A DNA stretch of 64,000 nucleotides from Nitrospira sp. (GTDB lineage: Bacteria > Nitrospirota > Nitrospiria > Nitrospirales > Nitrospiraceae), in the NCBI GenBank assembly GCA_005116955.1, contig SWDI01000003.1, positions 62,001-126,000 on the forward strand. The letters run 5' to 3'. Positions 1 to 64,000 of the stretch are shown one piece after another. The notes under the pieces are model-generated. The model was not told the DNA's origin. It ran no database searches and was given only the letters and a program-made list of their open reading frames with translations. Numbering within the stretch: the first letter of the stretch is position 1; each line of letters begins with the position of its first letter. The position numbers and the translations under genes are program-made.

Positions 1-19
1 TCTCTGAGAAGGAGGCAGG

Positions 20-2446
20 ATGTTCGAACGATTCACGGACAAAGGTCGAAAGATCATCATCCTCGCGCGCGAGGAGGCTGAGCGGCACCAAAACGACTAT
101 CTAGGGACTGAACATCTCGTCCTGGCCATCCTCCGTGAGTCTGATGGCATTGCCCTTATGATTCTGAAAAAGATGGGGCTTTCCACTGAGCAGATCAGGT
201 TGGAAATCGAGCGAAATCTGCCCGGCGGCGGAGCGACGATGACGTTTGGGGAAATCCCATTTAGCCCACGCGTGAAGAAAGTTATTGAATATGGCGTTGA
301 AGAGGCTCGCCTGTTGGGGCACAACCACATCGGTAGTGAACACCTGCTTCTTGGACTGTTGCGGGAAGAAGAGGGGATCGGTGGGAAAATTCTTCGGAGT
401 TTGGGCGCGAATCTTCTGACGGCGCGTCAGCTGACTGTCACATTTTTGCGGAAATCTGCTCCACGTGAGCGTGATCGAAAGAGCAATACCCCGGCGTTGG
501 ATGAGTTTGGTCGTGATCTGACGCAGATGGCTCAAGAAGGTCAATTGGACCCGGTGATTGGTCGAGCTGATGAAATTGAACGTGTGTTGCAAATTCTCAG
601 TCGGAGAAGCAAAAACAATCCCGTCCTTATCGGCGAGTCTGGTGTGGGAAAGACCGCGATTGTCGAGGGACTAGCTCAGCGCATCATTCAATCCGAAGTT
701 CCTGACAACCTGCTCTCTCGTCGGGTCATCGCCTTGGATCTAGGGTCGCTCGTGGCAGGCACAAAATATCGTGGACAGTTTGAAGAACGCCTCAAGGTGG
801 TCATGAAGGAGATTGTCCAAGCGGGCAATATCATTATCTTCATCGATGAGCTTCACACCCTCGTTGGGGCTGGGGCTGCGGAAGGGTCCATTGATGCTTC
901 CAATATGTTGAAGCCGGCCTTATCGCGCGGCGAGATCCAATGCATTGGGGCTACGACCTTGGACGAGTATCGAAAGCATATTGAAAAAGATGGTGCTTTG
1001 AAACGGCGATTCCAACCCATCCACGTTCAGCCGCCCAATCTCGACGAAACGGTCCGCATTATCCAAGGGCTTCGGGATCGATACGAAGAGCATCATGGAG
1101 TGGAAATCACGGAAGACGCCATTGTTGAGGCCGTGAAGTTGGCGGATCGATACATCACCGACCGGTTCCTTCCGGACAAGGCGATCGATTTGATCGACGA
1201 AACGGGCTCGCGTGCCAAACTCCAGACCTACGCCCTCCCTTCTGAATTGAAAGCGATGGAGCAAGAGCTGAAGAAGGTGTCGCGAGAGAAGGAGCTCTCG
1301 ATCTCCATGCAGAATTTCGAAGAGGCCGTACGGCATCGTGAGGAAGAAGAGCGGCTGCGCAAGCTGCTCGACGAATCGAAGCGAGAATGGAAGAAGAATC
1401 AGGAAAAGAATAAGCCTGTGATCGGTAAAGAGGATGTCGCCTATGTTGTCTCAAAAATGACCGGTATTCCGCTCTTTAAGTTGGAAGAAGAAGAGTCCAA
1501 CAAGCTTTTGCGCATGGAAGAGTTTCTCCATAAACGAGTCATCGGTCAAAATGAGGCGATCTCTGCGGTTGCTCGTGCCATCCGTCGTTCTCGTGCCGGT
1601 TTGAAGGAAGCCAAGAAGCCTATTGGCTCGTTCATCTTTCTCGGGCCCACAGGTGTTGGAAAAACGGAACTGGCCAGGACACTGGCAGAGTTTCTGTTCA
1701 ACAGCGAAGATGCGTTGATTCGTGTCGATATGTCTGAATACCAGGAAAAATTTACGAGCTCGCGGCTCTTCGGCGCGCCTCCCGGCTATGTGGGGTACGA
1801 AGAAGGAGGGCAGCTGACCGAGAAAGTTCGCCGTCGGCCTTATTCCGTTGTATTGTTCGATGAAATTGAGAAGGCGCATCCGGATGTGTTCAATGTTCTC
1901 CTTCAAGTATTAGACGACGGCGTGCTGACCGATAGTCTTGGACGAAAGATTGATTTCAAAAATACGGTTGTCATTATGACGTCCAACATCGGGACGAAAA
2001 TGATTCAGAAGGGTGTTTCTCTTGGGTTTCAGAGCACAGAGGGTGAAGCCGCGCGTCGGAAGAAGGAAGAAGTACTCGGAGAGCTTCGGAAGTCGTTCAG
2101 TCCAGAGTTCCTGAACCGGATCGACGAAATCGTAATCTTCCATCAGCTGGAAAAAGAGCAGCTCTATAGCATCTTGGATATCCTGCTCCGTGAGTTGAAC
2201 CTCCGCCTATTGGATAAAGGGATTGAGATTGAGGTCGACGATGAAGTCAAGCAATGGCTTATCAAAGAGGGGTATGAGCCGTTGTACGGAGCGAGGCCAA
2301 TGCGTCGGGCGATCCAACGTGCCATCGGTGACCCGCTCTCCGATGAGCTCATCAGAGGACGCTTCAAAGAAAGCCGCAAGGTGAAAGTGGTTCTGCGGGA
2401 CGGAGCCCCGGCTTTCATCGAGCAGGAGGCCATGGCCGGAGTCTAG
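20..2446 (+). CDS. clpC: ATP-dependent Clp protease ATP-binding subunit ClpC
   Basis: AAA+ unfoldase that feeds substrates to ClpP in the cytoplasm. The 808-residue product has the full ClpC layout: two N-terminal Clp_N repeats (about 1-145), a first AAA module with Walker A GESGVGKT at 205-212, a middle domain with a UVR-like segment ([18 protein letters not shown], about 433-450), and a second AAA module with Walker A GPTGVGKT at 542-549 followed by the C-terminal D2-small domain. The UVR segment and length separate it from ClpA, and the short middle domain from ClpB. The start is the ATG eight bases after AAGGAGG. ClpP and the usual McsA/McsB partners are not in the window. A terminator follows, so it is probably the last gene of its transcript. 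Confidence 0.96.
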
Positions 2447-2484
2447 TGCCCTTTGTGATCATTCACGTCCCCAGGCAATCGTGA

Positions 2485-2522
2485 GCGGCCTCTGTGGCGG
2501 ATCGCTGCAGGGGCCGTTTTAT
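2485..2522 (+). terminator. Rho-independent terminator after clpC
   Basis: The stem CGGCCTCTG (2486-2494) pairs with CAGGGGCCG (2508-2516) with one G-U pair, and is followed directly by TTTTATTATT. It lies in the 108-base gap between clpC and tsaD and points along the plus strand, so it should end the clpC transcript. Confidence 0.75.
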
Positions 2523-2554
2523 TATTCACTGCCATCTGGCCCATTCGTAACGAG

Positions 2555-3658
2555 ATGTCTTCCTTCCCTAATCAGTCTGAATTTCAACCTGGGACTCAAT
2601 GGCGTCCGTGCCCGGTTCTTGGAGTCGAGTCTTCATGCGATGAAACAGCTGCTGCCGTACTCAGTTGTGCAGGAGAGGTGCTTTCCAACGTCGTATCTTC
2701 ACAAGTGACCATCCATGAAAAGTTCGGTGGCGTCGTTCCAGAATTAGCCGCACGGGCTCACCTTGGGATGATCAATTTGGTTGTCGAAGAAGCCTTGGCG
2801 ACCGCCCAAGTCTCAAAACATGCTCTCGGTGCCGTGGCCGTCACCCAGGGACCTGGATTGGCTGGGGCGCTTTTGGTGGGAGTAAATTACGCCAAGGCCT
2901 TGAGTTACGGTTTGGGGATTCCGATCGTCGGAGTCAATCATCTGCAGGGCCACATCGCTTCCGCATGGCTTGCCGATCCGACATTCCCGTTGTCCTGTAT
3001 TGTGCTGGTTGTATCGGGCGGCCACACTCATCTCTATCGCCATGAAGTCGGTGGTCGGTGTACCCTGCTGGGACGCACTCGCGACGATGCCGCCGGTGAA
3101 GCGTTTGACAAGGGAGCCCAGATGCTTGGCTTGGGGTATCCAGGTGGACCGGCCGTTGATCGAATCGCACGTTCCGGAAATCCACAGGCCATTCAATTTC
3201 CAAGATTCCACCGGGCAAAGAACAGTCTTGAGTTCAGTTTTAGTGGTCTGAAGACGGCGTTGTTGTATAAGCTACGAGACATGGATGGTTCTCTGCGACC
3301 TGATCAGACCGCCGACTTAGCGGCCAGTTACCAAGAGGCTATTGTGCAGGTCTTGGCCACGAAGGCCTTTGTAGCCCTCAGGCAGTCAAACCTGACTGCG
3401 CTTGCGGTTGTAGGAGGGGTCTCAGCTAATTCACGGTTGAGGGTCTTACTGAGCGAGCGTGCGGCACGTGAAGGCATTCGCCTCTCGTTGCCAGCTATCG
3501 AGTATTGCACCGACAACGCTGCCATGATTGCCTCGGCGGGGCGCCAGTTGCTGATGAATGGAGAACGACCAAATGCAGATCTTGATATCAGCCCGGCTGA
3601 GAGATTCGAGACGGTTCATGATGAAAACCAATCGCATATCGGTTTCTCTAAGGGATAA
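2555..3658 (+). CDS. tsaD: tRNA N6-adenosine threonylcarbamoyltransferase TsaD
   Basis: Transfers the threonylcarbamoyl group to A37 of ANN-decoding tRNAs, working with TsaB, TsaE and TsaC. The ASKHA-fold family core begins at VLGVESSCDETAAAV (about residue 21), followed by GGVVPELAARAHL and the metal-binding GVNHLQGH segment (about 126-133), then GGVSANSRL and CTDNAAMIA near the C-terminus. At 367 residues it is slightly longer than usual (about 340) because of a roughly 20-residue N-terminal tail. No better in-frame start exists downstream and the SD is weak. It begins a long co-directional run with hflX, whose SD overlaps the tsaD stop codon. Confidence 0.95.
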   Translation: MSSFPNQSEFQPGTQWRPCPVLGVESSCDETAAAVLSCAGEVLSNVVSSQVTIHEKFGGVVPELAARAHLGMINLVVEEALATAQVSKHALGAVAVTQGPGLAGALLVGVNYAKALSYGLGIPIVGVNHLQGHIASAWLADPTFPLSCIVLVVSGGHTHLYRHEVGGRCTLLGRTRDDAAGEAFDKGAQMLGLGYPGGPAVDRIARSGNPQAIQFPRFHRAKNSLEFSFSGLKTALLYKLRDMDGSLRPDQTADLAASYQEAIVQVLATKAFVALRQSNLTALAVVGGVSANSRLRVLLSERAAREGIRLSLPAIEYCTDNAAMIASAGRQLLMNGERPNADLDISPAERFETVHDENQSHIGFSKG

Positions 3659-3669
3659 GGAGAACGCCC

Positions 3670-5364
3670 ATTCCTGATATCCGAGGTCAGATCACAGGAC
3701 TGCGCACCAGCCAAGTCGCGTCGGTTGAACGACTCTACCGACGTCGTGTCTCACCCGATAAGGTCATGAGCCTGGAGCTCGCAAAGGCAATGGCCCAACT
3801 GACCATTGAGCTTCGTCGCCCGATTGGCGTGCTGTTGACCAGGCGTGGACAAGTTCAGGACGTGATTGTGGGAACGGAATTGACGTTGTCTTCCACAACG
3901 CTGACCCTGTTCCGTACGGGCGCGCGATCGCTCCGTGGCTTGAGGTTCATTCGAACGCAATTGCACGATCAGCCCATCAGTCAAGAGGTGCTGACAGACC
4001 TCGCTTTCTTGCGACTTGATCTGATCGGTCTACTCTCCGTCACGGAGGATGCTCAACTAGGCAATCTGTATCTCGCTCATCTGTTGGCACCCAATTCAAC
4101 TGAGCAATTGTTCAAAGTGCTCAAGACTGTCCCATTCCACAATCTCACACTGATGTTCGACCAGTTCATCGAAGAGCTTGAGGCAGACCTTCAGCAGGCG
4201 CGAGCTCATTATGCGATTGAGAGTGGTAAGGAATCGGCAATACTTGTCAGCGCCTCTGTCAAAAGCCGGTCTGAGCAAGAAGAGCGTTTAGACGAACTGG
4301 CGGAGTTGGCAACCTCTGCCGACGTCACGGTGGTCGAGCGTGTTGTACAAAGAACGCCGGACGGGCATCAGCGCTATCTCTTGGGCCGCGGCAAGATGAA
4401 GGATGTCCTGATTCAGACCCTCCATCGGGGCGCCGATATGGTGATCTTTGATCAAACGTTGTCACCGGCTCAACTGCGAGCCATTTCAGAGATGACTGAT
4501 ATCAAGGTGATCGACCGGACACAACTGATCCTTGATATCTTTGCCCGACGAGCCCACAGCCGTGAAGGTAAAGTGCAGGTGGAACTCGCGCAATTGCGGT
4601 ATCTGCTTCCACGATTATCCGGGAAGGGCACCCAACTGTCTCGCTTGGGTGGTGGGATCGGCACTCGAGGGCCGGGTGAAACCAAGCTGGAGACTGATCG
4701 TCGCCGTGTGCGAGACCGCATCACGCATTTAGAACGAGAGCTGACACAGTTTGGGCGCCAGCAAGACCAACGTCGGTCCAGGCGAGATCGGCACGGACTC
4801 CCTGTCGTGTCCCTCGTAGGCTACACGAACGCCGGTAAGTCTACGTTGCTCAATGTGCTAACAAACAGTCAGGTGTCAGCTCAAAACCGGTTGTTTGAAA
4901 CTCTAGACACGACAAGTCGACGCCTGCGGTTCCCGGAGGATCGCGAAGTCATCATCACCGATACGGTAGGATTTATCCGGGATCTTCCGCAAGAACTGCT
5001 CGGCGCCTTTCGGACAACGCTCGAAGAACTACGAGAGGCTGATCTCCTGCTGCATGTTGTCGACGGCAGCGCCGCAGACATCGACATTCAGATTACCGCC
5101 GTCGTCGCCATTCTTGAGGACTTGCATTTGAAGGGGATACCGAGATTAGTGGTGCTGAATAAGTGTGACCAGGTGTCCCCAACGCGCGCTGAGTTGCTCT
5201 GCCGACGGTATGGAGCCATTGGTATGTCGGCGCTCCAGCCCACGACACTTCGTCCTCTCTTCGCTCAGCTGGAAGCACACGTGAGATCTCTGCCAGTCGG
5301 TGAACGTCAGATTGCTGGTCTGCCGCTGCAGGACGATGCGCTGGCGCTTGCATCTCGTCGGTAA
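3670..5364 (+). CDS. hflX: GTPase HflX, probable ATT start
   Basis: Ribosome-associated GTPase that splits or rescues stalled 50S/70S particles. The N-terminal HflX domain contains RYLLGRGKMKDVL. The G domain has G1 GYTNAGKST (nt 4819 on, about residue 384 from this start), G3 DTVGFIRDLP and G4 NKCD. The first ATG in frame is at 3766, but 32 further sense codons lie upstream and encode IRGQITGLRTSQ then VERLYRRRVSPDKV, the N-terminal segment I expect in long HflX proteins. No ATG, GTG or TTG occurs there. A clean AAGGAG (3657-3662) sits 7 bases before an ATT at 3670, so initiation at ATT is proposed. The conservative CDS is 3766-5364. Confidence 0.9.
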   Translation: MPDIRGQITGLRTSQVASVERLYRRRVSPDKVMSLELAKAMAQLTIELRRPIGVLLTRRGQVQDVIVGTELTLSSTTLTLFRTGARSLRGLRFIRTQLHDQPISQEVLTDLAFLRLDLIGLLSVTEDAQLGNLYLAHLLAPNSTEQLFKVLKTVPFHNLTLMFDQFIEELEADLQQARAHYAIESGKESAILVSASVKSRSEQEERLDELAELATSADVTVVERVVQRTPDGHQRYLLGRGKMKDVLIQTLHRGADMVIFDQTLSPAQLRAISEMTDIKVIDRTQLILDIFARRAHSREGKVQVELAQLRYLLPRLSGKGTQLSRLGGGIGTRGPGETKLETDRRRVRDRITHLERELTQFGRQQDQRRSRRDRHGLPVVSLVGYTNAGKSTLLNVLTNSQVSAQNRLFETLDTTSRRLRFPEDREVIITDTVGFIRDLPQELLGAFRTTLEELREADLLLHVVDGSAADIDIQITAVVAILEDLHLKGIPRLVVLNKCDQVSPTRAELLCRRYGAIGMSALQPTTLRPLFAQLEAHVRSLPVGERQIAGLPLQDDALALASRR

Positions 5365-5385
5365 CCTCTGCACAATCGGGCCGCC

Positions 5386-6051
5386 ATGAAGAAAGCCAAA
5401 CCCGCGAGGACGCCGTCCGCTCTCGACCGTCCAGCGCAGATTGCGATGAGTCTCTGTCAGGCCATGCCGGTGGCTGTGATGGAATTAACTCATCGTTCTC
5501 CGTGGGAGCTGTTGGTTGCCACCATTCTATCCGCGCAGTGCACGGATCAGCGAGTGAATCAGGTCACGCCGGCTCTCTTTAAGCGGTATCCCACACCTCA
5601 TGTGATGGCGAACGCAACGTCGACGGAACTGGAGGCGTTGATCAGATCAACTGGTTTTTACAAGAGTAAGGCGAAAAACTTGATTGGTTGTGCGCAGGTC
5701 GTTATGGCGCAGTTCAAGGGGCAAGTTCCCGATACAATGGAAGAACTCACAGCGATACCTGGTGTCGGGCGAAAAACAGCGAATGTACTCCTTGGGGCTG
5801 TATTTGGGAAGCCGGGTATTGTGGTCGATACACATGTGCGACGGGTGGCCAACCGACTCGCCCTGACCCATTCGAGTGATCCCGAGCGAATCGAACGCGA
5901 TCTGCAAGCGGTGTATCCGGAAACCCAGTGGACGGATGTATCTCAGCGGTTGCTCCTTCATGGTCGGTATGTGTGCCTTGCGCGAAAGCCTCGCTGTCTT
6001 GTTTGCCCGATCTACGATGTCTGTGAGTGGGAAGGAAAATTACCGACATGA
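5386..6051 (+). CDS. nth: Endonuclease III (first copy)
   Basis: Bifunctional DNA glycosylase/AP lyase of base-excision repair, removing oxidised pyrimidines. Of 221 residues, the helix-hairpin-helix reads IPGVGRKTANVL with its catalytic Lys, and the catalytic Asp is in VDTHVRR. The C-terminal 4Fe-4S loop has the canonical Cys-X6-Cys-X2-Cys-X5-Cys spacing (about 197-213). ILSAQCTDQ near the N-terminus is the classical Nth form. The stop codon overlaps the yicC start (ATGA), placing it in the hflX-nth-yicC-gmk run. A second, divergent Nth is encoded at 58.0-58.7 kb. Confidence 0.94.
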   Translation: MKKAKPARTPSALDRPAQIAMSLCQAMPVAVMELTHRSPWELLVATILSAQCTDQRVNQVTPALFKRYPTPHVMANATSTELEALIRSTGFYKSKAKNLIGCAQVVMAQFKGQVPDTMEELTAIPGVGRKTANVLLGAVFGKPGIVVDTHVRRVANRLALTHSSDPERIERDLQAVYPETQWTDVSQRLLLHGRYVCLARKPRCLVCPIYDVCEWEGKLPT

Positions 6052-6926
6052 TTAAGAGTATGACAGGATTCGGCCGGCGACAGGGACTATGGTCTGACGG
6101 GACTGCCAGCGTTGAAGTGAGATCGGTGAACCATCGTTTTCTTGAAACCTCCATTCGCCTGCCGAAGTCGATGAGTGGGCTAGAAGAAAGCTTCAAGAAG
6201 ACGATCCAACAACATTGTGTACGTGGAAGGGTCGATCTCACAGTATTACTACAAGGGAGTCGGGGAAGTACTCGCGTAGTGCAACTTGACGTCGGACTAG
6301 CGAAGCAGTACCATCAGGCTCTCCGTACACTCCAGCGCACGCTGAAACTTAAAGGCTCCATTGACATCGGACTGATGGCGGGTTTTCGCGATATTGTCGC
6401 GCTTTCTGAGCAGGCGGCCGACGATCCTAAGCTCACAAAAATGGTGGAGAAACTGGGGCTGCTCGCGGTGTCGGATATGGTGAAAATGCGGGAGAAAGAG
6501 GGAGCCTTGCTTGCGCAGGATATCCTGGCTCGGCTCGACCACGTGCGTGAGTGCAGGAGTGCGGTGTCGTCCCGTGCTCCCTTCATTGCTCAGGAAACCT
6601 TTGACCGTATGAAGCAGCGAGTGGAGAAGTTGTTGGTAGATGCTATCCCGGACCTCCCTCGGCTCAATCAAGAGTTAGCCCTGTATGCCGATCGGTGCGA
6701 CATTACAGAAGAATTGGTCAGACTAGACACGCATATGATACAGTTTGAGCGTGCGCTCCAAGGGACCGAGTCGGTGGGAAAGACATTGGATTTTCTTCTC
6801 CAGGAATTAGGCCGGGAGGTCAATACCATTGGATCAAAATCCAACGATGCGGCGATCAGGGCCGACGTGGTGCGAATGAAGGCCGAGCTTGAGCGTATAC
6901 GTGAGCAGATACAGAATGTCGAATGA
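6048..6926 (+). CDS. yicC: YicC family endoribonuclease-like protein
   Basis: Conserved bacterial protein; E. coli YicC is a ring-forming endoribonuclease linked to sRNA turnover. The start MIKSMTGFGR is diagnostic. The C-terminal DUF1732 segment is also present (ALYADRCDITEELVRL, then LLQELGREVNTIGSKS). An in-frame ATG occurs at 6027, but the family N-terminus and the ATGA overlap with nth support 6048, giving 292 residues. It is followed by gmk, again with an ATGA overlap, the usual yicC-gmk neighbourhood. The small RemA/DUF370 gene often found between them is absent. Confidence 0.92.
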   Translation: MIKSMTGFGRRQGLWSDGTASVEVRSVNHRFLETSIRLPKSMSGLEESFKKTIQQHCVRGRVDLTVLLQGSRGSTRVVQLDVGLAKQYHQALRTLQRTLKLKGSIDIGLMAGFRDIVALSEQAADDPKLTKMVEKLGLLAVSDMVKMREKEGALLAQDILARLDHVRECRSAVSSRAPFIAQETFDRMKQRVEKLLVDAIPDLPRLNQELALYADRCDITEELVRLDTHMIQFERALQGTESVGKTLDFLLQELGREVNTIGSKSNDAAIRADVVRMKAELERIREQIQNVE

Positions 6927-7639
6927 GTACCGCGATGACCACAAGTAATCTCCCTTCGGGTGTGACGGGGGCTCGGCAAACTTCTGAACGTCGGGGAATT
7001 CTGTACATCATTTCAGCTCCTTCAGGCGCAGGGAAGACGACCTTGTGTAAACAGATCGTGGCGTCGGTCTCAGAGCTATGGCATTCGGTGTCGTTCACGA
7101 CAAGAAAACCGCGTCCAGGAGAAGAACACGGACGCGAGTACTTCTTTATCGATGAGAATGTCTTTCACGATATGGTTGCCAGGAATGAGTTCTTGGAGTA
7201 CGCGCACGTGTATTCAAACTGGTATGGCACACCGCGTAAGCCCTTAATGGATAAGATGGATCAGGGTATCGATGTCTTACTGGAAATCGATGTCCAGGGT
7301 GCGCTTCAGATTAAAAAGAAATTTGGCGATGCCGTCTATATTTTCATCCTCCCTCCATCGATGGACATTCTGCGTGCTCGACTCCAAGGTCGGGGGTCCG
7401 ACTCTCCGGAGGAGATTGTCCGCCGATTGCAAAAGGTAAAAGAGGAAGTCTGGTGTTTTAGAGAATATTATTACATTGTCCGCAACGATGATCTGATGCA
7501 GTCTCTCCGTGAGCTGCAAAGTATTTTCATTGCGGAACGTCTGAAGACCAAACGGATGGACCTGCATTGGCTTGAGCAAAGCTTTATCCTTGAAAAAGAT
7601 GCAACATCATTGGGGACGGAGCCGTCATCCACTTTTTAA
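6923..7639 (+). CDS. gmk: Guanylate kinase
   Basis: Phosphorylates GMP to GDP with ATP in purine nucleotide salvage and synthesis. The P-loop SAPSGAGKTTL lies near residue 33-43, followed by the GMP-binding region SFTTRKPRPGEEHGREYFF and DVLLEIDVQGALQIKK. The product is 238 residues, about 25-30 longer than typical Gmk because of an N-terminal extension before RGILYIIS. The start ATG overlaps the yicC stop. A shorter protein starting at the in-frame ATG at 6935 is possible. Confidence 0.95.
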   Translation: MSTAMTTSNLPSGVTGARQTSERRGILYIISAPSGAGKTTLCKQIVASVSELWHSVSFTTRKPRPGEEHGREYFFIDENVFHDMVARNEFLEYAHVYSNWYGTPRKPLMDKMDQGIDVLLEIDVQGALQIKKKFGDAVYIFILPPSMDILRARLQGRGSDSPEEIVRRLQKVKEEVWCFREYYYIVRNDDLMQSLRELQSIFIAERLKTKRMDLHWLEQSFILEKDATSLGTEPSSTF

Positions 7640-7658
7640 CGAGGGAGCTAGACCGACT

Positions 7659-8018
7659 ATGATCGACATGCTGAGTTTGTTACCGCAATACACGCCCAAT
7701 GAGTTCGATTCACGCCACCGCCTGGTGATCGTCGCGTCACAGCGTGCGAAGCACTTGACTCAAGGCGCGAAGTCAACCTGGTCCTCTCGCTTCACAAAAG
7801 AAACAACCATGGCGCTCGACGAGGTGCTGAGAGGTCATGTCAGGTATATGACCGGCAAGGAAGCCCGAGATGCCATGAAGGAAGCCAAACGAGGGAAAGA
7901 GGGTGAAACCGAACGTATCGCGATGATGACCGGAGAGGACGCCCGCGAAATCAAGAAGGAACTCAGTGTCTACGTCGATGATACGGTAGCGCCGACGGTG
8001 GCTCCGGCTGAGGAGTAG
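7659..8018 (+). CDS. rpoZ: DNA-directed RNA polymerase subunit omega
   Basis: Small RNA polymerase subunit that folds around the beta-prime C-terminus. The core matches omega: DSRHRLVIVASQRAKHL followed by the region around VLRGHVRYMTGKEARDAMKE. The open frame extends upstream into gmk, but the ATG at 7659 after GAGGGAG gives a 119-residue protein with a normal N-terminus. The C-terminal half is longer and more charged than in E. coli omega, ending in an acidic Ala/Pro tail. The position between gmk and coaBC is the common gmk-rpoZ-coaBC order. Confidence 0.93.
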   Translation: MIDMLSLLPQYTPNEFDSRHRLVIVASQRAKHLTQGAKSTWSSRFTKETTMALDEVLRGHVRYMTGKEARDAMKEAKRGKEGETERIAMMTGEDAREIKKELSVYVDDTVAPTVAPAEE

Positions 8019-8036
8019 ACATTGGAGGAAGCACAG

Positions 8037-9266
8037 GTGCCGACCAATCCGTGGGGCAAGCGGCTTGTCCTTGGGGTAACGGGCAGCATCGCAGCGTATA
8101 AAGCGGTCGGGTTGCTTCGATCTCTTGCGCGTGACGGTACCACCGTGTCGGTGGTCATGACTCAGGCTGCCACGAAATTTGTGACTCCTCTTACGTTTGA
8201 AGTCCTGTCAGGAAGACGAGTGGCAACGGACCTCTTTGAATCTCATGAAGAAATGGTCCATCTCACTGTCCCAGAACAAGCCCAGGCAATTATTGTGGCG
8301 CCGGCGACGGCCAATTTTCTGGCAAAAGCGGCACTTGGTCTGGCGGATGATCTGTTGAGCACGATGCTATTGAACGCTCGGTGTCCCGTGATTGTCGCTC
8401 CGGCCATGGATGGGGACATGTGGACACACCCCACGGTTGTTCAACATGTCCAGGTGCTTCGAGCTCGTGGTGTCGTTGTGCTTGATCCTGAAGTTGGTCC
8501 GCTGGCATCAGGACAAGTCGCACAAGGGAGGTTTCCGGCAGAGTCACGAATCATTGATGCAGTGCATGCCGCGCTGAACCCTCGGCGGGATTGGCAAGGA
8601 CAGCGGGTGTTGGTTTCCGCGGGCCCGACTCAGGAACCCATTGATCCGGTTCGCTTTATTTCGAACCATTCTTCTGGGAAGATGGGGTACGCTATTGCAG
8701 AAGCCGCACGGGATCGAGGTGCGGAGGTGGTCTTAGTGACAGGGCCATCCTCTCTCACGCCTCCTCCCGGAGTGACTGCTGTTTCGGTCAATACAGCGAG
8801 CGAGATGACTGATGCGTTGAGTCGGCATTTCCCTGCTGCTACCGTTCTGATCATGGCTGCAGCGGTTGCCGACTTTCGTCCAAAAAATCAGGCCGCACAG
8901 AAGCTCAAAAAGCAGGGCAAATCTGAGCTCGTGCTTGAGTTGGAAGCGACCCCGGACATTCTCGCGATGCTGTCCGCGCGTCGGACATCGCAAATTGTGG
9001 TTGGGTTCGCGGCGGAAACTGAACACGTATTGTCGCATGCGAAAGACAAGTTGAGAGGGAAAGGGCTGGATCTCATCATTGCGAATGATGTCACGCAAGC
9101 GGGAGGTGGGTTTGGCAGTGACGACAATGCGGTTGTCATTCTCTCGGCCGGGGGTGAACAGAGAGTTCTGGGTCTGATGCCCAAGCGGCGTCTGGCCGAC
9201 GAAATTTTGACTGCTGTGCATGAGCTCTGTCTAAGATCGCCTCGTCGCGAGTCCCTGGTGGAGTGA
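8037..9266 (+). CDS. coaBC: Bifunctional phosphopantothenoylcysteine decarboxylase/phosphopantothenate-cysteine ligase
   Basis: Carries out two consecutive steps of coenzyme A synthesis. The N-terminal flavoprotein CoaC domain starts RLVLGVTGSIAAYKAV. The C-terminal CoaB domain has VSAGPTQEPIDPVRFISNHS, then SSGKMGYAIAEAA. The frame is open from a TTG at 8022, but GTG 8037 lies 7 bases after GGAGGA and is preferred (409 residues). At the position where E. coli Dfp has catalytic Cys158 (motif ACGD), this protein reads ASGQ, with Ser in place of Cys. Its stop overlaps the GTG of the next gene. Confidence 0.93.
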   Translation: MPTNPWGKRLVLGVTGSIAAYKAVGLLRSLARDGTTVSVVMTQAATKFVTPLTFEVLSGRRVATDLFESHEEMVHLTVPEQAQAIIVAPATANFLAKAALGLADDLLSTMLLNARCPVIVAPAMDGDMWTHPTVVQHVQVLRARGVVVLDPEVGPLASGQVAQGRFPAESRIIDAVHAALNPRRDWQGQRVLVSAGPTQEPIDPVRFISNHSSGKMGYAIAEAARDRGAEVVLVTGPSSLTPPPGVTAVSVNTASEMTDALSRHFPAATVLIMAAAVADFRPKNQAAQKLKKQGKSELVLELEATPDILAMLSARRTSQIVVGFAAETEHVLSHAKDKLRGKGLDLIIANDVTQAGGGFGSDDNAVVILSAGGEQRVLGLMPKRRLADEILTAVHELCLRSPRRESLVE

Positions 9267-10003
9267 CTGAATCTATGGCGCCAGAATCAAAAAAAGTAGG
9301 TAATGCCGCTGAAATTGATCGGTTGGCCTTAGTCTTTGCTAAAGATCCAGGGTCCAAGGTGTTTATTCCCCTGGCAGAAGAGTACGGCAAAGCTGGCATG
9401 TGGGAAGAGGCGGTTGCTGTTCTTGAAGATGGGCTGAAGGCCTATCCAGGTTTTATCACGGCCATGGTGGCCTTGGGGCGCGCCTATGAGCAGATGAACC
9501 AACCGGTCAAGGCGAAGGCTATTCTTGAAGAAGCCATCAAGGTAAGCCCCGACAATCTTCGTGCGCATCGAATATTGGCCAAGCTCTACACGGCTCAAGG
9601 AGCCAAGGAATCGGCTATCCGGTCATGCAACGTCATATTATCATTAAATCCGCATGATCAAGAAGCCTTGTCGCTCTGTGCAGGGCTCAGTGTGCCGACG
9701 ATTCAGGGAATGGCACAATCGCAAGAGGCATTGCATGAGAAACTGGTGAAAACTGCAAGTCTTGACTCTGACCGTCTTCACATCGAGGGTATGACATCCG
9801 CCTTGGATAGTGCGGCGATGGCAACGAAAGCTGGAGCCAACGGATTGTCCAGTAGTGTACCTCGTTCAGAAGAAACGCCTATCCCTATAATCGGATCCAT
9901 GACTTCGGCTGTACAGAAAACAAGAAGTCCAGCGATCGCACAGCTCGAGCAGTGGCTCAACTTGATCCAGGACCGCCGCCGAGATCCCCAAGCCTCTTCT
10001 TAA
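9263..10003 (+). CDS. Tetratricopeptide repeat protein
   Basis: No enzymatic domain seen. The first 150 of 246 residues form about four TPR-type helical repeats, for example WEEAVAVLEDGLKAYPG, then AKAILEEAIKVSPDN and SAIRSCNVILSLNPHD. The remainder is a low-complexity Ser/Ala/Thr-rich linker and a short C-terminal segment AIAQLEQWLNLIQDRR. No signal peptide, so probably a cytoplasmic scaffold. The GTG start overlaps the coaBC stop (GTGA), suggesting translational coupling. The gap after it carries the promoter of the aroQ-acc block. Confidence 0.85.
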   Translation: MTESMAPESKKVGNAAEIDRLALVFAKDPGSKVFIPLAEEYGKAGMWEEAVAVLEDGLKAYPGFITAMVALGRAYEQMNQPVKAKAILEEAIKVSPDNLRAHRILAKLYTAQGAKESAIRSCNVILSLNPHDQEALSLCAGLSVPTIQGMAQSQEALHEKLVKTASLDSDRLHIEGMTSALDSAAMATKAGANGLSSSVPRSEETPIPIIGSMTSAVQKTRSPAIAQLEQWLNLIQDRRRDPQASS

Positions 10004-10037
10004 CTCCACTCTTGAGCTTTCCCATGACTTCACTGGT

Positions 10038-10066
10038 TTGACCCTCTGAGAGGGGACTGCTAGAAT
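10038..10066 (+). promoter_or_regulatory. Sigma-70-type promoter for aroQ-efp-accBC
   Basis: TTGACC (10038-10043) and TAGAAT (10061-10066) are separated by exactly 17 bases, and the ATG of aroQ lies 55 bases downstream of the -10 box. The spacer itself contains a small inverted repeat CCCTC-TGA-GAGGG. It lies in the only sizeable gap between the upstream operon and aroQ. Confidence 0.65.
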
Positions 10067-10121
10067 GCCGCCCTTGATGTGGTAGGGTGAGGCTGGTGGA
10101 TAGGGGGGTATTGCACACGAC

Positions 10122-10622
10122 ATGTTGCGGATCCTAGTCCTTCACGGTCCCAATCTGAACCTGTTGGGTAATCGAGAGGAGTCCATGTATGGGACGACGA
10201 CTCTTGATGAGATCAATGCGTCATTGGAAAAGCTGGGTAGTGAGCTTGGAGCTGAACTGGTTATTCGTCAGTCGAATTTTGAAGGGGAATTAGTGGGCTG
10301 GATTCAGGAAGCACGACACGGGTATCACGGCATTATCATCAATCCAGCGGCCTACACACACACCAGCATCGCGATACGCGACGCCCTAGCCGCCGTTGAG
10401 TTGCCCACTGTTGAGGTTCATCTGTCTAACATCTATCGGCGTGAAGAATTCAGGCAGCATTCATATGTATCGGGAGTTGCATTGGCACAGATCGCCGGGT
10501 TTGGTGCCACCGGGTATCTCTTGGCCTTGCGAGGATTGTGCGAGCACATATCTGCTACCGGATCTACGGGGTCCTCTGGTGGTCGTACCTCAACAGACGG
10601 AGCGAAGACAGAGCGGCATTGA
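10122..10622 (+). CDS. aroQ: 3-dehydroquinate dehydratase, type II
   Basis: Third step of the shikimate pathway, dehydrating 3-dehydroquinate. Typical small Aro[17 protein letters not shown] at the N-terminus, the active-site loop tyrosine in SMYGTTT (short-chain form), [17 protein letters not shown], and [14 protein letters not shown]. The family ends near residue 150. Here the last 20 residues are a Ser/Thr/Gly tail of no recognised function. First gene after the promoter at 10.04 kb and just upstream of efp, a common pairing in bacteria. Confidence 0.95.
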
Positions 10623-10668
10623 GGATATCACCGGGCCGGTTGTGTTCTTCATAAGAAGGGAGTTGCGA

Positions 10669-11229
10669 GTGATTTCTACGGTGGATTTTCGTAGCGGGGT
10701 ACGCTTGATGGTCGAAGGCGAGCCCTTTCATATCGTCGACTTTCAACACGTCAAGCCTGGCAAAGGCGGTGCCTTCGTACGGACGAAGTTGAAAAGCTAT
10801 CTCTCTGGAAATGTGTTGGACCGAACGTTTCGCTCAGGCGAACGGTTTGAAGAGCCTGATTTGGAAGAGCGTGACATGCAGTTCCTCTATGCGACGGGAG
10901 CGTCCTATACGCTGATGGACACTGAGACGTACGAACAATTAACGTTTGAGAAGAGTCAGTTGGGAGAGAACGCCGATTTATTGAAAGAAAATATGGTCGT
11001 GAAGATCCTCGTCTACGAGCATCGCCCGATTGCCGTTGAGTTGCCAAACTTCATTGAGCTCAAGGTCGTGGATGCGGATCCTGGTGTGCGGGGGGACACG
11101 GCAACTGGAGGAACCAAGCCGGCGGTTGTGGAAACGGGGGCGACGATCAAAGTTCCGCTTTACTTGGAGGTCGGCACCGTCATCCGGATCGATACTCGAA
11201 CCAGATCCTATGTGGAGCGTGTTCGGTGA
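10669..11229 (+). CDS. efp: Translation elongation factor P
   Basis: Relieves ribosome stalling at polyproline stretches. Three-domain EF-P: KOW-like domain I with KPGKGGAFVRTKLK, where Lys32 aligns with the modified Lys34 of E. coli, and two OB domains ending TIKVPLYLEVGTVIRIDTRT. The frame is open far upstream inside aroQ, but GTG 10669 preceded by AAGGGAG gives the standard 186-residue protein. The modifying enzymes (EpmA/B, EarP or YmfI types) are not in the window. Its stop overlaps the GTG start of accB. Confidence 0.95.
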   Translation: MISTVDFRSGVRLMVEGEPFHIVDFQHVKPGKGGAFVRTKLKSYLSGNVLDRTFRSGERFEEPDLEERDMQFLYATGASYTLMDTETYEQLTFEKSQLGENADLLKENMVVKILVYEHRPIAVELPNFIELKVVDADPGVRGDTATGGTKPAVVETGATIKVPLYLEVGTVIRIDTRTRSYVERVR

Positions 11230-11789
11230 GCCGTCGTCGACCTGCTCATTCAAAGACCAAGGCTCGTCGGATTGTGTTGCCGCAGCCTGGGGAAGAGATT
11301 GGTCATGAGCTCTCACTCACGGGGGGGGCGCCCAAGCAAATCCAAGAACTGATCGACCTGCTTCGGCGTAATAATTTGACCGAGCTTGAGTTTGAACGAC
11401 AAGGCATGCGCATCCGCGTCCGCCAGGATCTCGCAACCAGGCCGCTCGCGACATCGGTGCAGGAGTTTATTCCTGCGCCGCCTCAACAACCGATGCATTC
11501 CACTTCAGCTACGACATCCGTATCAGACGCAAGCACGGGTTTTCTGACCGTCACGTCGCCCATTGTTGGCACGTTCTACCGATCGCCCTCACCCGATGCT
11601 GATCCATACGTTGAAGAGGGGGATTCTGTGAAGAAGGGACAAGTGTTGTGCGTCGTCGAAGCGATGAAACTCATGAATGAAATTGAGTCAGAAGTGGACG
11701 GTCGCCTTGTGAAGATCTTGGTGGAAAATACAAAGTCAGTGGAATATGGGCAAGCACTGTTTCTGATCGATCCCAAATCCGCTTCATAG
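11226..11789 (+). CDS. accB: Biotin carboxyl carrier protein of acetyl-CoA carboxylase
   Basis: Carries biotin between biotin carboxylase and carboxyltransferase in malonyl-CoA synthesis. The C-terminal biotinyl domain has the EAMKLMNE motif with the acceptor Lys at about 148. The N-terminal helical part [19 protein letters not shown] is normal. The first 35 residues are a basic extension ([14 protein letters not shown]) created by the GTGA overlap with efp; a later start is possible but no good alternative codon is visible. Followed 44 bases later by accC. Confidence 0.94.
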
Positions 11790-11833
11790 GTCATTCTAAA
11801 GGGCGGTTCTCGCCATCGTATCGGAGCCGAGAC

Positions 11834-13174
11834 GTGTTTAAGAAAGTTCTGGTCGCTAATCGCGGAGAAATCGCGCTGCGAGTGATTCGCGCCTGTAAGG
11901 AGCTTGGCATCAAGACCGTGGCGATTCATTCTGAAGCGGATGCGCTTGCCCTGCATGTTCGAGCAGCCGAGGAAAAGGTATGTGTGGGGCCGGCTGAATC
12001 GGCATTGAGCTACCGAAATATTCCCAATGTCTTGAGTGCCGCAGAGATTACGGGTGCCGATGCGATTCATCCCGGGTATGGATTTCTGTCGGAGAACGCC
12101 CATTTTGCTGAAGTCTGCGAGTCAATCGGCATCAAGTTTATCGGACCGAGCTCGGAAAACATTGCCATGATGGGGGATAAGGCGAAGGCACGTGAAATCG
12201 TGGCGAGGCGGGGCCTTCCGGTCACACCCGGGAGCCCAGGCGAATTGCGCAGCGAGGAGGATGCCTTGCAGGCGGCGCAGACGATCGGCTTTCCCGTCAT
12301 TATTAAAGCGACGGCCGGAGGGGGAGGCCGAGGTATGCGTGTCGTCAATAAGGCCGAAGACCTTAGCAGGGCCTTTCAGGCTGCGCAGGCTGAAGCGAAA
12401 TCGACCTTCGGTAACGACGGGGTCTACCTCGAACGGTACTTCCTAGAGCCGCGCCATATCGAAGTGCAGATCTTGGCCGATCAACATGGTCGGGTGGTGC
12501 ATCTCGGGGAGCGGGACTGCTCGATTCAACGGCGGCATCAAAAACTGGTCGAAGAAACACCATCTCCGGTGGTCGATCACAAACTGCGTCGGGAAATCGG
12601 TCGGGTGGCCGTAGAGGTGGTCAAGGCTGCTCATTACCGAAACGTGGGCACCGTCGAATTTTTACTCGATAAAGACCGAAATTTTTATTTCATGGAAGTG
12701 AATACCCGCATCCAGGTCGAGCACCCCATCACTGAAATGGTCACTGGCATCGATTTGATTAAGGAACAGATTCGTCTGGCCGCAGGTCATCCTCTCGCCA
12801 TTCGACAACAGGATATCGTGATGACTGGGCATAGCATGGAGTGTCGGATTAATGCCGAAGATCCAGAGAAGTTTACGCCATCTCCTGGGATGATTACCAA
12901 GTATAGTCCACCTGGAGGGTTCGGAGTGCGAGTCGATTCCGCCATGGAGTCAGGCTCGGTGGTCGTCCCGTACTACGACTCGATGATTGCCAAGCTGATT
13001 ACTCATGGCCGCGATCGACAGGAATCAATGGCGCGGATGAAACGTGCGCTCGGCGAGTTTGTCATCGAAGGGATTAAGACCACTCTCCCCCTTCACCGTC
13101 GGATCCTCGATGATTCAGACTTTCAGAAGGGCCATGTGTCGACGACGTTTCTGGACCGGTTTTTGGCTGGATAG
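11834..13174 (+). CDS. accC: Biotin carboxylase subunit of acetyl-CoA carboxylase
   Basis: ATP-dependent carboxylation of biotin on AccB. The 446 residues match AccC throughout: [31 protein letters not shown], the glycine-rich ATP loop [41 protein letters not shown] and ECRINAEDP. Starts at GTG with a weak SD. The carboxyltransferase genes accA/accD are not nearby. No strong terminator is visible in the following 200 bases. Confidence 0.96.
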
Positions 13175-13378
13175 TCCTACGAATCTTTCCCTTCTTAATT
13201 ACTACCTTGACCGTGCGTCGCCATCAAGAGATCTCATCCCTTGGTGGGCCGTTGGGCGTGTGTTAAGCTAAATACCTGGGTTTGAAAGGGAGAACCACCG
13301 CTCGCGTGAGCCGAGAGATGCATCGATTCTTGTCTTCCTGTTAGGATAGAGACATCTCCGAGACTACCTGTAGGATAT

Positions 13379-14632
13379 ATGCGACGTATCGCCTTTATTG
13401 TCGGTGTTGTAGCCATTGGACTTGCCATCGGTGGCTACGTGTTTTTTAACGGGGAGCGCAAGGCCCCTGTTCGATACCGAACAGCGGCGATTGAGGTAGG
13501 TCAGGTTATTTCTTCTGTCAGCGCCACGGGGACGATCAATCCAGTTGTATCAGTTCAGGTAGGTACGCAAGTGTCGGGCATGATCAAGAGCCTCCATGCG
13601 GATTTTAACTCGCGGGTAAAGGCTGGGGACACGGTCGCGGTCATTGATCCTGAACCCTTCAAAGCTCGCCGAGAGCAGGCTGCCAGCAATCTGGAGATGG
13701 CGCGGTCTAACGTTGCCCGATCTAAAGCCGACCTGGCACAGCGAAAACGCGAACTGGATCGCGTGGAATCCTTGTTGCCTCAGCAGTTTGTCTCACAAAA
13801 CGACGTCGATGTTGCACTCACAAATTTCCAAAGCTCGGAAGCACAGTTAAAGGTCGCTGAGGCACAGGTCAAGCAAGCGGAGGCAGCGTTGAATTCGGCT
13901 GAGCTGGAATTGAAATATACCGTCATTCGGTCGCCCGTTGATGGCATCGTTGTGGCGCGTAACGTAGAGGTTGGCCAGACGGTTGCGTCCAGCTTTGCCA
14001 CGCCTAATCTGTTTCTGATCGCCCTCGATTTAACCAAAATGCAGGTTGATACCAATGTGAGCGAGTCGGACATTGGAGGGATGGCCGAAGGGAAGGAAGC
14101 CATCTTTACCGTAGACGCCTACCCTGGTGTGACCTTTGCTGGCACCATCAGGCAGGTGCGACTCGCACCCATCAATGTTCAGAACGTCGTCACCTACAAT
14201 GTGGTGGTCGGTGTGGATAACAAGGATCTACGGCTCAAACCCGGCATGACGGCCAATGTGTCGATCATCGTGGCACAGAAAGACCAGATCCTGAAGGTTC
14301 CTAATGCGGCTCTCAGATTTGCGCCCCCGAAGGGTGAGGGAAGTCGTAGGGAGGCCGATGGGCACGTACCAAGCAGGCATGGAGGAGGTTCGACTAAACT
14401 AGATGCTGGTACGCTGCCGTCGAAAGCTATCTGGAGGCTGAGCGGGAGCGGTGACCTCACTTCTCTGACGGTTCAAACTGGTATTTCGGATGGCCTCACC
14501 ACTGAATTACTCTCCGGCGGTCTCAGTGAAGGGGATCTCGTTGTTGTCGGTATTGAACAGCCGTTCGGCGAACGAAAAGGGAGTGACTTGCCGCCGGGGT
14601 TCGGGAACCAGCAACGCCCTCGCTCTCGATGA
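13379..14632 (+). CDS. MacA-like periplasmic adaptor (HlyD/RND family)
   Basis: Membrane-fusion protein that links an inner-membrane ABC exporter to an outer-membrane channel. An N-terminal membrane anchor (residues about 4-23) is followed by the barrel/lipoyl half GTINPVVSVQVGTQVSGMIK, a long coiled-coil hairpin (about 95-180), the second lipoyl half and the beta-barrel domain. An insert rich in Gly, Ser, Arg and His (about 320-350) interrupts the C-terminal domain. The 417-residue length suits MacA. The ATPase and permease follow within 120 bases, so this is a tripartite export system; the outer-membrane partner is not in the window. Confidence 0.9.
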   Translation: MRRIAFIVGVVAIGLAIGGYVFFNGERKAPVRYRTAAIEVGQVISSVSATGTINPVVSVQVGTQVSGMIKSLHADFNSRVKAGDTVAVIDPEPFKARREQAASNLEMARSNVARSKADLAQRKRELDRVESLLPQQFVSQNDVDVALTNFQSSEAQLKVAEAQVKQAEAALNSAELELKYTVIRSPVDGIVVARNVEVGQTVASSFATPNLFLIALDLTKMQVDTNVSESDIGGMAEGKEAIFTVDAYPGVTFAGTIRQVRLAPINVQNVVTYNVVVGVDNKDLRLKPGMTANVSIIVAQKDQILKVPNAALRFAPPKGEGSRREADGHVPSRHGGGSTKLDAGTLPSKAIWRLSGSGDLTSLTVQTGISDGLTTELLSGGLSEGDLVVVGIEQPFGERKGSDLPPGFGNQQRPRSR

Positions 14633-14752
14633 GGCCGCTGATATCTCTCGATCGCGATGTCGAATGTCGCTCGTCGGCGGATAAGGCATATGTCACCCCC
14701 ATGATTCCATTTTCATGATTTGCGCTGGCGGCGCATAGGATGAGCTAGGTCT

Positions 14753-15463
14753 GTGAATCCATTGATCGTCGGCGAAGATATCTGGAAGGTCTATCGAGTC
14801 GGTGATGTTGAGGTGCAGGCTTTGCGTGGGGTGAGTATCACCATCGAACGGGGTGAGTTCGTCGCGATCATGGGGTCAAGCGGATCCGGGAAGTCCACGT
14901 TGATGAATATTCTCGGTTGTCTGGATCAACCCACCAAGGGACGGTACCGGTTGAATGGCGTCGAGGTCGGACAATTGCGGCCCGACCAGTTGGCAGAGAT
15001 TCGGAATCAGCAAATCGGTTTTGTGTTCCAGAGCTTCAACCTCATTCCCCGTACCAGTGCCCTGGAGAACGCTCAGTTGCCTCTGTTCTACAGAGGACTG
15101 TCTCTAAAAGAACAGCGTACGCTTGCTTCCGCTGCGCTCCAACGCGTTGGATTGAAGGGGCGCGAGCATCATTCCCCCACGCAACTTTCAGGTGGCCAAC
15201 AACAACGGGTGGCGATTGCTCGGGCGCTGGTGACCTCACCCTCTTTGTTGTTGGCCGACGAGCCAACCGGAAATCTTGATACGGAGTCCAGTCAGGACAT
15301 CATGGGGATTCTTGAAGGATTGAATCGTGAGGGTATGACAGTGATCCTGGTCACGCACGAAGTCGATATTGCCGCCTATGCGTCGCGTGAAATTGTCGTC
15401 AAGGATGGTCAGATCCTCAGCGATCGAGCAACCAAGGAGCGGTCGCATGCAGTGGGTGCGTAA
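14753..15463 (+). CDS. MacB-type ABC transporter ATP-binding protein
   Basis: Energises export through the adjacent permease. Complete ABC ATPase of 236 residues: Walker [11 protein letters not shown]-loop [12 protein letters not shown], signature [15 protein letters not shown], Walker [13 protein letters not shown] and the H-loop VTHEVD. It belongs to the LolD/MacB/FtsE class. Starts at GTG and ends immediately before the permease ATG (TAAATG). In E. coli MacB the ATPase and permease are one polypeptide; here they are split. Confidence 0.93.
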
Positions 15464-16699
15464 ATGCTAGCGTTCATGTGGCTAACCGTCATCACGGCGT
15501 TGAGAGTACTCGGCCGAAACAGACTGCGCGCAGGCTTGACCATGCTTGGGATTATTATCGGAGTTGGAGCGGTCATTGCGATGGTCAGCATTGGAGAAGG
15601 GGCGAAACAGGCGGTGCAGAAGCAGATCGCCACGATGGGGACCAACGTCATTATGATCTTTCCCAGTTACATGACCATCGGCGGCGTGCGGGGTGCACAA
15701 GGCGGTGCCGTCACACTGACGGTTGCCGATGCACTGGAACTAAAGAAAAGGATTCCCACTCTGTCTGAAACGGGGTGGCTCATACGAAGCACCATGCAAA
15801 TCGTGAATGGGAACCGCAATTGGAATGGGTCGGTTCAGGGAGCGTCACCCAGCTATGTCACGATTCGAGACTGGTCCTTCAGCAGCGGAGGATCCTTTAC
15901 TCAAACAGATATGGAGAGTGCGGCCAGGGTCGCGCTCCTTGGACAAACCGTGGTCGAAAACATTTTTGAACCGGGTGAAGAACCAGTTGGCGCGATCATT
16001 CGGATTAAAAATGTCCCGTTCCGAGTCATTGGTGTCTTATCTCCTAAGGGCCAGTCTGTTCAGGGAACCGATCAGGACGATGTCGTTTTTATCCCCTTCA
16101 CAACTGCCGAGCGAAAGGTCTTTGGAACATTGTTCCTGGGATCGGTCGGAGGAGTGTTTGTTTCGACGGAACGAACCGAGGATCTGGCAGATGCCGCAGA
16201 GCAGATCCGTCAGGTGATGAGGGCTCGACATCGCTTGCAGGGTGAGCAGCCGGATGATTTTACCATTCGTACGCAGGTCGAAATCGGAAAGGTGCAGGAA
16301 GGGACGAGCGAAACCTTGACGGTCATGTTGATGATCATCGCGTCCGTCTCGTTACTTGTCGGCGGCATTGGGATCATGAACATTCTGCTTGTCTCCGTCA
16401 CTGAGCGGACGAGAGAAATTGGAATTCGGATGGCGGTTGGAGCCAAACGCTTCCACATTCTCATACAGTTTTTGATCGAGGCGCTGACGCTCAGTGTGGT
16501 CGGTGGCTGTATTGGCATCCTGTTCGGAGTGCTTGCGGCTCGCTTGACGACGGTGATTGCCGGTTGGCCAACCATTATTTCAAGTGATACCATCGCCGTT
16601 GCGTTTGTGTTTTCCGTTGTGGTGGGCCTATTCTTTGGTTTATATCCCGCCAATAAGGCTGCTCGGCTTAATCCCATCGACGCATTGCGCTACGAATAG
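15464..16699 (+). CDS. MacB-like ABC transporter permease
   Basis: Inner-membrane component with MacB topology: one N-terminal membrane helix (AGLTMLGIIIGVGAVIAMVS), a MacB_PCD periplasmic core of about 220 residues, and three C-terminal FtsX-domain helices (about 282-305, 335-360 and 370-400). The motif GIMNILLVSVTERTREIGIR is the FtsX-family signature. It starts directly after the ATPase stop and completes the adaptor-ATPase-permease set. Substrate unknown; family members export macrolides, lipids, peptides or haem precursors. Confidence 0.92.
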   Translation: MLAFMWLTVITALRVLGRNRLRAGLTMLGIIIGVGAVIAMVSIGEGAKQAVQKQIATMGTNVIMIFPSYMTIGGVRGAQGGAVTLTVADALELKKRIPTLSETGWLIRSTMQIVNGNRNWNGSVQGASPSYVTIRDWSFSSGGSFTQTDMESAARVALLGQTVVENIFEPGEEPVGAIIRIKNVPFRVIGVLSPKGQSVQGTDQDDVVFIPFTTAERKVFGTLFLGSVGGVFVSTERTEDLADAAEQIRQVMRARHRLQGEQPDDFTIRTQVEIGKVQEGTSETLTVMLMIIASVSLLVGGIGIMNILLVSVTERTREIGIRMAVGAKRFHILIQFLIEALTLSVVGGCIGILFGVLAARLTTVIAGWPTIISSDTIAVAFVFSVVVGLFFGLYPANKAARLNPIDALRYE

Positions 16700-16724
16700 G
16701 CGAATCACTCACCGGTGTCCCTTC

Positions 16725-17924
16725 CTACGCATTCATGTCTACTATTGTTTCAATGGCCCGGACCTGTGGATCGCCGTCCTGGTGCGCAAGATCGATGACA
16801 AATGGCGCTGGGTATTCCGTGCCACCTGGCTGGTGGGTGATGGTGATGATCGGTTGGTGCAGTTTTTCTTGATGGAGTTGCGTGACTACTGCCACCTCTT
16901 GCGTATTCAGCCGCACATGACTATGGATGGGGTAGATACCGATTCGTGCGATGAATAATGACACAATTCGATGGTCAAGCGTGCCTTGTCGAGCCTCCTG
17001 ATACAGGCGTTGAAATGTGTGGTGAGGAGTCAGTGGGGCAGTCCCGCCGAATCCAGTGGTTAATTCATCGTATCGATCCACAACCATCAGAATGCGTGTG
17101 GGGTCGGAGGTAAATTGTCCTCGTGACTCTTTCGGGTAGCCGCTGTCATCAAGATAGGCATGATGATTCGCGATGAGATGAAGCGTGGCGGCTTCAATTC
17201 CCCTTTTCCCCTCCAACATCAGAACGGCACGGCGGGGATGGGTCTCAAATTCCTGTCGGTTGGCCTTGGAAAGGTCTGACGAGACATGTGTATGGCGGAC
17301 AATGGCAGGTCGGATCTGTAAGAGCCCAATATCATGTAAGAGAGCGGCGGTTGCAAGCTCGTGCAGCTCCAGGGGGTTGAATTGGAAGGCTTGTCCGACC
17401 ACCAGTGACAGCGTACAGACTGCCAGTGCATGCTGGCTGAGCGTGGAGTCGTCGGTCCGGTTTTGACTCAAGGCCATGAAAATAGCAGAGTCGGTGAGCG
17501 TTCTCATGGCGATCGTGATTTCTTGGACCGCTTCGGCTGCCTGCTCAGGGTTGACCGTTCCTGTCTTCGCAATGGTTGTAAAAACGGATTGGACCGCTTG
17601 ATCCATCTGTTGCTTGGCCAGCTTTGCCTGGGCATATTCTTCGTTCAGCTGGGCTAAAGGCTTGGGGTGTGTCAGGCTCGAAGTTGGTGCTGTCCTGGGT
17701 GCAGCCTGCGTGATATCCGTTGCGTGATGGGGCGGAGAAGTGATTCCACGGTCGAGGTCGATGTCGACCATCTTCACTCCTGCACGCACTAATTTGTCGA
17801 TCTGGGAAGACTGTTCAATCAGGAATGAATGGCGGAGTAAGGGGGAGCGGAACCACGACAGGTCCAGACGGGCGACGTACATTCCGATCTCAAGTTCACT
17901 GACGGGAACACGTGTTGTTGCCAT
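16725..17924 (-). CDS. HD-GYP domain protein, possibly altered active site
   Basis: The N-terminal domain resembles DUF3391 (VSELEIGMYVARLDLSW), followed by a central linker and a C-terminal HD-GYP domain, the class that hydrolyses cyclic di-GMP. The HD pair is in LLHDIG and the GYP signature is in HHAYLDDSGYP. Two positions depart from the usual consensus: HDIGK reads HDIGL, and HHExxDGxGYP reads HHAYLDDSGYP. The metal-binding His/Asp residues remain but the conserved Lys and Glu are gone, so catalysis cannot be assumed. No signal peptide or membrane segment. Stands convergent to the exporter operon. Confidence 0.85.
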   Translation of the reverse strand: MATTRVPVSELEIGMYVARLDLSWFRSPLLRHSFLIEQSSQIDKLVRAGVKMVDIDLDRGITSPPHHATDITQAAPRTAPTSSLTHPKPLAQLNEEYAQAKLAKQQMDQAVQSVFTTIAKTGTVNPEQAAEAVQEITIAMRTLTDSAIFMALSQNRTDDSTLSQHALAVCTLSLVVGQAFQFNPLELHELATAALLHDIGLLQIRPAIVRHTHVSSDLSKANRQEFETHPRRAVLMLEGKRGIEAATLHLIANHHAYLDDSGYPKESRGQFTSDPTRILMVVDRYDELTTGFGGTAPLTPHHTFQRLYQEARQGTLDHRIVSLFIARIGIYPIHSHVRLNTQEVAVVTQLHQEKLHQPIITITHQPGGTEYPAPFVIDLAHQDGDPQVRAIETIVDMNA

Positions 17925-18026
17925 CAGAAGGTCCGTCCAGTAGGAAGCAGGGCTGTAGATAGCGCTCTCTCAGATATCGGTGTGAATCAGAAAGAACTGT
18001 AGCCGAGCGAGTGCTGGAGTGAGTGG

Positions 18027-18584
18027 TCAGCCTGAGTGACTAGGAGGGGGAATGAACGAGAGCGAGACTTCGATGCGAGGGTCGGCTTTGTCAACATGCT
18101 TATACAGATGAGTTTCGATGATGCGATTATCGTTTAAGCCAAGCCCTTCGCAGACCGCATCTTGGGCGATCTTCAGACCGCCATCCAGGTCGCGCCGTAA
18201 GGCGGATGCGAAAAAGAATCGAATCGAGAGCGCGAGCGGCTCCGATCGAAGTCGATTGTGCAAAGAGGATTTAACGGGGGACTGGGCCAATGCCAGCCAT
18301 ACGCACTGGCCGACGTAGGTCTTGTACGTCCGTCCGGCGGAGGATAGCAACCGACGTCCATTTACCGTTGCATATTGATGGTTGATGCTGGGAGGGACGG
18401 GCAATGTGACTTGGATCGTGTCCGATGTCACGACTGGGAGATGTGATGGTGTCCGTAATGCAGTCTCTGGGTTTGATGGATCAGATTTCGATGACAGAGT
18501 CGTACCGCTGATCGGCAGTAACTTTTTGGGGATAGATGGGAACCGTGATGAACGGAAGTTGTATCGAGGTCGGTCGGATGGCAT
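18027..18584 (-). CDS. RusA-like Holliday junction resolvase family protein
   Basis: The C-terminal 130 residues match RusA: PPSINHQY near the start, then the acidic cluster RRDLDGGLKIAQDAVCEGL followed by LNDNRIIE and a trailing Lys, corresponding to the catalytic Asp residues of RusA. The first 50-55 residues are a Ser/Pro/Arg-rich extension not typical of RusA. RusA genes are usually phage-borne; no other phage gene is visible here. It follows mraZ by 9 bases and appears to share its transcript. Confidence 0.78.
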   Translation of the reverse strand: MPSDRPRYNFRSSRFPSIPKKLLPISGTTLSSKSDPSNPETALRTPSHLPVVTSDTIQVTLPVPPSINHQYATVNGRRLLSSAGRTYKTYVGQCVWLALAQSPVKSSLHNRLRSEPLALSIRFFFASALRRDLDGGLKIAQDAVCEGLGLNDNRIIETHLYKHVDKADPRIEVSLSFIPPPSHSG

Positions 18585-18593
18585 GGAGCCGAG

Positions 18594-19034
18594 CTAGAGG
18601 AGATTTACGATCTTTGCCATATTCTGTTCAAAGCGATCTTCAGTACGCGCAAGATACCGACGCCATTCGCTTGGGTTCCAAATTTCCATGCGGTGATACA
18701 GGCCGACGAGTATGATTTCTTGATCCTCATCGACAGGAACCAGTTTTCTCAAGCGCCCAGGAATTAGAATCCGCCCGGTCTTATCGATATCCGATGAGCC
18801 TGCCTCGGAGACGACAAAGTGCATAAACAGACGACTCTGGTCTTCATCCAGAGACGTTCGGGTCCGTTCAAGGACCTTTTCCCACTCTTTCGTGGAATAG
18901 ATCAGCAAGGACTGTTCCGGACCCTTCAGGAACATGACGGTCTGACCGTCAGCTTCGATCTGTTCGCGGATCGGTGAGGGGACGATGAATCGTCCTTTTT
19001 CATCAACCTTACAAAGGTATTCACCTGCAAACAT
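18594..19034 (-). CDS. mraZ: MraZ-like transcriptional regulator
   Basis: Two SpoVT/AbrB-type swapped-hairpin repeats: FAGEYLCKVDEKGRFIVPS at the N-terminus and the second copy around SSDIDKTGRILIPGRLRK. The 146 residues fit MraZ, a DNA-binding regulator normally first in the dcw cell-division cluster (mraZ-rsmH-ftsL). Here no rsmH or division gene follows; the downstream gene is RusA-like and the upstream gene an HTH protein. It may be a paralogue or a relocated copy. Confidence 0.85.
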   Translation of the reverse strand: MFAGEYLCKVDEKGRFIVPSPIREQIEADGQTVMFLKGPEQSLLIYSTKEWEKVLERTRTSLDEDQSRLFMHFVVSEAGSSDIDKTGRILIPGRLRKLVPVDEDQEIILVGLYHRMEIWNPSEWRRYLARTEDRFEQNMAKIVNLL

Positions 19035-19049
19035 TGTGATGTCCTGTAG

Positions 19050-19247
19050 TTAGGAATTCACGGCAGTTCTGGTTCGGTCGCGAATCCATTGCTCTAGATC
19101 CGAACGGACGAATCGCCATTCCTTTCCCAGCTTGAAGGCGGGAATCTGTCGACTCTGAAGATAGCGATAGAGGGTACGTTGAGTAATCTTGAGATATTGG
19201 CATGTTTCCATCGCGGTCATCAGTTCGCTCTTTGGAGCCCTGCTCAT
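19050..19247 (-). CDS. Excisionase-type helix-turn-helix DNA-binding protein
   Basis: A 65-residue protein made almost wholly of a MerR/excisionase-like winged HTH: TAMETCQYLKITQRTLYRYL, then QSRQIPAFKLGKEWRFVRSDLEQW. The motif IPAFKLGKEWRF is typical of the helix-turn-helix domain called excisionase family or HTH_17. The frame is open to 19394, but the start at 19247 follows AGGTGGAG and avoids overlap with fmdB. It ends 15 bases before mraZ. Probably a small regulator rather than a true phage excisionase, since no integrase is present. Confidence 0.78.
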   Translation of the reverse strand: MSRAPKSELMTAMETCQYLKITQRTLYRYLQSRQIPAFKLGKEWRFVRSDLEQWIRDRTRTAVNS

Positions 19248-19353
19248 CACTCCACCTGTAGTCAGATCGAAAAATCCGCATTCTGCCTCCAGCACTCTCG
19301 TTATTTTAGAGGCGACCCTGAGAATGTCAAGCGAAAATATATGACAGTGCATG

Positions 19354-19695
19354 TCAAAGGCCGTCATCACTTTCTGGCATTCCCGCACCGTCATTGGATT
19401 GGTCCATCATCGCTTCGATATCGTCGACGTCCTCGCCCATTTCCGCTCCCATTTTCTTCATCAAACGGGCGACGCTCCGAGGATCATTCTCATCAATCCC
19501 TCCGAGGTTCGCTGGATCTGACAGTGATTCGAGTCGAGCTTCCTCGGACTTGGGAGCGGCAAATCGAGATAGGAGACGCTCCATCCGCGAGCCGCCGCAA
19601 TGCCGACAGGTGGCCACGCTGGGATTGCGTGGATTCAATACCAACACCGAGGATTTCCTGTGACAATCCTGACAAACGTACTCATAAATCGGCAT
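19354..19695 (-). CDS. FmdB family zinc-ribbon protein
   Basis: The N-terminal zinc ribbon has two Cys pairs: MPIYEYVCQDCHRK and TCRHCGGSRMERLLSRF. The rest of the 113 residues is acidic and low in complexity (DENDPRSVARLMKKMGAEMG). FmdB-type ribbons are small putative regulatory proteins of unknown target. Only 3 bases separate it from the comF stop, so the two are co-transcribed. Confidence 0.88.
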   Translation of the reverse strand: MPIYEYVCQDCHRKSSVLVLNPRNPSVATCRHCGGSRMERLLSRFAAPKSEEARLESLSDPANLGGIDENDPRSVARLMKKMGAEMGEDVDDIEAMMDQSNDGAGMPESDDGL

Positions 19696-19698
19696 CGA

Positions 19699-20514
19699 TC
19701 AACCTCCCAGGAGATCCAGCGATGGTGGGCGCTGAGCCATGATGCGGTCGGGAATCATAGTGGGATCCATTGTGCGCCCTAACGTTATCACAAACACGTC
19801 GCCAGACCCGGCCTTACGGAGGGTCTTGGCGCACTCATTCACCGTCGTACCAGTCGTGAAGACGTCGTCGATCAGAAGAATGCGTTTCTTCACAATGGCA
19901 TCGGGGTGTCGGAGGGCAAATGCTCGACGAAGGTTTTTCAGACGGCTTTTGCGGGATAGTGTGGTCTGGGCTGGAGTAGGAATGGCTCGGATCAAATTCG
20001 TGTACGCGATGGGAATATTGAGGGTCCGTCCGATGTCACCGGCAAGCAGGAGGGACTGATTAAATTCTCGTTGACGGAGTCTCTCAATGTGCAGGGGTAC
20101 TGGCATGATCACATCAATGGAATCGAGGGGAGGGAGTCGGGCGATCATGAGGGCAGCCAGTGGAGCCGCCAGGGAAACTTTGCCCCGATACTTAAAGAGG
20201 CGGATTGCATGCTGGAGTGGAGGCGTATACGGGTACAGAGTCCAGGCCTTGGTATACGAAGGTGGATGTTCAGCACAGGGTTGGCAAACATGGTTTGGGC
20301 TGTAGGTCGTGGCAATGGAAGAAGGGAAGGGGTGGTCACAACGGGTGCATCGAGAGTCAGGCATGAGGGAAATCTTACTCCAGCAGTCCGAGCAAAAATG
20401 AGGGATCGGATCGTCTGCTAGAAGCGAGTTACAGCTTGAACAATGAACGGGAAGAAAGAATCTGAGCGCGCGGCGAAGGAGACCTGAAGCTGATTCTGTG
20501 ACAGGGTTGGCCAT
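19699..20514 (-). CDS. comF: ComF family phosphoribosyltransferase-like protein
   Basis: Relative of the competence protein ComFC. An N-terminal double zinc-finger region (CSSCNSLL, CSDCW, CTRCDHPF, CQPCAE) is followed by a PRTase-type domain with the PRPP loop ILLIDDVFTTGTTVNE (about 207-222). The conserved RLRQREFNQSLLLA segment lies in between. 271 residues, slightly longer than average. First gene of the comF-fmdB-HTH-mraZ-rusA-like run. ComF proteins support natural transformation in competent bacteria; its use here is unproven. Confidence 0.9.
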   Translation of the reverse strand: MANPVTESASGLLRRALRFFLPVHCSSCNSLLADDPIPHFCSDCWSKISLMPDSRCTRCDHPFPSSIATTYSPNHVCQPCAEHPPSYTKAWTLYPYTPPLQHAIRLFKYRGKVSLAAPLAALMIARLPPLDSIDVIMPVPLHIERLRQREFNQSLLLAGDIGRTLNIPIAYTNLIRAIPTPAQTTLSRKSRLKNLRRAFALRHPDAIVKKRILLIDDVFTTGTTVNECAKTLRKAGSGDVFVITLGRTMDPTMIPDRIMAQRPPSLDLLGG

Positions 20515-20578
20515 GGACAGACTTTCCTTTGTGTGTATTCTACCTCTCTTTATGGTGGCGAGCCTGCGGGTGTCAAGG

Positions 20579-20608
20579 TTGTCGGCCTTCGATTTATTGT
20601 GCTATACG
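20579..20608 (+). promoter_or_regulatory. Candidate promoter upstream of the ABC ATPase gene
   Basis: TTGTCG (20579-20584) and TATACG (20603-20608) are 18 bases apart in the divergent gap between comF and the ATPase gene, 54 bases before the chosen ATG. Neither box is perfect, so this is a suggestion only. Confidence 0.35.
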
Positions 20609-20662
20609 AATGAGAATGACCGTACACCGGTCGACCAGTCAATTGGAGAGAGCGGACCACCG

Positions 20663-21361
20663 ATGGTGACATTAAGACAACTCTCCAAAACTCATTCGCG
20701 TGGAGAAGCCATGGTCACGGCTTTACGCGATGTCAATTTAGAGGTTCAACCTGGAGAATTCTGTGCGTTCGTGGGCCCCAGTGGATGCGGGAAAAGTACT
20801 CTGCTGAACCTCGTCGCGGGTTTGGACCTGCCTACTTCAGGAGAGATCCTGCTGGATGGGCGATCCACCCACAACCTGACCAGCTACGAATGGACGAAGA
20901 TCAGGCGTGAAACGATCGGGATTGTTTTTCAAGCCTTCCACTTGGTGCATGGTTTGACGGCTGAAGAGAATATTGCACTGCCTCTGATGTTGCGCGGGGA
21001 GAATGGGCGGGAGATAACAAAACGGGTCGGAGGTATGTTGGAGTGCGTGGGCATGAGTCACCGGCGCCGACATCGACCAGCTGAATTATCCGGTGGAGAG
21101 CAACAGCGAATTGCGATTGCGCGGGCGTTGGCACATGGGCCCCGTCTCCTCTTGGCCGATGAGCCGACGGGCAATATCGATTCTCAGCAAGGAGCAGGCA
21201 TTATGGCGCTTATTCGTGAGCTCGCGATGGCTGAAGGGCAGACGGTCCTGCTGGTGACGCACAGCCTACAGGCCGCGCAAGCTGCCGACTATGTATGGAC
21301 CATGCGAGATGGACAGCTGATCGCACGCACTGAACGTATGACTGAACTGGCAACTTCGTGA
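20663..21361 (+). CDS. LolD-like ABC transporter ATP-binding protein
   Basis: ABC ATPase of the LolD/YbbA/FtsE class: Walker [10 protein letters not shown], signature [15 protein letters not shown], Walker [14 protein letters not shown]-loop VTHSLQ. The frame is open from 20498, inside the divergent comF gene, but the domain begins at [11 protein letters not shown], so ATG 20663 is chosen (232 residues). Its stop overlaps the GTG of pyrD. The likely partner is the 871-residue FtsX-type permease at 22.7-25.3 kb, with pyrD and a minus-strand regulator lying between them. Confidence 0.92.
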
Positions 21362-22287
21362 TCGATCTTTCTACAACGATCGCGGGCGTCACCTTTCCCA
21401 GCTGTTTCATGAATGCGTCGGGAGCGCTCTGCGTCACACGGGACGAACTCGAGGCTCTGGGGAAATCCGGTGCGGGGGCGATCGTCACGAAGTCGATGAC
21501 CATTGAGTCTCGCCAAGGCAACCCCACGCCACGGTATTATGGATTTCCCGGAGGATCGATCAACTCGATGGGCCTTCCCAACCTCGGCTATCGAGCCTAC
21601 GCCGAGTTGATCCCTCACCTCAAGCGGTTTGGAAAGCCCGTGATCGCCAGCGTGGCCGGACTCGGGGAGGAAGATTTTCCGACCATCGCGGAAGCGATCA
21701 ATGCGGCCAAGCCGGACCTTATTGAGGTCAATCTCTCTTGCCCGAATATTCCAGGGAAGCCTCAAATTGGGTACGATCCGGAAACGTCTGAGCGCGTGCT
21801 CAAAAAGGTTCGGCCTCTCATCACGGTTCCGATGGGCGTGAAGTTGCCACCGTACTTCGATCCGGCCCACCATGAGGCCATGGGGAAGGTCCTTGGGCGT
21901 TGCGGAGTCGACTTTCTCAATATGATCAATTCGGTGGGCAACGGCTTGGTTGTGGATCCGGAACGCGAAGCCGTCGTCATTAAGCCAAAAGGCGGGTTTG
22001 GCGGGTTGGGCGGGCGACTGATCAAGCCCGTGGCCTTGGCGAACGTTCGCGCCTTCTACAAGTTGTTTGATGGGAAGATGCCGATCATCGGAACCGGAGG
22101 AATCGTTGAGGGGATGGATGTGTTCGAACATTTCCTGTGCGGTGCGTCGGCAGTTCAAATCGGGACGGTGTTGGTGGAGGAAGGGTTGGATGTGTTCGGA
22201 CGACTGGAAGCGGAATTGACCGAGGTTTTGACGAGAAAAGGATACCAGTCGATTGTGGAATGTCAGGGACGGCTTAAGGAATTATGA
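21358..22287 (+). CDS. pyrD: Dihydroorotate dehydrogenase, class 1A type
   Basis: Oxidises dihydroorotate to orotate in pyrimidine synthesis. The 309-residue protein follows the Lactococcus PyrDA pattern: GFPGGSINSMGLPNLG, VNLSCPN with the class 1 catalytic Cys, GKPQIGYD, MGVKLPPYFD, IKPKGGFGGLGG and PIIGTGGIVEG. Class 2 enzymes have Ser at the Cys position and an N-terminal membrane helix, both absent. Class 1B needs a PyrK partner, which is not in the window. Class 1A enzymes use fumarate as acceptor and are cytosolic homodimers. GTG start overlaps the ATPase stop (GTGA). Confidence 0.9.
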   Translation: MIDLSTTIAGVTFPSCFMNASGALCVTRDELEALGKSGAGAIVTKSMTIESRQGNPTPRYYGFPGGSINSMGLPNLGYRAYAELIPHLKRFGKPVIASVAGLGEEDFPTIAEAINAAKPDLIEVNLSCPNIPGKPQIGYDPETSERVLKKVRPLITVPMGVKLPPYFDPAHHEAMGKVLGRCGVDFLNMINSVGNGLVVDPEREAVVIKPKGGFGGLGGRLIKPVALANVRAFYKLFDGKMPIIGTGGIVEGMDVFEHFLCGASAVQIGTVLVEEGLDVFGRLEAELTEVLTRKGYQSIVECQGRLKEL

Positions 22288-22289
22288 GC

Positions 22290-22568
22290 CTATTTCATGC
22301 CGAAGTTGCGAGGGAGCAAGTTTTGTTGCAGCGCCTGACGCAGGAGCTGGGCGACGTTCCGAACATTGAGTCGGCGCATCAAATTGAAACGATGGACTTC
22401 GACCGTCCGGACGCTGATGTCCAGTGTCGCGCCAATCTCACGATTGGTATGGCCCAGCGCGACCAATCGAAGAATCTCGCGTTGACGGGGGGTAATATGC
22501 AGAGAAGGTTTGGAACGGTGTCCCACCCGATGGAGCGGGAGTGCGGTGGTGTGTTTGCTTCTGGCCAT
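22290..22568 (-). CDS. LuxR/GerE-type helix-turn-helix protein, HTH only
   Basis: A 92-residue protein containing only the LuxR C-terminal output domain: LTPRQ-like start (ITPRQREILRLVALGHTN), then REIGATLDISVRTVEVHR and NLMRRLNVRNVAQLLRQAL. A basic N-terminal tail of about 25 residues precedes it. No receiver or ligand domain, so it may act like GerE or need no partner. Tail-to-tail with pyrD, two bases apart, and divergent from the permease gene at 22712, which it could regulate. Confidence 0.85.
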   Translation of the reverse strand: MARSKHTTALPLHRVGHRSKPSLHITPRQREILRLVALGHTNREIGATLDISVRTVEVHRFNLMRRLNVRNVAQLLRQALQQNLLPRNFGMK

Positions 22569-22711
22569 CTGTCCTCCTCTGGAAAAGTCTGAGGTCAGTC
22601 TAGCAAACGACCGGATACGTGTAAACGAAATGACTGATTTGTGCCGAGCGCGCGGATCTGTACATCGGAACCGATGAGACGTTTCCCAGCAGAAAGCTTA
22701 TCTCACGTTCA

Positions 22712-25327
22712 ATGCCTGCCTTTGTAAGGGTCTTACTCCTTCTTCTTACCGCGCATGTCCGGCAATGGCCGTTACGCACGCTGCTGACAATCGTCGGCGT
22801 GGCGCTCGGCGTGTCGGCCTCCGTTGCCGTGCGGACTGCCAACGTCGACGTGCTGAGGTCCTTTGAAGAGGCGGTCCTGACGGTGGCTGGTCCCACGACC
22901 TTGGAAGTGTCAGGAGGGGAGACCGGGCTTGATGAACAGGTCATTAGGCAGGTCAGAACCATCGCCGGCGTAACGTCTGCATCGCCGGTGATTCTACAGA
23001 CGGCCGTTCGCATGAGAGGAGAGCACGTCGATCAAGCGGTGCAAGTGGTGGGGCTGGATCTTCTGGCCGAATTCAATACACGCGGGTTCCGCATGAGCCA
23101 GCCGTCAACGGAACAGCAGTTGATGGGGATGATCGAGCCACAGGCGGTGTTCTTGGGAGCCCAATTGGCCACAGAGTGGAACCTGTCGGTCGATGAGCAG
23201 GTTGATCTTCTCCTTGGATCCAGGCGTCTCACCTGCCGGGTTGCAGGGATTCTTCAAAATGGGCCGGACCGACCTTCATCATGGGAACGCATGGCCGTGA
23301 TGGATATCGCTGCGGCACAAATTACGTTCGGGATGGTTGGGAAGTTGGATCGAATCGATATCGTGACCGACGAACACAAGATCGTCGATGAGATCGCACA
23401 GGACCTACGGGCTGTTCTGCCTCCCTATTTGACGGTGGAACGGCCAGCCAACAGGACGAGGCAGGTTGAGCAAATGGTGCGCGCCTTCCGTCTCAATCTG
23501 ACGGTGTTGAGCTGGGTTGGCCTGTTAGTTGGGATGTTCCTGATCTACAACACGATGGCATTCGCCGTCGCCCAGAGGAGACGAGAAATCGGAATCTATC
23601 GAGCCATTGGGATGACTCAGTCTCGGGTGGCAGTATTGTTTTTGACGGAAGCCGGGTTCTTTGGATTGTTGGGAGGAATCGCCGGAAGTACAACCGGAAT
23701 GGTGCTCGCGCAAGAGCTGGTGGCCTTGCTCAGTCAAACGATTTCGGATCTCTATGCTCCAGTCGGGGCCGGCGAAGGAGGGCTATTCCAGAGCGGCCAA
23801 TTCTGGAGCATGATGCTCGAAGGCATTATGATTGGGTGCGTCATGTCCATGATTGGTGCCGTTGGTCCAAGCCTGGATGCCAGCCGCACCGCGACGGTAC
23901 GAGCGTTGTCTCCTGGTGACTATGAAGCGAGCCAGCAGCTACGAGTGGGGATGCTCGCCATCATGGGACTGAGCTTGCTCGCCGTTGCGGGGCTCTTGAG
24001 TCTGCCAGGCCCCATCAATGGGGTTCCTGTCATGGGGTACGCGGCGACGCTCTGTCTGCTGGCCGGTCTTGCGTGTCTGGCGCCGATCTGTGTCACTGGA
24101 TGGCGGCGTCCGCGACAATATGTGGGACGTGCAGGGGGAGCAGGGGGAGTTATGAGGGGGATTGCCGTGGAGCATGCCTCGCGCAGTCCAGGCCGAAACG
24201 GAGTGACCGTCTCTGCCTTGATGGTGGGATTAGCAATCATGATCGGCGTGCTGGTGATGGTGCGAAGTTTTCGACATACGGTCGAACTCTGGGTCACCGA
24301 TACGGTCTTGGCCGATCTGGTCGTGGCACCCTCACTGTGGCTGCGGGGCACGGAGATCGGGGGCGCCGGCCGGAGTCTCCCGCCAACATGGTTGACCGTC
24401 TTGTCTTCCATCCCTGAAGTAGCCGCAGTCGATAGTTATCGCGATGTCCGAGTGGAGGTGAATGGCCAACGGGTGGCTATCGTCTCACGAGATTTACGAT
24501 TACATGCCCAATGGAGCCGGTATCTTGTCCGCCAGGGCGATTCTTCAGAACAGCTCATACGGGCAGCCGATACCCGTGGGCTCCTCGTCTCTGAGGTATT
24601 GGCCAATCGGCTCGGGGTGGAGGAAGGATCAACGCTTGAAGTTCTGACGCCGAGCGGCCTCGCGCGATTCCCGATCGTGGCCGTGTTTTATGACTATTCG
24701 ACGGACGGGGGGAAGCTGCTCATGGATCGGGCGCTGTACCAGTCGCTCTGGCATGATGATCTGGTCACGGTGTTCCCCGTGTACATGAACGCTGGGTCAA
24801 GTATTGATCGTGTGAGAGAACGGATCCTAGAACAACTGAGCGGCGCAGCCGGCGGAGGGCTTCCGCCGCTTGTGATCAGCAACACGGAGTTACGGATAGA
24901 AATTCTCGACATTTTCGATCGTACATTTCTGCTGACCTACGTGTTGGAGGCCATCGCGATCGTGATTGCCATGCTGGGGATCGTCAATACACTGGTCACG
25001 TCTGTCCTTGAACGTCGCCGGGAATTTGCGACGCTACGGGCCATCGGTGGCAGTGCGGAACAAATTCAACAGCTCGTGTTATGGGAGGCGGCCTACCTCG
25101 GCGTAGTGGGGATTGCCTTGGGCCTTGTTGGTGGCGGGCTACTGTCGCTGTTGCTGATTAAGGTCATCAATAAGCAATCATTCGGTTGGACGATTCAGAT
25201 GATTGTTCCGATCGGCGCACTGGCCCAGGCCGTGACGCTCGCGGCGGTTGCCACCTTGGTGGCGGGCTACTTCCCGGCCCGCTGGGCGGCACGACAACCG
25301 GTGGTGGAAGGGCTTCGGGAAGAATAA
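22712..25327 (+). CDS. Large FtsX-domain ABC transporter permease
   Basis: An 871-residue inner-membrane protein with two FtsX-type halves, as in YbbP/AttF-like permeases: an N-terminal helix (RTLLTIVGVALGVSASVAV), a periplasmic MacB_PCD-like core, a first helix bundle with AQRRREIGIYRAIGMT (about 290), a second core, and a C-terminal bundle with VLERRREFATLRAIGGS (about 770). The duplicated REIG/REFA motif before an Ala-Ile-Gly turn is typical. Substrate unknown; relatives move lipids, lipoproteins or signal peptides. The matching ATPase is at 20663-21361. Confidence 0.9.
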   Translation: MPAFVRVLLLLLTAHVRQWPLRTLLTIVGVALGVSASVAVRTANVDVLRSFEEAVLTVAGPTTLEVSGGETGLDEQVIRQVRTIAGVTSASPVILQTAVRMRGEHVDQAVQVVGLDLLAEFNTRGFRMSQPSTEQQLMGMIEPQAVFLGAQLATEWNLSVDEQVDLLLGSRRLTCRVAGILQNGPDRPSSWERMAVMDIAAAQITFGMVGKLDRIDIVTDEHKIVDEIAQDLRAVLPPYLTVERPANRTRQVEQMVRAFRLNLTVLSWVGLLVGMFLIYNTMAFAVAQRRREIGIYRAIGMTQSRVAVLFLTEAGFFGLLGGIAGSTTGMVLAQELVALLSQTISDLYAPVGAGEGGLFQSGQFWSMMLEGIMIGCVMSMIGAVGPSLDASRTATVRALSPGDYEASQQLRVGMLAIMGLSLLAVAGLLSLPGPINGVPVMGYAATLCLLAGLACLAPICVTGWRRPRQYVGRAGGAGGVMRGIAVEHASRSPGRNGVTVSALMVGLAIMIGVLVMVRSFRHTVELWVTDTVLADLVVAPSLWLRGTEIGGAGRSLPPTWLTVLSSIPEVAAVDSYRDVRVEVNGQRVAIVSRDLRLHAQWSRYLVRQGDSSEQLIRAADTRGLLVSEVLANRLGVEEGSTLEVLTPSGLARFPIVAVFYDYSTDGGKLLMDRALYQSLWHDDLVTVFPVYMNAGSSIDRVRERILEQLSGAAGGGLPPLVISNTELRIEILDIFDRTFLLTYVLEAIAIVIAMLGIVNTLVTSVLERRREFATLRAIGGSAEQIQQLVLWEAAYLGVVGIALGLVGGGLLSLLLIKVINKQSFGWTIQMIVPIGALAQAVTLAAVATLVAGYFPARWAARQPVVEGLREE

Positions 25328-25364
25328 GCGCGACGACTGTTTGAATGACATCGGCAGAGATGGC

Positions 25365-25724
25365 TCACGCCCTGGAGCCCCGTCCGTACTTGTCGAGCAA
25401 CCGTTGAAGGTCTTCCGGAATGGGCATGGACTGAAACGGAGGGACGCGAGCCCCGCCAGTATTGCCTATCGGCACCCACATTCGTGAAAACAGCAGAGCT
25501 CCCAGGATCCGAGGCAGCTGACCGGAAATTTCTACAAAATCTCGCCGCCTCCAACCAACCTTCAGCATCCACCAGTGAGATCTGGTATGCGCAATTGGAA
25601 ACGATTGTCCCAGGATGTGTGCCCGCTCAAGATGTGAAAATGCGAGTTGCAGATCGCCAGCATCATACTGACCGACTGCTGCCGTCATTTCGGCATCATA
25701 GGCTCGTCGAAGCTCAGGGTGCAT
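25365..25724 (-). CDS. DUF3703 family protein
   Basis: A 119-residue protein whose whole length fits the DUF3703 family: MHPELRRAYDAEMTAA, then LAFSHLERAHILGQSF, HTRSHWWMLKVGWRRRDFVE, LLFSRMWVPIGNTGGARV and MPIPEDLQRLLDKYG. Function unknown; I recall family members near metal-resistance genes, but no such gene is present here. It is convergent to the permease gene, 37 bases from its end, and its 5' end opens onto an AT-rich gap (25.77-25.99 kb) where the accessory island begins. Confidence 0.85.
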   Translation of the reverse strand: MHPELRRAYDAEMTAAVGQYDAGDLQLAFSHLERAHILGQSFPIAHTRSHWWMLKVGWRRRDFVEISGQLPRILGALLFSRMWVPIGNTGGARVPPFQSMPIPEDLQRLLDKYGRGSRA

Positions 25725-25989
25725 ATTGTCGTTCCAAAGCGGATGTAACCGCTGTCACTGTACCTTAGGAATGGACGAGAAACCAGGATGCCAACAGACT
25801 GAAGGATGAGAAATTTCAACTCTCGATCGGCAATAAGAATTGAATCTTGTCCCACCTGTCACCGTATCCGGCGAGTGCATTTCTGCTAGAAACTTTTTGC
25901 ATTGCGAATTCTATGGCAAATTAGAGCTTAGTTTCTCTCTGACCAACTAAACCATAAAGTATTACTTAGCATAAGAAGCGAATTATCAC

Positions 25990-26574
25990 ATGGCGGGAAG
26001 ATCGGTGTACATGAGTTTGGGTTTATCTCAACGCTTCGAACATGCCCTGACCTTTACCGCACGGCTTCATGCCACCCAAACAAGGAAAGGGACGGAAATC
26101 CCTTATATCGCCCATCTGTTGGCAGTGGCGAGTCTCGTCCTCACGCATGGTGGCGACGAAGATGAAGCAATTGCGGGGTTGCTCCACGATGCCGTAGAAG
26201 ATCAGGGTGGGCGGCACACACTGGAGATAATCCGAGCACGGTTCGGTGAGCGAATCGCCGCCATCGTCGATGGTTGCATGGATACGGACATTACGCCGAA
26301 ACCGCCATGGCGAGAACGAAAGGTGCGATACCTCCATCATCTCAAGGCAGCATCACCATCCGTTAAACTCGTCGCTGCGGCAGACAAACTCGATAACGTG
26401 CGCTCCATCTTGGCTGACCATCGGACGCTTGGCCCATCGATTTGGACCCGGTTCAATGCCGGCAAGGCTGATCAGCAATGGTTTTATCGTGGATGTGTGA
26501 CCGCGCTAGTGGATGGGAAACAGTCCATCATTCGTGAGTTGGATGTTGCTGTTGAAGAGCTGGAGCGACTGTAA
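25990..26574 (+). CDS. RelA/SpoT-type HD hydrolase, stand-alone
   Basis: A 194-residue protein consisting of an HD domain of the RelA/SpoT N-terminal type: HATQTRKGTEIPYIAHLL, the metal motif LLHDAVEDQGG, and the late Asp in AAADKLDNVRSI. No synthetase, TGS or ACT domain follows. Such stand-alone domains (MESH1/SAH-like) can hydrolyse (p)ppGpp or related nucleotides; the substrate here is an inference from fold only. An alternative start is at 26011. First gene of the accessory island; the next ORF begins 32 bases after its stop. Confidence 0.82.
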   Translation: MAGRSVYMSLGLSQRFEHALTFTARLHATQTRKGTEIPYIAHLLAVASLVLTHGGDEDEAIAGLLHDAVEDQGGRHTLEIIRARFGERIAAIVDGCMDTDITPKPPWRERKVRYLHHLKAASPSVKLVAAADKLDNVRSILADHRTLGPSIWTRFNAGKADQQWFYRGCVTALVDGKQSIIRELDVAVEELERL

Positions 26575-26606
26575 CTGCAGCGCATACGGATATGTAGAGT
26601 CTAGAA

Positions 26607-27899
26607 TTGAGAAACCTCTTCGATCAATATTCTCAGCCGGAGAATCGGCTCACACACGCGTTGCTGGCGTCGCTGGCTGAGGATCGCTGGTTGCTTGATG
26701 CATTCGTTCGTTGGGCATTCGGCATGCACGTGAAGAAGGAGAGGCTCTCGGTTTTGGAGCAGTCTTTTCCCGGGGAACCATTGGATCTTTCTGAAGAGGA
26801 GGCTCAACGGCGAGGTTTGCCGGATGGCTGCATTACCGATGGCAACAACTGGGCTCTCCTGATCGAATGCAAAGTAGCCTTGTGGCCTACGCTTGATCAG
26901 CTGCATAGGCATATGCGGACGGCACGACGGCGGGGGATCGAGGATGTGCACCTATTGCTCTTGACGGTTCATCCAGCTCCGCCTCGCTTACCGGACAACA
27001 TGGTTGCTAAACAGTGGTGGGAAGTCTATGCCTGGTTGTCCAAACACAGTCCTCGATCCGCCTGGGCCAAGCGCTGTTTGGAGTACATGCAAGTGGCGGA
27101 AGCCAAAGAGGCAGCCGCTGAGTATTTACAAGAAGGGAGATTGACTGTGTTCTCGGGAATTCCCTTTGGGAAGCATGAGCCCTACACCTATGGCCAGGCG
27201 AAACGATTGCTGAAGTTGTTGCGGGAGGAGCTGTGCAAGGACTCGCGATTGTCCATTCGAATTGCAGCTGACCTGTCCGCACCGGGACGTTCTGCAATCA
27301 CCGGCCAGAACGATTCTGGTGTCTGGGACTACATTCCAATCCGACAAGCTCATCGAGCACAGAAGCATACGGAGTATCCGCACCTCACGCTGGTGATCAG
27401 CCGGGACCGCGTCGGAGCATTTGTGACTGTCCCTAATGGAATGACTTCCACCCAGCGAGCCCAGGTGTTTGGAGCAGACATGGATGGGTTCGAATCAGTT
27501 ATTCAGGGGGCGACGATCCAGATGGTGCAATCTCTACGAAAAGTAAGAGGTTTCGTGCCGGAGATCATCGTGCTCCAGCGCCACTGGCCAAGCCGAAGGG
27601 CCCCAAGCGTGGTGGATTGTCTGTTACGGCTCGATGTTAGGACGGCACTGCCGACGACCAGTCGATATCGAGGGCCGGTAAAGAGTCAACCACAGTGGCT
27701 GAAGGCAGCTTATGAGGCCCTCACTCATCGCCAATCGAACCTGGAGTTTCAAATCGGCTGCTCGTTCCCTTATGAGAAGTGTCCGACGGTGTCCGATCCC
27801 GCTCTCGTCCAGGCGATCGCAGATGTCTGGCTGGCCTGTGCCTCAATCATCAAAAGATCGATGGGCCATCGGGTGCGGCCTCGCCGCCGCAAGGGCTGA
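26607..27899 (+). CDS. PD-(D/E)XK nuclease-like protein A
   Basis: A 430-residue protein of no named family that I recognise. The N-terminal part carries a plausible PD-(D/E)XK core: PENRLTHALLASLAEDRW, then LPDGCITDGNNWALLIECKV, where PD and E-x-K have normal spacing. The region after about residue 180 has no recognised domain and ends in a basic tail (RVRPRRRKG). Start is a TTG; the core begins only about 12 residues later, so a downstream start is unlikely. Closely follows the HD hydrolase gene. A nuclease role, perhaps in DNA defence, is inferred from the motif only. Confidence 0.7.
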   Translation: MRNLFDQYSQPENRLTHALLASLAEDRWLLDAFVRWAFGMHVKKERLSVLEQSFPGEPLDLSEEEAQRRGLPDGCITDGNNWALLIECKVALWPTLDQLHRHMRTARRRGIEDVHLLLLTVHPAPPRLPDNMVAKQWWEVYAWLSKHSPRSAWAKRCLEYMQVAEAKEAAAEYLQEGRLTVFSGIPFGKHEPYTYGQAKRLLKLLREELCKDSRLSIRIAADLSAPGRSAITGQNDSGVWDYIPIRQAHRAQKHTEYPHLTLVISRDRVGAFVTVPNGMTSTQRAQVFGADMDGFESVIQGATIQMVQSLRKVRGFVPEIIVLQRHWPSRRAPSVVDCLLRLDVRTALPTTSRYRGPVKSQPQWLKAAYEALTHRQSNLEFQIGCSFPYEKCPTVSDPALVQAIADVWLACASIIKRSMGHRVRPRRRKG

Positions 27900-28073
27900 G
27901 CTTCCTCCTCGATTCTTCTGCGATCAATCCTCGAGACAGAACGCGATTCCGCGAATTACCTCTTTAACGTTGGGTGATCTTTCTACTCAGGAAAGCGTAT
28001 TTGTCTTGGTCGTTGGCCCTAATGCTTATTAAATAGAGTCGTCAGATTTAGGGAATATTGGAGGAATCACAAA

Positions 28074-29237
28074 ATGCCCGCTGCAAAAGTGTCCAGCAAC
28101 GCCGGGATGTTTGTGGTTCACAAAGATGGGCGTCTCATTGAGATGGTCGAACAACCTTACGATTCCGAGAAGCTCCTGCAGGCCCTTCTCAGTCAATATC
28201 CGAGCCTCCTAGCAGGCAATCAGATCGATCCTGAAGCCCCAAGGCGATGGCTGCTCGTGTCACGAGAGTATGGAGTGCCGGATGGTGTAAACGGCAGTGA
28301 TCGGTGGGCGCTGGACCATCTCTTCCTTGATCAAGAGGGTATTCCAACGCTTGTCGAGGTCAAAAGAAGCAGTGATACTCGTATCCGTCGAGAGGTCGTC
28401 GGGCAAATGCTCGATTATGCCTCCAACGCGGTGTTGCATTGGCCAATCGAGTCCATTAGGGCCACGTTTGAAGCTCGATGCGAGTCCGAGGGCAAGGATT
28501 CCGATGAGCTCGTAGAAGACTTAGTGGGGCAGCGTCTGTCCGTGGACGAATTCTGGGACATGGCGAGAACGAATCTCCGGCAAGGGAAAATCCGCCTCCT
28601 GTTTGTTGCCGACGTGATTCCGCAGGAGCTGCGACGAATCATTGAATTTCTGAATGGGCAAATGACTCCTGCCGAAGTGTTGGCGGTCGAGATCCGGCAG
28701 TTCGTCGGCGAAGGGCTCCAAACGCTCGTGCCACGGGTCATGGGGCAGACCATGGAAGGGGAACAGAAGAAGATCAAATCCAGTCCTTCGCGGATCTGGG
28801 ATGTGGATTCGTTTATGGCCGAACTCAGAACACAATGTGGAGAGGAAATCGCCAGGCTGGCTGGATCCATTTATGACTGGTCGCTTGAGGAATTCGGCCA
28901 TGTACGGTTCAGCGGAACAACTCGAGCACGCTTCGGGCCGACGTTCGGCAAAGATGCATCAGATGTACGCGTCTTTGTGATTAGAGTTGATGGCCAACTT
29001 GTATTTCGATTCCCGGATTGGCGGTCGCAGTCGTGGATCAAGGATCGAGCGTTTCTTAATGGGTTTCGCGAACGATTGAATAAGATTCCTGGACTGAATA
29101 TTAGCGAAGAAGATCTCGACCATAAGCCAATCAGACCACTGAACCTCTTGCTCAGCTCGACAAATTTCGACTTATTCAAGCAGGCCGTCACCTGGTTGAA
29201 GGACGCAGTACACTTGGTGGGCAAACGGTCAGAATAA
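28074..29237 (+). CDS. PD-(D/E)XK nuclease-like protein B
   Basis: A 387-residue hypothetical protein. The segment ALDHLFLDQEGIPTLVEVKR (about 82-101) followed by EVVGQMLDYASN has the D...E-x-K...Q-x-x-x-Y pattern seen in NucS/RecB-like PD-(D/E)XK enzymes. The C-terminal half has no recognised domain; it contains an FGPTFGKDASDVRVFVIRVD segment that looks like a structured beta region. Preceded by GGAGGAATCACAAA before the ATG. Separated from protein A by 174 bases with no gene. Function unproven. Confidence 0.72.
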   Translation: MPAAKVSSNAGMFVVHKDGRLIEMVEQPYDSEKLLQALLSQYPSLLAGNQIDPEAPRRWLLVSREYGVPDGVNGSDRWALDHLFLDQEGIPTLVEVKRSSDTRIRREVVGQMLDYASNAVLHWPIESIRATFEARCESEGKDSDELVEDLVGQRLSVDEFWDMARTNLRQGKIRLLFVADVIPQELRRIIEFLNGQMTPAEVLAVEIRQFVGEGLQTLVPRVMGQTMEGEQKKIKSSPSRIWDVDSFMAELRTQCGEEIARLAGSIYDWSLEEFGHVRFSGTTRARFGPTFGKDASDVRVFVIRVDGQLVFRFPDWRSQSWIKDRAFLNGFRERLNKIPGLNISEEDLDHKPIRPLNLLLSSTNFDLFKQAVTWLKDAVHLVGKRSE

Positions 29238-29364
29238 CAGTCTGGGCGTATTTCTTTATGGCGTGGAGTCGTTGACCGGCTGTGTGATGCCTGCTACGGA
29301 GGCGGGGCAATTGGCCAAAGGATCAATGTGTTAACCGTTGGACAGATGAGTAGGATCACGAAAG

Positions 29365-29740
29365 GTGGTCCTGAAGATACCTCCCACGTTGACGACATGG
29401 GAGGCGTTACAGTTCCGTGCCACGATTGAGTGTGAAATCGAAGAGATGAGGCGGGATGGCATTGCACCTGACATTCCCTATGATTTTGATGATGAGGATC
29501 GACTGGAAGAACCGAGCCACGTGAGCCTGATGGTTCTCGACCAGTCATGGTCGAGGGACCTTCGACCTTGGCCAAGATCCTTCCAGAACTGACCGTCGAG
29601 GAAGCATGTGGTTGGCCCGCATGGTCCAGGCGTACGGAGAAACACAGGTACTCTCCCTGTGGCCCTCCTATGAGGTCCAGATTAACTTCGCAAGAGGGGT
29701 CTCTTCAGCGGACTCTCCCCGACAGGAACAGATGAGTTAG
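29365..29740 (+). pseudogene. Frameshifted ORF in the nuclease island
   Basis: Three short open stretches in different frames appear to be parts of one former gene. Frame 1 from GTG 29365 reads LTTWEALQFRATIECEIEEM and on to HVSLMVLDQS. Frame 3 from 29547 reads MVEGPSTLAKILPELTVEEA. Frame 2 from about 29612 reads LARMVQAYGETQVLSLWPSY and runs to TAG at 29738. Joining them needs two single-base changes. No family is recognised. It could also be chance open frames in a non-coding gap. Confidence 0.35.
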
Positions 29741-29780
29741 GGCGCGAGGCTCGCGAGGGAGGCGAAGCCATGAGGGAGTC

Positions 29781-30203
29781 TTGGCAACTATAAGCCCTGG
29801 GAAAAAAGCACAGCGGACAGCCCGTTGGGCAAGGATCATGACCAAATGGCTTGTCACCTTCAGCCATCGCGACGGAGCGAGGTGGCAGGTCGTGAATTTT
29901 AACGGTCCTCAGGGATTTGAGTCGGCGGGCATTGTAGATTTGCTCGCGATTCGAAAAGATCACCGATCCAATAAGCCAGGTCTGAAACGGGGTGATTTCT
30001 TTGAGATTGTGCTAATCCAGGTCAAGGGTGGGTTTGCCGCTCGACCCAGCTCGCAGGATGTTGTGCGTCTTGCACAGGTTGCCAAGCACTACCATCCCAA
30101 GGTGGTTGTGCTTGCCGAGTGGCAACGGAAGCAGACACTTGCTCTCTTCAAGCTCGACAAGTTGCAATGGAAGCCGGTGGATCCGTCCATTGTCTTTAGC
30201 TAA
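29781..30203 (+). CDS. PD-(D/E)XK-fold-like protein C with QXK motif
   Basis: A 140-residue protein. The segment ESAGIVDLLAIRKDH supplies the Asp, and EIVLIQVKGG supplies a Q-x-K in place of D/E-x-K, followed by RPSSQDVVRLAQVAKHY. I recall related small proteins in other bacteria with the same VDL..IRK and Q-x-KGG layout, so the Gln is probably a family feature. TTG 29781 follows GAGGGAG; ATG 29838 is a possible later start. No partner domain. Catalytic activity is uncertain because the acidic residue is replaced. Confidence 0.65.
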   Translation: MATISPGKKAQRTARWARIMTKWLVTFSHRDGARWQVVNFNGPQGFESAGIVDLLAIRKDHRSNKPGLKRGDFFEIVLIQVKGGFAARPSSQDVVRLAQVAKHYHPKVVVLAEWQRKQTLALFKLDKLQWKPVDPSIVFS

Positions 30204-30391
30204 TAGGAGGGATGGTTCCGGGGTTGACGAATGTCACGATGATATGCCCCAGCTGGTGTGCTCTCCGATTACTTCTATCCCTATGACCTTCCCTGTCACA
30301 CTCTGCTGGTATCTTTATCTCTAGCAGGCCAAGATTCCTACGAGCGTTGAAGGGGGCGACTCAAACGCCATGGATAGGCAGTGAGGACCAC

Positions 30392-31015
30392 ATGGCTCTA
30401 GAAGGTAAGGCTCTTTCGGCACATGTCCCAACGGTTCGTAAGACCGGTGACGAGTGTTTCACGGTTGGTGATGAAACCTTGCCGGTCGATCTTCTCAGTT
30501 TCTGGCAGTGGTCCACGTCGGACCTCCTTGGAAACACGATGCGCGGCTGCCTGGCCGAATACATCGTAGCCATGGCATTGGGGATTACTTCTGAGGTTCG
30601 AAATGACTGGGAAGCCTACGACCTAAAATTCAAGGATTGGAAAATAGAGGTGAAAGCTTCTGGCTATCTGCAGTCGTGGCCACAAAAGCGACTTTCTCGT
30701 CCCGTCTTCAGCATCCGACGGGCGCGGAGTTGGGATCCCGTCACAGGTCGAATGACTGATGAGGCGTACAGACAATCGGACCTATACGTGTTCTGCCTCC
30801 ACCATCACAAAGATAAGGCGACCGTAAATCCCCTGGATTTGGCTCAATGGACGTACTATATCCTCCCGACCGCGTGTCTTGATCGCACTCCACGATTCAA
30901 GGATGCGAGTTCCATAAGCTTGAGCGCTCTTACCACACTGAATCCATCCACAGTATCATTCAATGATCTCGGCCAATCCGTTAAAGACATGATGAGCCGA
31001 GCAAGGATCGCATGA
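30392..31015 (+). CDS. PD-(D/E)XK nuclease-like protein D
   Basis: A 207-residue protein. NTMRGCLAEYIVAMALG is followed by WEAYDLKFKDWKIEVKASG and YLQSW, a typical Asp...E-x-K nuclease core, then YVFCLHHHKD and QWTYYILPT. I recall this arrangement in hypothetical proteins of many bacteria. The frame is open from a TTG at 30347, but ATG 30392 follows GAGGA and is preferred. Its stop overlaps the start of the next gene (ATGA), coupling it to a secreted protein. Confidence 0.72.
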   Translation: MALEGKALSAHVPTVRKTGDECFTVGDETLPVDLLSFWQWSTSDLLGNTMRGCLAEYIVAMALGITSEVRNDWEAYDLKFKDWKIEVKASGYLQSWPQKRLSRPVFSIRRARSWDPVTGRMTDEAYRQSDLYVFCLHHHKDKATVNPLDLAQWTYYILPTACLDRTPRFKDASSISLSALTTLNPSTVSFNDLGQSVKDMMSRARIA

Positions 31016-31407
31016 GGCTTCAATCATCCATGGTTCGTATCATCGCGGGGCTGATTGTCTTTTGCTTCATGGCGCCAGGTAACTGGCTTTGTGGCGTCGG
31101 GATTGCACAGGCTCAAGTGCGAGGTGGATCGCCGTCGGCTCCGCCTAAGCCGCAGTCCAAGAAACCGCTCGATCCGATGAATCGCCCCATGGACGAGTTG
31201 GGCGTGACCGGAAAAGACGACACGCTCTGCAGCGACCGCTGGTATTCCTGCACGAGCTATGACCGTCAGCAGTTCGACCAAAAGTATCCCGGCCAGCCGC
31301 TCAAAGATCTGCTCCGCTACGGCGAACCAGACTGGCCGGATAAGCCATGCGAGAGGCAAGACTGGAATAATTCCCTCGACTACCATGACAAGATGGACAA
31401 AGACTAA
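31012..31407 (+). CDS. Small secreted protein of unknown function
   Basis: A 131-residue protein with a signal peptide (IIAGLIVFCFMAPGNWLCG, cleavage probably after AQA near residue 34). The mature part is Pro/Lys-rich, then has Asp- and Tyr-rich segments with three Cys (TLCSDRWYSCTSYD, KPCERQDW). No family recognised. The overlap with the nuclease-like gene upstream is odd, since that product is expected in the cytoplasm. Confidence 0.7.
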   Translation: MRLQSSMVRIIAGLIVFCFMAPGNWLCGVGIAQAQVRGGSPSAPPKPQSKKPLDPMNRPMDELGVTGKDDTLCSDRWYSCTSYDRQQFDQKYPGQPLKDLLRYGEPDWPDKPCERQDWNNSLDYHDKMDKD

Positions 31408-31609
31408 AATTCTCGCCCTCAGCCAGTGACCTTTCGCACACTCTCCCGTTACGTTCGATGTCAATCTGACTGGGGCAATGATGATACACCGATGAAAATG
31501 GGCGGTACAAAAAAATTGCCTTGAAGGAGGAGAAAGTCGAAGGTCTGTATCCGCTCGCGTCAGGCACGACACATCGATAAAGAGCGAGCGGGTCACACGA
31601 AGTGCGGTT

Positions 31610-31685
31610 TGGTGGCGGTGGGCCGGATTGAACGGCCGACCCGCGGCTTATGAGTCCGCTGCTCTGCCAACTGAGCTACACCGCC
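31610..31685 (-). tRNA. tRNA-Met (CAU)
   Basis: Read on the minus strand this folds as a full tRNA with encoded CCA: acceptor GGCGGTG/CACCGCC, D-arm GCTC/GAGC, anticodon loop CTCATAA giving CAU, a five-base variable loop, and T-arm GGCCG/CGGCC with loop TTCAATC. The elongator-type acceptor pairing argues against initiator tRNA. The lowest base pair of the anticodon stem is an A-G mismatch (stem GCGGA/GCCGC), which is unusual. The 3' end points towards the accessory island at lower coordinates. Confidence 0.93.
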
Positions 31686-31819
31686 ACGTTGAAGAGTGCA
31701 GATGATAGCCGAAGACGACGGTCACTGTCCACCGACTGGACATGGCATAGCCGTGCCATGTCTGGATGAAGTTGTTCAAAACCTGCTATGGTTTTAAGGG
31801 GCCGTTTGAGAGGATGAAG

Positions 31820-32683
31820 ATGTCGATCGGAGACAATCGTGCGGTGGTCATCACGGGGGCTTCCACCGGAATTGGAGCGGCCTGTGCGCTTCACCTGGAC
31901 CAGTTAGGGTTCGTGGTATTTGCAGGGGTACGAAAACCGGAAGACGGCGTAGCCCTTCAAAAATCAAGTTCTGATCGGCTGGTGCCGGTGGAACTCGATG
32001 TGACGGATCTCATAACTATTCGAAAGTCTCACGCAGTCGTTTTGCAAGCGACGAGAGATCGTGGACTCTTTGGCCTTATTAACAATGCCGGGATTGCGGT
32101 CGTAGCGCCACTTGAAGCCGTGCCGATCGCCGACCTCCGCCAGCAGCTTGAAGTGAATGTCGTCGGGCAGGTGGCCGTGACTCAGGTGTTTCTGCCGCTG
32201 ATTCGCCAGGCACGGGGGCGCATCGTCAACATGGGCTCTATCGCAGGACTCTCAACGATGCCGCTGATGGGCCCCTATTCGGCTTCGAAGTTCGCACTGG
32301 AAGCCATTACAGACGCCTTGCGCCTCGAAGTCCAACAATGGGGGATTCATGTCTCGATTATCCAGCCGGGTGCGATCACGACGCCTATTTGGAATAAGTC
32401 GGCGATTGAGGCAGCTGAGCGAGAGGCTGCCATCGAGACGGAGCTTCGAACCCTCTATAAGCCTGTTGTGGCTGCGGTGAGGAAGGTCGTGGGAGAAGCT
32501 TCAAAGCGAGCGATCGCGCCTGATGCGGTCGCAAGAGTGGTTGAAGAAGCCCTGACCGCTCCGACTCCGAAAACGCGGTATCTTGTTGGGACTGATGCCA
32601 AGCTCCGCGCGCTGATGGTGAAACTGCTTCCTGATCGGATCTCAGATCGAATGCTTACCTGGATTTTGAAGCTTCCCCACTGA
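31820..32683 (+). CDS. Short-chain dehydrogenase/reductase family protein
   Basis: NAD(P)-dependent oxidoreductase of the classical SDR family. The dinucleotide loop is VVITGASTGIG, the structural motif NNAGIA, the catalytic Ser lies in NMGSIAGLS and the Tyr/Lys pair in YSASKFALE. The C-terminal part resembles retinol-dehydrogenase-like SDRs (VVEEALTAPTPKTRYLVG). The frame is open from 31766, but ATG 31820 lies 6 bases after GAGAGG and gives 287 residues. Substrate unknown. It stands alone between the tRNA and an outer-membrane-like gene. Confidence 0.88.
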   Translation: MSIGDNRAVVITGASTGIGAACALHLDQLGFVVFAGVRKPEDGVALQKSSSDRLVPVELDVTDLITIRKSHAVVLQATRDRGLFGLINNAGIAVVAPLEAVPIADLRQQLEVNVVGQVAVTQVFLPLIRQARGRIVNMGSIAGLSTMPLMGPYSASKFALEAITDALRLEVQQWGIHVSIIQPGAITTPIWNKSAIEAAEREAAIETELRTLYKPVVAAVRKVVGEASKRAIAPDAVARVVEEALTAPTPKTRYLVGTDAKLRALMVKLLPDRISDRMLTWILKLPH

Positions 32684-32937
32684 GCGCACACCGCAATCTC
32701 CGCACCGATTTCTTATTCAGATGGGTCATGGATCCCAAGCGGATCGTTGAGCTGGTTATGGTATGCCGACAGTTCGTGACCGAAGGATGATGCGCCTCGT
32801 ACTGGGGTGTTAAATGTTTGTTACAGTTGGAAACCCGATCGAATATAGATTGAGGTTTGAGACAATCTCATGTACTCAGAGAAGTACGCAGGTGTCTATG
32901 CGTGCATTCCTGCCAATCGTCAGTGAGAGGATCGGCT

Positions 32938-33777
32938 GTGAATATATGTGTGCGCTTTGTTCAGCGTCTCGGAGCGATGGCACTCATCGTTGCTACGGTA
33001 TCGCTCAACTGGACTTCGGAAGCTTTTGCCGTGCGTCCCTTCGTGACCGACGACGCGCGGATTATCTATAGAGGGCAGGTGGTCACTGAATCATACGGCG
33101 GGATCACGATGGCACAAGGAGAGAAACCGGCCATAGAGGTGCGTTCACTGCAAGGCATCGGTATCACCGACCGCCTTGAGCTTACTGCCGGTGGATTCGG
33201 TTTTACCTATCATGACAATCAAGCCCGACCGCTCGACATACTGATTCAGCCGAAGTATGTCCTCCATAGTTCTCTGGGTGTGATTCCTTCCCTCTCGGTT
33301 GCCGCTGCCGCGTTGTTTCCTCTCAACGGCAATCGGCAGCACTGGGACGGATATGCCATGGCTCACCTCAGTTGGTTTCTCTTCACACCTGATCCTGACA
33401 CCGATCCCTATGACAACAATCTGTCCATTCATTTTAACCTCGGGGCAAAGTCTCGTTATGATGCCGGCCCAGCCACGTTCCAGAGTAAGCTGTACTGGGC
33501 CGCAGGATTTGAGGTTATTACGCCGATGACACGCGAGCTTCGATTTTTAGGAGAAGTGTTCAACGGCGACCCGTTCGGGTTCGAGGAGAAATTTCCGGCC
33601 TATCAAACGGGATTCCGGTGGTACAAAGCGCCGAACATGCAGCTGGATCTGGTGTTCCGAGGTGTTCGGAATACCACGGAAGACGTTCGTTTTGTCGCGG
33701 GGGGCGGTGGGTTGCCGGAAGAATGGAACTACACCATCCAAATAGGAATCCGATATCTCATCGATGTCTTCCGCTAG
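32938..33777 (+). CDS. Probable outer-membrane beta-barrel protein
   Basis: A signal peptide (NICVRFVQRLGAMALIVATV, cleavage near EAFA-VRP) is followed by about 245 residues of alternating hydrophobic/polar strands rich in aromatic residues, ending in Phe-Arg (LIDVFR). Segments such as GITDRLELTAGGFGFTY and WNYTIQIGIRYL are typical of MetA-like or transporter-type barrels. GTG 32938 lies 7 bases after GAGAGG; the frame extends upstream without coding character. Function unknown; about 250 bases upstream hold no gene. Confidence 0.75.
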   Translation: MNICVRFVQRLGAMALIVATVSLNWTSEAFAVRPFVTDDARIIYRGQVVTESYGGITMAQGEKPAIEVRSLQGIGITDRLELTAGGFGFTYHDNQARPLDILIQPKYVLHSSLGVIPSLSVAAAALFPLNGNRQHWDGYAMAHLSWFLFTPDPDTDPYDNNLSIHFNLGAKSRYDAGPATFQSKLYWAAGFEVITPMTRELRFLGEVFNGDPFGFEEKFPAYQTGFRWYKAPNMQLDLVFRGVRNTTEDVRFVAGGGGLPEEWNYTIQIGIRYLIDVFR

Positions 33778-33853
33778 CCGACGGAGGTATGGAAATGAAT
33801 CGTACAGGTAAGGATGCGATGGCTGCCTGCTCTGTCGATTCTGATGCGGGAGT

Positions 33854-34297
33854 TCAGCCGACAAAATCCGGGTTGAGACGGGTCAGGGGTTTGACAGACA
33901 GGGCTTTGATCTCATTGTAAACGATCGTACGGCCGACTTGTCTGAGTCGGCTGAAGACACCCTCGACAATCACTTGATCACCTTCGTGGACTTCCAGCTG
34001 CCCAAGGCTTACCACCTTCAATGTACCGGCCTGGTCTTGCAACAAAAAGCCATAGGCCGGTTGCCCTTGACGATTGGTGGCTAACTGCACGTTCATGACC
34101 TTTCCAGTGACCATGACGTCTTGATGATCGTACTGCTCCGGATGGGCCAGGAGCTCCGAGATCTCAATCAGGCCAGCAGCTGCTGCTGGGGTTGCCGTGC
34201 CCAGTCCTCCTGGCAGGCAAAGGCAGATGAAGAGGAGCAGGAGAAAGATAGCCACTGGCGTGACAAATAGTGAGGGAGTAGAGGATCGTGTTGTCAT
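33854..34297 (-). CDS. Secreted OB-fold protein
   Basis: A 147-residue protein with a long hydrophobic signal (VAIFLLLLFICLCLPGGLG), probably cleaved after the Ala cluster near 41. The mature part looks like a single OB fold: QDVMVTGKVMNVQLATNRQG, YGFLLQDQAGTLKVVS, GDQVIVEGVF. This resembles tRNA_anti-type or CcmE-like OB domains, but the haem-binding His of CcmE is absent. Periplasmic role unknown. Confidence 0.72.
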   Translation of the reverse strand: MTTRSSTPSLFVTPVAIFLLLLFICLCLPGGLGTATPAAAAGLIEISELLAHPEQYDHQDVMVTGKVMNVQLATNRQGQPAYGFLLQDQAGTLKVVSLGQLEVHEGDQVIVEGVFSRLRQVGRTIVYNEIKALSVKPLTRLNPDFVG

Positions 34298-34346
34298 TGT
34301 TGAACGTAATTATACCGGACTGTTGGTGATTGGCAACTATGAAAGT

Positions 34347-35528
34347 TTACCATTTGTCAGAAGCTCGACCGCTGACATCCTCTCCGATGAAATTGTGGAG
34401 AATGTGGTGTTGTAGCTCCGTGAGTTCCGCAGGGCTGGCCTCGTTCTGCGGTTCGAGCAATTCCGACTCTTTCGATTTCGGGGCCGTACGTGTGAGGAGC
34501 TCTTCATCCAGCGCCTCGTCGCTGGCGTCTACGTCCTTCTGTATGGAGACCAGCCGTTGGAGTCCGAACAAGGTGCGGGTTGATTCACTGTGCATGGCGT
34601 TGGAACTGGCTCCATACACCAGCGAATTCCAAAATTTCGTTTCAGTGGCCTCCGGTATTCGAATCACGGCATAAGCAGCCAGTTTCTCAAGTAACGCTGA
34701 CTCAGTCTGCTCGAGCCCATCGTAGGTCGCGATCGATCGTTCGATGGGGGTATGAGAAAGCACTTGTACGGTGTCCTTCCAGAGCTCCAGGGAGGGGGTG
34801 CTTCCTGGTACCGGACGGATCCCTGAGCCTTTGGCCTGCAGTGCGGTGAGATACTGAGACAAGAACTTGACCTTGCGCGCGGCCAACGTACTGGCTGGAA
34901 TTCCCCAGATGTGCCCAATTTCATGATCAAGCAAGATCGTCTGATCCGATGTCCGCTGCTCGCGCTCAGCCAGGTCGAGACGTTTCTTGAACCGTTCAGC
35001 AAACCGGAGCAGTGTTTGCATTTCAATGGCCAGCCGTTGCCGTTGATATTCCTCCGCTGTTACCTCGTTGTGTTCCCAACGCTCGTCCAGCAGCCGGAGT
35101 ATCGCCGTGGGGACGGCGGACCGAGCCTGGGATTTGAGCGTCTCGATTGTTTCGGCAGACACACCACGGTCAGCGAGCAGGAGGGCGGCTCGAGAGACGA
35201 AGGCCTCCGCCATGTGGGCCTGATGTTTCAGGACGATGCACTGAAGCCAGGTTCGTTCTCGTCGAAGCCGAGCCCGTCTGCGGTATTCGTTCCGGCGATC
35301 GATCATTGCGGTGATCGACTCCTGGGTCATCGTGGTGACGGGCTTCTTGCCGGAGACACATCGAGGGTCTGGCCGGTCCGCCACCATATACAAGATTTCC
35401 TCGTGGGTGACGTCGAGATACTGGATCAGTAACAGTCTGAGGATGATGCGACCTTGGATCGGCAAGCCGGCGACGACGTCTTCAATCATCTCGGCGGTCA
35501 GCGGCGATGCCATGACTGTTTGCGTCAT
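34347..35528 (-). CDS. Hypothetical protein, helical
   Basis: A 393-residue protein I cannot assign. The predicted secondary structure is mainly helical, with a strongly basic stretch RRNEYRRRARLRRERTW (about 77-93) and an acidic C-terminus. No signal peptide or membrane segment. LLDHEIGHIWGIPASTLA contains an HExxH-like string (HEIGH), with an HEIGH zinc-protease core, but no supporting third ligand motif is evident, so a protease call is not made. The two flanking minus-strand genes are also unassigned. Confidence 0.65.
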   Translation of the reverse strand: MTQTVMASPLTAEMIEDVVAGLPIQGRIILRLLLIQYLDVTHEEILYMVADRPDPRCVSGKKPVTTMTQESITAMIDRRNEYRRRARLRRERTWLQCIVLKHQAHMAEAFVSRAALLLADRGVSAETIETLKSQARSAVPTAILRLLDERWEHNEVTAEEYQRQRLAIEMQTLLRFAERFKKRLDLAEREQRTSDQTILLDHEIGHIWGIPASTLAARKVKFLSQYLTALQAKGSGIRPVPGSTPSLELWKDTVQVLSHTPIERSIATYDGLEQTESALLEKLAAYAVIRIPEATETKFWNSLVYGASSNAMHSESTRTLFGLQRLVSIQKDVDASDEALDEELLTRTAPKSKESELLEPQNEASPAELTELQHHILHNFIGEDVSGRASDKW

Positions 35529-35607
35529 ATGTTCTTTCAGCCGGTGAAGGCCATGGTTCTAAGGTGTACGCAGGAGTGAGACGGTACGAATCGCATCTGA
35601 TGGCTGA

Positions 35608-35826
35608 CTATGCTGTGCCGGTCCGTTGCTCACGTTGTTCGAGTTGAAGGGCGACATATTCACGGATGTCTTGTATGCTGCCGCTCAGGAACATTTCCCG
35701 TGGGATTTCTACTCGCACAAGCTGGGAGGGATCGATCCCTCGGTCTTGGGCATAGAGTTCATCGATATACAGGCTCACTGAGCCATCAGGAAAACGCAGG
35801 GCATAGAGAGCGTTGGTATCAGCCAT
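35608..35826 (-). CDS. Conserved small hypothetical protein
   Basis: A 72-residue protein beginning MADTNALYALRFPDGSVSLY, followed by IDELYAQDRGIDPSQLVRVE and a helical end rich in Glu/Gln. No family recognised. The frame is open to 35925, but the start at 35826 follows GGGA and the upstream residues lack coding character. A single beta-hairpin plus helix seems likely. Confidence 0.6.
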   Translation of the reverse strand: MADTNALYALRFPDGSVSLYIDELYAQDRGIDPSQLVRVEIPREMFLSGSIQDIREYVALQLEQREQRTGTA

Positions 35827-36120
35827 GAGATCCCAGCGAGTAACAGTGTAGAGGTAACACAGGCCTCGTCGGACTGTCAAAGCCGCAGAAACGTGTGGGA
35901 GTGGTAAACCGTCATCGGTAGTCACCCGTCATTTTCATGGACCTATCGCAGTATCCAGCTTCGTGTGAGAACGGAGATTGTGGAGAAGATTATGACAATC
36001 CTCGCAGGGAGTATCTGATGCGGGAATGCTTGAGCCATACGTCCTTGCGAGAGCTGGCTGAGTCCTGGGAGGGCTATCGAACGTCGTAGGGCAACAGGTG
36101 TGTCTGGATGACAGCGTGTT

Positions 36121-36165
36121 CGATAAAAATAAAGGGCCTTCGATCGTTATGATCGAAGGCCCTAG
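36121..36165 (-). terminator. Strong rho-independent terminator of the Cld-family gene
   Basis: A perfect 12-bp stem (GGGCCTTCGATC at 36134-36145 with its complement at 36151-36162) and a 5-base loop. On the minus strand it is followed by TTTATTTTTATCG. It lies 22 bases beyond the stop of the gene at 36187-36909. Confidence 0.9.
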
Positions 36166-36186
36166 GACTCACTCTGATCCGGATAT

Positions 36187-36909
36187 CTAGCCGCCGAGGG
36201 TGTCGAGGGTTTCCTTGAGGCTCTTGCGAATGCACGTGAAGATCGGGGTATCCCGCAGCGTATAGCGTGAGCCCTCTGTCTCCCGTAGAGCCATCACTAA
36301 GTCCAGAAAATCCTCCGGCTTGTCGCTTTCAAACGCCACGACCCATTCCTGATCGTCCAACCCAAACGAATAGGTCGTATTCAGCTTCACGGAGGGGAAT
36401 CGATGTCCCACTTCGATGTGCTCGTCCATCATGCCTTGCCGTGCCGCCTTCGTCAGCAAAAACCATTCCCTGGTCTTCAAAAACGGATAGACGAAGATGT
36501 ACTTGCTTTTCCCTGGGACCACGGTCAACCGTTTGCCTTCCTGGCCTGCATGCGAGTGATGATCGACGTACACGGATCGTTTGGTGATCGCCAGATAGGA
36601 GTAGGGGGTTGTGAGGTACTGCCCTAAGCCGGAGGCCAGCATTTTGGTAGTCATGTCCTGGAACAGGTCGAGATCATAGCTGATACGCCAGAGCATGAAG
36701 TCGCAGTCGCCGCGGATACCAATGGTCGAATAGGGGACCAGGAGGACTTGTCCGTTGTACTCCTCCACCGCGCGGAGGAATTCCTGCTTGCCCTGCGTCC
36801 GCACATCCTCCGGCAACCGCCGCCAAGCGGGATCGACTTTATAGAATACAAAGTTGACGTACTGACGCCGAGGGGCCGATGGGGTAGGGGATGTTTCCGG
36901 GGTCGACAT
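36187..36909 (-). CDS. Chlorite dismutase/HemQ family haem protein
   Basis: 240-residue member of the chlorite dismutase superfamily. The core motifs are present: VYPFLKTREWF (the Tyr of the HemQ-type site), MMDEHIEVG with the proximal His, FGLDDQEWVVAFE and SRYTLRDTPIFTC. Counting back from the Gly of GLDD, the distal position (Arg in true chlorite dismutase, Gln in firmicute HemQ) is Leu, so neither chlorite detoxification nor Gram-positive-type coprohaem decarboxylation can be assumed. ATG 36909 follows AAAGGAG by 7 bases; a TTG at 36915 is less likely. It has its own promoter and terminator. Confidence 0.88.
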   Translation of the reverse strand: MSTPETSPTPSAPRRQYVNFVFYKVDPAWRRLPEDVRTQGKQEFLRAVEEYNGQVLLVPYSTIGIRGDCDFMLWRISYDLDLFQDMTTKMLASGLGQYLTTPYSYLAITKRSVYVDHHSHAGQEGKRLTVVPGKSKYIFVYPFLKTREWFLLTKAARQGMMDEHIEVGHRFPSVKLNTTYSFGLDDQEWVVAFESDKPEDFLDLVMALRETEGSRYTLRDTPIFTCIRKSLKETLDTLGG

Positions 36910-36943
36910 TACCAAACTCCTTTAGTATCAATTAGCATCAATA

Positions 36944-36960
36944 GAGGAGAGCCTCTCCTC
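36944..36960. repeat. Inverted repeat in the leader of the Cld-family gene
   Basis: GAGGAGA-GCC-TCTCCTC, two 7-base arms with a 3-base centre. It lies between the candidate promoter and the ribosome-binding site of the gene at 36187-36909, where an operator or small leader hairpin could act. It contains a GGAG that could mask or mimic an SD. Confidence 0.4.
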
Positions 36961-36970
36961 AAGTCTTCTT

Positions 36971-37000
36971 CGTTTAGCACTTCCCCTTCTGTCTTGTCAA
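36971..37000 (-). promoter_or_regulatory. Candidate promoter of the Cld-family gene
   Basis: On the minus strand TTGACA (complement of 36995-37000) and TAAACG (complement of 36971-36976) are 18 bases apart. The -35 box is perfect, the -10 box moderate. The ATG is about 60 bases downstream. Confidence 0.5.
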
Positions 37001-37127
37001 CGGGAGGCCAGACCCGAACTGTTCATTGACAGGATGCCGAGCTTCTGGTACTGGCAACCGCGTGCAATCGGTGGCGCGGTTCGCGTTGTGATCAACTCGG
37101 CTTAGATGGAATAGACTCGTATTGCGT

Positions 37128-38417
37128 ATGGCAGGAGCGTCGCCGCATAGATATCTCGCAGAAACAATTGCCATCGGGTCAGAACTGCTGGTGGGTGGAC
37201 GGACAGACAGCAATTCTCTATTCATTGCAGACGCACTGGCCGCGATCGGTGTTGAAGTCAGGTTCAAAACCATCGTCGGAGATGACAAAGTTGATATTGC
37301 GGACGCACTGAAGACCGCCTGCCGTCGGGCCGGGGTTGTCATCATCACTGGAGGGCTCGGCCCCACGGTAGATGATTGCACGAGGGAAACGGTTGCGGCC
37401 GTGACGGGGCGCCGACTCGCACGCCGCAAGGAAGCCTTCGAGAACATGAGGGCTAGGTTGGCTCAATGGGGGCGATCACCCAATAAGGGGCAATTACGAC
37501 AAGCGTTGATTCCCTCCAAGGCGACCGTGTTGCCAAATCCAGTTGGGTCAGCCCCGGGGTTTGCGATTACCTGGCGGGGGACTCACATGATCGCATTGCC
37601 TGGTGTTCCCAGCGAAATGAAGGCGATGACGGAGCAATCGGTTGTTCCACTTTTGGCCGCTCAATTTGACCGATCGGCGCTAGCGCGTCCCCATCCCATT
37701 ACGCGATTGATCTTCCATACCTGGGGATTGCCGGAGTCTGATGTGGATGCCAAGTTGAAGGGATTGATCCCGAAACAGACGCCAATTGCCTTGGGGCTGC
37801 TGGCCTCGCCGACAGGCGTGCTGGTGTCGCTGACGACCAAAGCTCATCGATCGATCAAGGAAGCCGTGCTTGAGTCATTGGCGGAAGAGGTTCGTACGAG
37901 ATTGCGCGAGTGGATTTATGCCGAAGGACAGGAGACGTTGGAGGAAGTCGTCGGTCGTATGCTCAGACAACAGAAACTCACCGTTGCAGTAGCTGAATCG
38001 TGCACGGGAGGATTGATCGGACATCGACTCACACAGGTGCCGGGATCATCCGCCTATGTTGATCGTGGAGCGCTCTGCTACAGTAATCGATCCAAAACAG
38101 AGATGCTCGGAGTGTCAGCGGGTCTCTTTGGGCAGCATGGGGCGGTCAGCCGGGAAGTCGCGGCGGCGATGGCGCGAGGGATGAGGGAACGGGCAGGTGT
38201 GTCAGTGGCCGTGAGTGTCACGGGTATCGCTGGACCTGGCGGTGCGACTGAAGCAAAACCAGTCGGACTGGTCTATATTGGACTCGACGGAGGCAACGGC
38301 GATACCGTGATAAAGGAATGTCGGTTCCACGGAGACCGGTTTGTGATCAAACAGCGGGCTGCACAGGCAGCGCTCGATCTACTTCGTCGTTGGCTGATCG
38401 GAAGGGGAAAAGTATGA
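37128..38417 (+). CDS. cinA: CinA family protein with nicotinamide-nucleotide amidase domain
   Basis: Two-domain CinA. The N-terminal MoCF-type domain, an ADP-ribose pyrophosphatase in characterised members, shows AETIAIGSELLVGGRTDSNS, ITGGLGPTVDDCTRE and IALPGVPSEMK. The C-terminal PncC-like NMN deamidase domain shows VAVAESCTGGLIGHRLT, CYSNRSKTEML and VSVTGIAGPGGATEAKPVG. Together they recycle pyridine nucleotides. ATG 37128 is preferred to TTG 37122 (429 residues). The stop overlaps thpR (ATGA). Confidence 0.94.
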   Translation: MAGASPHRYLAETIAIGSELLVGGRTDSNSLFIADALAAIGVEVRFKTIVGDDKVDIADALKTACRRAGVVIITGGLGPTVDDCTRETVAAVTGRRLARRKEAFENMRARLAQWGRSPNKGQLRQALIPSKATVLPNPVGSAPGFAITWRGTHMIALPGVPSEMKAMTEQSVVPLLAAQFDRSALARPHPITRLIFHTWGLPESDVDAKLKGLIPKQTPIALGLLASPTGVLVSLTTKAHRSIKEAVLESLAEEVRTRLREWIYAEGQETLEEVVGRMLRQQKLTVAVAESCTGGLIGHRLTQVPGSSAYVDRGALCYSNRSKTEMLGVSAGLFGQHGAVSREVAAAMARGMRERAGVSVAVSVTGIAGPGGATEAKPVGLVYIGLDGGNGDTVIKECRFHGDRFVIKQRAAQAALDLLRRWLIGRGKV

Positions 38418-39013
38418 TCCGGACCTTTTTATCCGTCGAGATCACTGACGAGGTCCGTACTGCGATCTCCAAGGCACAGCACGATCTCAAGGAACGGCTC
38501 GCGGCTCATCTCTCCAAGGAGATCCGCATCACCTGGGGACAAGTGAATTCGTTCCATCTCACGCTGAGGTTTCTCGGAGAGACGGAGAAGCACCTCATCG
38601 ACCAACTCCGTGAAGCGATGGCGAGTGTCAGGCGGTCTCATCCGACCATTCAGATCCCGATCGATCGGCTCCAGGCCTTCCCAAGTTTCGAGAAACCGCG
38701 GGTACTGTGGGTCGGTCCATCTGACGAGTGGCTTAAAAGTGAACCAGCCAAGCGGTTGGCGGCGTTGCATCGGGAGATAGAATCTTGCTGCCATTCGTTC
38801 GGCTTTGCGCCAGACGAGAAACCCTTCAACCCACATCTGACACTGGCGAGGATCAAACTCGGTGAACGACAGGTCGGGGAGCTGCTCGCCAAAAGTGGCG
38901 TCTGTGAGCAGGTCCTGCGGTTAGGGTCGATGACAGTTGGGCCGATTGTGCTGATGAAAAGTCATTTGCGTCCAACTGGCCCCGTCTATACGAAACTCTG
39001 GGAAGTGGTGTGA
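38414..39013 (+). CDS. thpR: RNA 2',3'-cyclic phosphodiesterase
   Basis: 2H-phosphoesterase of the LigT/ThpR family, opening 2',3'-cyclic phosphates on RNA. Both H-x-T-x motifs are present: FHLTLRFLGE (about residue 46) and PHLTLARIK (about 140). Starts MIRTFLSVEI at the ATG overlapping the cinA stop, 199 residues. The frame is open earlier inside cinA but that part is out-of-frame cinA sequence. cinA-thpR pairing is common. Confidence 0.94.
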   Translation: MIRTFLSVEITDEVRTAISKAQHDLKERLAAHLSKEIRITWGQVNSFHLTLRFLGETEKHLIDQLREAMASVRRSHPTIQIPIDRLQAFPSFEKPRVLWVGPSDEWLKSEPAKRLAALHREIESCCHSFGFAPDEKPFNPHLTLARIKLGERQVGELLAKSGVCEQVLRLGSMTVGPIVLMKSHLRPTGPVYTKLWEVV

Positions 39014-39060
39014 GGGGGTAGACCATGTTGTTTGGAGGATCGAAAACAGCCAGATGAACG

Positions 39061-39600
39061 TCATGGTTCGAGGAGCGGGATCAGTGCCGCATGGCCTTGC
39101 GACTGGGCTAAATCTACCGGACGTTCTCCGGATGTCATTCTGGCATGCTTATTGGCTCCATGTTGCAGCAGGAGGGTGATGAGCTCCTGATCTTCTCGAT
39201 AGGCCGCCACATGCAAGAGCGTGACTTCCCCGATTCCTGCCCGTGTGTTCACATTCGCTCCGTTCTTCAATAAGAGAGCCACCACCTCCTGCTGTCCTTC
39301 TTGTGCCGCGATGAAGATCGGGGTGACACCATCCTGTCTCATGAGATTCATGGCTGCTCCTCGTTCCAGGAGGAGCGCCACAACGTCAGGATGTCCATTC
39401 TTTGCTGCCAGGAAGAGCGGGGTCACGCCGCGCCCATCGGCCGCCTGAACGCTAATACCTTGTCCAAGGAAAGTCTGTACTCGCAGCAGATTGCCCTCTG
39501 CGGCGGCCAGTCGCAGCTTCTCCTCCGGCGCTGTCATGCAACTGCTTAAGAGAACCAGTGGACAGAGGCCGAGTACCCAGTGTGAGGCGACCAGCTTCAT
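39061..39600 (-). CDS. Ankyrin-repeat lipoprotein (small paralogue)
   Basis: 179 residues. The lipoprotein signal ends LVLLSSC (lipobox LSSC), so it is probably membrane-anchored outside the cytoplasm. Then come four ankyrin repeats, for example GVTPLFLAAKNGHPDVVALL, and a final half repeat GERPVDLAQSQGHAALIPLL. The C-terminal cap is nearly the same as in the 408-residue neighbour upstream, so the two are paralogues. ATG 39600 lies 8 bases after GGAG. Likely a protein-interaction module. Confidence 0.85.
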   Translation of the reverse strand: MKLVASHWVLGLCPLVLLSSCMTAPEEKLRLAAAEGNLLRVQTFLGQGISVQAADGRGVTPLFLAAKNGHPDVVALLLERGAAMNLMRQDGVTPIFIAAQEGQQEVVALLLKNGANVNTRAGIGEVTLLHVAAYREDQELITLLLQHGANKHARMTSGERPVDLAQSQGHAALIPLLEP

Positions 39601-39811
39601 CCAACTGTCTCCATTTTCTGTTGCCATAATTGACGAGTGTTGTGCCGAAGGATGTTCGTGGTTTTCATGGCGTGTTCCATGACACAGCCGAAACCTCGCA
39701 GATCAACGTAAGGTGAACTCTCGTTCTTTAGTAGGCGATGGCTCTTCAATTGAGCTTATCTGGTTGGGATCCTTTGTCGTGTGTTCGAGAGGAAGGACAT
39801 CGACGCAGCTC

Positions 39812-41038
39812 CTACGGTTTCAGGAGAGGAAAGAGTACGCGGTGGCTTTGTTGGCGAGCGATGTCAATTGGACGTTCACCAGATAATGTTTTTGCCCGTT
39901 TCTTCCCTCCCTGCTTGAGCAAAAGTTTCACGATTTCCAGATTGCCCTGATAGGCTCCCACGTGCAACGGGGTTTTGCCGTCTGCCGTCCGTGCGTTCAC
40001 GTCTGCTCCTTTTTTCAGGAGGAGTGCCACCATGTCTCGATGGCCTGCCGCCACCGCAATGTGGAGTGGTGTGGCACCATCAGGTGCTGGCTGGTTGACG
40101 AGCGCACCCTGGGTGAGTAACAGCGCGACCACGTCCCGATGGTCATTTTGTGTGGCGAGCAAGAGCGGTGTGGCATGGTTCCGTGCTTTTTGGTTGATCG
40201 CCGCGCCCTGCTTCAAAAGGAGCACGACGATTTCTCGATGGCCGTTCTGCGCAGCAACATGGAGTGGGGTCACACCGTTCTGGACCGATTGGTTGACGAG
40301 GGCGCCCTTTTCGAGTAAAAGCCTCGCGACGTCGAGATGACCGTTCTGTGCGGCGACAAGCAGTGGTGTTGCCCCATCGGTCATGGTCTGGTTCACTACC
40401 GAGCCTGCATCCACGAGGAGCGACACGGTTGCGACATGACCATGCTGGGCTGCGACGAAGAGTGGCGTCGAACCATCAGGCAAGGTCAGATTCACGGCAG
40501 CTCCCTGTTGAAGAAGCAACTCGATCACGCCGTGATGGCCTTTCTGTGCGGCCATGAACAGTGGCGTGACCCCGTCTTCCGCAACGTGATTCGCATCGGC
40601 TTTGTGTTGGAGTAAGAGCGCCGCGATCTCTCGGTGGCCGTTCTGTGCGGCGATGAACAGCGGCGTCACACCGATGTTGGTGGCCTGATTCACCGCTGCT
40701 CCGTTATTCAGCAAGAGCGCGGCCACTGCCGAATGACCATTCTGTGCCGCAATGTAGAGCGGGGTGGCTCCGTCGCTGGTGGCGTGATTGACCGGAGCGG
40801 CTTTACGCAGCAAGAGCGTGACCACGTCGCGATGCCCATTCCAGGCAGCAGCATGGAGTGCGGTCGTCCCCTGCTCATTAGCAGCTTGGACGTTCGCTCC
40901 TTCGTCAAACAGGGTCTTGATCTGGGTGAGATTGCCATCTCTTGCGGCGATCAGAAGTTTCTCATCTACGGGGCGCATGGCCAGGAGCAGCGGCAGCAGG
41001 GCACAGAGGACGCAGAGTCTTATCCATCGCGAGATCAT
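39812..41038 (-). CDS. Exported ankyrin-repeat protein (large paralogue)
   Basis: A 408-residue protein: signal sequence (ISRWIRLCVLCALLPLLLA, cleaved near residue 20), then eleven consecutive 33-residue ankyrin repeats and a half repeat, filling the whole mature chain. The repeats are very regular, e.g. GATPLYIAAQNGHSAVAALL and GVTPLHVAAQNGHREIVVLL. The last half repeat GERPIDIARQQSHRVLFPLL matches that of the smaller paralogue. ATG 41038 lies 6 bases after GGAG; the TTG at 41050 is rejected. Probably periplasmic; partner unknown. Confidence 0.88.
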   Translation of the reverse strand: MISRWIRLCVLCALLPLLLAMRPVDEKLLIAARDGNLTQIKTLFDEGANVQAANEQGTTALHAAAWNGHRDVVTLLLRKAAPVNHATSDGATPLYIAAQNGHSAVAALLLNNGAAVNQATNIGVTPLFIAAQNGHREIAALLLQHKADANHVAEDGVTPLFMAAQKGHHGVIELLLQQGAAVNLTLPDGSTPLFVAAQHGHVATVSLLVDAGSVVNQTMTDGATPLLVAAQNGHLDVARLLLEKGALVNQSVQNGVTPLHVAAQNGHREIVVLLLKQGAAINQKARNHATPLLLATQNDHRDVVALLLTQGALVNQPAPDGATPLHIAVAAGHRDMVALLLKKGADVNARTADGKTPLHVGAYQGNLEIVKLLLKQGGKKRAKTLSGERPIDIARQQSHRVLFPLLKP

Positions 41039-41173
41039 GTCAGTCTCCAATTTGGTGCGAGTAGGTGCCGGGGATTATGAACCGATCCAATGGCGTCCTT
41101 CCAGTCTTTCATGCCATTGCGGAGAGCCTGGCACGCCGATACACAAACTAGGTCCCATGGAAGTGACTGGGTG

Positions 41174-42244
41174 TCATCTGGCCAATGCCGGGTAGTCGCT
41201 GTAACCGTCTGAGCCACCTCCGTAGAGGCGATCGTAGTTGACCTCGTTGAGCGGAGTAGGTTTGGCAAAGCGTTCGACCAGATCCGGATTCGCAATGTAC
41301 GGCCGTCCGTAGACAATCGCATCAGCTGCTCCACTTGCAATCGTCGATTCGCCGGTCTCACGGGTATAGCTTCCGTTGGTCATCAATGCCCCCTGGAAAT
41401 GTTTGCGGGCGATTGCCAAGATGGCTAGCTCTTCAGGCAATGCGTGGTTCTCGTGCCGGATTTCCAGAAACGCGATCGCGCGCCGATTTAATTCCTGTGC
41501 GACATAGGTCACCAGGGCTTCGGGCTGGCTATCCCCCATGTCATTGAAAGGGACCAGCGGTGAAATACGCACGCCAACGCGCCCGGCACCCCAGACGCCG
41601 ATGGCGGCATCAGTTACTTCCAGCAGGAATCGAGCACGGTTCGCCACCGAGCCTCCGTAGGCATCCGTGCGCGCATTCACGCCGTCGCGCAGAAAGTTAT
41701 CGATCAGATAGCCGTGGGCCCCGTGGATTTGTACTCCGTCAAATCCGGCCAGCTGTGCGTTCTGCGCGGCAGATTTGAACATCTCCACATAGCGTGGGAT
41801 TTCGTCAGTGCGGAGCGCCCGAGGGATTTCATAGGGCTTGGCACCCTGCGGAGTGTGAGTCGTTTCGTTACGAATCGCTTTCGCGCTGCTGGAAACCGGC
41901 TGTTCGCCATCGTTCAGCAACGAATGTGCAGCACGGCCTGGATGCCAAATCTGCATGAAGATCCGGCCACCCTTCGCATGCACTGCATCTGTCACGCGTT
42001 TCCAACCGGCCACGTGCGCGGGACTATAGATCCCACCTTCACCCATGAAGGCGCAGGCATGGGCATCAACCATCGTGCACTCCGTCATGATGAGCCCGCT
42101 CGACGCACGTTGGGAGTAATAGTCCACCATCATGTCGTTGGGAATATGTGTGGCCCCGGCCCGCACGCGGGTGAGGGGAGCCATGACGATGCGGTTGGGC
42201 AAGAGGAGCTCTCCAACTTGAAGCGGCGTCAACAATGTCGGCAT
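41174..42244 (-). CDS. Old Yellow Enzyme family ene-reductase
   Basis: FMN-dependent NAD(P)H oxidoreductase that reduces activated C=C bonds or nitro-compounds. Family motifs along 356 residues: LTPLQVGELLLPNRIVMAPL, FMQIWHPGRAAHS, GFDGVQIHGAHGYLIDNFL with the active-site His pair, ARTDAYGGSVANRARF and ADAIVYGRPYIANPDLVERF. Closest in form to NemA/YqjM-type enzymes of the classical group. Monocistronic, with a good promoter just upstream and an AAGGA SD. Confidence 0.93.
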   Translation of the reverse strand: MPTLLTPLQVGELLLPNRIVMAPLTRVRAGATHIPNDMMVDYYSQRASSGLIMTECTMVDAHACAFMGEGGIYSPAHVAGWKRVTDAVHAKGGRIFMQIWHPGRAAHSLLNDGEQPVSSSAKAIRNETTHTPQGAKPYEIPRALRTDEIPRYVEMFKSAAQNAQLAGFDGVQIHGAHGYLIDNFLRDGVNARTDAYGGSVANRARFLLEVTDAAIGVWGAGRVGVRISPLVPFNDMGDSQPEALVTYVAQELNRRAIAFLEIRHENHALPEELAILAIARKHFQGALMTNGSYTRETGESTIASGAADAIVYGRPYIANPDLVERFAKPTPLNEVNYDRLYGGGSDGYSDYPALAR

Positions 42245-42285
42245 GGGTGTTCCTTCGCGTAATGAGTGAATCGTGAGTGGGAGAA

Positions 42286-42313
42286 TTTATAAGTGAGATG
42301 GGGAGAGAGTCAA
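42286..42313 (-). promoter_or_regulatory. Candidate promoter of the Old Yellow Enzyme gene
   Basis: On the minus strand TTGACT (complement of 42308-42313) and TATAAA (complement of 42286-42291) are 16 bases apart, about 40 bases before the ATG. Confidence 0.55.
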
Positions 42314-42331
42314 CTGATGGCTGGTGACTCT

Positions 42332-42619
42332 TCAGGTCTTTCGGCGAAGCCGCTCGGTCAGCTCCTCATACACAGATTGACGGTATCCCACGGCCATGAG
42401 GCGGATGACTCGTCTCTTGTGATCGACTGCGTAGACGATGCGAAAACGTCGAACGCGATACTTTCTTAGCCCATCCAGCTCACGCTTGAGCGGCTCTCCA
42501 CATTCGGGATTCCCGGCAATGGCGCGAATGGCTGATTTGATCAGTCGCTTGAGATCGGGATGGAGTGATCGGATCACATCTGCCACATGCGGAGGGATGT
42601 CCGGACGGAAGGGAGTCAC
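42332..42619 (-). CDS. RelE/ParE family toxin
   Basis: A 95-residue basic protein of the RelE/ParE fold: FRPDIPPHVADVIRSLHPDL, then KRELDGLRKYRVRRFRIVYA and VIRLMAVGYRQSVYEEL. RelE members cleave ribosome-bound mRNA, ParE members poison gyrase; the sequence alone does not decide, though LRKYRVRRFRIVY is the RelE-like pattern. It overlaps the upstream antitoxin gene by four bases (ATGA), the classical antitoxin-toxin order. Confidence 0.9.
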   Translation of the reverse strand: MTPFRPDIPPHVADVIRSLHPDLKRLIKSAIRAIAGNPECGEPLKRELDGLRKYRVRRFRIVYAVDHKRRVIRLMAVGYRQSVYEELTERLRRKT

Positions 42620-42912
42620 GCCGTGCGTCGTTTCTTGGCGGGCGTGAGAGGCTCGCCGAATACGTCCTCAAATGAGAGTCCGTTGCGTTTCGTTTTGTAA
42701 AAGGCCCGGCTCTCGGCAATCTGGTTCATGAGTCCCGGATCGCTCAGGACATCCAAGGTCTCTTTGAGACGGGTATATTCATCGATATTCATCAAAATGG
42801 CCGCCGGACGGCCGTTCTTCGTGACGATGACTTCCTCCTCGCGCTCCTGGACTCCCGCCACGAGTTCAGGGAGGCGGGTTTTGACTTCCGATAACGACAA
42901 GGTTTTTGTCAT
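42616..42912 (-). CDS. Phd/YefM family antitoxin
   Basis: 98 residues. The N-terminal Phd/YefM DNA-binding fold is clear: TLSLSEVKTRLPELVAGVQE, then EEVIVTKNGRPAAILMNIDEY. The C-terminal tail (SRAFYKTKRNGLSFEDVFGE) is the toxin-binding part. The frame is open to 42981, but ATG 42912, 7 bases after AGAGG, fits the family N-terminus MTKTLS. It is transcribed from a promoter with a perfect palindrome over the start site, as expected for autorepression. Confidence 0.92.
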   Translation of the reverse strand: MTKTLSLSEVKTRLPELVAGVQEREEEVIVTKNGRPAAILMNIDEYTRLKETLDVLSDPGLMNQIAESRAFYKTKRNGLSFEDVFGEPLTPAKKRRTA

Positions 42913-42932
42913 CGTAGACCTCTTGATGTGAA

Positions 42933-42948
42933 GACCAGAATTCTGGTC
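42933..42948. promoter_or_regulatory. Palindromic operator of the Phd/RelE module
   Basis: GACCAGAATTCTGGTC is a perfect 16-base palindrome placed just downstream of the -10 box and 20 bases before the antitoxin ATG, where binding by the antitoxin or the complex would block initiation. Confidence 0.7.
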
Positions 42949-42951
42949 ATA

Positions 42952-42981
42952 ATAATAGATCGGAGGAGAGTTGGTTGTCAA
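42952..42981 (-). promoter_or_regulatory. Sigma-70-type promoter of the Phd/RelE module
   Basis: On the minus strand a perfect TTGACA (complement of 42976-42981) is followed after 18 bases by TATTAT (complement of 42952-42957). The transcription start would fall within the palindrome at 42933-42948. Confidence 0.72.
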
Positions 42982-43020
42982 TCAGTAGAGGGTAACGTCG
43001 CAGCGGGCGACGAAGCGGAG

Positions 43021-43251
43021 CTAGCGAATGAGCTTCTCGTAGTTTGCATATGTGCCGATCTAGAACCAGACGATTCCATCCGCTGTTTCCATTCCGACCG
43101 CTCGATAATGAAACCCTACGCAAGCAGACCAGAAGCGATCTACCATCTTGGAGTGCAGAGACGGGTACTACGGGTTGGCTTTGAGAAGCTCAAGAGCTTT
43201 ATCGGTTAGTTCACGGATTGGAGCGGAGGAGTGCGGCGTAGGAAGGCCAAA
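43021..43251 (-). pseudogene. Decayed RelE/HigB-like toxin gene with two TAG codons
   Basis: If stops are ignored the minus strand reads IRELTDKALELLKANP, stop, YPSLHSKMVDRFWSACVGFH, then YRAVGMETADGIVWF, stop, IGTYANYEKLIR and the natural TAG at 43021-43023. This is the familiar core of a RelE/ParE-like toxin (KANPxYPSLHxK, VGxHYRA, VWFWIGTHxxYDKLI). The internal TAG codons are at 43168-43170 and 43060-43062; the second replaces an expected Trp, a one-base change. No intact start is seen, and no antitoxin gene is recognised beside it. Confidence 0.7.
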
Positions 43252-43967
43252 AAATCGGGAGAGGCGTGGTGGTTCAAAGCTTGGTCGATTGGCCCGAGGT
43301 GTGAGCGCGAAGCGTCTTGTCAGAGATAATGTCAAATGTTGGGTATGCAGCCTTTAGGGAATAGCGCTTTCTGATGGTCCCTGCTGTCTGAGCGAACCGC
43401 TCACACCTTCTTCCTCCGTCCCGCTGTGCACGTCGCGAATGTCCCGGTGCCGACAAGTTACCCGTCACCCCACACGCCAAGAGCCTCCCCGTAAGCACCT
43501 CTCTACTGCGGAATCCGGGCTCATTTCATTTCTCCTCCCATAACACATCACTTGAGCGGTTCGTATTCTCTTGCAAGAGGGCCACGTCTTATTGAGGTGT
43601 GGCTCAATCCTCACATTTTAAGTCGCCTCCGATCTGACCGTCCCCTTTCATGACAGCCGATATCCGACAGCGCAGAGCAGCAGACGCGCTGGGCTGAACT
43701 TGATCTGGGTTGAATAAATCAAACACGGTAACATGTTCGTCAGCAAATAGGTCATCATATCAACGGAATTGAGAACGTGTAGGGTCACGCCAAGTGGCGT
43801 GTGCACCGCTTCAACAGAATCCCCAAGGACAGTGTTTCTTGGTTTCTGAATGAGTGCGACTAGTGGTTCAACAGGGGCTACCATGCCGCCTTGTTGTGTC
43901 AGCTAACATCTTGGTATGGTGTGGCCGTCACTCACTCTGAACTATGTCAGCCTTGCAGGGACAATGG
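43252..43967. other. Gap of about 0.7 kb without a supportable gene
   Basis: No family, tRNA or clear promoter was recognised. A 78-codon minus-strand frame at 43648-43884 has only a weak SD and unremarkable composition. The stretch lies between the decayed toxin gene and the RND operon and may hold further remnants. Confidence 0.5.
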
Positions 43968-45092
43968 ATGGATCTGATGGCTATGCTGAGACCCTCAAAC
44001 AAAACTCACCTCAATCTTTTGCATGGTTCATTGGTGCTATTAATAATGCTGTCATTGGCGGCGTGCGAGAAGAAAGTTGAGTCTGAAGAGGTGCGCCCGG
44101 TACGCAGCCTGGTTGTCGAAGCACATATGTCCGGCGAACGTATCGCGTTGACGGGACAACTACATGCACGCGACGAAACCAAATTAGCCTTCCGGTTGTC
44201 CGGCAAGCTCATTGAAAGGTCGGTGACCGTGGGCGATACGGTCAAGGCCGGTCAGGTCGTCGCTCGGCTGGATGCCGTCACGGAGCGACATGCCCGGAAT
44301 GCCGCACGAGCCGATTATACTGCGGCTCTGGCTGTGCTTGATCAATCAGCGGCGGCGGAAAGCCGCTTTGGCAACTTGCTCAAAGAGAGCGCTGTGTCGA
44401 AGGCAGAGTATGAAGAGGCGTTGCGGCACCTGAAGACCGCGCATGCTCAAGTCGACGCGACGCGCGCGAAATTAGATACCGCAGAGGTTCAGCTAGGGTA
44501 TGCAGATCTCAAGGCGGATGCCGATGGCGTGATTACATCCAAAGGCGCGGAGCCCGGCGAGGTGATCCAAGCGGGGCAAATGATTTTTGCGTTGGCGCAT
44601 CAGAAAGGCCGAGATGCTGTGTTCGACATGCCGGCGCAAATCATTCGTGCTGGGATTTCGGCTCATCAAGAGGTTGATGTGTGGCTGGCCGACAATCCCG
44701 ACATCAAAACCATTGGTCATGTCCGTGAAATAGCCCCTCAGGCCGACCCCTCGACGAGAACCTATCAAGTGAAGGTCAGCCTCGATACGCTTCCGTCTGG
44801 GATGTTCTTGGGGTCGACCGTGGTGGGGAAGTTGAGGCTCCAGGCGGGCGCCTTGATTGAAGTCCCATTCTCCGCACTGATGATGGCGGCCACACAACCG
44901 GCTGTTTGGGTCATCGATCCGCAGACTGCTGTGGTTCATAAACGCGAGATAGACGTCGCCCGGTACAATCAACATGCTGTCCTTGTCGCGTCTGGATTAC
45001 TGTCTGGGGACAGAATTGTCACAGCAGGCGCACAGTCGCTCCATGATGGGCAAAAGGTCAAGTTGCTGGAGGACGAGAGTGGCGGGCACTAA
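43968..45092 (+). CDS. RND efflux periplasmic adaptor lipoprotein
   Basis: Membrane-fusion subunit for the RND pump that follows. Lipoprotein signal LLIMLSLAAC near the N-terminus; then the first barrel-sandwich half around RIALTGQLHARDETKLAFRL, GDTVKAGQVVARLD, a coiled-coil hairpin, the second half KADADGVITSKGAEPGEVI and a beta-barrel. 374 residues from the start chosen (AGGGA 6 bases before ATG 43968); an earlier ATG is at 43944. Its end overlaps the pump gene by 14 bases. Confidence 0.9.
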   Translation: MDLMAMLRPSNKTHLNLLHGSLVLLIMLSLAACEKKVESEEVRPVRSLVVEAHMSGERIALTGQLHARDETKLAFRLSGKLIERSVTVGDTVKAGQVVARLDAVTERHARNAARADYTAALAVLDQSAAAESRFGNLLKESAVSKAEYEEALRHLKTAHAQVDATRAKLDTAEVQLGYADLKADADGVITSKGAEPGEVIQAGQMIFALAHQKGRDAVFDMPAQIIRAGISAHQEVDVWLADNPDIKTIGHVREIAPQADPSTRTYQVKVSLDTLPSGMFLGSTVVGKLRLQAGALIEVPFSALMMAATQPAVWVIDPQTAVVHKREIDVARYNQHAVLVASGLLSGDRIVTAGAQSLHDGQKVKLLEDESGGH

Positions 45093-48000
45093 TCTCTCCG
45101 AATGGGCCATCCGGCACAAGTCACTGACGATCTATTTCATGGCGATGATATTGGTTGCTGGTACCTATGCGTACATGCATTTGGGGAGTAATGAGGATCC
45201 GCCGTTCACGATCAGGGTCATGGTTGTACAGACGCTCTGGCCGGGAGCCACGCAAGATGAGACCATGCGGCAGGTGACGGACCGTATAGAAAAGAAACTG
45301 CAGGAAACACCCCATCTTGATTACTTGAAGAGTTATACGACTGCCGGGAAATCGACGATTTTCGTGACGTTGCTGGATAGCTCCTCCACACAGGAAGTTC
45401 CTGATATTTGGTATCAGGTACGAAAGAAAGTGGGGGATATCGGGCAGACGTTGCCGCAAGGAACGATCGGGCCATTCTTCAATGATGAGTTCGGTGACAC
45501 GTTCGGGGTCATTTACGCCTTCACCGCCGACGGATTTACGCACCGCGAATTACGAGATTATGTCGAGAAGGCGCGCTCGCGTTTGTTGGAGGTCCCCGAT
45601 GTGTCCAAAGTCGAAACCATCGGTACGCAGGACGAAAGGATCTACATCGAGTTTTCCACGCAGCGCCTCGCCGAGCTGAAACTTGATCGCATGGCTCTGA
45701 TGAAGGAACTCCAAGCACAAAACGCCGTCAATCCATCAGGGGTCATCCAAACAAAAGACGAGCGAGTCCTGGTGCAGGTTTCCGGAAAGCTCCAGTCAGA
45801 ACAGGATTTCCTGAACATCAATTTTGCCATCGGAAACAGGATGCTACGGTTGAGCGATATCGCGACTGTTTCCTGCGGGTACGTCGATCCTCCGCAACCC
45901 ATGTTTCGCGCGAACGGAAGAAACGCGATCGGGCTGGCAATATCGATGCGATCATCCGGGGATATTCTCGCGCTCGACCAGAATATCAAGGAGGCGATAC
46001 GGCACATCACGGCGACCTTCCCCATTGGGATCGACACGCATCTGGTCGCTGATCAGCCCAAGGTCGTTCACCATGCCGTACACGAGTTCATGAAGGCGTT
46101 ATGGGAAGCGATCGCCATTGTTCTCGGGATCAGTTTTTTTAGTCTTGGCGTTCGGGCGGGCCTGGTTGTGATGTTGTCGATCCCTCTGGTTCTGGCGATC
46201 GCCTTTGTGATGATGGACGTACTCGGCATTGATCTCCAGCGCATATCGCTTGGCGCGCTCATTATTGCGCTGGGATTACTGGTTGATGATGCCATGATCA
46301 CCATTGAAAGCATGCTCACCAAACTAGAGCAAGGCTGGGATACGTTGCGTTCGGCGACGTTCGCGTATACGACCACGGCGTTTCCGATGTTAACCGGGAC
46401 GCTTGTGACGATGATTGGTTTTGTGCCGGTCGGGTTCGCCAAAAGTGGAGCCGGAGAGTATACCTTTTCACTCTTTGTCGTCGTCGCAGTCGCTCTGATG
46501 GCGTCGTGGATTGTTGCGGTACTGTTCTCGCCTTTAATTGGAACGATGGTTCTGTCGACACAACTTGAAAACAAACATGCTGAAAAATCGGGTTCCTATC
46601 GTGTCTTCCATCGCATTCTTCTCTATAGCCTGCGCCATCCAAAAGGAACAATTGCAGTGACGGGTGGCCTATTGTGTCTTTCGCTGGCCTTGCTGCCGTT
46701 GGTTCCTAACCAATTTTTCCCTTCCTCCGACCGTCCCGAATTGATCGTCGATTTGCGTTTGAGGCAGGATGCGTCGATTTACGCGGCCAACAAGGTTTCA
46801 CAAAGGCTTGACGGAATTCTTCGCGATCACAAGGATATCGACCATTGGAGCTCGTACGTCGGTCGGGGCGCCGTTCGGTTCTATTTGCCGCTCGATGTTC
46901 AGCTAGACAACGAGTTTTTCACCGAAACAGTGGTCGTCACGAATGATCTTGACGCACGCGAACGCGTACGGGCGTATCTCGAAAACGCGCTACAGCAACA
47001 ATTTCCCGAAGTCATTGGCCGCATTTACCCACTTGAATTGGGGCCTCCTGTCGGGTGGCCGATTCAGTATCGTGTCAGCGGAGAAGGAATTGCCAAGGTT
47101 CGTGACATCGCCGACAAAGTCGCGGGTATTTTGGCGGCTAATCCTGGTTTGAACAACATCAATTTCAACTGGATGGAACCGATCCAGAAATTCAAAATTC
47201 AAGTGCATCAGGATGAGGCGAGGCTCTTAGGCCTCACCTCATCGGATGTGGCGCAGGCGATCAACATCGTGGTGTCCGGCGAAACAGCCACGCAAATCCG
47301 TGATGATATTTACCTGATCAACGTCGTGGCCAGGGCCCAAGAAACAGAACGGATGTCATTGGATAGAATGCGAGTGCTGGAAATTCCACTACCCAACGGG
47401 AAAACAGTGCCGCTGACAGAACTTGCCAGCGTCAATTACGAGCAGGAATTTCCCCTGATCTGGCGCAGAGGCAGATTGCCGACCCTCACGGTGCAAGCGG
47501 ATGTTACACACGGCGTCATGCCGGCGACAGTCATGGAACAGCTACATGCACCGCTCTCGTCCCTGCGACAGCAGCTTCCTCCGGGGTATGACATTGCTGT
47601 GGGTGGTAGCGTTGAGGAGAGCACGAAATCGCAGGCATCGGTCGCCGCAGTCTTTCCGATTACAATTGTGCTGATGATCACGGTACTCATGATTCAAATG
47701 CAGAATGTCAGCCGTCTTGTTCTTGTTCTCAGTGTCGCGCCGCTTGGCGTCATCGGTGTTGTCCTGACACTGCTTGCCGTGCAGAAACCCATGGGGTTCG
47801 TCGCGTTGCTGGGAGTCATTGCGCTTGTCGGCATGATCGTGCGCAACTCGGTCATACTTGTGCACCAAATTCAAGTCGAGCAAGAAGCGGGTCGCTCTGA
47901 TTGGTCGGCCGTTGTTGAAGCGACACTGTTGCGTTTTCGCCCGATCATGTTAACTGCGGTGGCCGCTATTCTGGGCATGGTGCCCATTGCCTCGACTGTC

Positions 48001-48144
48001 TTCTGGGGTCCCATGGCTGCCGCGATTATGGGAGGGCTGACCGTGGCAACCATGCTTACTCTGATTTTTCTGCCGTCGCTGTATGTTGTGTGGTTTCGGA
48101 TTCGCGAAGAGGTGTCAAAACCTATAGAGGTAGCTGTGTCATGA
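45079..48144 (+). CDS. RND family efflux pump inner-membrane protein
   Basis: Proton-driven exporter of the AcrB/HAE class. About 1021 residues with the usual 12 membrane helices in two groups (one near the N-terminus plus 330-530, one plus 860-1010) and two large periplasmic loops. The relay Asp pair is in ALGLLVDDAMITIES. NEDPPFTIRVMVVQTLWPGA starts the first pore domain, and GPMAAAIMGGLTVATMLTL closes the last helix. The frame is open upstream inside the adaptor, but GTG 45079 follows GGAGG and gives the family N-terminus. No outer-membrane factor gene follows, so a TolC partner must be elsewhere. Confidence 0.93.
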   Translation: MAGTNLSEWAIRHKSLTIYFMAMILVAGTYAYMHLGSNEDPPFTIRVMVVQTLWPGATQDETMRQVTDRIEKKLQETPHLDYLKSYTTAGKSTIFVTLLDSSSTQEVPDIWYQVRKKVGDIGQTLPQGTIGPFFNDEFGDTFGVIYAFTADGFTHRELRDYVEKARSRLLEVPDVSKVETIGTQDERIYIEFSTQRLAELKLDRMALMKELQAQNAVNPSGVIQTKDERVLVQVSGKLQSEQDFLNINFAIGNRMLRLSDIATVSCGYVDPPQPMFRANGRNAIGLAISMRSSGDILALDQNIKEAIRHITATFPIGIDTHLVADQPKVVHHAVHEFMKALWEAIAIVLGISFFSLGVRAGLVVMLSIPLVLAIAFVMMDVLGIDLQRISLGALIIALGLLVDDAMITIESMLTKLEQGWDTLRSATFAYTTTAFPMLTGTLVTMIGFVPVGFAKSGAGEYTFSLFVVVAVALMASWIVAVLFSPLIGTMVLSTQLENKHAEKSGSYRVFHRILLYSLRHPKGTIAVTGGLLCLSLALLPLVPNQFFPSSDRPELIVDLRLRQDASIYAANKVSQRLDGILRDHKDIDHWSSYVGRGAVRFYLPLDVQLDNEFFTETVVVTNDLDARERVRAYLENALQQQFPEVIGRIYPLELGPPVGWPIQYRVSGEGIAKVRDIADKVAGILAANPGLNNINFNWMEPIQKFKIQVHQDEARLLGLTSSDVAQAINIVVSGETATQIRDDIYLINVVARAQETERMSLDRMRVLEIPLPNGKTVPLTELASVNYEQEFPLIWRRGRLPTLTVQADVTHGVMPATVMEQLHAPLSSLRQQLPPGYDIAVGGSVEESTKSQASVAAVFPITIVLMITVLMIQMQNVSRLVLVLSVAPLGVIGVVLTLLAVQKPMGFVALLGVIALVGMIVRNSVILVHQIQVEQEAGRSDWSAVVEATLLRFRPIMLTAVAAILGMVPIASTVFWGPMAAAIMGGLTVATMLTLIFLPSLYVVWFRIREEVSKPIEVAVS

Positions 48145-48261
48145 CACACTGTGGATTTAAGCTTGTAGTGCACCACTGCTGGTCTGGGCAATGATCTCTG
48201 TCGGCATTGAGGGGAATGAAACGGGGCAGGGCACAGTATGCACACGAAAAGGAGGTGTCCC

Positions 48262-48357
48262 ATGCGCACAAGGGGCGGTCATTTTGTAGGTGTTACAACG
48301 CTCCTGGAGCTTACGCTGTCAGTCGCAGCTATTTCACTGGCGCCAATTTTACCATGA
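48262..48357 (+). CDS. Possible 31-residue hydrophobic peptide
   Basis: A very strong ribosome-binding site (AAAAGGAGGTG) lies 4-5 bases before this ATG. The frame encodes MRTRGGHFVGVTTLLELTLS and a further 11 mainly hydrophobic residues, ending in TGA. A single short membrane segment is plausible. It overlaps the 3' end of the minus-strand gene at 48329-48535. It may be a small protein or the surviving start of a lost gene; no family recognised. Confidence 0.35.
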   Translation: MRTRGGHFVGVTTLLELTLSVAAISLAPILP

Positions 48358-48535
48358 ATACGCCCACCCCTCTCGTAATAGTCACCTGCCCAGCCCGGCT
48401 CAACCGACCCACTTCCTGAAAGAGGTCGTTCCAGGTGAGATCGGGACATTGAGTCACGAAGCGGTCAAAGTCACACTCCGGCGAGTCTTTGAGCATGGCC
48501 ATGATACGGTCGGTGATCGGTCTGTTGGTAGTCAT
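48329..48535 (-). CDS. Small conserved hypothetical protein
   Basis: A 68-residue protein beginning MTTNRPITDRIMAMLKDSPE, continuing LTWNDLFQEVGRLSRAGQVT and a short beta end. This looks like a small winged-helix domain. I recall similar short proteins in Nitrospira genomes. AAGAGGAG lies 6 bases before the ATG, which supports real expression. Function unknown. Confidence 0.7.
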   Translation of the reverse strand: MTTNRPITDRIMAMLKDSPECDFDRFVTQCPDLTWNDLFQEVGRLSRAGQVTITRGVGVFMVKLAPVK

Positions 48536-48806
48536 CGGCGACTCCTCTTGTGTAATGGCGGCGTCTGGTGATGGACGGAGTGTCCGACGGGGAGACCCCT
48601 GGGATCAATCCCGTTGAGAATAGGCCGAATACACGAGGAATAAGACAATCGGCCTGCTGAAACGTCGTAGGTGTATGCTACGCGGTTGACAACTGGTCCG
48701 TCAAGCGAGGTAGCCGGCCTACTGGCTTGCGATGTTCTTCGCACGCCGGAGCAATGGGACAGATGCTCGTCTCTGGTTTAGCTCCAGATCGGAGTCGCTC
48801 GTGGTG

Positions 48807-49346
48807 TCAGCTCTTCAATCGCTGTAATTCAAGGTGGAGAGTCTTCGCACCACCTGCAATCCAGATATGCCCGTCCTGGATTGTCCATTCTAACTGCATG
48901 GTAGGTTGTGTCATCGCAGCCAGGGCACGAACGCTTTCCATGGGGAGCAGCGTCACCGTGAGGTTCTTCAGCCGGTCGAGCGACGGGCCTTGGTTCGCCC
49001 ACCATACTTCGGCGCTGCGGGCTCCATAGGCATAGACAATGACCTGTTTGGAGCGGCCACAGGCCTGACGCAAGGTTTTCTCGTCGGGCTGGCCGATCTC
49101 GATCCAGCAGTCGATTGCTCCCGTGAAGTCCCGCCGCCACAGAGCCGGTTCATCTTCGGTGCCTACCCCTCGGCCGAATGACAAGGCATCGTCTGCGTGC
49201 AGTGCGAAGGCGAGCACTCGTACCATCATGCGTTCTTCCGTCTCAGATGGATGGCGCGCAAGTGTGAGCGCATGATCCTGGAAGTGCTGGCGATCCATAT
49301 CGGCGATCTGCAGCAGAGCTTTATAGATAGTTGCGTTGGAAGCCAT
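48807..49346 (-). CDS. YaeQ family protein
   Basis: A 179-residue protein matching YaeQ over its length: SNATIYKALLQIADMDRQHF, LARHPSETEERMMVRVLAFA, LSFGRGVGTEDEPALWRRD, IDCWIEIGQPDEKTLRQACG and VYAYGARSAEVWW. YaeQ has a modified PD-(D/E)XK-like fold; its E. coli member was reported to suppress RfaH loss, but molecular function is unclear. The open frame runs to 49394; ATG 49346 fits the family start. Follows the VF530 gene by 16 bases. Confidence 0.88.
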   Translation of the reverse strand: MASNATIYKALLQIADMDRQHFQDHALTLARHPSETEERMMVRVLAFALHADDALSFGRGVGTEDEPALWRRDFTGAIDCWIEIGQPDEKTLRQACGRSKQVIVYAYGARSAEVWWANQGPSLDRLKNLTVTLLPMESVRALAAMTQPTMQLEWTIQDGHIWIAGGAKTLHLELQRLKS

Positions 49347-49362
49347 CGTGCCAGGGTGGGCG

Positions 49363-49593
49363 CTAGGGGAGTTCCTCCACAAACATCTGTTCAACTCGCT
49401 TGCGCGCCCACGGCGTCTTGCGCAGGAACGTCAGGCTCGACTGGATCGTCGGATGATGGCGGAAACAGCGGATGGGCACGCGGGCGCCCAATGTTGCCCA
49501 TCCGTGCCGTGCGACCAAGGTCGTGACAATGGTTTCCAATGTGACCCCGTGCAAGGGATCGCGAGGATGGGTTATGGCATGCGGCTGGTTCAT
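49363..49593 (-). CDS. VF530 (DUF2132) family DNA-binding protein
   Basis: A 76-residue protein: [40 protein letters not shown] and [20 protein letters not shown] are the defining segments of the VF530 family, a small helical, reported DNA-binding domain. The frame is open to 49647, but [12 protein letters not shown] at 49593 is the natural start. Probably co-transcribed with yaeQ. Confidence 0.88.
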
Positions 49594-49822
49594 GGATGAA
49601 CTGGACCTGAGTGGATGCAGAGTACCGATTGCGGCTGAATTCCACAAGTGGGCTCCGCGGGCGCGGCGGCAAGATCGGAGCGGAATCGATGATCAACACG
49701 AGAGCCAGTGGGAGGCAGGAGAGCATCCAAGAACGCGCACGCGTTCATTTCATACATCTCAGGCCCGTACCCTTGTTTTGGTGCAGTCGGTCCTGACCCT
49801 GAGTTCTTCAGGCCGGCTTCGA

Positions 49823-50134
49823 TCAGGCTGCGGTGTTGCGCTTGAGCAGATTGGCGAAAGGGCTGAAGGGTCGATCTGGTTCACGGCTCGACAGAGATTC
49901 ATTCGGTCCGCTACCGACCTGATCGCGCTGATGCTCATTGTCGTGACAGTAGAGGCAGAGCAACTCCCAGTTGCTGCCGTCAGGGGGATTGTTGTGATGG
50001 TTGTGGTCCTTGTGATGGACCGTGAGTTGATTCAGCTTCTTCCCATCAAACTCTCGTCCACAATGGGCACAGACCCAGGGGAATAATTTTAGCGCCCGTG
50101 CCCGGTAGCTCTGCTCTTGGCTCTTCTGCATCAT
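49823..50134 (-). CDS. HNH nuclease family protein, YajD-like
   Basis: A 103-residue protein with an HNH fold: CAHCGREFDGKKLNQLTVHH, then KDHNHHNNPPDGSNWELLC and LYCHDNEHQR. The two Cys pairs bind structural zinc and the HH...N...H residues form the metal site. This is the YajD-like stand-alone HNH group. The C-terminal 25 residues are low complexity. The neighbouring genes are also small and unlinked in function. Confidence 0.87.
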   Translation of the reverse strand: MMQKSQEQSYRARALKLFPWVCAHCGREFDGKKLNQLTVHHKDHNHHNNPPDGSNWELLCLYCHDNEHQRDQVGSGPNESLSSREPDRPFSPFANLLKRNTAA

Positions 50135-50374
50135 GCCATGCCTCCGAGAGAAGGATGACTCGGCTCAGAGATATTCTACAGCAAGTCTACCAGACCTCGC
50201 CACTTCGCCATGACACGTTTCCTGATTCGACTCTTCACCACTCGCCGAGGTCAAGGCTTAGCAGACACCGCGAATTGGCTCGCGCATTACCGCTTGAACT
50301 TCAATCAATCCATATCCTTACCTGCTTCACACTATTCACGCACGTGTTCGTCGCGCGCAAAATCCATTCGATGA

Positions 50375-50896
50375 TTAGCGTATCCGGACTGCCGTTCCAG
50401 AGGCACCACACAGATATTCAGATGAATCTCCTCCTGGCATGGTGAGGGTTTCTTTCTCTGAAGGGATGGCAGCGCTGAAGATCAAGACGGAACCATGAGG
50501 ATCAATATGCCCATTCATTTTCGCACCCGTCAGGGTGTAGGACCGATCAATTGCGCGGAAGGTACCCTCTTGGCTGAAACTTCCATTCGGCTTCACGGTA
50601 TAGGTGAGTTCAGCAGTCTCTTTAAATAACGCGGAGGTCGGGCCAGGAAGAATAAGTGTACCCTCTTGGGTGAGCTGGGCAGAGCCGTGACCATCATAGA
50701 CAATAGTTCCATCGACGTAGAAGTGAGTCGTGGAGCCTATTGTGCTGTCAGTACAGGTTTTGATTATGCTGAATCGAAACGTGCCTGTGAGAGATGTTGT
50801 GGAGTCACTGCGGTTGTCTTCGGCCAGGGCCGACCAGGCGGGGAGTGTGACAAGACAAGCCGTGAGAGCGAGCACTGTGCAGGTTGACGTGCGCAT
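50375..50896 (-). CDS. Secreted hypothetical protein
   Basis: A 173-residue protein with a clear signal peptide (TCTVLALTACLVTLPAWSA, cleaved after ALA near residue 25). The mature chain is beta-rich and Thr/Ser/Gly-rich: LTGTFRFSIIKTCTD, DGTIVYDGHGSAQLTQEGT, ELTYTVKPNGSFSQEGTF. Two Cys could pair. ATG 50896 follows GGAGG by 7 bases. No family recognised. Confidence 0.75.
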   Translation of the reverse strand: MRTSTCTVLALTACLVTLPAWSALAEDNRSDSTTSLTGTFRFSIIKTCTDSTIGSTTHFYVDGTIVYDGHGSAQLTQEGTLILPGPTSALFKETAELTYTVKPNGSFSQEGTFRAIDRSYTLTGAKMNGHIDPHGSVLIFSAAIPSEKETLTMPGGDSSEYLCGASGTAVRIR

Positions 50897-51815
50897 GATG
50901 AGTCCTCCATGTTGCACGGACTGACATGACGAACGAATTGATGAGGCAAGGGACGCACAGGTCAGCATGAAAGATAGCTTGTGGTCCACGCGAAGTCCTT
51001 CTTGGTGCGGCGACGGTGGAAGGCCACCGTCGCCGGGTGTGATTTGCTCAGTTCGTGGTGATGGTCAATTCCCATCCGTTCGCGATGGAACCGCACTCTT
51101 GTGCCTCGTCGTCTCCCATGGAGAATTACACTGACAGATTCCTTGCTGGGAATCTCGCCACAGAAAAGCCCCGTTTCCTCACCGAATTGATCTCACTGGA
51201 GTCAAAGTAATAAGTATGTAGTGAGATATCGGAAAAGAGCTTGTTGTTGACCTGTGAAAAGTGTGGTCGGTTTCCTTCGGTCTAGAGTTAGGCGGCAGAT
51301 TCTATCTAGATCGCTGCGCCATGGGATACCCTACACAGGTAGGGTCGGAAGGCGGTGAGTGCACTTCGTCAGTGATGGATCGGTATTTGGCGCTTGGGCC
51401 AGATATCCCAGAACTTCGAGTAGGCATGGATCTGTTCCGGTTCGGTCTCATCCCCGGTCATGACAGGATGTCTGGTATTGACTCATCGGAAGATGCCGCT
51501 ATGGACATTCTAGGTGGCCACGATCTACGTAGGCCTAATGTACATTGGATGTAGGGTACGTTGATGTAAGTCAAGCTGGTTGAGGCCTGGGGCTTAGCCT
51601 ACTTGCCGCACGACAAGTGAGCGTATGCGGTCTGGCATGCTTGATCCCAAATCCATCGAGGATTGCGAGGAAGCCGTGGGAGGTGAGGCTGGGAATTTCT
51701 TCATCGATAGTCTGAGATCATGCCTGTACTGGGGGGTGAACTGCCAAGACCTGGCATCTGTTCCCTCTCTCGACTTCTAGTACTCGCTGATCATTCATGC
51801 GAGCTCGGCAGGAAC
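50897..51815. other. Gap of about 0.9 kb without a supportable gene
   Basis: Apart from the hairpins, nothing was recognised. ACCCTAC-ACAG-GTAGGGT at 51328-51345 is a second small inverted repeat. A 97-codon plus-strand frame at 51261-51554 lacks an SD and any family resemblance. The region lies next to a decayed gene and may itself be decayed. Confidence 0.5.
51009..51034. repeat. Perfect 11-bp hairpin
   Basis: GGCGACGGTGG and CCACCGTCGCC flank a four-base loop AAGG. Neither side carries a T-run, so it is not a standard terminator. It lies 113 bases upstream of the secreted-protein gene start at 50896. Confidence 0.5.
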
Positions 51816-52847
51816 TCAGTATGGTCGCCTGCGGCTGACTGCTTGGATCTCTCTCTGGAAGGAAACAGAATTCTTCCGCCTTGTCTGGATACCTGTTGCC
51901 TCAACAGGTATCCATGGGAGTCTCGCGGAGGCGGTTTTCACCGCATCCATTGCAAGTTGAACGGCGAGGCCATCATGAAAGGATGCATCGATATCAGGAT
52001 CGAGCTTCCCTCTCAGACAGGCATTCACAAAGCTTCGCATCATGATACCGAGGGCGCTGGGAGATTCATTACGCGCCTCGGCTGGCAGCGGTACCTCTTC
52101 CCACTGTGTGTTTGATCGGTGTACGATTTGTAGCGTATCAATACTGCCTCTACTCAGTGAGGCGCGGAGCGCCCCGTCTTCTCCGATCACTTCGATATGG
52201 GCCTTGCCACCATACGATGGCGCGATTCGGCTGGAAAACCACTGACCCTGTACGCCACACGTGTGTGTAAACCAGGCAGTTGCCATGTCATCAGTTGCCT
52301 GAGCTGATGATTTGGCGCGATCGTCTTTTCTTTTGTGATGAACGTGAGGAAGATTGCGGTATAACCCGGTGACTGACTGGAGAGGGCCAAACAGGAATCG
52401 TGCCAGGTCGAAGAGATGTGATCCTACATCATGGAGAACACCACTACTTTTCAATAGGAGCCCATCCCAGCTGTTATGCTGAGCGCGCAAGTGATAGGGC
52501 GTGCCAATATCCCCTCGTCGGATCCGACGCCGTAGCTCTTGCAATCCGTAGAGGTAGCGATAGGTAAAGGCAACTTGGTGGACCTTCCCGCTCAGTTCCG
52601 CAGTGTGAGCCATTTCTTTCGCTTCTGTCACGCTCGTCGCCAACGGCTTTTCACAGAAGACATGCTTTCCTGAGGCGAAGCCAGCTTTGGCCTGTGCGGC
52701 ATGTTCGCTGGTTGACGTGACGATTGTGATCGCATCGAGATCTGTTCGTGCTCATAGTTCGTGATAGTCGATGTAGAGGTCGGGAATATTGAATTGGGCC
52801 GCGAGAGATTGAAGCCGTTCTGGCCGACGGCGAGTTATTGTCAAGTC
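51816..52847 (-). pseudogene. Gfo/Idh/MocA-type oxidoreductase with premature TGA
   Basis: The intact part (52643 down to 51816, and in-frame up to the stop) reads as a Gfo/Idh/MocA family dehydrogenase: TDLDAITIVTSTSEHAAQA, GKHVFCEKPLATSVTEAKEM, then the C-terminal domain LHDVGSHLFDLARFLFGP. Upstream, in the same frame, TITRRRPERLQSLAAQFNIP and DLYIDYHEL continue the NAD-binding domain, but an in-frame TGA (52752-52754) falls where the family has a Leu (HELLART). The Gly-rich NAD loop and a start codon are not found. Hence a truncated, probably non-functional gene, unless the TGA is a sequencing error. Confidence 0.78.
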
Positions 52848-53304
52848 TGGTGTCCAGCAGTCTGAATCAAGCGGCGACCTGGTCCGACTGTGTTGCCTCG
52901 ATTCCATCCGTGAATTTCACGCCCGTGGATATCCGTCACTACAATAAGACTCCCAAGATCGTGAAGTGGAAATACGGTGATCCGTCTCGACGAATCAGGA
53001 CAGATTCAGTTGTTACAGGCCACTAGTAACCATGTCGAGAACACATCGATACGTGGACTGGCGGCGAGAACTGCTGACACCAACGCCTTTGCAGCATGGG
53101 TCGCTAGCTTCTTACGTGACTCGTCATCCGACTCCGGCATGGCACAGGATATAAGCTCTGCCCATCGAATTGTCCAGACCTTTGACCCGCTGATTAAGAG
53201 TCAGCGGGTGATTATGATTTATAACTCCCCGGACTTCAAAGATGGGTCGTATCACTGCTGACTTAGCACACTGCCCCCTTCTCCCCTCCTATTACCATTT
53301 CATC
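52848..53304. other. Gap of about 0.45 kb with a tRNA-like fragment
   Basis: No protein gene could be supported. At 53185-53209 the plus strand has ACCCGCTGA-TTAAGAG-TCAGCGGGT, a perfect 9-bp hairpin. Read on the minus strand it is CGCTGA-CTCTTAA-TCAGCG, the sequence of a tRNA-Lys (CUU) anticodon arm. The flanks do not form the D- or T-arm. Confidence 0.45.
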
Positions 53305-53562
53305 TCACTTCTTAAAAATCAGCCTCGGCTCGGTCATGTTGCCCATTGGGACTGCCACCAGTTCCCACCCGCTCGCACCAAATTCGTTCAACTTGGTTTG
53401 CATATTCTGGGTATCAGGCAGCACCTCCACGATCATGTACTGAAATCGTTTTGGTTCTTGTGCTTTCGCGTTGAACTGTTGCCCCGTGAGCAGCAGAAGC
53501 CCCAATGCGGTAAGACTGATTCCTGCGATCACCCACGCGACTGAAAGACGTACGCTCTGCAT
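53305..53562 (-). CDS. Small membrane-anchored protein, DUF4177-like
   Basis: An 85-residue protein: one N-terminal membrane segment (VAWVIAGISLTALGLLLL) then a short alpha/beta domain, FQYMIVEVLPDTQNMQTKLN and EFGASGWELVAVPMGNM, which resembles the DUF4177 fold (helix, then GWELV). ATG 53562 lies 5 bases after GGAGG; an ATG at 53574 and an earlier start are less well placed. Function unknown; probably faces the periplasm. Confidence 0.72.
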   Translation of the reverse strand: MQSVRLSVAWVIAGISLTALGLLLLTGQQFNAKAQEPKRFQYMIVEVLPDTQNMQTKLNEFGASGWELVAVPMGNMTEPRLIFKK

Positions 53563-53708
53563 ATCGGCCTCCATTTTCTTCCCCAATAAAACGAGGAAGG
53601 TTCAGGTTAGGGGTGCACCACGCGCCATTTTACACCGATGAGAGAAACAGTTGTTGAGGGTAGAGAAAGCCCGAGGGAGAGCAAGTGGCTGATCGAATGT
53701 TTTCTTCG

Positions 53709-53927
53709 CTATGAGGCGCGAGCTTTCACCGGGGCTGGCGGATGGGCTTCAATTTTCCGCATGGCCTCACGATCATAGACCTTCTCGCCACAAGCTGGAC
53801 ACTCCTGAAACTCCTGTCATGGCACCGAGTATGTCTGTCCATGAAACTTACCGGTCCACTTCCGGCGGATGTTCTTGGTCTTGTTGCTCCCACAGCTCGG
53901 ACATGTTGCCAGCGGTGTTACGGTAAT
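53709..53927 (-). pseudogene. YgiT-type zinc-finger antitoxin gene with in-frame TGA
   Basis: Ignoring one stop, the minus strand reads ITVTPLATCPSCGSNKTKNI, RRKWTGKFHGQTYSVP, stop, QEFQECPACGEKVYD, REAMRKIEAHPPAPVKARAS and TAG. This is the YgiT/MqsA-type zinc finger with both CxxC pairs. The TGA at 53817-53819 falls where I recall Arg, Asp or Asn; CGA to TGA is one transition. No ATG, GTG or TTG precedes it in frame; the frame runs directly on from the hicB stop. Confidence 0.72.
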
Positions 53928-53936
53928 CCTTCCATG

Positions 53937-54164
53937 CTATGCAAATGCCAATCGCCCTTTCGGTTCTGGGATTGGCCGCCCCAATTCCTTTGCCGTTTCG
54001 ATCCACTCCCGGATGACGGTTTCAACATTTGCCAGCGCTTCTTGGTAGGTGGTGCCATCTGCTGCACAGCCCGCTAACTCCGGCACTTCGGCAATGAAGG
54101 CTTGATTGGCATTGCTCCAGTAAATGGCAATCGCGTACCTGGTCACCACTTCTACCTCTGTCAT
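53937..54164 (-). CDS. HicB family antitoxin-like protein, no HicA
   Basis: A 75-residue protein matching the HicB N-terminal domain: YAIAIYWSNANQAFIAEVPE, LAGCAADGTTYQEALANVE and VIREWIETAKELGRPIPEP. It lacks the C-terminal DNA-binding HTH or RHH domain of full HicB. No hicA reading frame is seen on either side. The ATG overlaps the polA stop codon (ATGA), so it is translated from the polA message. Confidence 0.85.
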   Translation of the reverse strand: MTEVEVVTRYAIAIYWSNANQAFIAEVPELAGCAADGTTYQEALANVETVIREWIETAKELGRPIPEPKGRLAFA

Positions 54165-56821
54165 GGATGCGCTACGCGCCAGTTTTTGCCGACGCCTAGG
54201 TCTACTTTGAGCGGCACCGATAAACCCAACTGTTTGCCGACGCTTTCCATTTCCTGCTTCACCAGCCGTTTCGCTTCCTCCAGATCATGGTCCGGCACTT
54301 CAAAAATCAGTTCATCGTGGACTTGGAGGATCATCTTCACATGCGGCAGCTCCTCGTGGAGTTTCTTGTGCACATTGATCATGGCCACTTTGATCAAGTC
54401 CGCCGCTGAACCTTGGATGGGGCTGTTGACTGCCATGCGCTCGCCAACGCCGCGCTGTGCAGGATCGCCGCTCTGTAGTTCGGGAATCGGTCGGCGGCGG
54501 CCGAGGATGGTGGTGGTGTAACCCTTCTCTCGTCCTTCGGCAATATTTCGATCCATCAATGCCCGGACGGCTGCGAAGCGCTCAAAGAAGGTATCGATGT
54601 ATTTCTTCGACTCGGCCTGGGGTACGCCGAGATTCTGAGAAAGACCGAACGGGCTGATGCCGTAGACGATGCCGAAGACGACGGTCTTGGCCGCGCGGCG
54701 CATGTCTCTGGTGATCTGACTGGAGGGCAGGCCGAAGATTTCCATAGCCGTAGCCATATGGATATCCTCGCCCTTAGCAAAGACTGAGAGCAAGCGTGGA
54801 TCTTGTGACAGATGGGCGAGGATGCGTGGCTCAATCTGGCTGTAGTCGGCACAGAGGAGTTCATGGCCTTTTGGCACGACGAAGGCTTCGCGGATGCGGA
54901 GGCCGTAGTCGCCTTTCACAGGAATGTTTTGGAGATTCGGATCGGTGGAGGAGAGCCGTCCTGTGGCGGCGACGGTCTGGTTCAAGGAAGTGTGGAGCCG
55001 TTTTGTCTCCGGATGCACTAGTTCCGGCAGCGCATCCACGTAGGTCGACTTGAGCTTGCTCAGACTTCGATAGGTGAGAATCTGGTTTGGTAATTCGTGT
55101 TGTGTGGCGAGCTGGGTGAGGGTGTCTTCATCGGTCGAATAGCCGGTCTTGGTCTTACGCAGGGGTTTCAGACCGAGCTTCTCAAAGAGGACCGTCGCGA
55201 GTTGTTTCGGCGAATTGATGTTGAACTCGCCACCGGCGAGCGCAGCAATGCTTATCATCATCTGGTCGAGGTCTCGCTCTAGCTCTTTGCTCAATTCGTG
55301 CAGCCCGTCGACATCCAGCAAGAACCCATTTCGCTCGATGTCGGCCAGGATCGGCACAAGCGGCATCTCCACTTCGGTGAAGAGTTTGAGGCTCCCCTGA
55401 TCCGTCAACCGTTCAATGAGGATTGGTTCGAGCTTGGCCAGGGCCGCGGCGGCTTCCGCGGTTTCCTCGCGAGATCCGGTATCGACCTCGAACAACGACT
55501 GTGGTTGGGCCTTCTCCTGCTTGCCTGATCCAAGTCGTTCACCGAGCCGTTCTAACATGATCGTGTCGAGGCTATGGTCGCGGCGGTTTGGGTTGAGCAA
55601 ATAGTCCGCGATCATGGTGTCCACGTATGGGGGTGCCAAGGTGATCCCGATGCGATGGAACGCCAGCAATGTCGATTTCAGATCGTGCACGGTCTTGGTG
55701 TGAGTGTGATCATGCAGCAGTTCGATGATCGTTCGCATGTAGGCATGGACGTCGATCGGAATGAATGCCGCTTGGTTTCCGGTCGAGAGGGCCAGGCCCA
55801 GGACGTCGGTATGGACGCCTGGTTGTCCGGCCAGCAAACAGTGCAGGCCCAGTGGCCCGCATTTCGATACACCGTCGACAAAGCACGTTGCGGCTGTTTC
55901 ATCCTCGATGATGATGGTCTCATGGGTCGTCGTTTCTAGGGGTTTCGGCGATGGCTGGAGACTTTTGAGGAGAGAGGTGAATTCCAGCTCGCGCAGTAGC
56001 TCGGCGAGTGGCTCCTCATGTGGCGGCTTGATCCGGTAGGATTCGGGATGAAACTCCACCGGGCTTTGTATGTCGATGGTCGCCAGTTTCCGGCTGAGCC
56101 GAGCCTGGTCTGCCTGTTCAGAAAGGAGAGTCTTGATGCGGGCAGGCGTGACCTCGTCGAGGCGGCGTAGCAGCTCATCGATTGTCCCGAACTGCGCGAT
56201 GAGTTTCATGGCGGTCTTTTCACCGATGCCCTTCACGCCGGGAATATTGTCGCTCGCGTCGCCCATCAGACCCATCACTTCGATGACACGGCTAGGCTCG
56301 ACGCCGAACTTGGCGACGCATTCCTCGTTGCTCGACCACTTATCCTTGACCGGGTCGTAGATGCGGACATGTGAGGTCACGAGCTGAAGCATATCTTTAT
56401 CACCGGTGACGATCACGACGTCGTAGCCAGCCTGCTCCGCCTGCCGAGCCAACGTGCCGATCAAATCATCGGCTTCGTAGCCGGCCTGTCTGGCCGCTGG
56501 AATATTCAGCGCTTCCACCACGCGATGAATATAGGGAATCTGGGCCTTCATCCCGTCGGGCATCGGCGGGCGCTGCGCCTTGTACTCCTTGAATTCCTCG
56601 TGCCGGAGCGTCGGGCCTTTTTCGTCAAAAGCTACTGCAAGCCCGTCCGGCTTGTGCTCACGGATGATCTTGAGGAGCGTAGTCGTGAATCCATAGACCG
56701 CGTTCGTCTGGAGACCTTTGGAATTATTGAGCGCCGGCAGTGCAAAGAAGGCGCGATAGATATAGGCGCTGCCGTCAATCAGATAGAGGGTGGGGCGCCT
56801 GTCAGTTTGCAGCGATGTCAT
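54161..56821 (-). CDS. polA: DNA polymerase I
   Basis: Repair and Okazaki-fragment polymerase of 886 residues. Domains: N-terminal 5'-3' exonuclease (YLIDGSAYIYRAFFALPAL; VVIVTGDKDMLQLV; GVKGIGEKTAMKLI), a central 3'-5' exonuclease-like fold that lacks the D-x-E of E. coli and is probably inactive, and the polymerase domain. Motif A reads ADYSQIEPRILAHLS with Pro after the steric-gate Glu, where Leu is usual. The O-helix is RRAAKTVVFGIVYG, with Val in place of the common Asn. Motif C is QVHDEL. Confidence 0.95.
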   Translation of the reverse strand: MTSLQTDRRPTLYLIDGSAYIYRAFFALPALNNSKGLQTNAVYGFTTTLLKIIREHKPDGLAVAFDEKGPTLRHEEFKEYKAQRPPMPDGMKAQIPYIHRVVEALNIPAARQAGYEADDLIGTLARQAEQAGYDVVIVTGDKDMLQLVTSHVRIYDPVKDKWSSNEECVAKFGVEPSRVIEVMGLMGDASDNIPGVKGIGEKTAMKLIAQFGTIDELLRRLDEVTPARIKTLLSEQADQARLSRKLATIDIQSPVEFHPESYRIKPPHEEPLAELLRELEFTSLLKSLQPSPKPLETTTHETIIIEDETAATCFVDGVSKCGPLGLHCLLAGQPGVHTDVLGLALSTGNQAAFIPIDVHAYMRTIIELLHDHTHTKTVHDLKSTLLAFHRIGITLAPPYVDTMIADYLLNPNRRDHSLDTIMLERLGERLGSGKQEKAQPQSLFEVDTGSREETAEAAAALAKLEPILIERLTDQGSLKLFTEVEMPLVPILADIERNGFLLDVDGLHELSKELERDLDQMMISIAALAGGEFNINSPKQLATVLFEKLGLKPLRKTKTGYSTDEDTLTQLATQHELPNQILTYRSLSKLKSTYVDALPELVHPETKRLHTSLNQTVAATGRLSSTDPNLQNIPVKGDYGLRIREAFVVPKGHELLCADYSQIEPRILAHLSQDPRLLSVFAKGEDIHMATAMEIFGLPSSQITRDMRRAAKTVVFGIVYGISPFGLSQNLGVPQAESKKYIDTFFERFAAVRALMDRNIAEGREKGYTTTILGRRRPIPELQSGDPAQRGVGERMAVNSPIQGSAADLIKVAMINVHKKLHEELPHVKMILQVHDELIFEVPDHDLEEAKRLVKQEMESVGKQLGLSVPLKVDLGVGKNWRVAHP

Positions 56822-56931
56822 GGGTGTTGCCGGTTATCGAAATCGTCTTGTAGAGGGCTGAGGACTAAGGGCCGAGAGGGGCATCAGTCCATGAGAGATC
56901 GTAGTACCCAGTCCTTTCATCTCAGTCCTGG

Positions 56932-57363
56932 CTAAGGATCTGGCGCGATCGTGAGCGGCGGCTTTCCGAACTTCTCACGCATGTTGTTGATGGTGTTCAG
57001 GACAGCAGGCTGTCCGATCATTTTTGCTTCTAACTTGCGCTTGCCAGGAAAGTCCAGCATCGTCACCCCGATCAACATGGTGAGAATGCCCTGGCCTGGC
57101 AGGAACAGCATCAAGAAGCCTGCAAACAGAAAGATGACGCCCACCACGTTCTTGGCCAGGTGCCCCAACCCCCGTAGTACGGGGTGATGATCCTCCATCC
57201 AGGGGCGTGGCACACGGATGTCGAAAAAATCTGTCGGGAGTCGGACAAGGATGAACGGGATGGCGATCAATGACCCAACAAAGAAGACAATCGACAGGGC
57301 CGTCAGGGTCACGAGGGTTTCCGTCGAGATATATTGCTGAACTGTTGAAAGGAGTTCATCCAT
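56932..57363 (-). CDS. PGPGW family transmembrane protein
   Basis: A 143-residue membrane protein with about three hydrophobic segments: ETLVTLTALSIVFFVGSLIA, NVVGVIFLFAGFLMLFL and the adjacent GQGILTMLIGVTMLDFPGKR. The loop FLPGQGILTMLIG is the PGPGW-like motif. Function unknown. The start at 57363 gives MDELLSTVQQY; the frame is open to 57390. Upstream of polA in the same direction with 110 bases between. Confidence 0.8.
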   Translation of the reverse strand: MDELLSTVQQYISTETLVTLTALSIVFFVGSLIAIPFILVRLPTDFFDIRVPRPWMEDHHPVLRGLGHLAKNVVGVIFLFAGFLMLFLPGQGILTMLIGVTMLDFPGKRKLEAKMIGQPAVLNTINNMREKFGKPPLTIAPDP

Positions 57364-57475
57364 TGGTCGGCATCCTAGCACTGAGTCCATGACCCCCTCA
57401 AGGCGAACAGAGGAGCAGTCGTGGGTTTACGCGATCGTACTCGAACGTTATAATCATCCCGCATGGAGCCCCGAT

Positions 57476-57574
57476 ATGAATCGGCATGTTTCCTCGCCCA
57501 TGCCGTCGGATGAAGTCGACATTGCGATTACCGACTACGTGACTAGCGTGAAAGCCAGAGCGCAAAAGAAATGA
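57476..57574 (+). CDS. Possible 32-residue leader peptide upstream of DsrE
   Basis: MNRHVSSPMPSDEVDIAITD followed by a short basic end. ATG 57476 lies 7 bases after GGAG, and the stop overlaps the next ATG (ATGA). The arrangement suggests translational coupling to the DsrE gene; the frame is open from 57389 but without SD. No family recognised. Confidence 0.45.
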   Translation: MNRHVSSPMPSDEVDIAITDYVTSVKARAQKK

Positions 57575-57996
57575 CTATGTCGACGAAGCCAAAATTCGTC
57601 ATCTTCGCCCACAACGCCACGTACGATAAGCTGCACCAGGTTGCGACGCTGGGGATGACGGCTGCGGCGATGGGCAAAGACGTGATCATCGTCTTGCTAT
57701 TTTGGACGATCAAAAAACTCGCCGAAGGGAAGATCGATCAGATTGATTTCCCGCCGGAATATGCCGAGTCGGCTGCGGAAGTCGCTCGGTTGCTGAAAGA
57801 AAAAAAGGTGCCGAAGATCTCGGAGATGTTCCAAGATGCCAAACATGTTGGAACACTTCGGTTGATTGCCTGCAGCGCCGGCTTAGAATACATGGGCGTG
57901 GATGCCAGCGCGGTCGAAAAGAATGTTGACGAGGTGATGGGTCTTCCAGCTATCCTTTCCCTGACCGCTGAGGCCGAAACGAAGCTCTTCATATAG
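57571..57996 (+). CDS. DsrE/DsrF-like family protein
   Basis: A 141-residue alpha/beta protein of the DsrE/YchN type: KFVIFAHNATYDKLHQVATL, GMTAAAMGKDVIIVLLFWTI, and a late strand with RLIACSAGLEYMGV, whose Cys corresponds to the DsrE active-site position. Such proteins relay sulfur as persulfide. Convergent with the second nth gene. A paralogue linked to tusA is encoded at 60828-61358. Confidence 0.85.
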   Translation: MTMSTKPKFVIFAHNATYDKLHQVATLGMTAAAMGKDVIIVLLFWTIKKLAEGKIDQIDFPPEYAESAAEVARLLKEKKVPKISEMFQDAKHVGTLRLIACSAGLEYMGVDASAVEKNVDEVMGLPAILSLTAEAETKLFI

Positions 57997-58019
57997 CCCT
58001 CCCCCTCACTGCTTACCCC

Positions 58020-58679
58020 CTAACGTGATTTCGTGACCCCCACGCGATCGCACATGTCCGCCAACTTGCACGTGCTGCACCGAGGTGAAACCGGTAGGCA
58101 TAGGTTCTGCCCATAGGGGACGAGGAGATCGTTGTACATGATCCAGTATTGTTTCGGGAGCGTGCGCCGGAGGGCATCTTCTGATGCTTCCGGCGTCTTC
58201 GTGTCGATATAACCCCATCGATTGCTGATTCGGTGGACGTGAATATCTACACAGATTCCCGGCTTGCCAAATCCAAGCGTCACCACCAGATTCGCCGTTT
58301 TCCGACCGACTCCTGGTAAGGTGAGCAGTTCATCGATGGAGTCCGGGACCTTCCCGCCATACTCATCGATCAGGCGGCGGCAGATTTGGTGAATCGATTT
58401 GGCTTTTGTCCGATAGAACCCGACCGGGTAAATTGCCTGTTCGACCTTCTTCAGCGGCAGCTCTAACATAGTTGCCGGTGTGCGAGCCAGAGCGAAGAGT
58501 CGGTCGCCGGCTTCCCTTGTCGTTTTATCTTTGGTTCGCAAACTGAGGAGGGTGGACATGAGGATGGGAAAGGGATCGCGGTTCGATTCCTTGGCTACGA
58601 CCCCGACGACCGGTTCTGGCCAGCGACAAATCTCCCGCTTGACTATGCGGATAGCGGCATGGATTTGCTGCTGACGCAT
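58020..58679 (-). CDS. Endonuclease III-like protein (second copy)
   Basis: A 219-residue paralogue of the nth product at 5.4 kb. HhH LPGVGRKTANLVVTLGFG with catalytic Lys, Asp in VDIHVHRISN, and the 4Fe-4S loop with Cys-X6-Cys-X2-Cys-X5-Cys spacing in the C-terminus. The segment LSLRTKDKTT replaces the classical LSAQCTDQ. The two share the fold but differ greatly in sequence, so this is not a recent duplication. Possibly a different lesion specificity. Confidence 0.9.
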   Translation of the reverse strand: MRQQQIHAAIRIVKREICRWPEPVVGVVAKESNRDPFPILMSTLLSLRTKDKTTREAGDRLFALARTPATMLELPLKKVEQAIYPVGFYRTKAKSIHQICRRLIDEYGGKVPDSIDELLTLPGVGRKTANLVVTLGFGKPGICVDIHVHRISNRWGYIDTKTPEASEDALRRTLPKQYWIMYNDLLVPYGQNLCLPVSPRCSTCKLADMCDRVGVTKSR

Positions 58680-58730
58680 GTAAATGGTCGTAAACGGAGA
58701 GAGGCTGGTGGGAGGAGCGGAAGACCGTGT

Positions 58731-58925
58731 CTACTCAGGCTTCCGCTTTGACAACCACTTCTGACGGCGCCGTTGAGCTTCGCGTTGCTTCGCTTTCTTT
58801 CGCACGCTGGGCTTCTCGTAGAAACGGCGACGCTTCAGCTCACGGAAAAGACCTTCTCCCGCGAGCTTCTTTTTGGCAACCTTCAGTGCTTTTTCAACGT
58901 TGTTGTTGAAGACCTTGATTTCCAT
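58731..58925 (-). CDS. rpsU: Small ribosomal subunit protein bS21
   Basis: A 64-residue, highly basic protein with the bS21 pattern: MEIKVFNNNVEKALKVAKKK, then ELKRRRFYEKPSVRKKAKQR and an Arg/Lys tail. It binds near the 3' end of 16S rRNA and helps initiation. It lies between nth-2 and ftcD on the minus strand. Confidence 0.95.
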   Translation of the reverse strand: MEIKVFNNNVEKALKVAKKKLAGEGLFRELKRRRFYEKPSVRKKAKQREAQRRRQKWLSKRKPE

Positions 58926-58997
58926 CCCCGTGATTTTCGACTTTCTCAGGCCAAGTGGGCCTGCTGCTTACGGTTTTCAATCATTCGGCGCCGGAGT

Positions 58998-60464
58998 CTA
59001 GCACAACACCCTGAGTTCCTCAAGGCTTTCTGTGGCCTTTACAATTCTGAGTCGTATGGAATCTATAAGATAATGATTTTGCTGAGCATTTATATTTGTA
59101 TTGGCCGTAATAAGACCCGCCTTGGCTGCGGCGATGGCAAGAGTCAGCCCTACCGTGAGATCTGACTGGATGGTCGGCTTCGCTCTCTCACGTAACGCAT
59201 AGAGCAACCGCACAACCTCACAGGACAGCTCCGTGATTTCTAACGGTACTTCCGTAGCCCGTTGGAGCGTAATCAAAATCGCCTGATGGCGATCAGGATG
59301 GTGTTTTGGGATCTTGTACGCATCCATCAGTCCAGTGTAGGCCTCTGCATCTGTTTGAACGAGTTGATGGAGTTGCCCGCTCAATTCGAGTAAGCGCTGT
59401 TCTCTCTCCGATTGTCCAGCAAAGCGTGCTCCCATCACCCCCAAGGAAGCCGCCAGGGCACCCACGAATGCCGTGACGCTGCCACCGGCTGGCGCCGGTT
59501 TGGCGTCAGCAACGGCGGCCAGGAAATGTGAGAGGGAGTGCGCCGGTTCGTGCTTGCTGCGCATCGCCTCAGCGATTCTTGTTTCGAGGATCTGGCTGGA
59601 ATCCAATCGATCGAGCTGCAACGAGGCAGCGGCTGCCTGGTCCAATGCCGCTTGAGGAGCAAGGCCGATCAATTCACTCCCCGCCACATCTATATTACGT
59701 GTCGCGGCTTCGGCCTTGACGCGCTGAAACACAGTCAGAATGGGTGTCACGAGGTAATCGGTCACATTCATGGCGACCTGCACCATACCACGACTGGATA
59801 GCACTACTCCGATCGCTTTGACAGAGCGCAACCCGCCGCTTGAGTAGCGGATGGCTCGGGCGATAGACCGGGCTTGCTCAACATCCGTCGAGCAGAGGTT
59901 CACGTTGTAGGCGATCAATGGAGGTCTGGCACCGATTGCGATCGCTCCCGCGCGTTCATGCAGTCGAGGGGGACCGAAGTCGGGAATCCAATCGGGGTCT
60001 GACTCCATCCGGAACGCCAGGCCTTCGAGGCCTCCACGCCTGACTGACTCTAATGGGGCGTGGTCGGCATGACCTGCGGCACGTTCGTACAAGAAAACGG
60101 GGATTCCCAGCTCACGCCCCACTCGTTCTCCTAGTCGCTTTGCAAGCTGGATGCAGTCCTCCATTGTCGTACCCCTGATTGGGATAAACGGCACCACATC
60201 CGTCGCTCCTATCCGGGGGTGTACGCCGACATGTGTCCGCAGGTCAATGAGTTCAGTCGCGAGCCGCACGGCACGAAAAGCGGCTTCAACAATGGCGTCC
60301 GGGGGACCACAGAACGTCAATACTGATCGGTGGTGGTCCGTATCCATCGAGTGGTCGAGCAGTGTCACATCGGCTGTCGACGTCACGGCGTCGATCAAGG
60401 CGTGAACCGCTCCTTGATCCCGACCTTCACTGAAGTTGGGGACACACTCGACGAGTTGGTCCAT
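58998..60464 (-). CDS. ftcD: Glutamate formimidoyltransferase/formimidoyl-THF cyclodeaminase fusion
   Basis: Two fused domains. The N-terminal formiminotransferase (about 1-290): LVECVPNFSEGRD, LLDHSMDTDHHRSVLTF, THVGVHPRIGATDVVPF. The C-terminal cyclodeaminase (about 310-488): FLAAVADAKPAPAGGSVTAF and a helical bundle ending AAAKAGLITANTNI. The enzyme channels formimino groups into the folate pool during histidine breakdown. Fusion order matches vertebrate and some bacterial FTCD; 488 residues, slightly shorter. No hut genes are nearby, so a role in one-carbon supply from other donors is possible. ATG 60464 fits the family N-terminus. Confidence 0.92.
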   Translation of the reverse strand: MDQLVECVPNFSEGRDQGAVHALIDAVTSTADVTLLDHSMDTDHHRSVLTFCGPPDAIVEAAFRAVRLATELIDLRTHVGVHPRIGATDVVPFIPIRGTTMEDCIQLAKRLGERVGRELGIPVFLYERAAGHADHAPLESVRRGGLEGLAFRMESDPDWIPDFGPPRLHERAGAIAIGARPPLIAYNVNLCSTDVEQARSIARAIRYSSGGLRSVKAIGVVLSSRGMVQVAMNVTDYLVTPILTVFQRVKAEAATRNIDVAGSELIGLAPQAALDQAAAASLQLDRLDSSQILETRIAEAMRSKHEPAHSLSHFLAAVADAKPAPAGGSVTAFVGALAASLGVMGARFAGQSEREQRLLELSGQLHQLVQTDAEAYTGLMDAYKIPKHHPDRHQAILITLQRATEVPLEITELSCEVVRLLYALRERAKPTIQSDLTVGLTLAIAAAKAGLITANTNINAQQNHYLIDSIRLRIVKATESLEELRVLC

Positions 60465-60485
60465 AGGTTCCAGCACGTGTCAACG

Positions 60486-60524
60486 AAAAAGCCGGAGGAT
60501 CGATGACCGATCATCCGGCTTTTT
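60486..60524 (-). terminator. Rho-independent terminator between tusA and ftcD
   Basis: AAAAAGCCGGAGGATCG and CGATCATCCGGCTTTTT form a 17-bp stem with one mismatch and a 5-base loop. A-run and T-run on the two sides make it able to work in either direction. It should end the dsrE-tusA transcript before ftcD. Confidence 0.85.
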
Positions 60525-60554
60525 GCGTAACCATCGTTCTCTGACGGGAGCTGG

Positions 60555-60800
60555 CTATTTCGTCTTCTTCACGAACGCCTTATAGATACGGCCGGACTTG
60601 GCCTGTTCCTCTTCCAAACCCATCATTTGATGCCCGGTGTTTTCACACCAAGCCGGCATGTCTTTTTTGATGCCCTCATCATCGGAGACGACTTCCAGCA
60701 CCTGTCCCAAGGCCAATTCTTTGATTTTCTTGGAGGTGAGAATAATGGGCATGGGACAAAAGTATCCTAAGGTGTCGAGTTTGACATCAGCCTGCATCAT
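60555..60800 (-). CDS. TusA family sulfurtransferase
   Basis: An 81-residue protein with the TusA hallmark: KLDTLGYFCPMPIILTSKKI, whose C-P-x-P Cys carries persulfide. The second half VLEVVSDDEGIKKDMPAWCE is normal. AAGGG lies 7 bases before the ATG. It follows the DsrE-like gene by 27 bases, the tusA-dsrE2 pairing seen in sulfur-metabolising bacteria. Confidence 0.93.
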   Translation of the reverse strand: MMQADVKLDTLGYFCPMPIILTSKKIKELALGQVLEVVSDDEGIKKDMPAWCENTGHQMMGLEEEQAKSGRIYKAFVKKTK

Positions 60801-60827
60801 GAAAACACCCTTGCTTCAGTGGACGAT

Positions 60828-61358
60828 TCAAATGAACAGATTGACACTGCCCTGTTTGGCTTCCGCCAGATATGTGGTCACGCCGGCGAACTGATCGATG
60901 CCGTCGATCAAGGTGTTCTTGGTAATACCCATGAGGCCCATCGTCGTTGTGCAGGCGATGAACCGCACGTCCAGTTCGAGAGCCGTTTGCATCAGCTCAG
61001 GCACACCGGGCATCCGGTTTTGCTTCATCACCGTCTGCATCATCTTCGTCCCCAACCCACCGAAGTGGAATCGGGATAACGGAAGTGTATCGGCCCCGCC
61101 TCTGTTGAGCAGTCCGAACATCCGTCGAAGCCAATCTTTGGCTGAGCTCGTGGCGCCCCTTCGTCGAATCGCATTCAGTCCCCAAAACGTAAAAAACATG
61201 GTCACACGCATGCCCATCGCAGCGGCACCCGTGGCGATAATAAAAGCCGCCATGGCCTTATCGAGATCTCCACTCAACAACACGATCGTCACTCGATCGG
61301 GCTTGGATTCCTGTAGTTGTGCTAACGTCGCCGTCGGCTCTATCTGTGTGGCAATCAT
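60828..61358 (-). CDS. DsrE2-like sulfur carrier protein
   Basis: A 176-residue protein of the DsrE/F/H superfamily, long DsrE2-like form: VTIVLLSGDLDKAMAAFIIA, AAAMGMRVTMFFTFWGLNAI, then a loop region and RFIACTTTMGLMGITKN containing the probable active Cys. The frame is open to 61427; ATG 61358 lies 7 bases after GAGG. Forms a unit with tusA downstream. Confidence 0.88.
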   Translation of the reverse strand: MIATQIEPTATLAQLQESKPDRVTIVLLSGDLDKAMAAFIIATGAAAMGMRVTMFFTFWGLNAIRRRGATSSAKDWLRRMFGLLNRGGADTLPLSRFHFGGLGTKMMQTVMKQNRMPGVPELMQTALELDVRFIACTTTMGLMGITKNTLIDGIDQFAGVTTYLAEAKQGSVNLFI

Positions 61359-61542
61359 GATCTCACCTCGTGACTCTTTCACAGTCTGTGCATGAACACA
61401 ATAGTATGTGATCCTTCGGGGTGTCAAGGAACTGAGCCAATGCGCGACGGTGTACGCATTGCTTGACCTATCTCCATCCCCTCGCTATAGTCGGAATCCA
61501 TTGTGCTAGAGCCGTCTTGCGAGTGTCCTCCCCAATTCTAGA

Positions 61543-62634
61543 ATGACCCTCATGATCGAACAGCCATCACCCGAGGTCGTATCTTCCAGGAGCGCTCCAC
61601 TCTTTGGCTTTTGGTATCCAGCTGTCCCGAGCCATGCTCTGCGCCAGGGCACGATGAAGGGGCTGCAGATGCTGGGGCTGCCGATCGTCCTCTGTCGCGA
61701 TCGAGCCGGTGGCCTTTCGGCGATGCGCGATATCTGCCCGCACCGTGGTATGCCTCTGTCATTCGGTCGGTTTGACGGTGAACGAGTGGAATGCTCGTAT
61801 CACGGATGGCAGTTCGATATGAAGGGGCGCTGCCGGTGTATCCCTGCCCTCCCCGAACAGGGGAGTTTACAAACCGACAAGATCGGCGTCACGACCTATC
61901 CGGCTGAAGAAACGGACGGCATGATTTGGCTGTACCTGGCCGACGAACGCGGGAACATCGATCCGCTGCCGCCTGCTCCTCGCATGCCGCTTCCATCGGA
62001 ACCTCGGCAGTCATTCCATATTTCGCTGACGTATACGTGTACCGCGGACGACGGCATTATCGGTCTCATCGATCCGGTGCATGGACCCTATGTCCATTCA
62101 TGGTGGCGCAGTGATGCGCGTATGCATGAGAAGACGAAAATCTTTGAACCAATCCCGAACGGCTTCCGGATGATTCCACATCGTCCCGCCAAAAATAGTG
62201 GGCCGTTCCATTGGGTGGAGCGAATCTATGGAGGGCCGCTGTCGACCACCATCGATTTTGTGCTGCCGAATCAGCGGGTGGAGCTGATGCAATGTGGACG
62301 GATGTGGATGGCCAATCGATTGATGGCCACGCCAGTGTCCGATATGGAATGTCGCATCGATTTTTCCGCCTATTGGCGGGGGCTCCATTGGCTGCCGTTC
62401 GGCAATGTGATTTTTCGCACGCTGACAAAGATGTTTCTTGGTCAGGATGAGCGGGCGATGAACCACCTGGCCGTGGGGCTTCGTCACAAACCCTCGTCGA
62501 TGTTTCTCGGTGATGCCGATATGCCAGCCAAATGGTACTACAAACTGAAGGCCGCTCATCAGGCATCGATCCAAACAGGCCGACCGTTCGATCATCCCCT
62601 CAAAGAGCGAGTGACGCTGAGGTGGCGAAGCTGA
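61543..62634 (+). CDS. Rieske non-haem iron oxygenase, alpha-subunit type
   Basis: A 363-residue protein. The N-terminal Rieske domain has the 2Fe-2S ligands CPHRGMPLSFGR and CSYHGWQFD. The C-terminal catalytic domain has the iron site IGLIDPVHGPYVHSWW (Asp, His, four residues, His). Such oxygenases hydroxylate or demethylate aromatic, sterol or related substrates with electrons from a reductase; none is encoded in the window, and the substrate is unknown. Overlaps the next gene's start region by 13 bases. Confidence 0.9.
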   Translation: MTLMIEQPSPEVVSSRSAPLFGFWYPAVPSHALRQGTMKGLQMLGLPIVLCRDRAGGLSAMRDICPHRGMPLSFGRFDGERVECSYHGWQFDMKGRCRCIPALPEQGSLQTDKIGVTTYPAEETDGMIWLYLADERGNIDPLPPAPRMPLPSEPRQSFHISLTYTCTADDGIIGLIDPVHGPYVHSWWRSDARMHEKTKIFEPIPNGFRMIPHRPAKNSGPFHWVERIYGGPLSTTIDFVLPNQRVELMQCGRMWMANRLMATPVSDMECRIDFSAYWRGLHWLPFGNVIFRTLTKMFLGQDERAMNHLAVGLRHKPSSMFLGDADMPAKWYYKLKAAHQASIQTGRPFDHPLKERVTLRWRS

Positions 62635-63281
62635 CTGTGTCGTTTCGACTGGTGTGCCTGCTGGTGCTGGCGACCATGCCTGCGATACCCGCGTATGCCG
62701 GGAGCTCCAACATCGTCTCCGTTCCGACTCTGGGCGTACAGGGTGAGGGACTTCCCGGTGTTGTGAACTACATCTTAGTCCAGCTCGATCACGTTGCCTC
62801 GCAAGGTGGCCCTACCATTCAGTTCAATGAAGTCAACTTGGGGGGAGGGTCCCGCGTCGGTGAAGAATGGAAAGAGGGAGCCCGTCGAGCCGTGCGTGCC
62901 GTGCTCCATGCCGTGGGCGACAGCGGGCATGATTGGATGATCACGATCAAAAATCGATCCGCGACTTCTTTGACCGACGGGATGAGCGCCAGCGCCGCCG
63001 TTGCCGTGGCGATTATGGCAGCCCATCGAGGAGGCGTGCTCAGATCGGATATGGTGTTATCCGGCCAGATCACACCAGATGGTCGCTTAGACGTGGTCGG
63101 AGGGTTACCCGTGAAAATCGAGGCCGCCGCGAACGCGCAGTACCGAGCCATTATCGTTCCGCTGGATCAGGCACTCACGGCGGACTGGATGAGCTCGACG
63201 GATGTTGCCTCTCGCAGGAGAGTCCAGCTCATTCAAGCGGGCACACTCGCTGAGGCCTACCATGCCATGACGGTGCGCTAG
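62622..63281 (+). CDS. Secreted Lon-like (S16) protease domain protein
   Basis: A 219-residue protein with a signal peptide (VSFRLVCLLVLATMPAIPAYA). The mature chain looks like the Lon proteolytic domain without ATPase: DGMSASAAVAVAIMAAHRG with the nucleophile Ser122, SDMVLSGQITPDGRLDVVGG, and Lys165 in GGLPVKIEAA. The Ser-Lys distance of 43 equals that of E. coli Lon (Ser679, Lys722). GTG 62622 gives the signal peptide, though its SD is weak; the frame is open from 62532. Related domains without AAA modules act in membranes or periplasm. Substrate unknown. Confidence 0.82.
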   Translation: MAKLTVSFRLVCLLVLATMPAIPAYAGSSNIVSVPTLGVQGEGLPGVVNYILVQLDHVASQGGPTIQFNEVNLGGGSRVGEEWKEGARRAVRAVLHAVGDSGHDWMITIKNRSATSLTDGMSASAAVAVAIMAAHRGGVLRSDMVLSGQITPDGRLDVVGGLPVKIEAAANAQYRAIIVPLDQALTADWMSSTDVASRRRVQLIQAGTLAEAYHAMTVR

Positions 63282-64000
63282 CCTTCGCGCTCAGTCGCGA
63301 CAATAAATCCCATTGCCCGTCTGATCTCATCGCGCGCTCCGAGCAAGACCACAATATCACCGGCGAGGAGCGTGGTTTTCTCCGATGGATTGGATTCCGT
63401 CACGCTGCTTCTGGTCAAGGCAATGATGGACGCACCCGTCCGTGGCCGCAGCGCCAATTGAACGATCGTCTTTCCCGCGGCCGGTGAGTCCTCTTCGATT
63501 CGACAGGTCTCCACTTCGACGTCAGCGAGGGTTCCGCCGCGAAGGTGGTGGGCCAGTTCGGGAAGCTCACTCCGGCGGAGGAGCGCGTATCCCTCACGAC
63601 GCACTTGTTCCGCTTTTCGCATGACGAAATCTTGCGGCATGTTGTAGGTGCGGAGAACGAGCGCAAAGATTTCAATCGACGTTTCAAATTCTTCCGGCAC
63701 GACATCGTCAGCACCCAGCTGATGGAGCTCCTCTAATTCTCGCAAATAACGGGTTCTCACAACGATATGAATTTTCGGGTTCAAGGCTCGGGCCACCTGG
63801 ACGGTCCGGCGGGCCATGAACGGATCGGAGATTGCGATAACCAGGACCCGCGCATCGTCGATTTTTACATGCCGCAACACATTCGGGTTTGTCGCATCGC
63901 CATAATAGAGCGGCAAGCCATGGGCAGCCTCGCGCTGCACCGTGTCACCATCCAGATCTAAGGCAATATGCGGCACTTCCGTCTCGCTCAAGACGCGAGC
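63278..64000 (-). CDS. TrkA-type RCK domain protein of a cation transporter, 5' truncated
   Basis: Incomplete at the right edge; the frame is open to 64000. Seen are an RCK N-terminal domain (HGLPLYYGDATNPNVLRHVK, then VLVIAISDPFMARRTVQVAR, GADDVVPEEFETSIEIFAL) and a TrkA-C domain at the end (GASIIALTRS, GDIVVLLGARDEIRRAMGF). This is the cytoplasmic tail of Kef-type K+/H+ antiporters or K+ channels; a membrane part would lie beyond the window. Its stop overlaps the Lon-like gene tail-to-tail by four bases. Confidence 0.88.
   Translation of the reverse strand, partial: ARVLSETEVPHIALDLDGDTVQREAAHGLPLYYGDATNPNVLRHVKIDDARVLVIAISDPFMARRTVQVARALNPKIHIVVRTRYLRELEELHQLGADDVVPEEFETSIEIFALVLRTYNMPQDFVMRKAEQVRREGYALLRRSELPELAHHLRGGTLADVEVETCRIEEDSPAAGKTIVQLALRPRTGASIIALTRSSVTESNPSEKTTLLAGDIVVLLGARDEIRRAMGFIVATEREG

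What the first reader, a model, noticed from the sequence alone, without database searches (positions are those of the whole stretch)
25990..31685. Cluster of four different PD-(D/E)XK-like proteins with an alarmone-type HD hydrolase beside a tRNA-Met 3' end
Within 5 kb there are four unrelated-looking ORFs with nuclease-type D...E/Q-x-K cores, plus a stand-alone RelA/SpoT-type HD domain, a frameshifted ORF and a secreted protein. The tRNA-Met 3' end faces the cluster, the classical target geometry for integrating islands. I saw no integrase and no repeat of the tRNA 3' end at the other boundary. This could be a defence island or an unrecognised multi-gene nuclease system. That the genes act together is inference from proximity.
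Basis: partly seen in the sequence, partly recalled or inferred. Interest (0 to 1): 0.7.

Follow-up and report, generated by a model that had tools for sequence, protein, structure and literature searches.

The report
Defence-gene hotspot with four nuclease genes
A stretch of chromosome beside a tRNA gene, which in related bacteria is either empty or filled with different anti-virus systems, here carries four unrelated DNA-cutting-type genes that most likely act separately; it is a good but ordinary example of a bacterial defence hotspot.

Summary
The genes and the tRNA geometry are real. Two of the four proteins have a PD-(D/E)XK nuclease fold by predicted structure: N2 (28074-29237; NucS/EndoMS nuclease domain, Z 11.7) and N4 (30347-31015; BisI-family NhoI/Eco15I and I-Ssp6803I, Z 9.4-9.9). 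N1 and N3 carry only conserved PD...ExK or D...QxK motifs; their folds were not tested. The HD protein is a RelH-type small alarmone hydrolase.

The "multi-gene nuclease system" fails. Among about 79 same-genus genomes each gene occurs in few others, in different ones and at other loci; the four families are mutually unrelated.

The interval between the DUF3703 gene and tRNA-Met varies from 0.13 to about 14 kb in the genus. Other species hold a complete Azaca system, Type I and Type III restriction-modification, or a GmrSD-type protein there; some are empty. One has a broken tyrosine integrase ending in the tRNA gene. In the window the insertion lies outside the tRNA and its hairpin trailer, without a tRNA-end repeat.

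Best account: a genus-wide defence hotspot whose occupant here is an assembly of independent single-gene nucleases. New member of a known kind.

The parts
22712..25327 (+). FtsX/MacB-type permease, conserved left-flank gene of the hotspot (outside the variable part)
   Evidence: Same order in G019, G013, G012, G047, G018, G007, G080, G016, G051, G060, G003, G004
25365..25724 (-). DUF3703 protein, left anchor of the hotspot
   Evidence: PF12487 1.6e-40; adjacent to the variable interval in relatives
25806..31520 (.). Variable interval (about 5.7 kb). Flank homology with empty or near-empty sites ends at 25787-25805 on the left and starts at 31521-31528 on the right (from 31606-31609 where the trailer is diverged or lost)
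   Evidence: blastn against L062, L063, L072, L073 and L066
25990..26574 (+). HD: small alarmone hydrolase of RelH type (HDAVED motif intact)
   Evidence: PF13328 3e-23; 7QOE 4.6e-57; same position in G018 (80%) and, truncated, in G047; dN 0.13, dS 0.82 against G018
26607..27899 (+). N1: 430 aa, TTG start; N-terminal PD...E-x-K motif (D73, E87, K89), long C-terminal part of unknown fold; no Pfam, NCBIfam or PADLOC family
   Evidence: homologues G079 72%, G307 66%, G100 40%; relic of its first codons in G018; dN 0.18, dS 1.5
28074..29237 (+). N2: 387 aa, PADLOC candidate family PDC-S11; nuclease domain about residues 31-210 (invariant D81, E95, K97) plus a variable C-terminal domain
   Evidence: (5.9e-11), model, VIA Z 11.7 to 2VLD
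29365..29735 (+). Broken gene (frame-disrupted relative of an intact ~130-aa protein in G007)
29781..30203 (+). N3: 140 aa (TTG start; homologues have a longer N-terminus), D53...Q80-x-K82 invariant in 3 sequences
   Evidence: viral relative L128
30347..31015 (+). N4: 222 aa restriction-endonuclease-fold protein (E71, D92, E101, K103 invariant in 21 sequences)
   Evidence: model (pLDDT 88.7, pTM 0.81); Foldseek NhoI 2.5e-4; VIA Z 9.4-9.9
31012..31407 (+). Secreted-type 131-aa protein of unknown function; start overlaps the N4 stop by 4 bases
   Evidence: broken copy at the same side of the hotspot in G018
31521..31609 (-). tRNA trailer with hairpin; shared with empty site G013 and with G047, so it belongs to the site and not to the insert
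   Evidence: same element 3' of other tRNA genes in relatives
31610..31685 (-). tRNA-Met (CAT), right anchor of the hotspot
   Evidence: present at the right edge of the interval in relatives
31766..32683 (+). SDR-family dehydrogenase, conserved right-flank gene

Best explanation
The locus is a genus-wide integration hotspot for anti-phage genes, anchored by an FtsX/DUF3703 pair on the left and tRNA-Met plus an SDR gene on the right. In this genome it holds a small alarmone hydrolase and four unrelated PD-(D/E)XK-type proteins collected at different times, each most likely acting alone as a single-gene nuclease against foreign DNA. No cognate methyltransferase lies beside them, so they would have to tell self from foreign without one. 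For N4, cutting modified DNA in the manner of Type IIM/IV enzymes is the most likely way, from its fold neighbours. For N2, a stand-alone nuclease of the PDC-S11/Shedu style is the most likely. Shown: hotspot structure, turnover, absence of co-conservation, folds of N2 and N4. Inferred: nuclease activity, antiviral role, independent action.
For: The interval between DUF3703 and tRNA-Met is about 0.13 kb (G019), 0.19 (G013), 0.84 (G093), 0.97 (G012), 1.5 (G060), 1.8 (G003), 5.9 (window), 6.5 (G004), 7.4 (G047), 8.4 (G007), 12.3 (G016), 12.5 (G080) and 14 kb (G051). Occupants: complete ZacABC/Azaca in G047 (1e-81 to 1e-259), a GmrSD_N protein in G018, Type I R-M plus an OLD/Gabija-like ATPase in G080, a Type III MTase in G016, Type III R-M plus a DrmD-like helicase in G051, HsdR, IS and integrase remnants in G004. 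Turnover is visible: in G018 about 20 codons of N1 remain before the GmrSD gene; in G047 HD is cut at residue 131 by the Azaca insert; G003 keeps a 92% identical relic of the G051 helicase. N1 to N4 occur singly elsewhere, and N2 sometimes beside BREX or R-M genes. N2 and N4 folds. Purifying selection on HD and N1.
Against: No activity or phage data exist. N1 and N3 folds were not tested. Only N2 matches a defence-gene library (PADLOC PDC-S11, itself only a candidate family). The HD protein has no demonstrated defence link. N4 and the secreted ORF overlap by 4 bases, so some genes may be co-transcribed.
Confidence: 0.8

Rival explanations
1. N1 to N4 with the HD hydrolase form one multi-component nuclease/alarmone defence system.
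For: Same strand, 5 kb, short gaps (HD-N1 32 bp); HD with the N1 start also occurs in G018.
Against: Outside the window's genome, N1 is in 1, N3 in 0 and N4 in 2 of about 78 same-genus genomes and N2 in 1 of 38 relatives; no two of them share a genome. G018 has HD and an N2 relative, but at distant places on a contig. None of the 13 loci holding an N2 relative has N1, N3 or N4. A broken gene separates N2 from N3.
Confidence: 0.05
2. The cluster is the decayed remains of one integrative element that entered by site-specific recombination at tRNA-Met, with defence genes as its cargo.
For: tRNA 3' end faces the cluster; a tyrosine-integrase fragment ends within tRNA-Met in G004; tRNA-Met lacks its 3' half in G018; N4 relatives sit in phages, in one beside a large serine recombinase.
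Against: No integrase, no att repeat, trailer between tRNA and insert intact, genes of mixed distribution.
Confidence: 0.25
3. The ORFs are passively accumulated foreign genes without a defence role.
For: A broken gene and an orphan secreted ORF lie among them; N1 and N3 are in no defence library.
Against: Low dN/dS for HD and N1, intact catalytic motifs, defence genes as occupants in most filled sites.
Confidence: 0.12

Closest known systems
Core-gene-flanked defence hotspots (E. coli, PMC10121019; Pseudomonas aeruginosa, PMC10250203)
   Same: Conserved flanking genes, empty sites in some genomes, exchangeable known defence systems in others
   Different: Different host group; a tRNA-Met/DUF3703 pair as anchors; most of this occupant is made of uncatalogued nucleases. 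I saw the titles and abstract openings only and did not compare in detail
PADLOC PDC-S11 candidate family (N2)
   Same: Profile match 5.9e-11 over residues 20-243; the G018 relative matches it at 2.5e-104
   Different: Weak match; a candidate family with no tested function known to me
NucS/EndoMS mismatch endonuclease (N2 nuclease domain)
   Same: Z 11.7, rmsd 2.2 over 108 residues
   Different: In N2 the nuclease domain is N-terminal (31-210) with a different C-terminal domain; in 2VLD the match is the C-terminal part (126-233)
BisI family (NhoI, Eco15I) modification-dependent restriction enzymes (N4)
   Same: Foldseek 2.5e-4, probability 1.0; Z 9.4-9.6; E, D and K catalytic positions
   Different: N4 has E-x-K where BisI enzymes have Q-x-K (PMC11347163); no sequence-level match; I-Ssp6803I scores equally
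RelH-type small alarmone hydrolases (Leptospira levettii 7QOE; MixSpo family, PMC10434055)
   Same: E 4.6e-57 over residues 12-170, HD and ED motifs kept
   Different: Sits in a variable defence hotspot; no functional test

Membership tests
Defence island / hotspot | Variable interval between conserved flanking genes, with empty sites in relatives | tested here: met
   Interval 0.13-14 kb between DUF3703 and tRNA-Met
Defence island / hotspot | Occupants in relatives include known defence systems | tested here: met
   Azaca, GmrSD, Type I and Type III R-M, DrmD-like
tRNA-integrated genomic island | Integrase and direct repeat of the tRNA 3' end | tested here: not met
   None in the window; integrase fragment only in G004
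PD-(D/E)XK superfamily (N2) | Restriction-endonuclease fold with conserved catalytic D, E, K | tested here: met
PD-(D/E)XK superfamily (N4) | Restriction-endonuclease fold with conserved catalytic D, E, K | tested here: met
PD-(D/E)XK superfamily (N1) | Restriction-endonuclease fold with conserved catalytic residues | tested here: inconclusive
PD-(D/E)XK superfamily (N3) | Restriction-endonuclease fold with conserved catalytic residues | tested here: inconclusive
   D...QxK conserved in 3 sequences; no family match; fold not predicted
BisI family (N4) | Q-x-K catalytic motif | tested here: not met
   E101-V-K103, E invariant in 21 sequences against QVK/QIK in NhoI/Eco15I
BisI family (N4) | Cleavage of multiply methylated GCNGC | not testable with these tools
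   Needs an enzyme assay
Shedu (SduA, DUF4263) for N2 | Match to SduA/DUF4263 profile | tested here: not met
   No SduA hit for N2 at E<=1; fold similarity only, Z 7.8-8.0
Small alarmone hydrolase | About 180-210 aa with HD-domain motifs incl. HD...ED, no synthetase domain | tested here: met
   194 aa, HDAVED
Small alarmone hydrolase | Hydrolysis of (p)ppGpp or (p)ppApp | not testable with these tools
   Needs an enzyme assay

The most novel reading that the evidence does not exclude
N1 (430 aa, PD...E-x-K domain plus a large C-terminal part, no Pfam, NCBIfam or PADLOC family) is an undescribed single-gene defence nuclease, and N3 and N4 are further undescribed single-gene restriction families, so that this one hotspot occupant holds three new stand-alone antiviral enzymes.
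Probability: 0.3. Interest if true: 0.55.

Novelty: new member of a known kind. Interest (0 to 1): 0.38.

Why it matters
It gives an addressable defence hotspot in a genus where I found no such site described (limited literature search). Reading the same interval in more strains should yield further defence systems, and it singles out three compact, uncatalogued nuclease families (N1, N3, N4) for direct single-gene phage tests.

Tried and rejected
Multi-gene system: rejected on distribution. tRNA-end direct repeat: none. Sequence search of solved structures with profiles of N1 to N4: nothing relevant (weak ribosomal-protein hits to N3 are chance). Viral contigs for N1 and N2 and plasmids/phages for N1: no relatives. 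Pfam for N1, N3: no family. PHROGs for the N4 family: none. G019 as the ancestral empty site was reconsidered: it lacks the tRNA trailer kept by G013, G047 and the window, so it is probably a secondary deletion; G013 is the better empty site. The 6-phosphogluconate-dehydrogenase rows in the N2 structural list were treated as common-arrangement noise. GC content of the interval (52-55%) differs little from the flanks (53-59%) and was not used as evidence.

Full report
What is there. Between a DUF3703 gene (25365-25724, minus) and tRNA-Met (31610-31685, minus) lie, all on the plus strand, HD (25990-26574), N1 (26607-27899), N2 (28074-29237), a broken gene (about 29365-29735), N3 (29781-30203), N4 (30347-31015) and a 131-aa secreted-type ORF (31012-31407). 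The flanks are an FtsX-type permease (22712-25327) and an SDR dehydrogenase (31766-32683); both names rest on sequence resemblance, not on a family search.

The four 'nucleases'. N2 was modelled with an alignment of 12 sequences (pLDDT 80). Its N-terminal domain aligns to the NucS/EndoMS nuclease domain with Z 11.7, rmsd 2.2 over 108 residues, and at Z 6-8 to SduA, HamA, McrC, Card1 and several restriction enzymes; D81, E95 and K97 are invariant. It is a weak member of PADLOC's candidate family PDC-S11. N4 was modelled with 20 viral relatives (pLDDT 88.7, pTM 0.81); the best solved relatives are the BisI-family enzymes NhoI and Eco15I (Foldseek 2.5e-4; Z 9.1-9.6), with the homing enzyme I-Ssp6803I tied (Z 9.9). 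E71, D92, E101 and K103 are invariant in all 21. BisI enzymes use QxK (PMC11347163), so N4 is a fold neighbour and not a proven member. N1 has a literal PD...ExK motif (D73, E87, K89), conserved in the sequences that cover it; N3 has an invariant D53 and QVK. Profile comparison finds no relation among the four families.

HD. The 194-aa HD protein keeps the HD...ED motif and matches the Leptospira levettii alarmone hydrolase 7QOE at 4.6e-57, a member of the RelH/MixSpo group according to PMC10434055. It is under purifying selection (dN 0.13, dS 0.82 against G018).

Not one system. Among about 79 genomes of the genus, N1 has one other occurrence (G079), N3 none and N4 two (G051 and G093, at one shared but different site); N2 was searched in 38 relatives and has one (G018). 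HD has close relatives in G018, G083, G082 and G047. Across the phylum N1 and N3 appear again in only a few genomes. The 13 N2 loci from other phyla carry none of N1, N3, N4, but several lie beside defence genes: BrxL of BREX next to an N2 relative on a Sinorhizobium plasmid, a Type I restriction subunit in Geothrix and a Type III methyltransferase in a Bipolaricaulota genome. N4 relatives are found on plasmids, in 37 viral contigs and in a Faecalibacterium phage beside a large serine recombinase.

A hotspot. In relatives the order FtsX-DUF3703-[interval]-tRNA-Met-SDR is kept while the interval changes from about 0.13 to 14 kb. G013 and G019 are empty. G047 has a complete Azaca (ZacABC) system. 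G018 has a GmrSD-type protein. G080 has Type I restriction-modification with an OLD/Gabija-like ATPase, G016 a Type III methyltransferase, G051 Type III restriction-modification with a DrmD-like helicase. G007 has a WD40-repeat protein whose N-terminus looks like a TIR domain by eye (WD40; no PADLOC match). G004 has remnants of HsdR, a transposase and a tyrosine integrase. That ZacABC stands for Azaca is from memory of the defence literature; the tool output gives only the Zac names.

Turnover in action. In G018 the region up to and including about the first 20 codons of N1 is retained, followed by the GmrSD gene, so N1 once stood there. In G047 the Azaca genes start within HD, which is cut after residue 131. 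G003 keeps a 92% identical scrap of the helicase found whole in G051. This is replacement of cargo at one site, and it explains the mixed content of the window.

Role of the tRNA. A tyrosine-integrase fragment in G004 ends inside tRNA-Met, so at least one element probably used this target. In the window, however, the 89-bp hairpin trailer of the tRNA (31521-31609) is shared with empty site G013 and with G047. The present insert therefore does not abut the tRNA, and no repeat of the tRNA end exists at the other boundary. Later exchange by homologous recombination between flanks is the simplest account; this is inference.

How it most likely works. Each nuclease would recognise and cut invading DNA alone. 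With no methyltransferase beside them, N4 would best be explained as a modification-dependent enzyme, and N2 as a stand-alone nuclease. These are inferences from fold and setting. HD may only be a passenger that trims alarmone levels.

Verdict. Two of four nuclease assignments shown by predicted fold, two open; defence hotspot well supported; joint action not supported. Ordinary kind, useful instance.

Noticed in passing
window 31521-31609 (minus strand): A hairpin next to the tRNA-Met 3' end (-23.9 kcal/mol, z -2.0) recurs directly 3' of tRNA-Ser, -Lys, -Pro and -Ile genes in relatives; perhaps a shared tRNA terminator or processing element.
   Followed up: partly
L142 13727-14083: C-terminal fragment of a tyrosine integrase (PF00589, 1e-11) whose ORF ends inside tRNA-Met in G004.
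   Followed up: yes
L134 10122-13469: 1115-aa WD40-repeat protein in the hotspot of G007, N-terminus TIR-like by eye; the same interval holds a tRNA-Ile. No PADLOC match.
   Followed up: no
L137 16731-18017: Two DUF3703 copies beside the cargo of G051, suggesting a duplication at the left boundary.
   Followed up: no
L074 8845-8888: In G018 the tRNA-Met copy beside the SDR gene lacks its 3' half, and the two hotspot flanks lie on different contigs.
   Followed up: partly
L067 5683-7086 and L068 8698-10079: HD relatives in G083 and G082 are followed by what looks by eye like an N-formylglutamate amidohydrolase gene; in G082 a cytosine methyltransferase lies nearby.
   Followed up: no
L065 10995-12110: G018 PDC-S11 protein shares N2's C-terminal half (49%) but has a diverged nuclease half, which suggests domain exchange within PDC-S11.
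   Followed up: partly
L125 3296-4549: An N4-like domain at the C-terminus of a 417-aa viral-contig protein.
   Followed up: no
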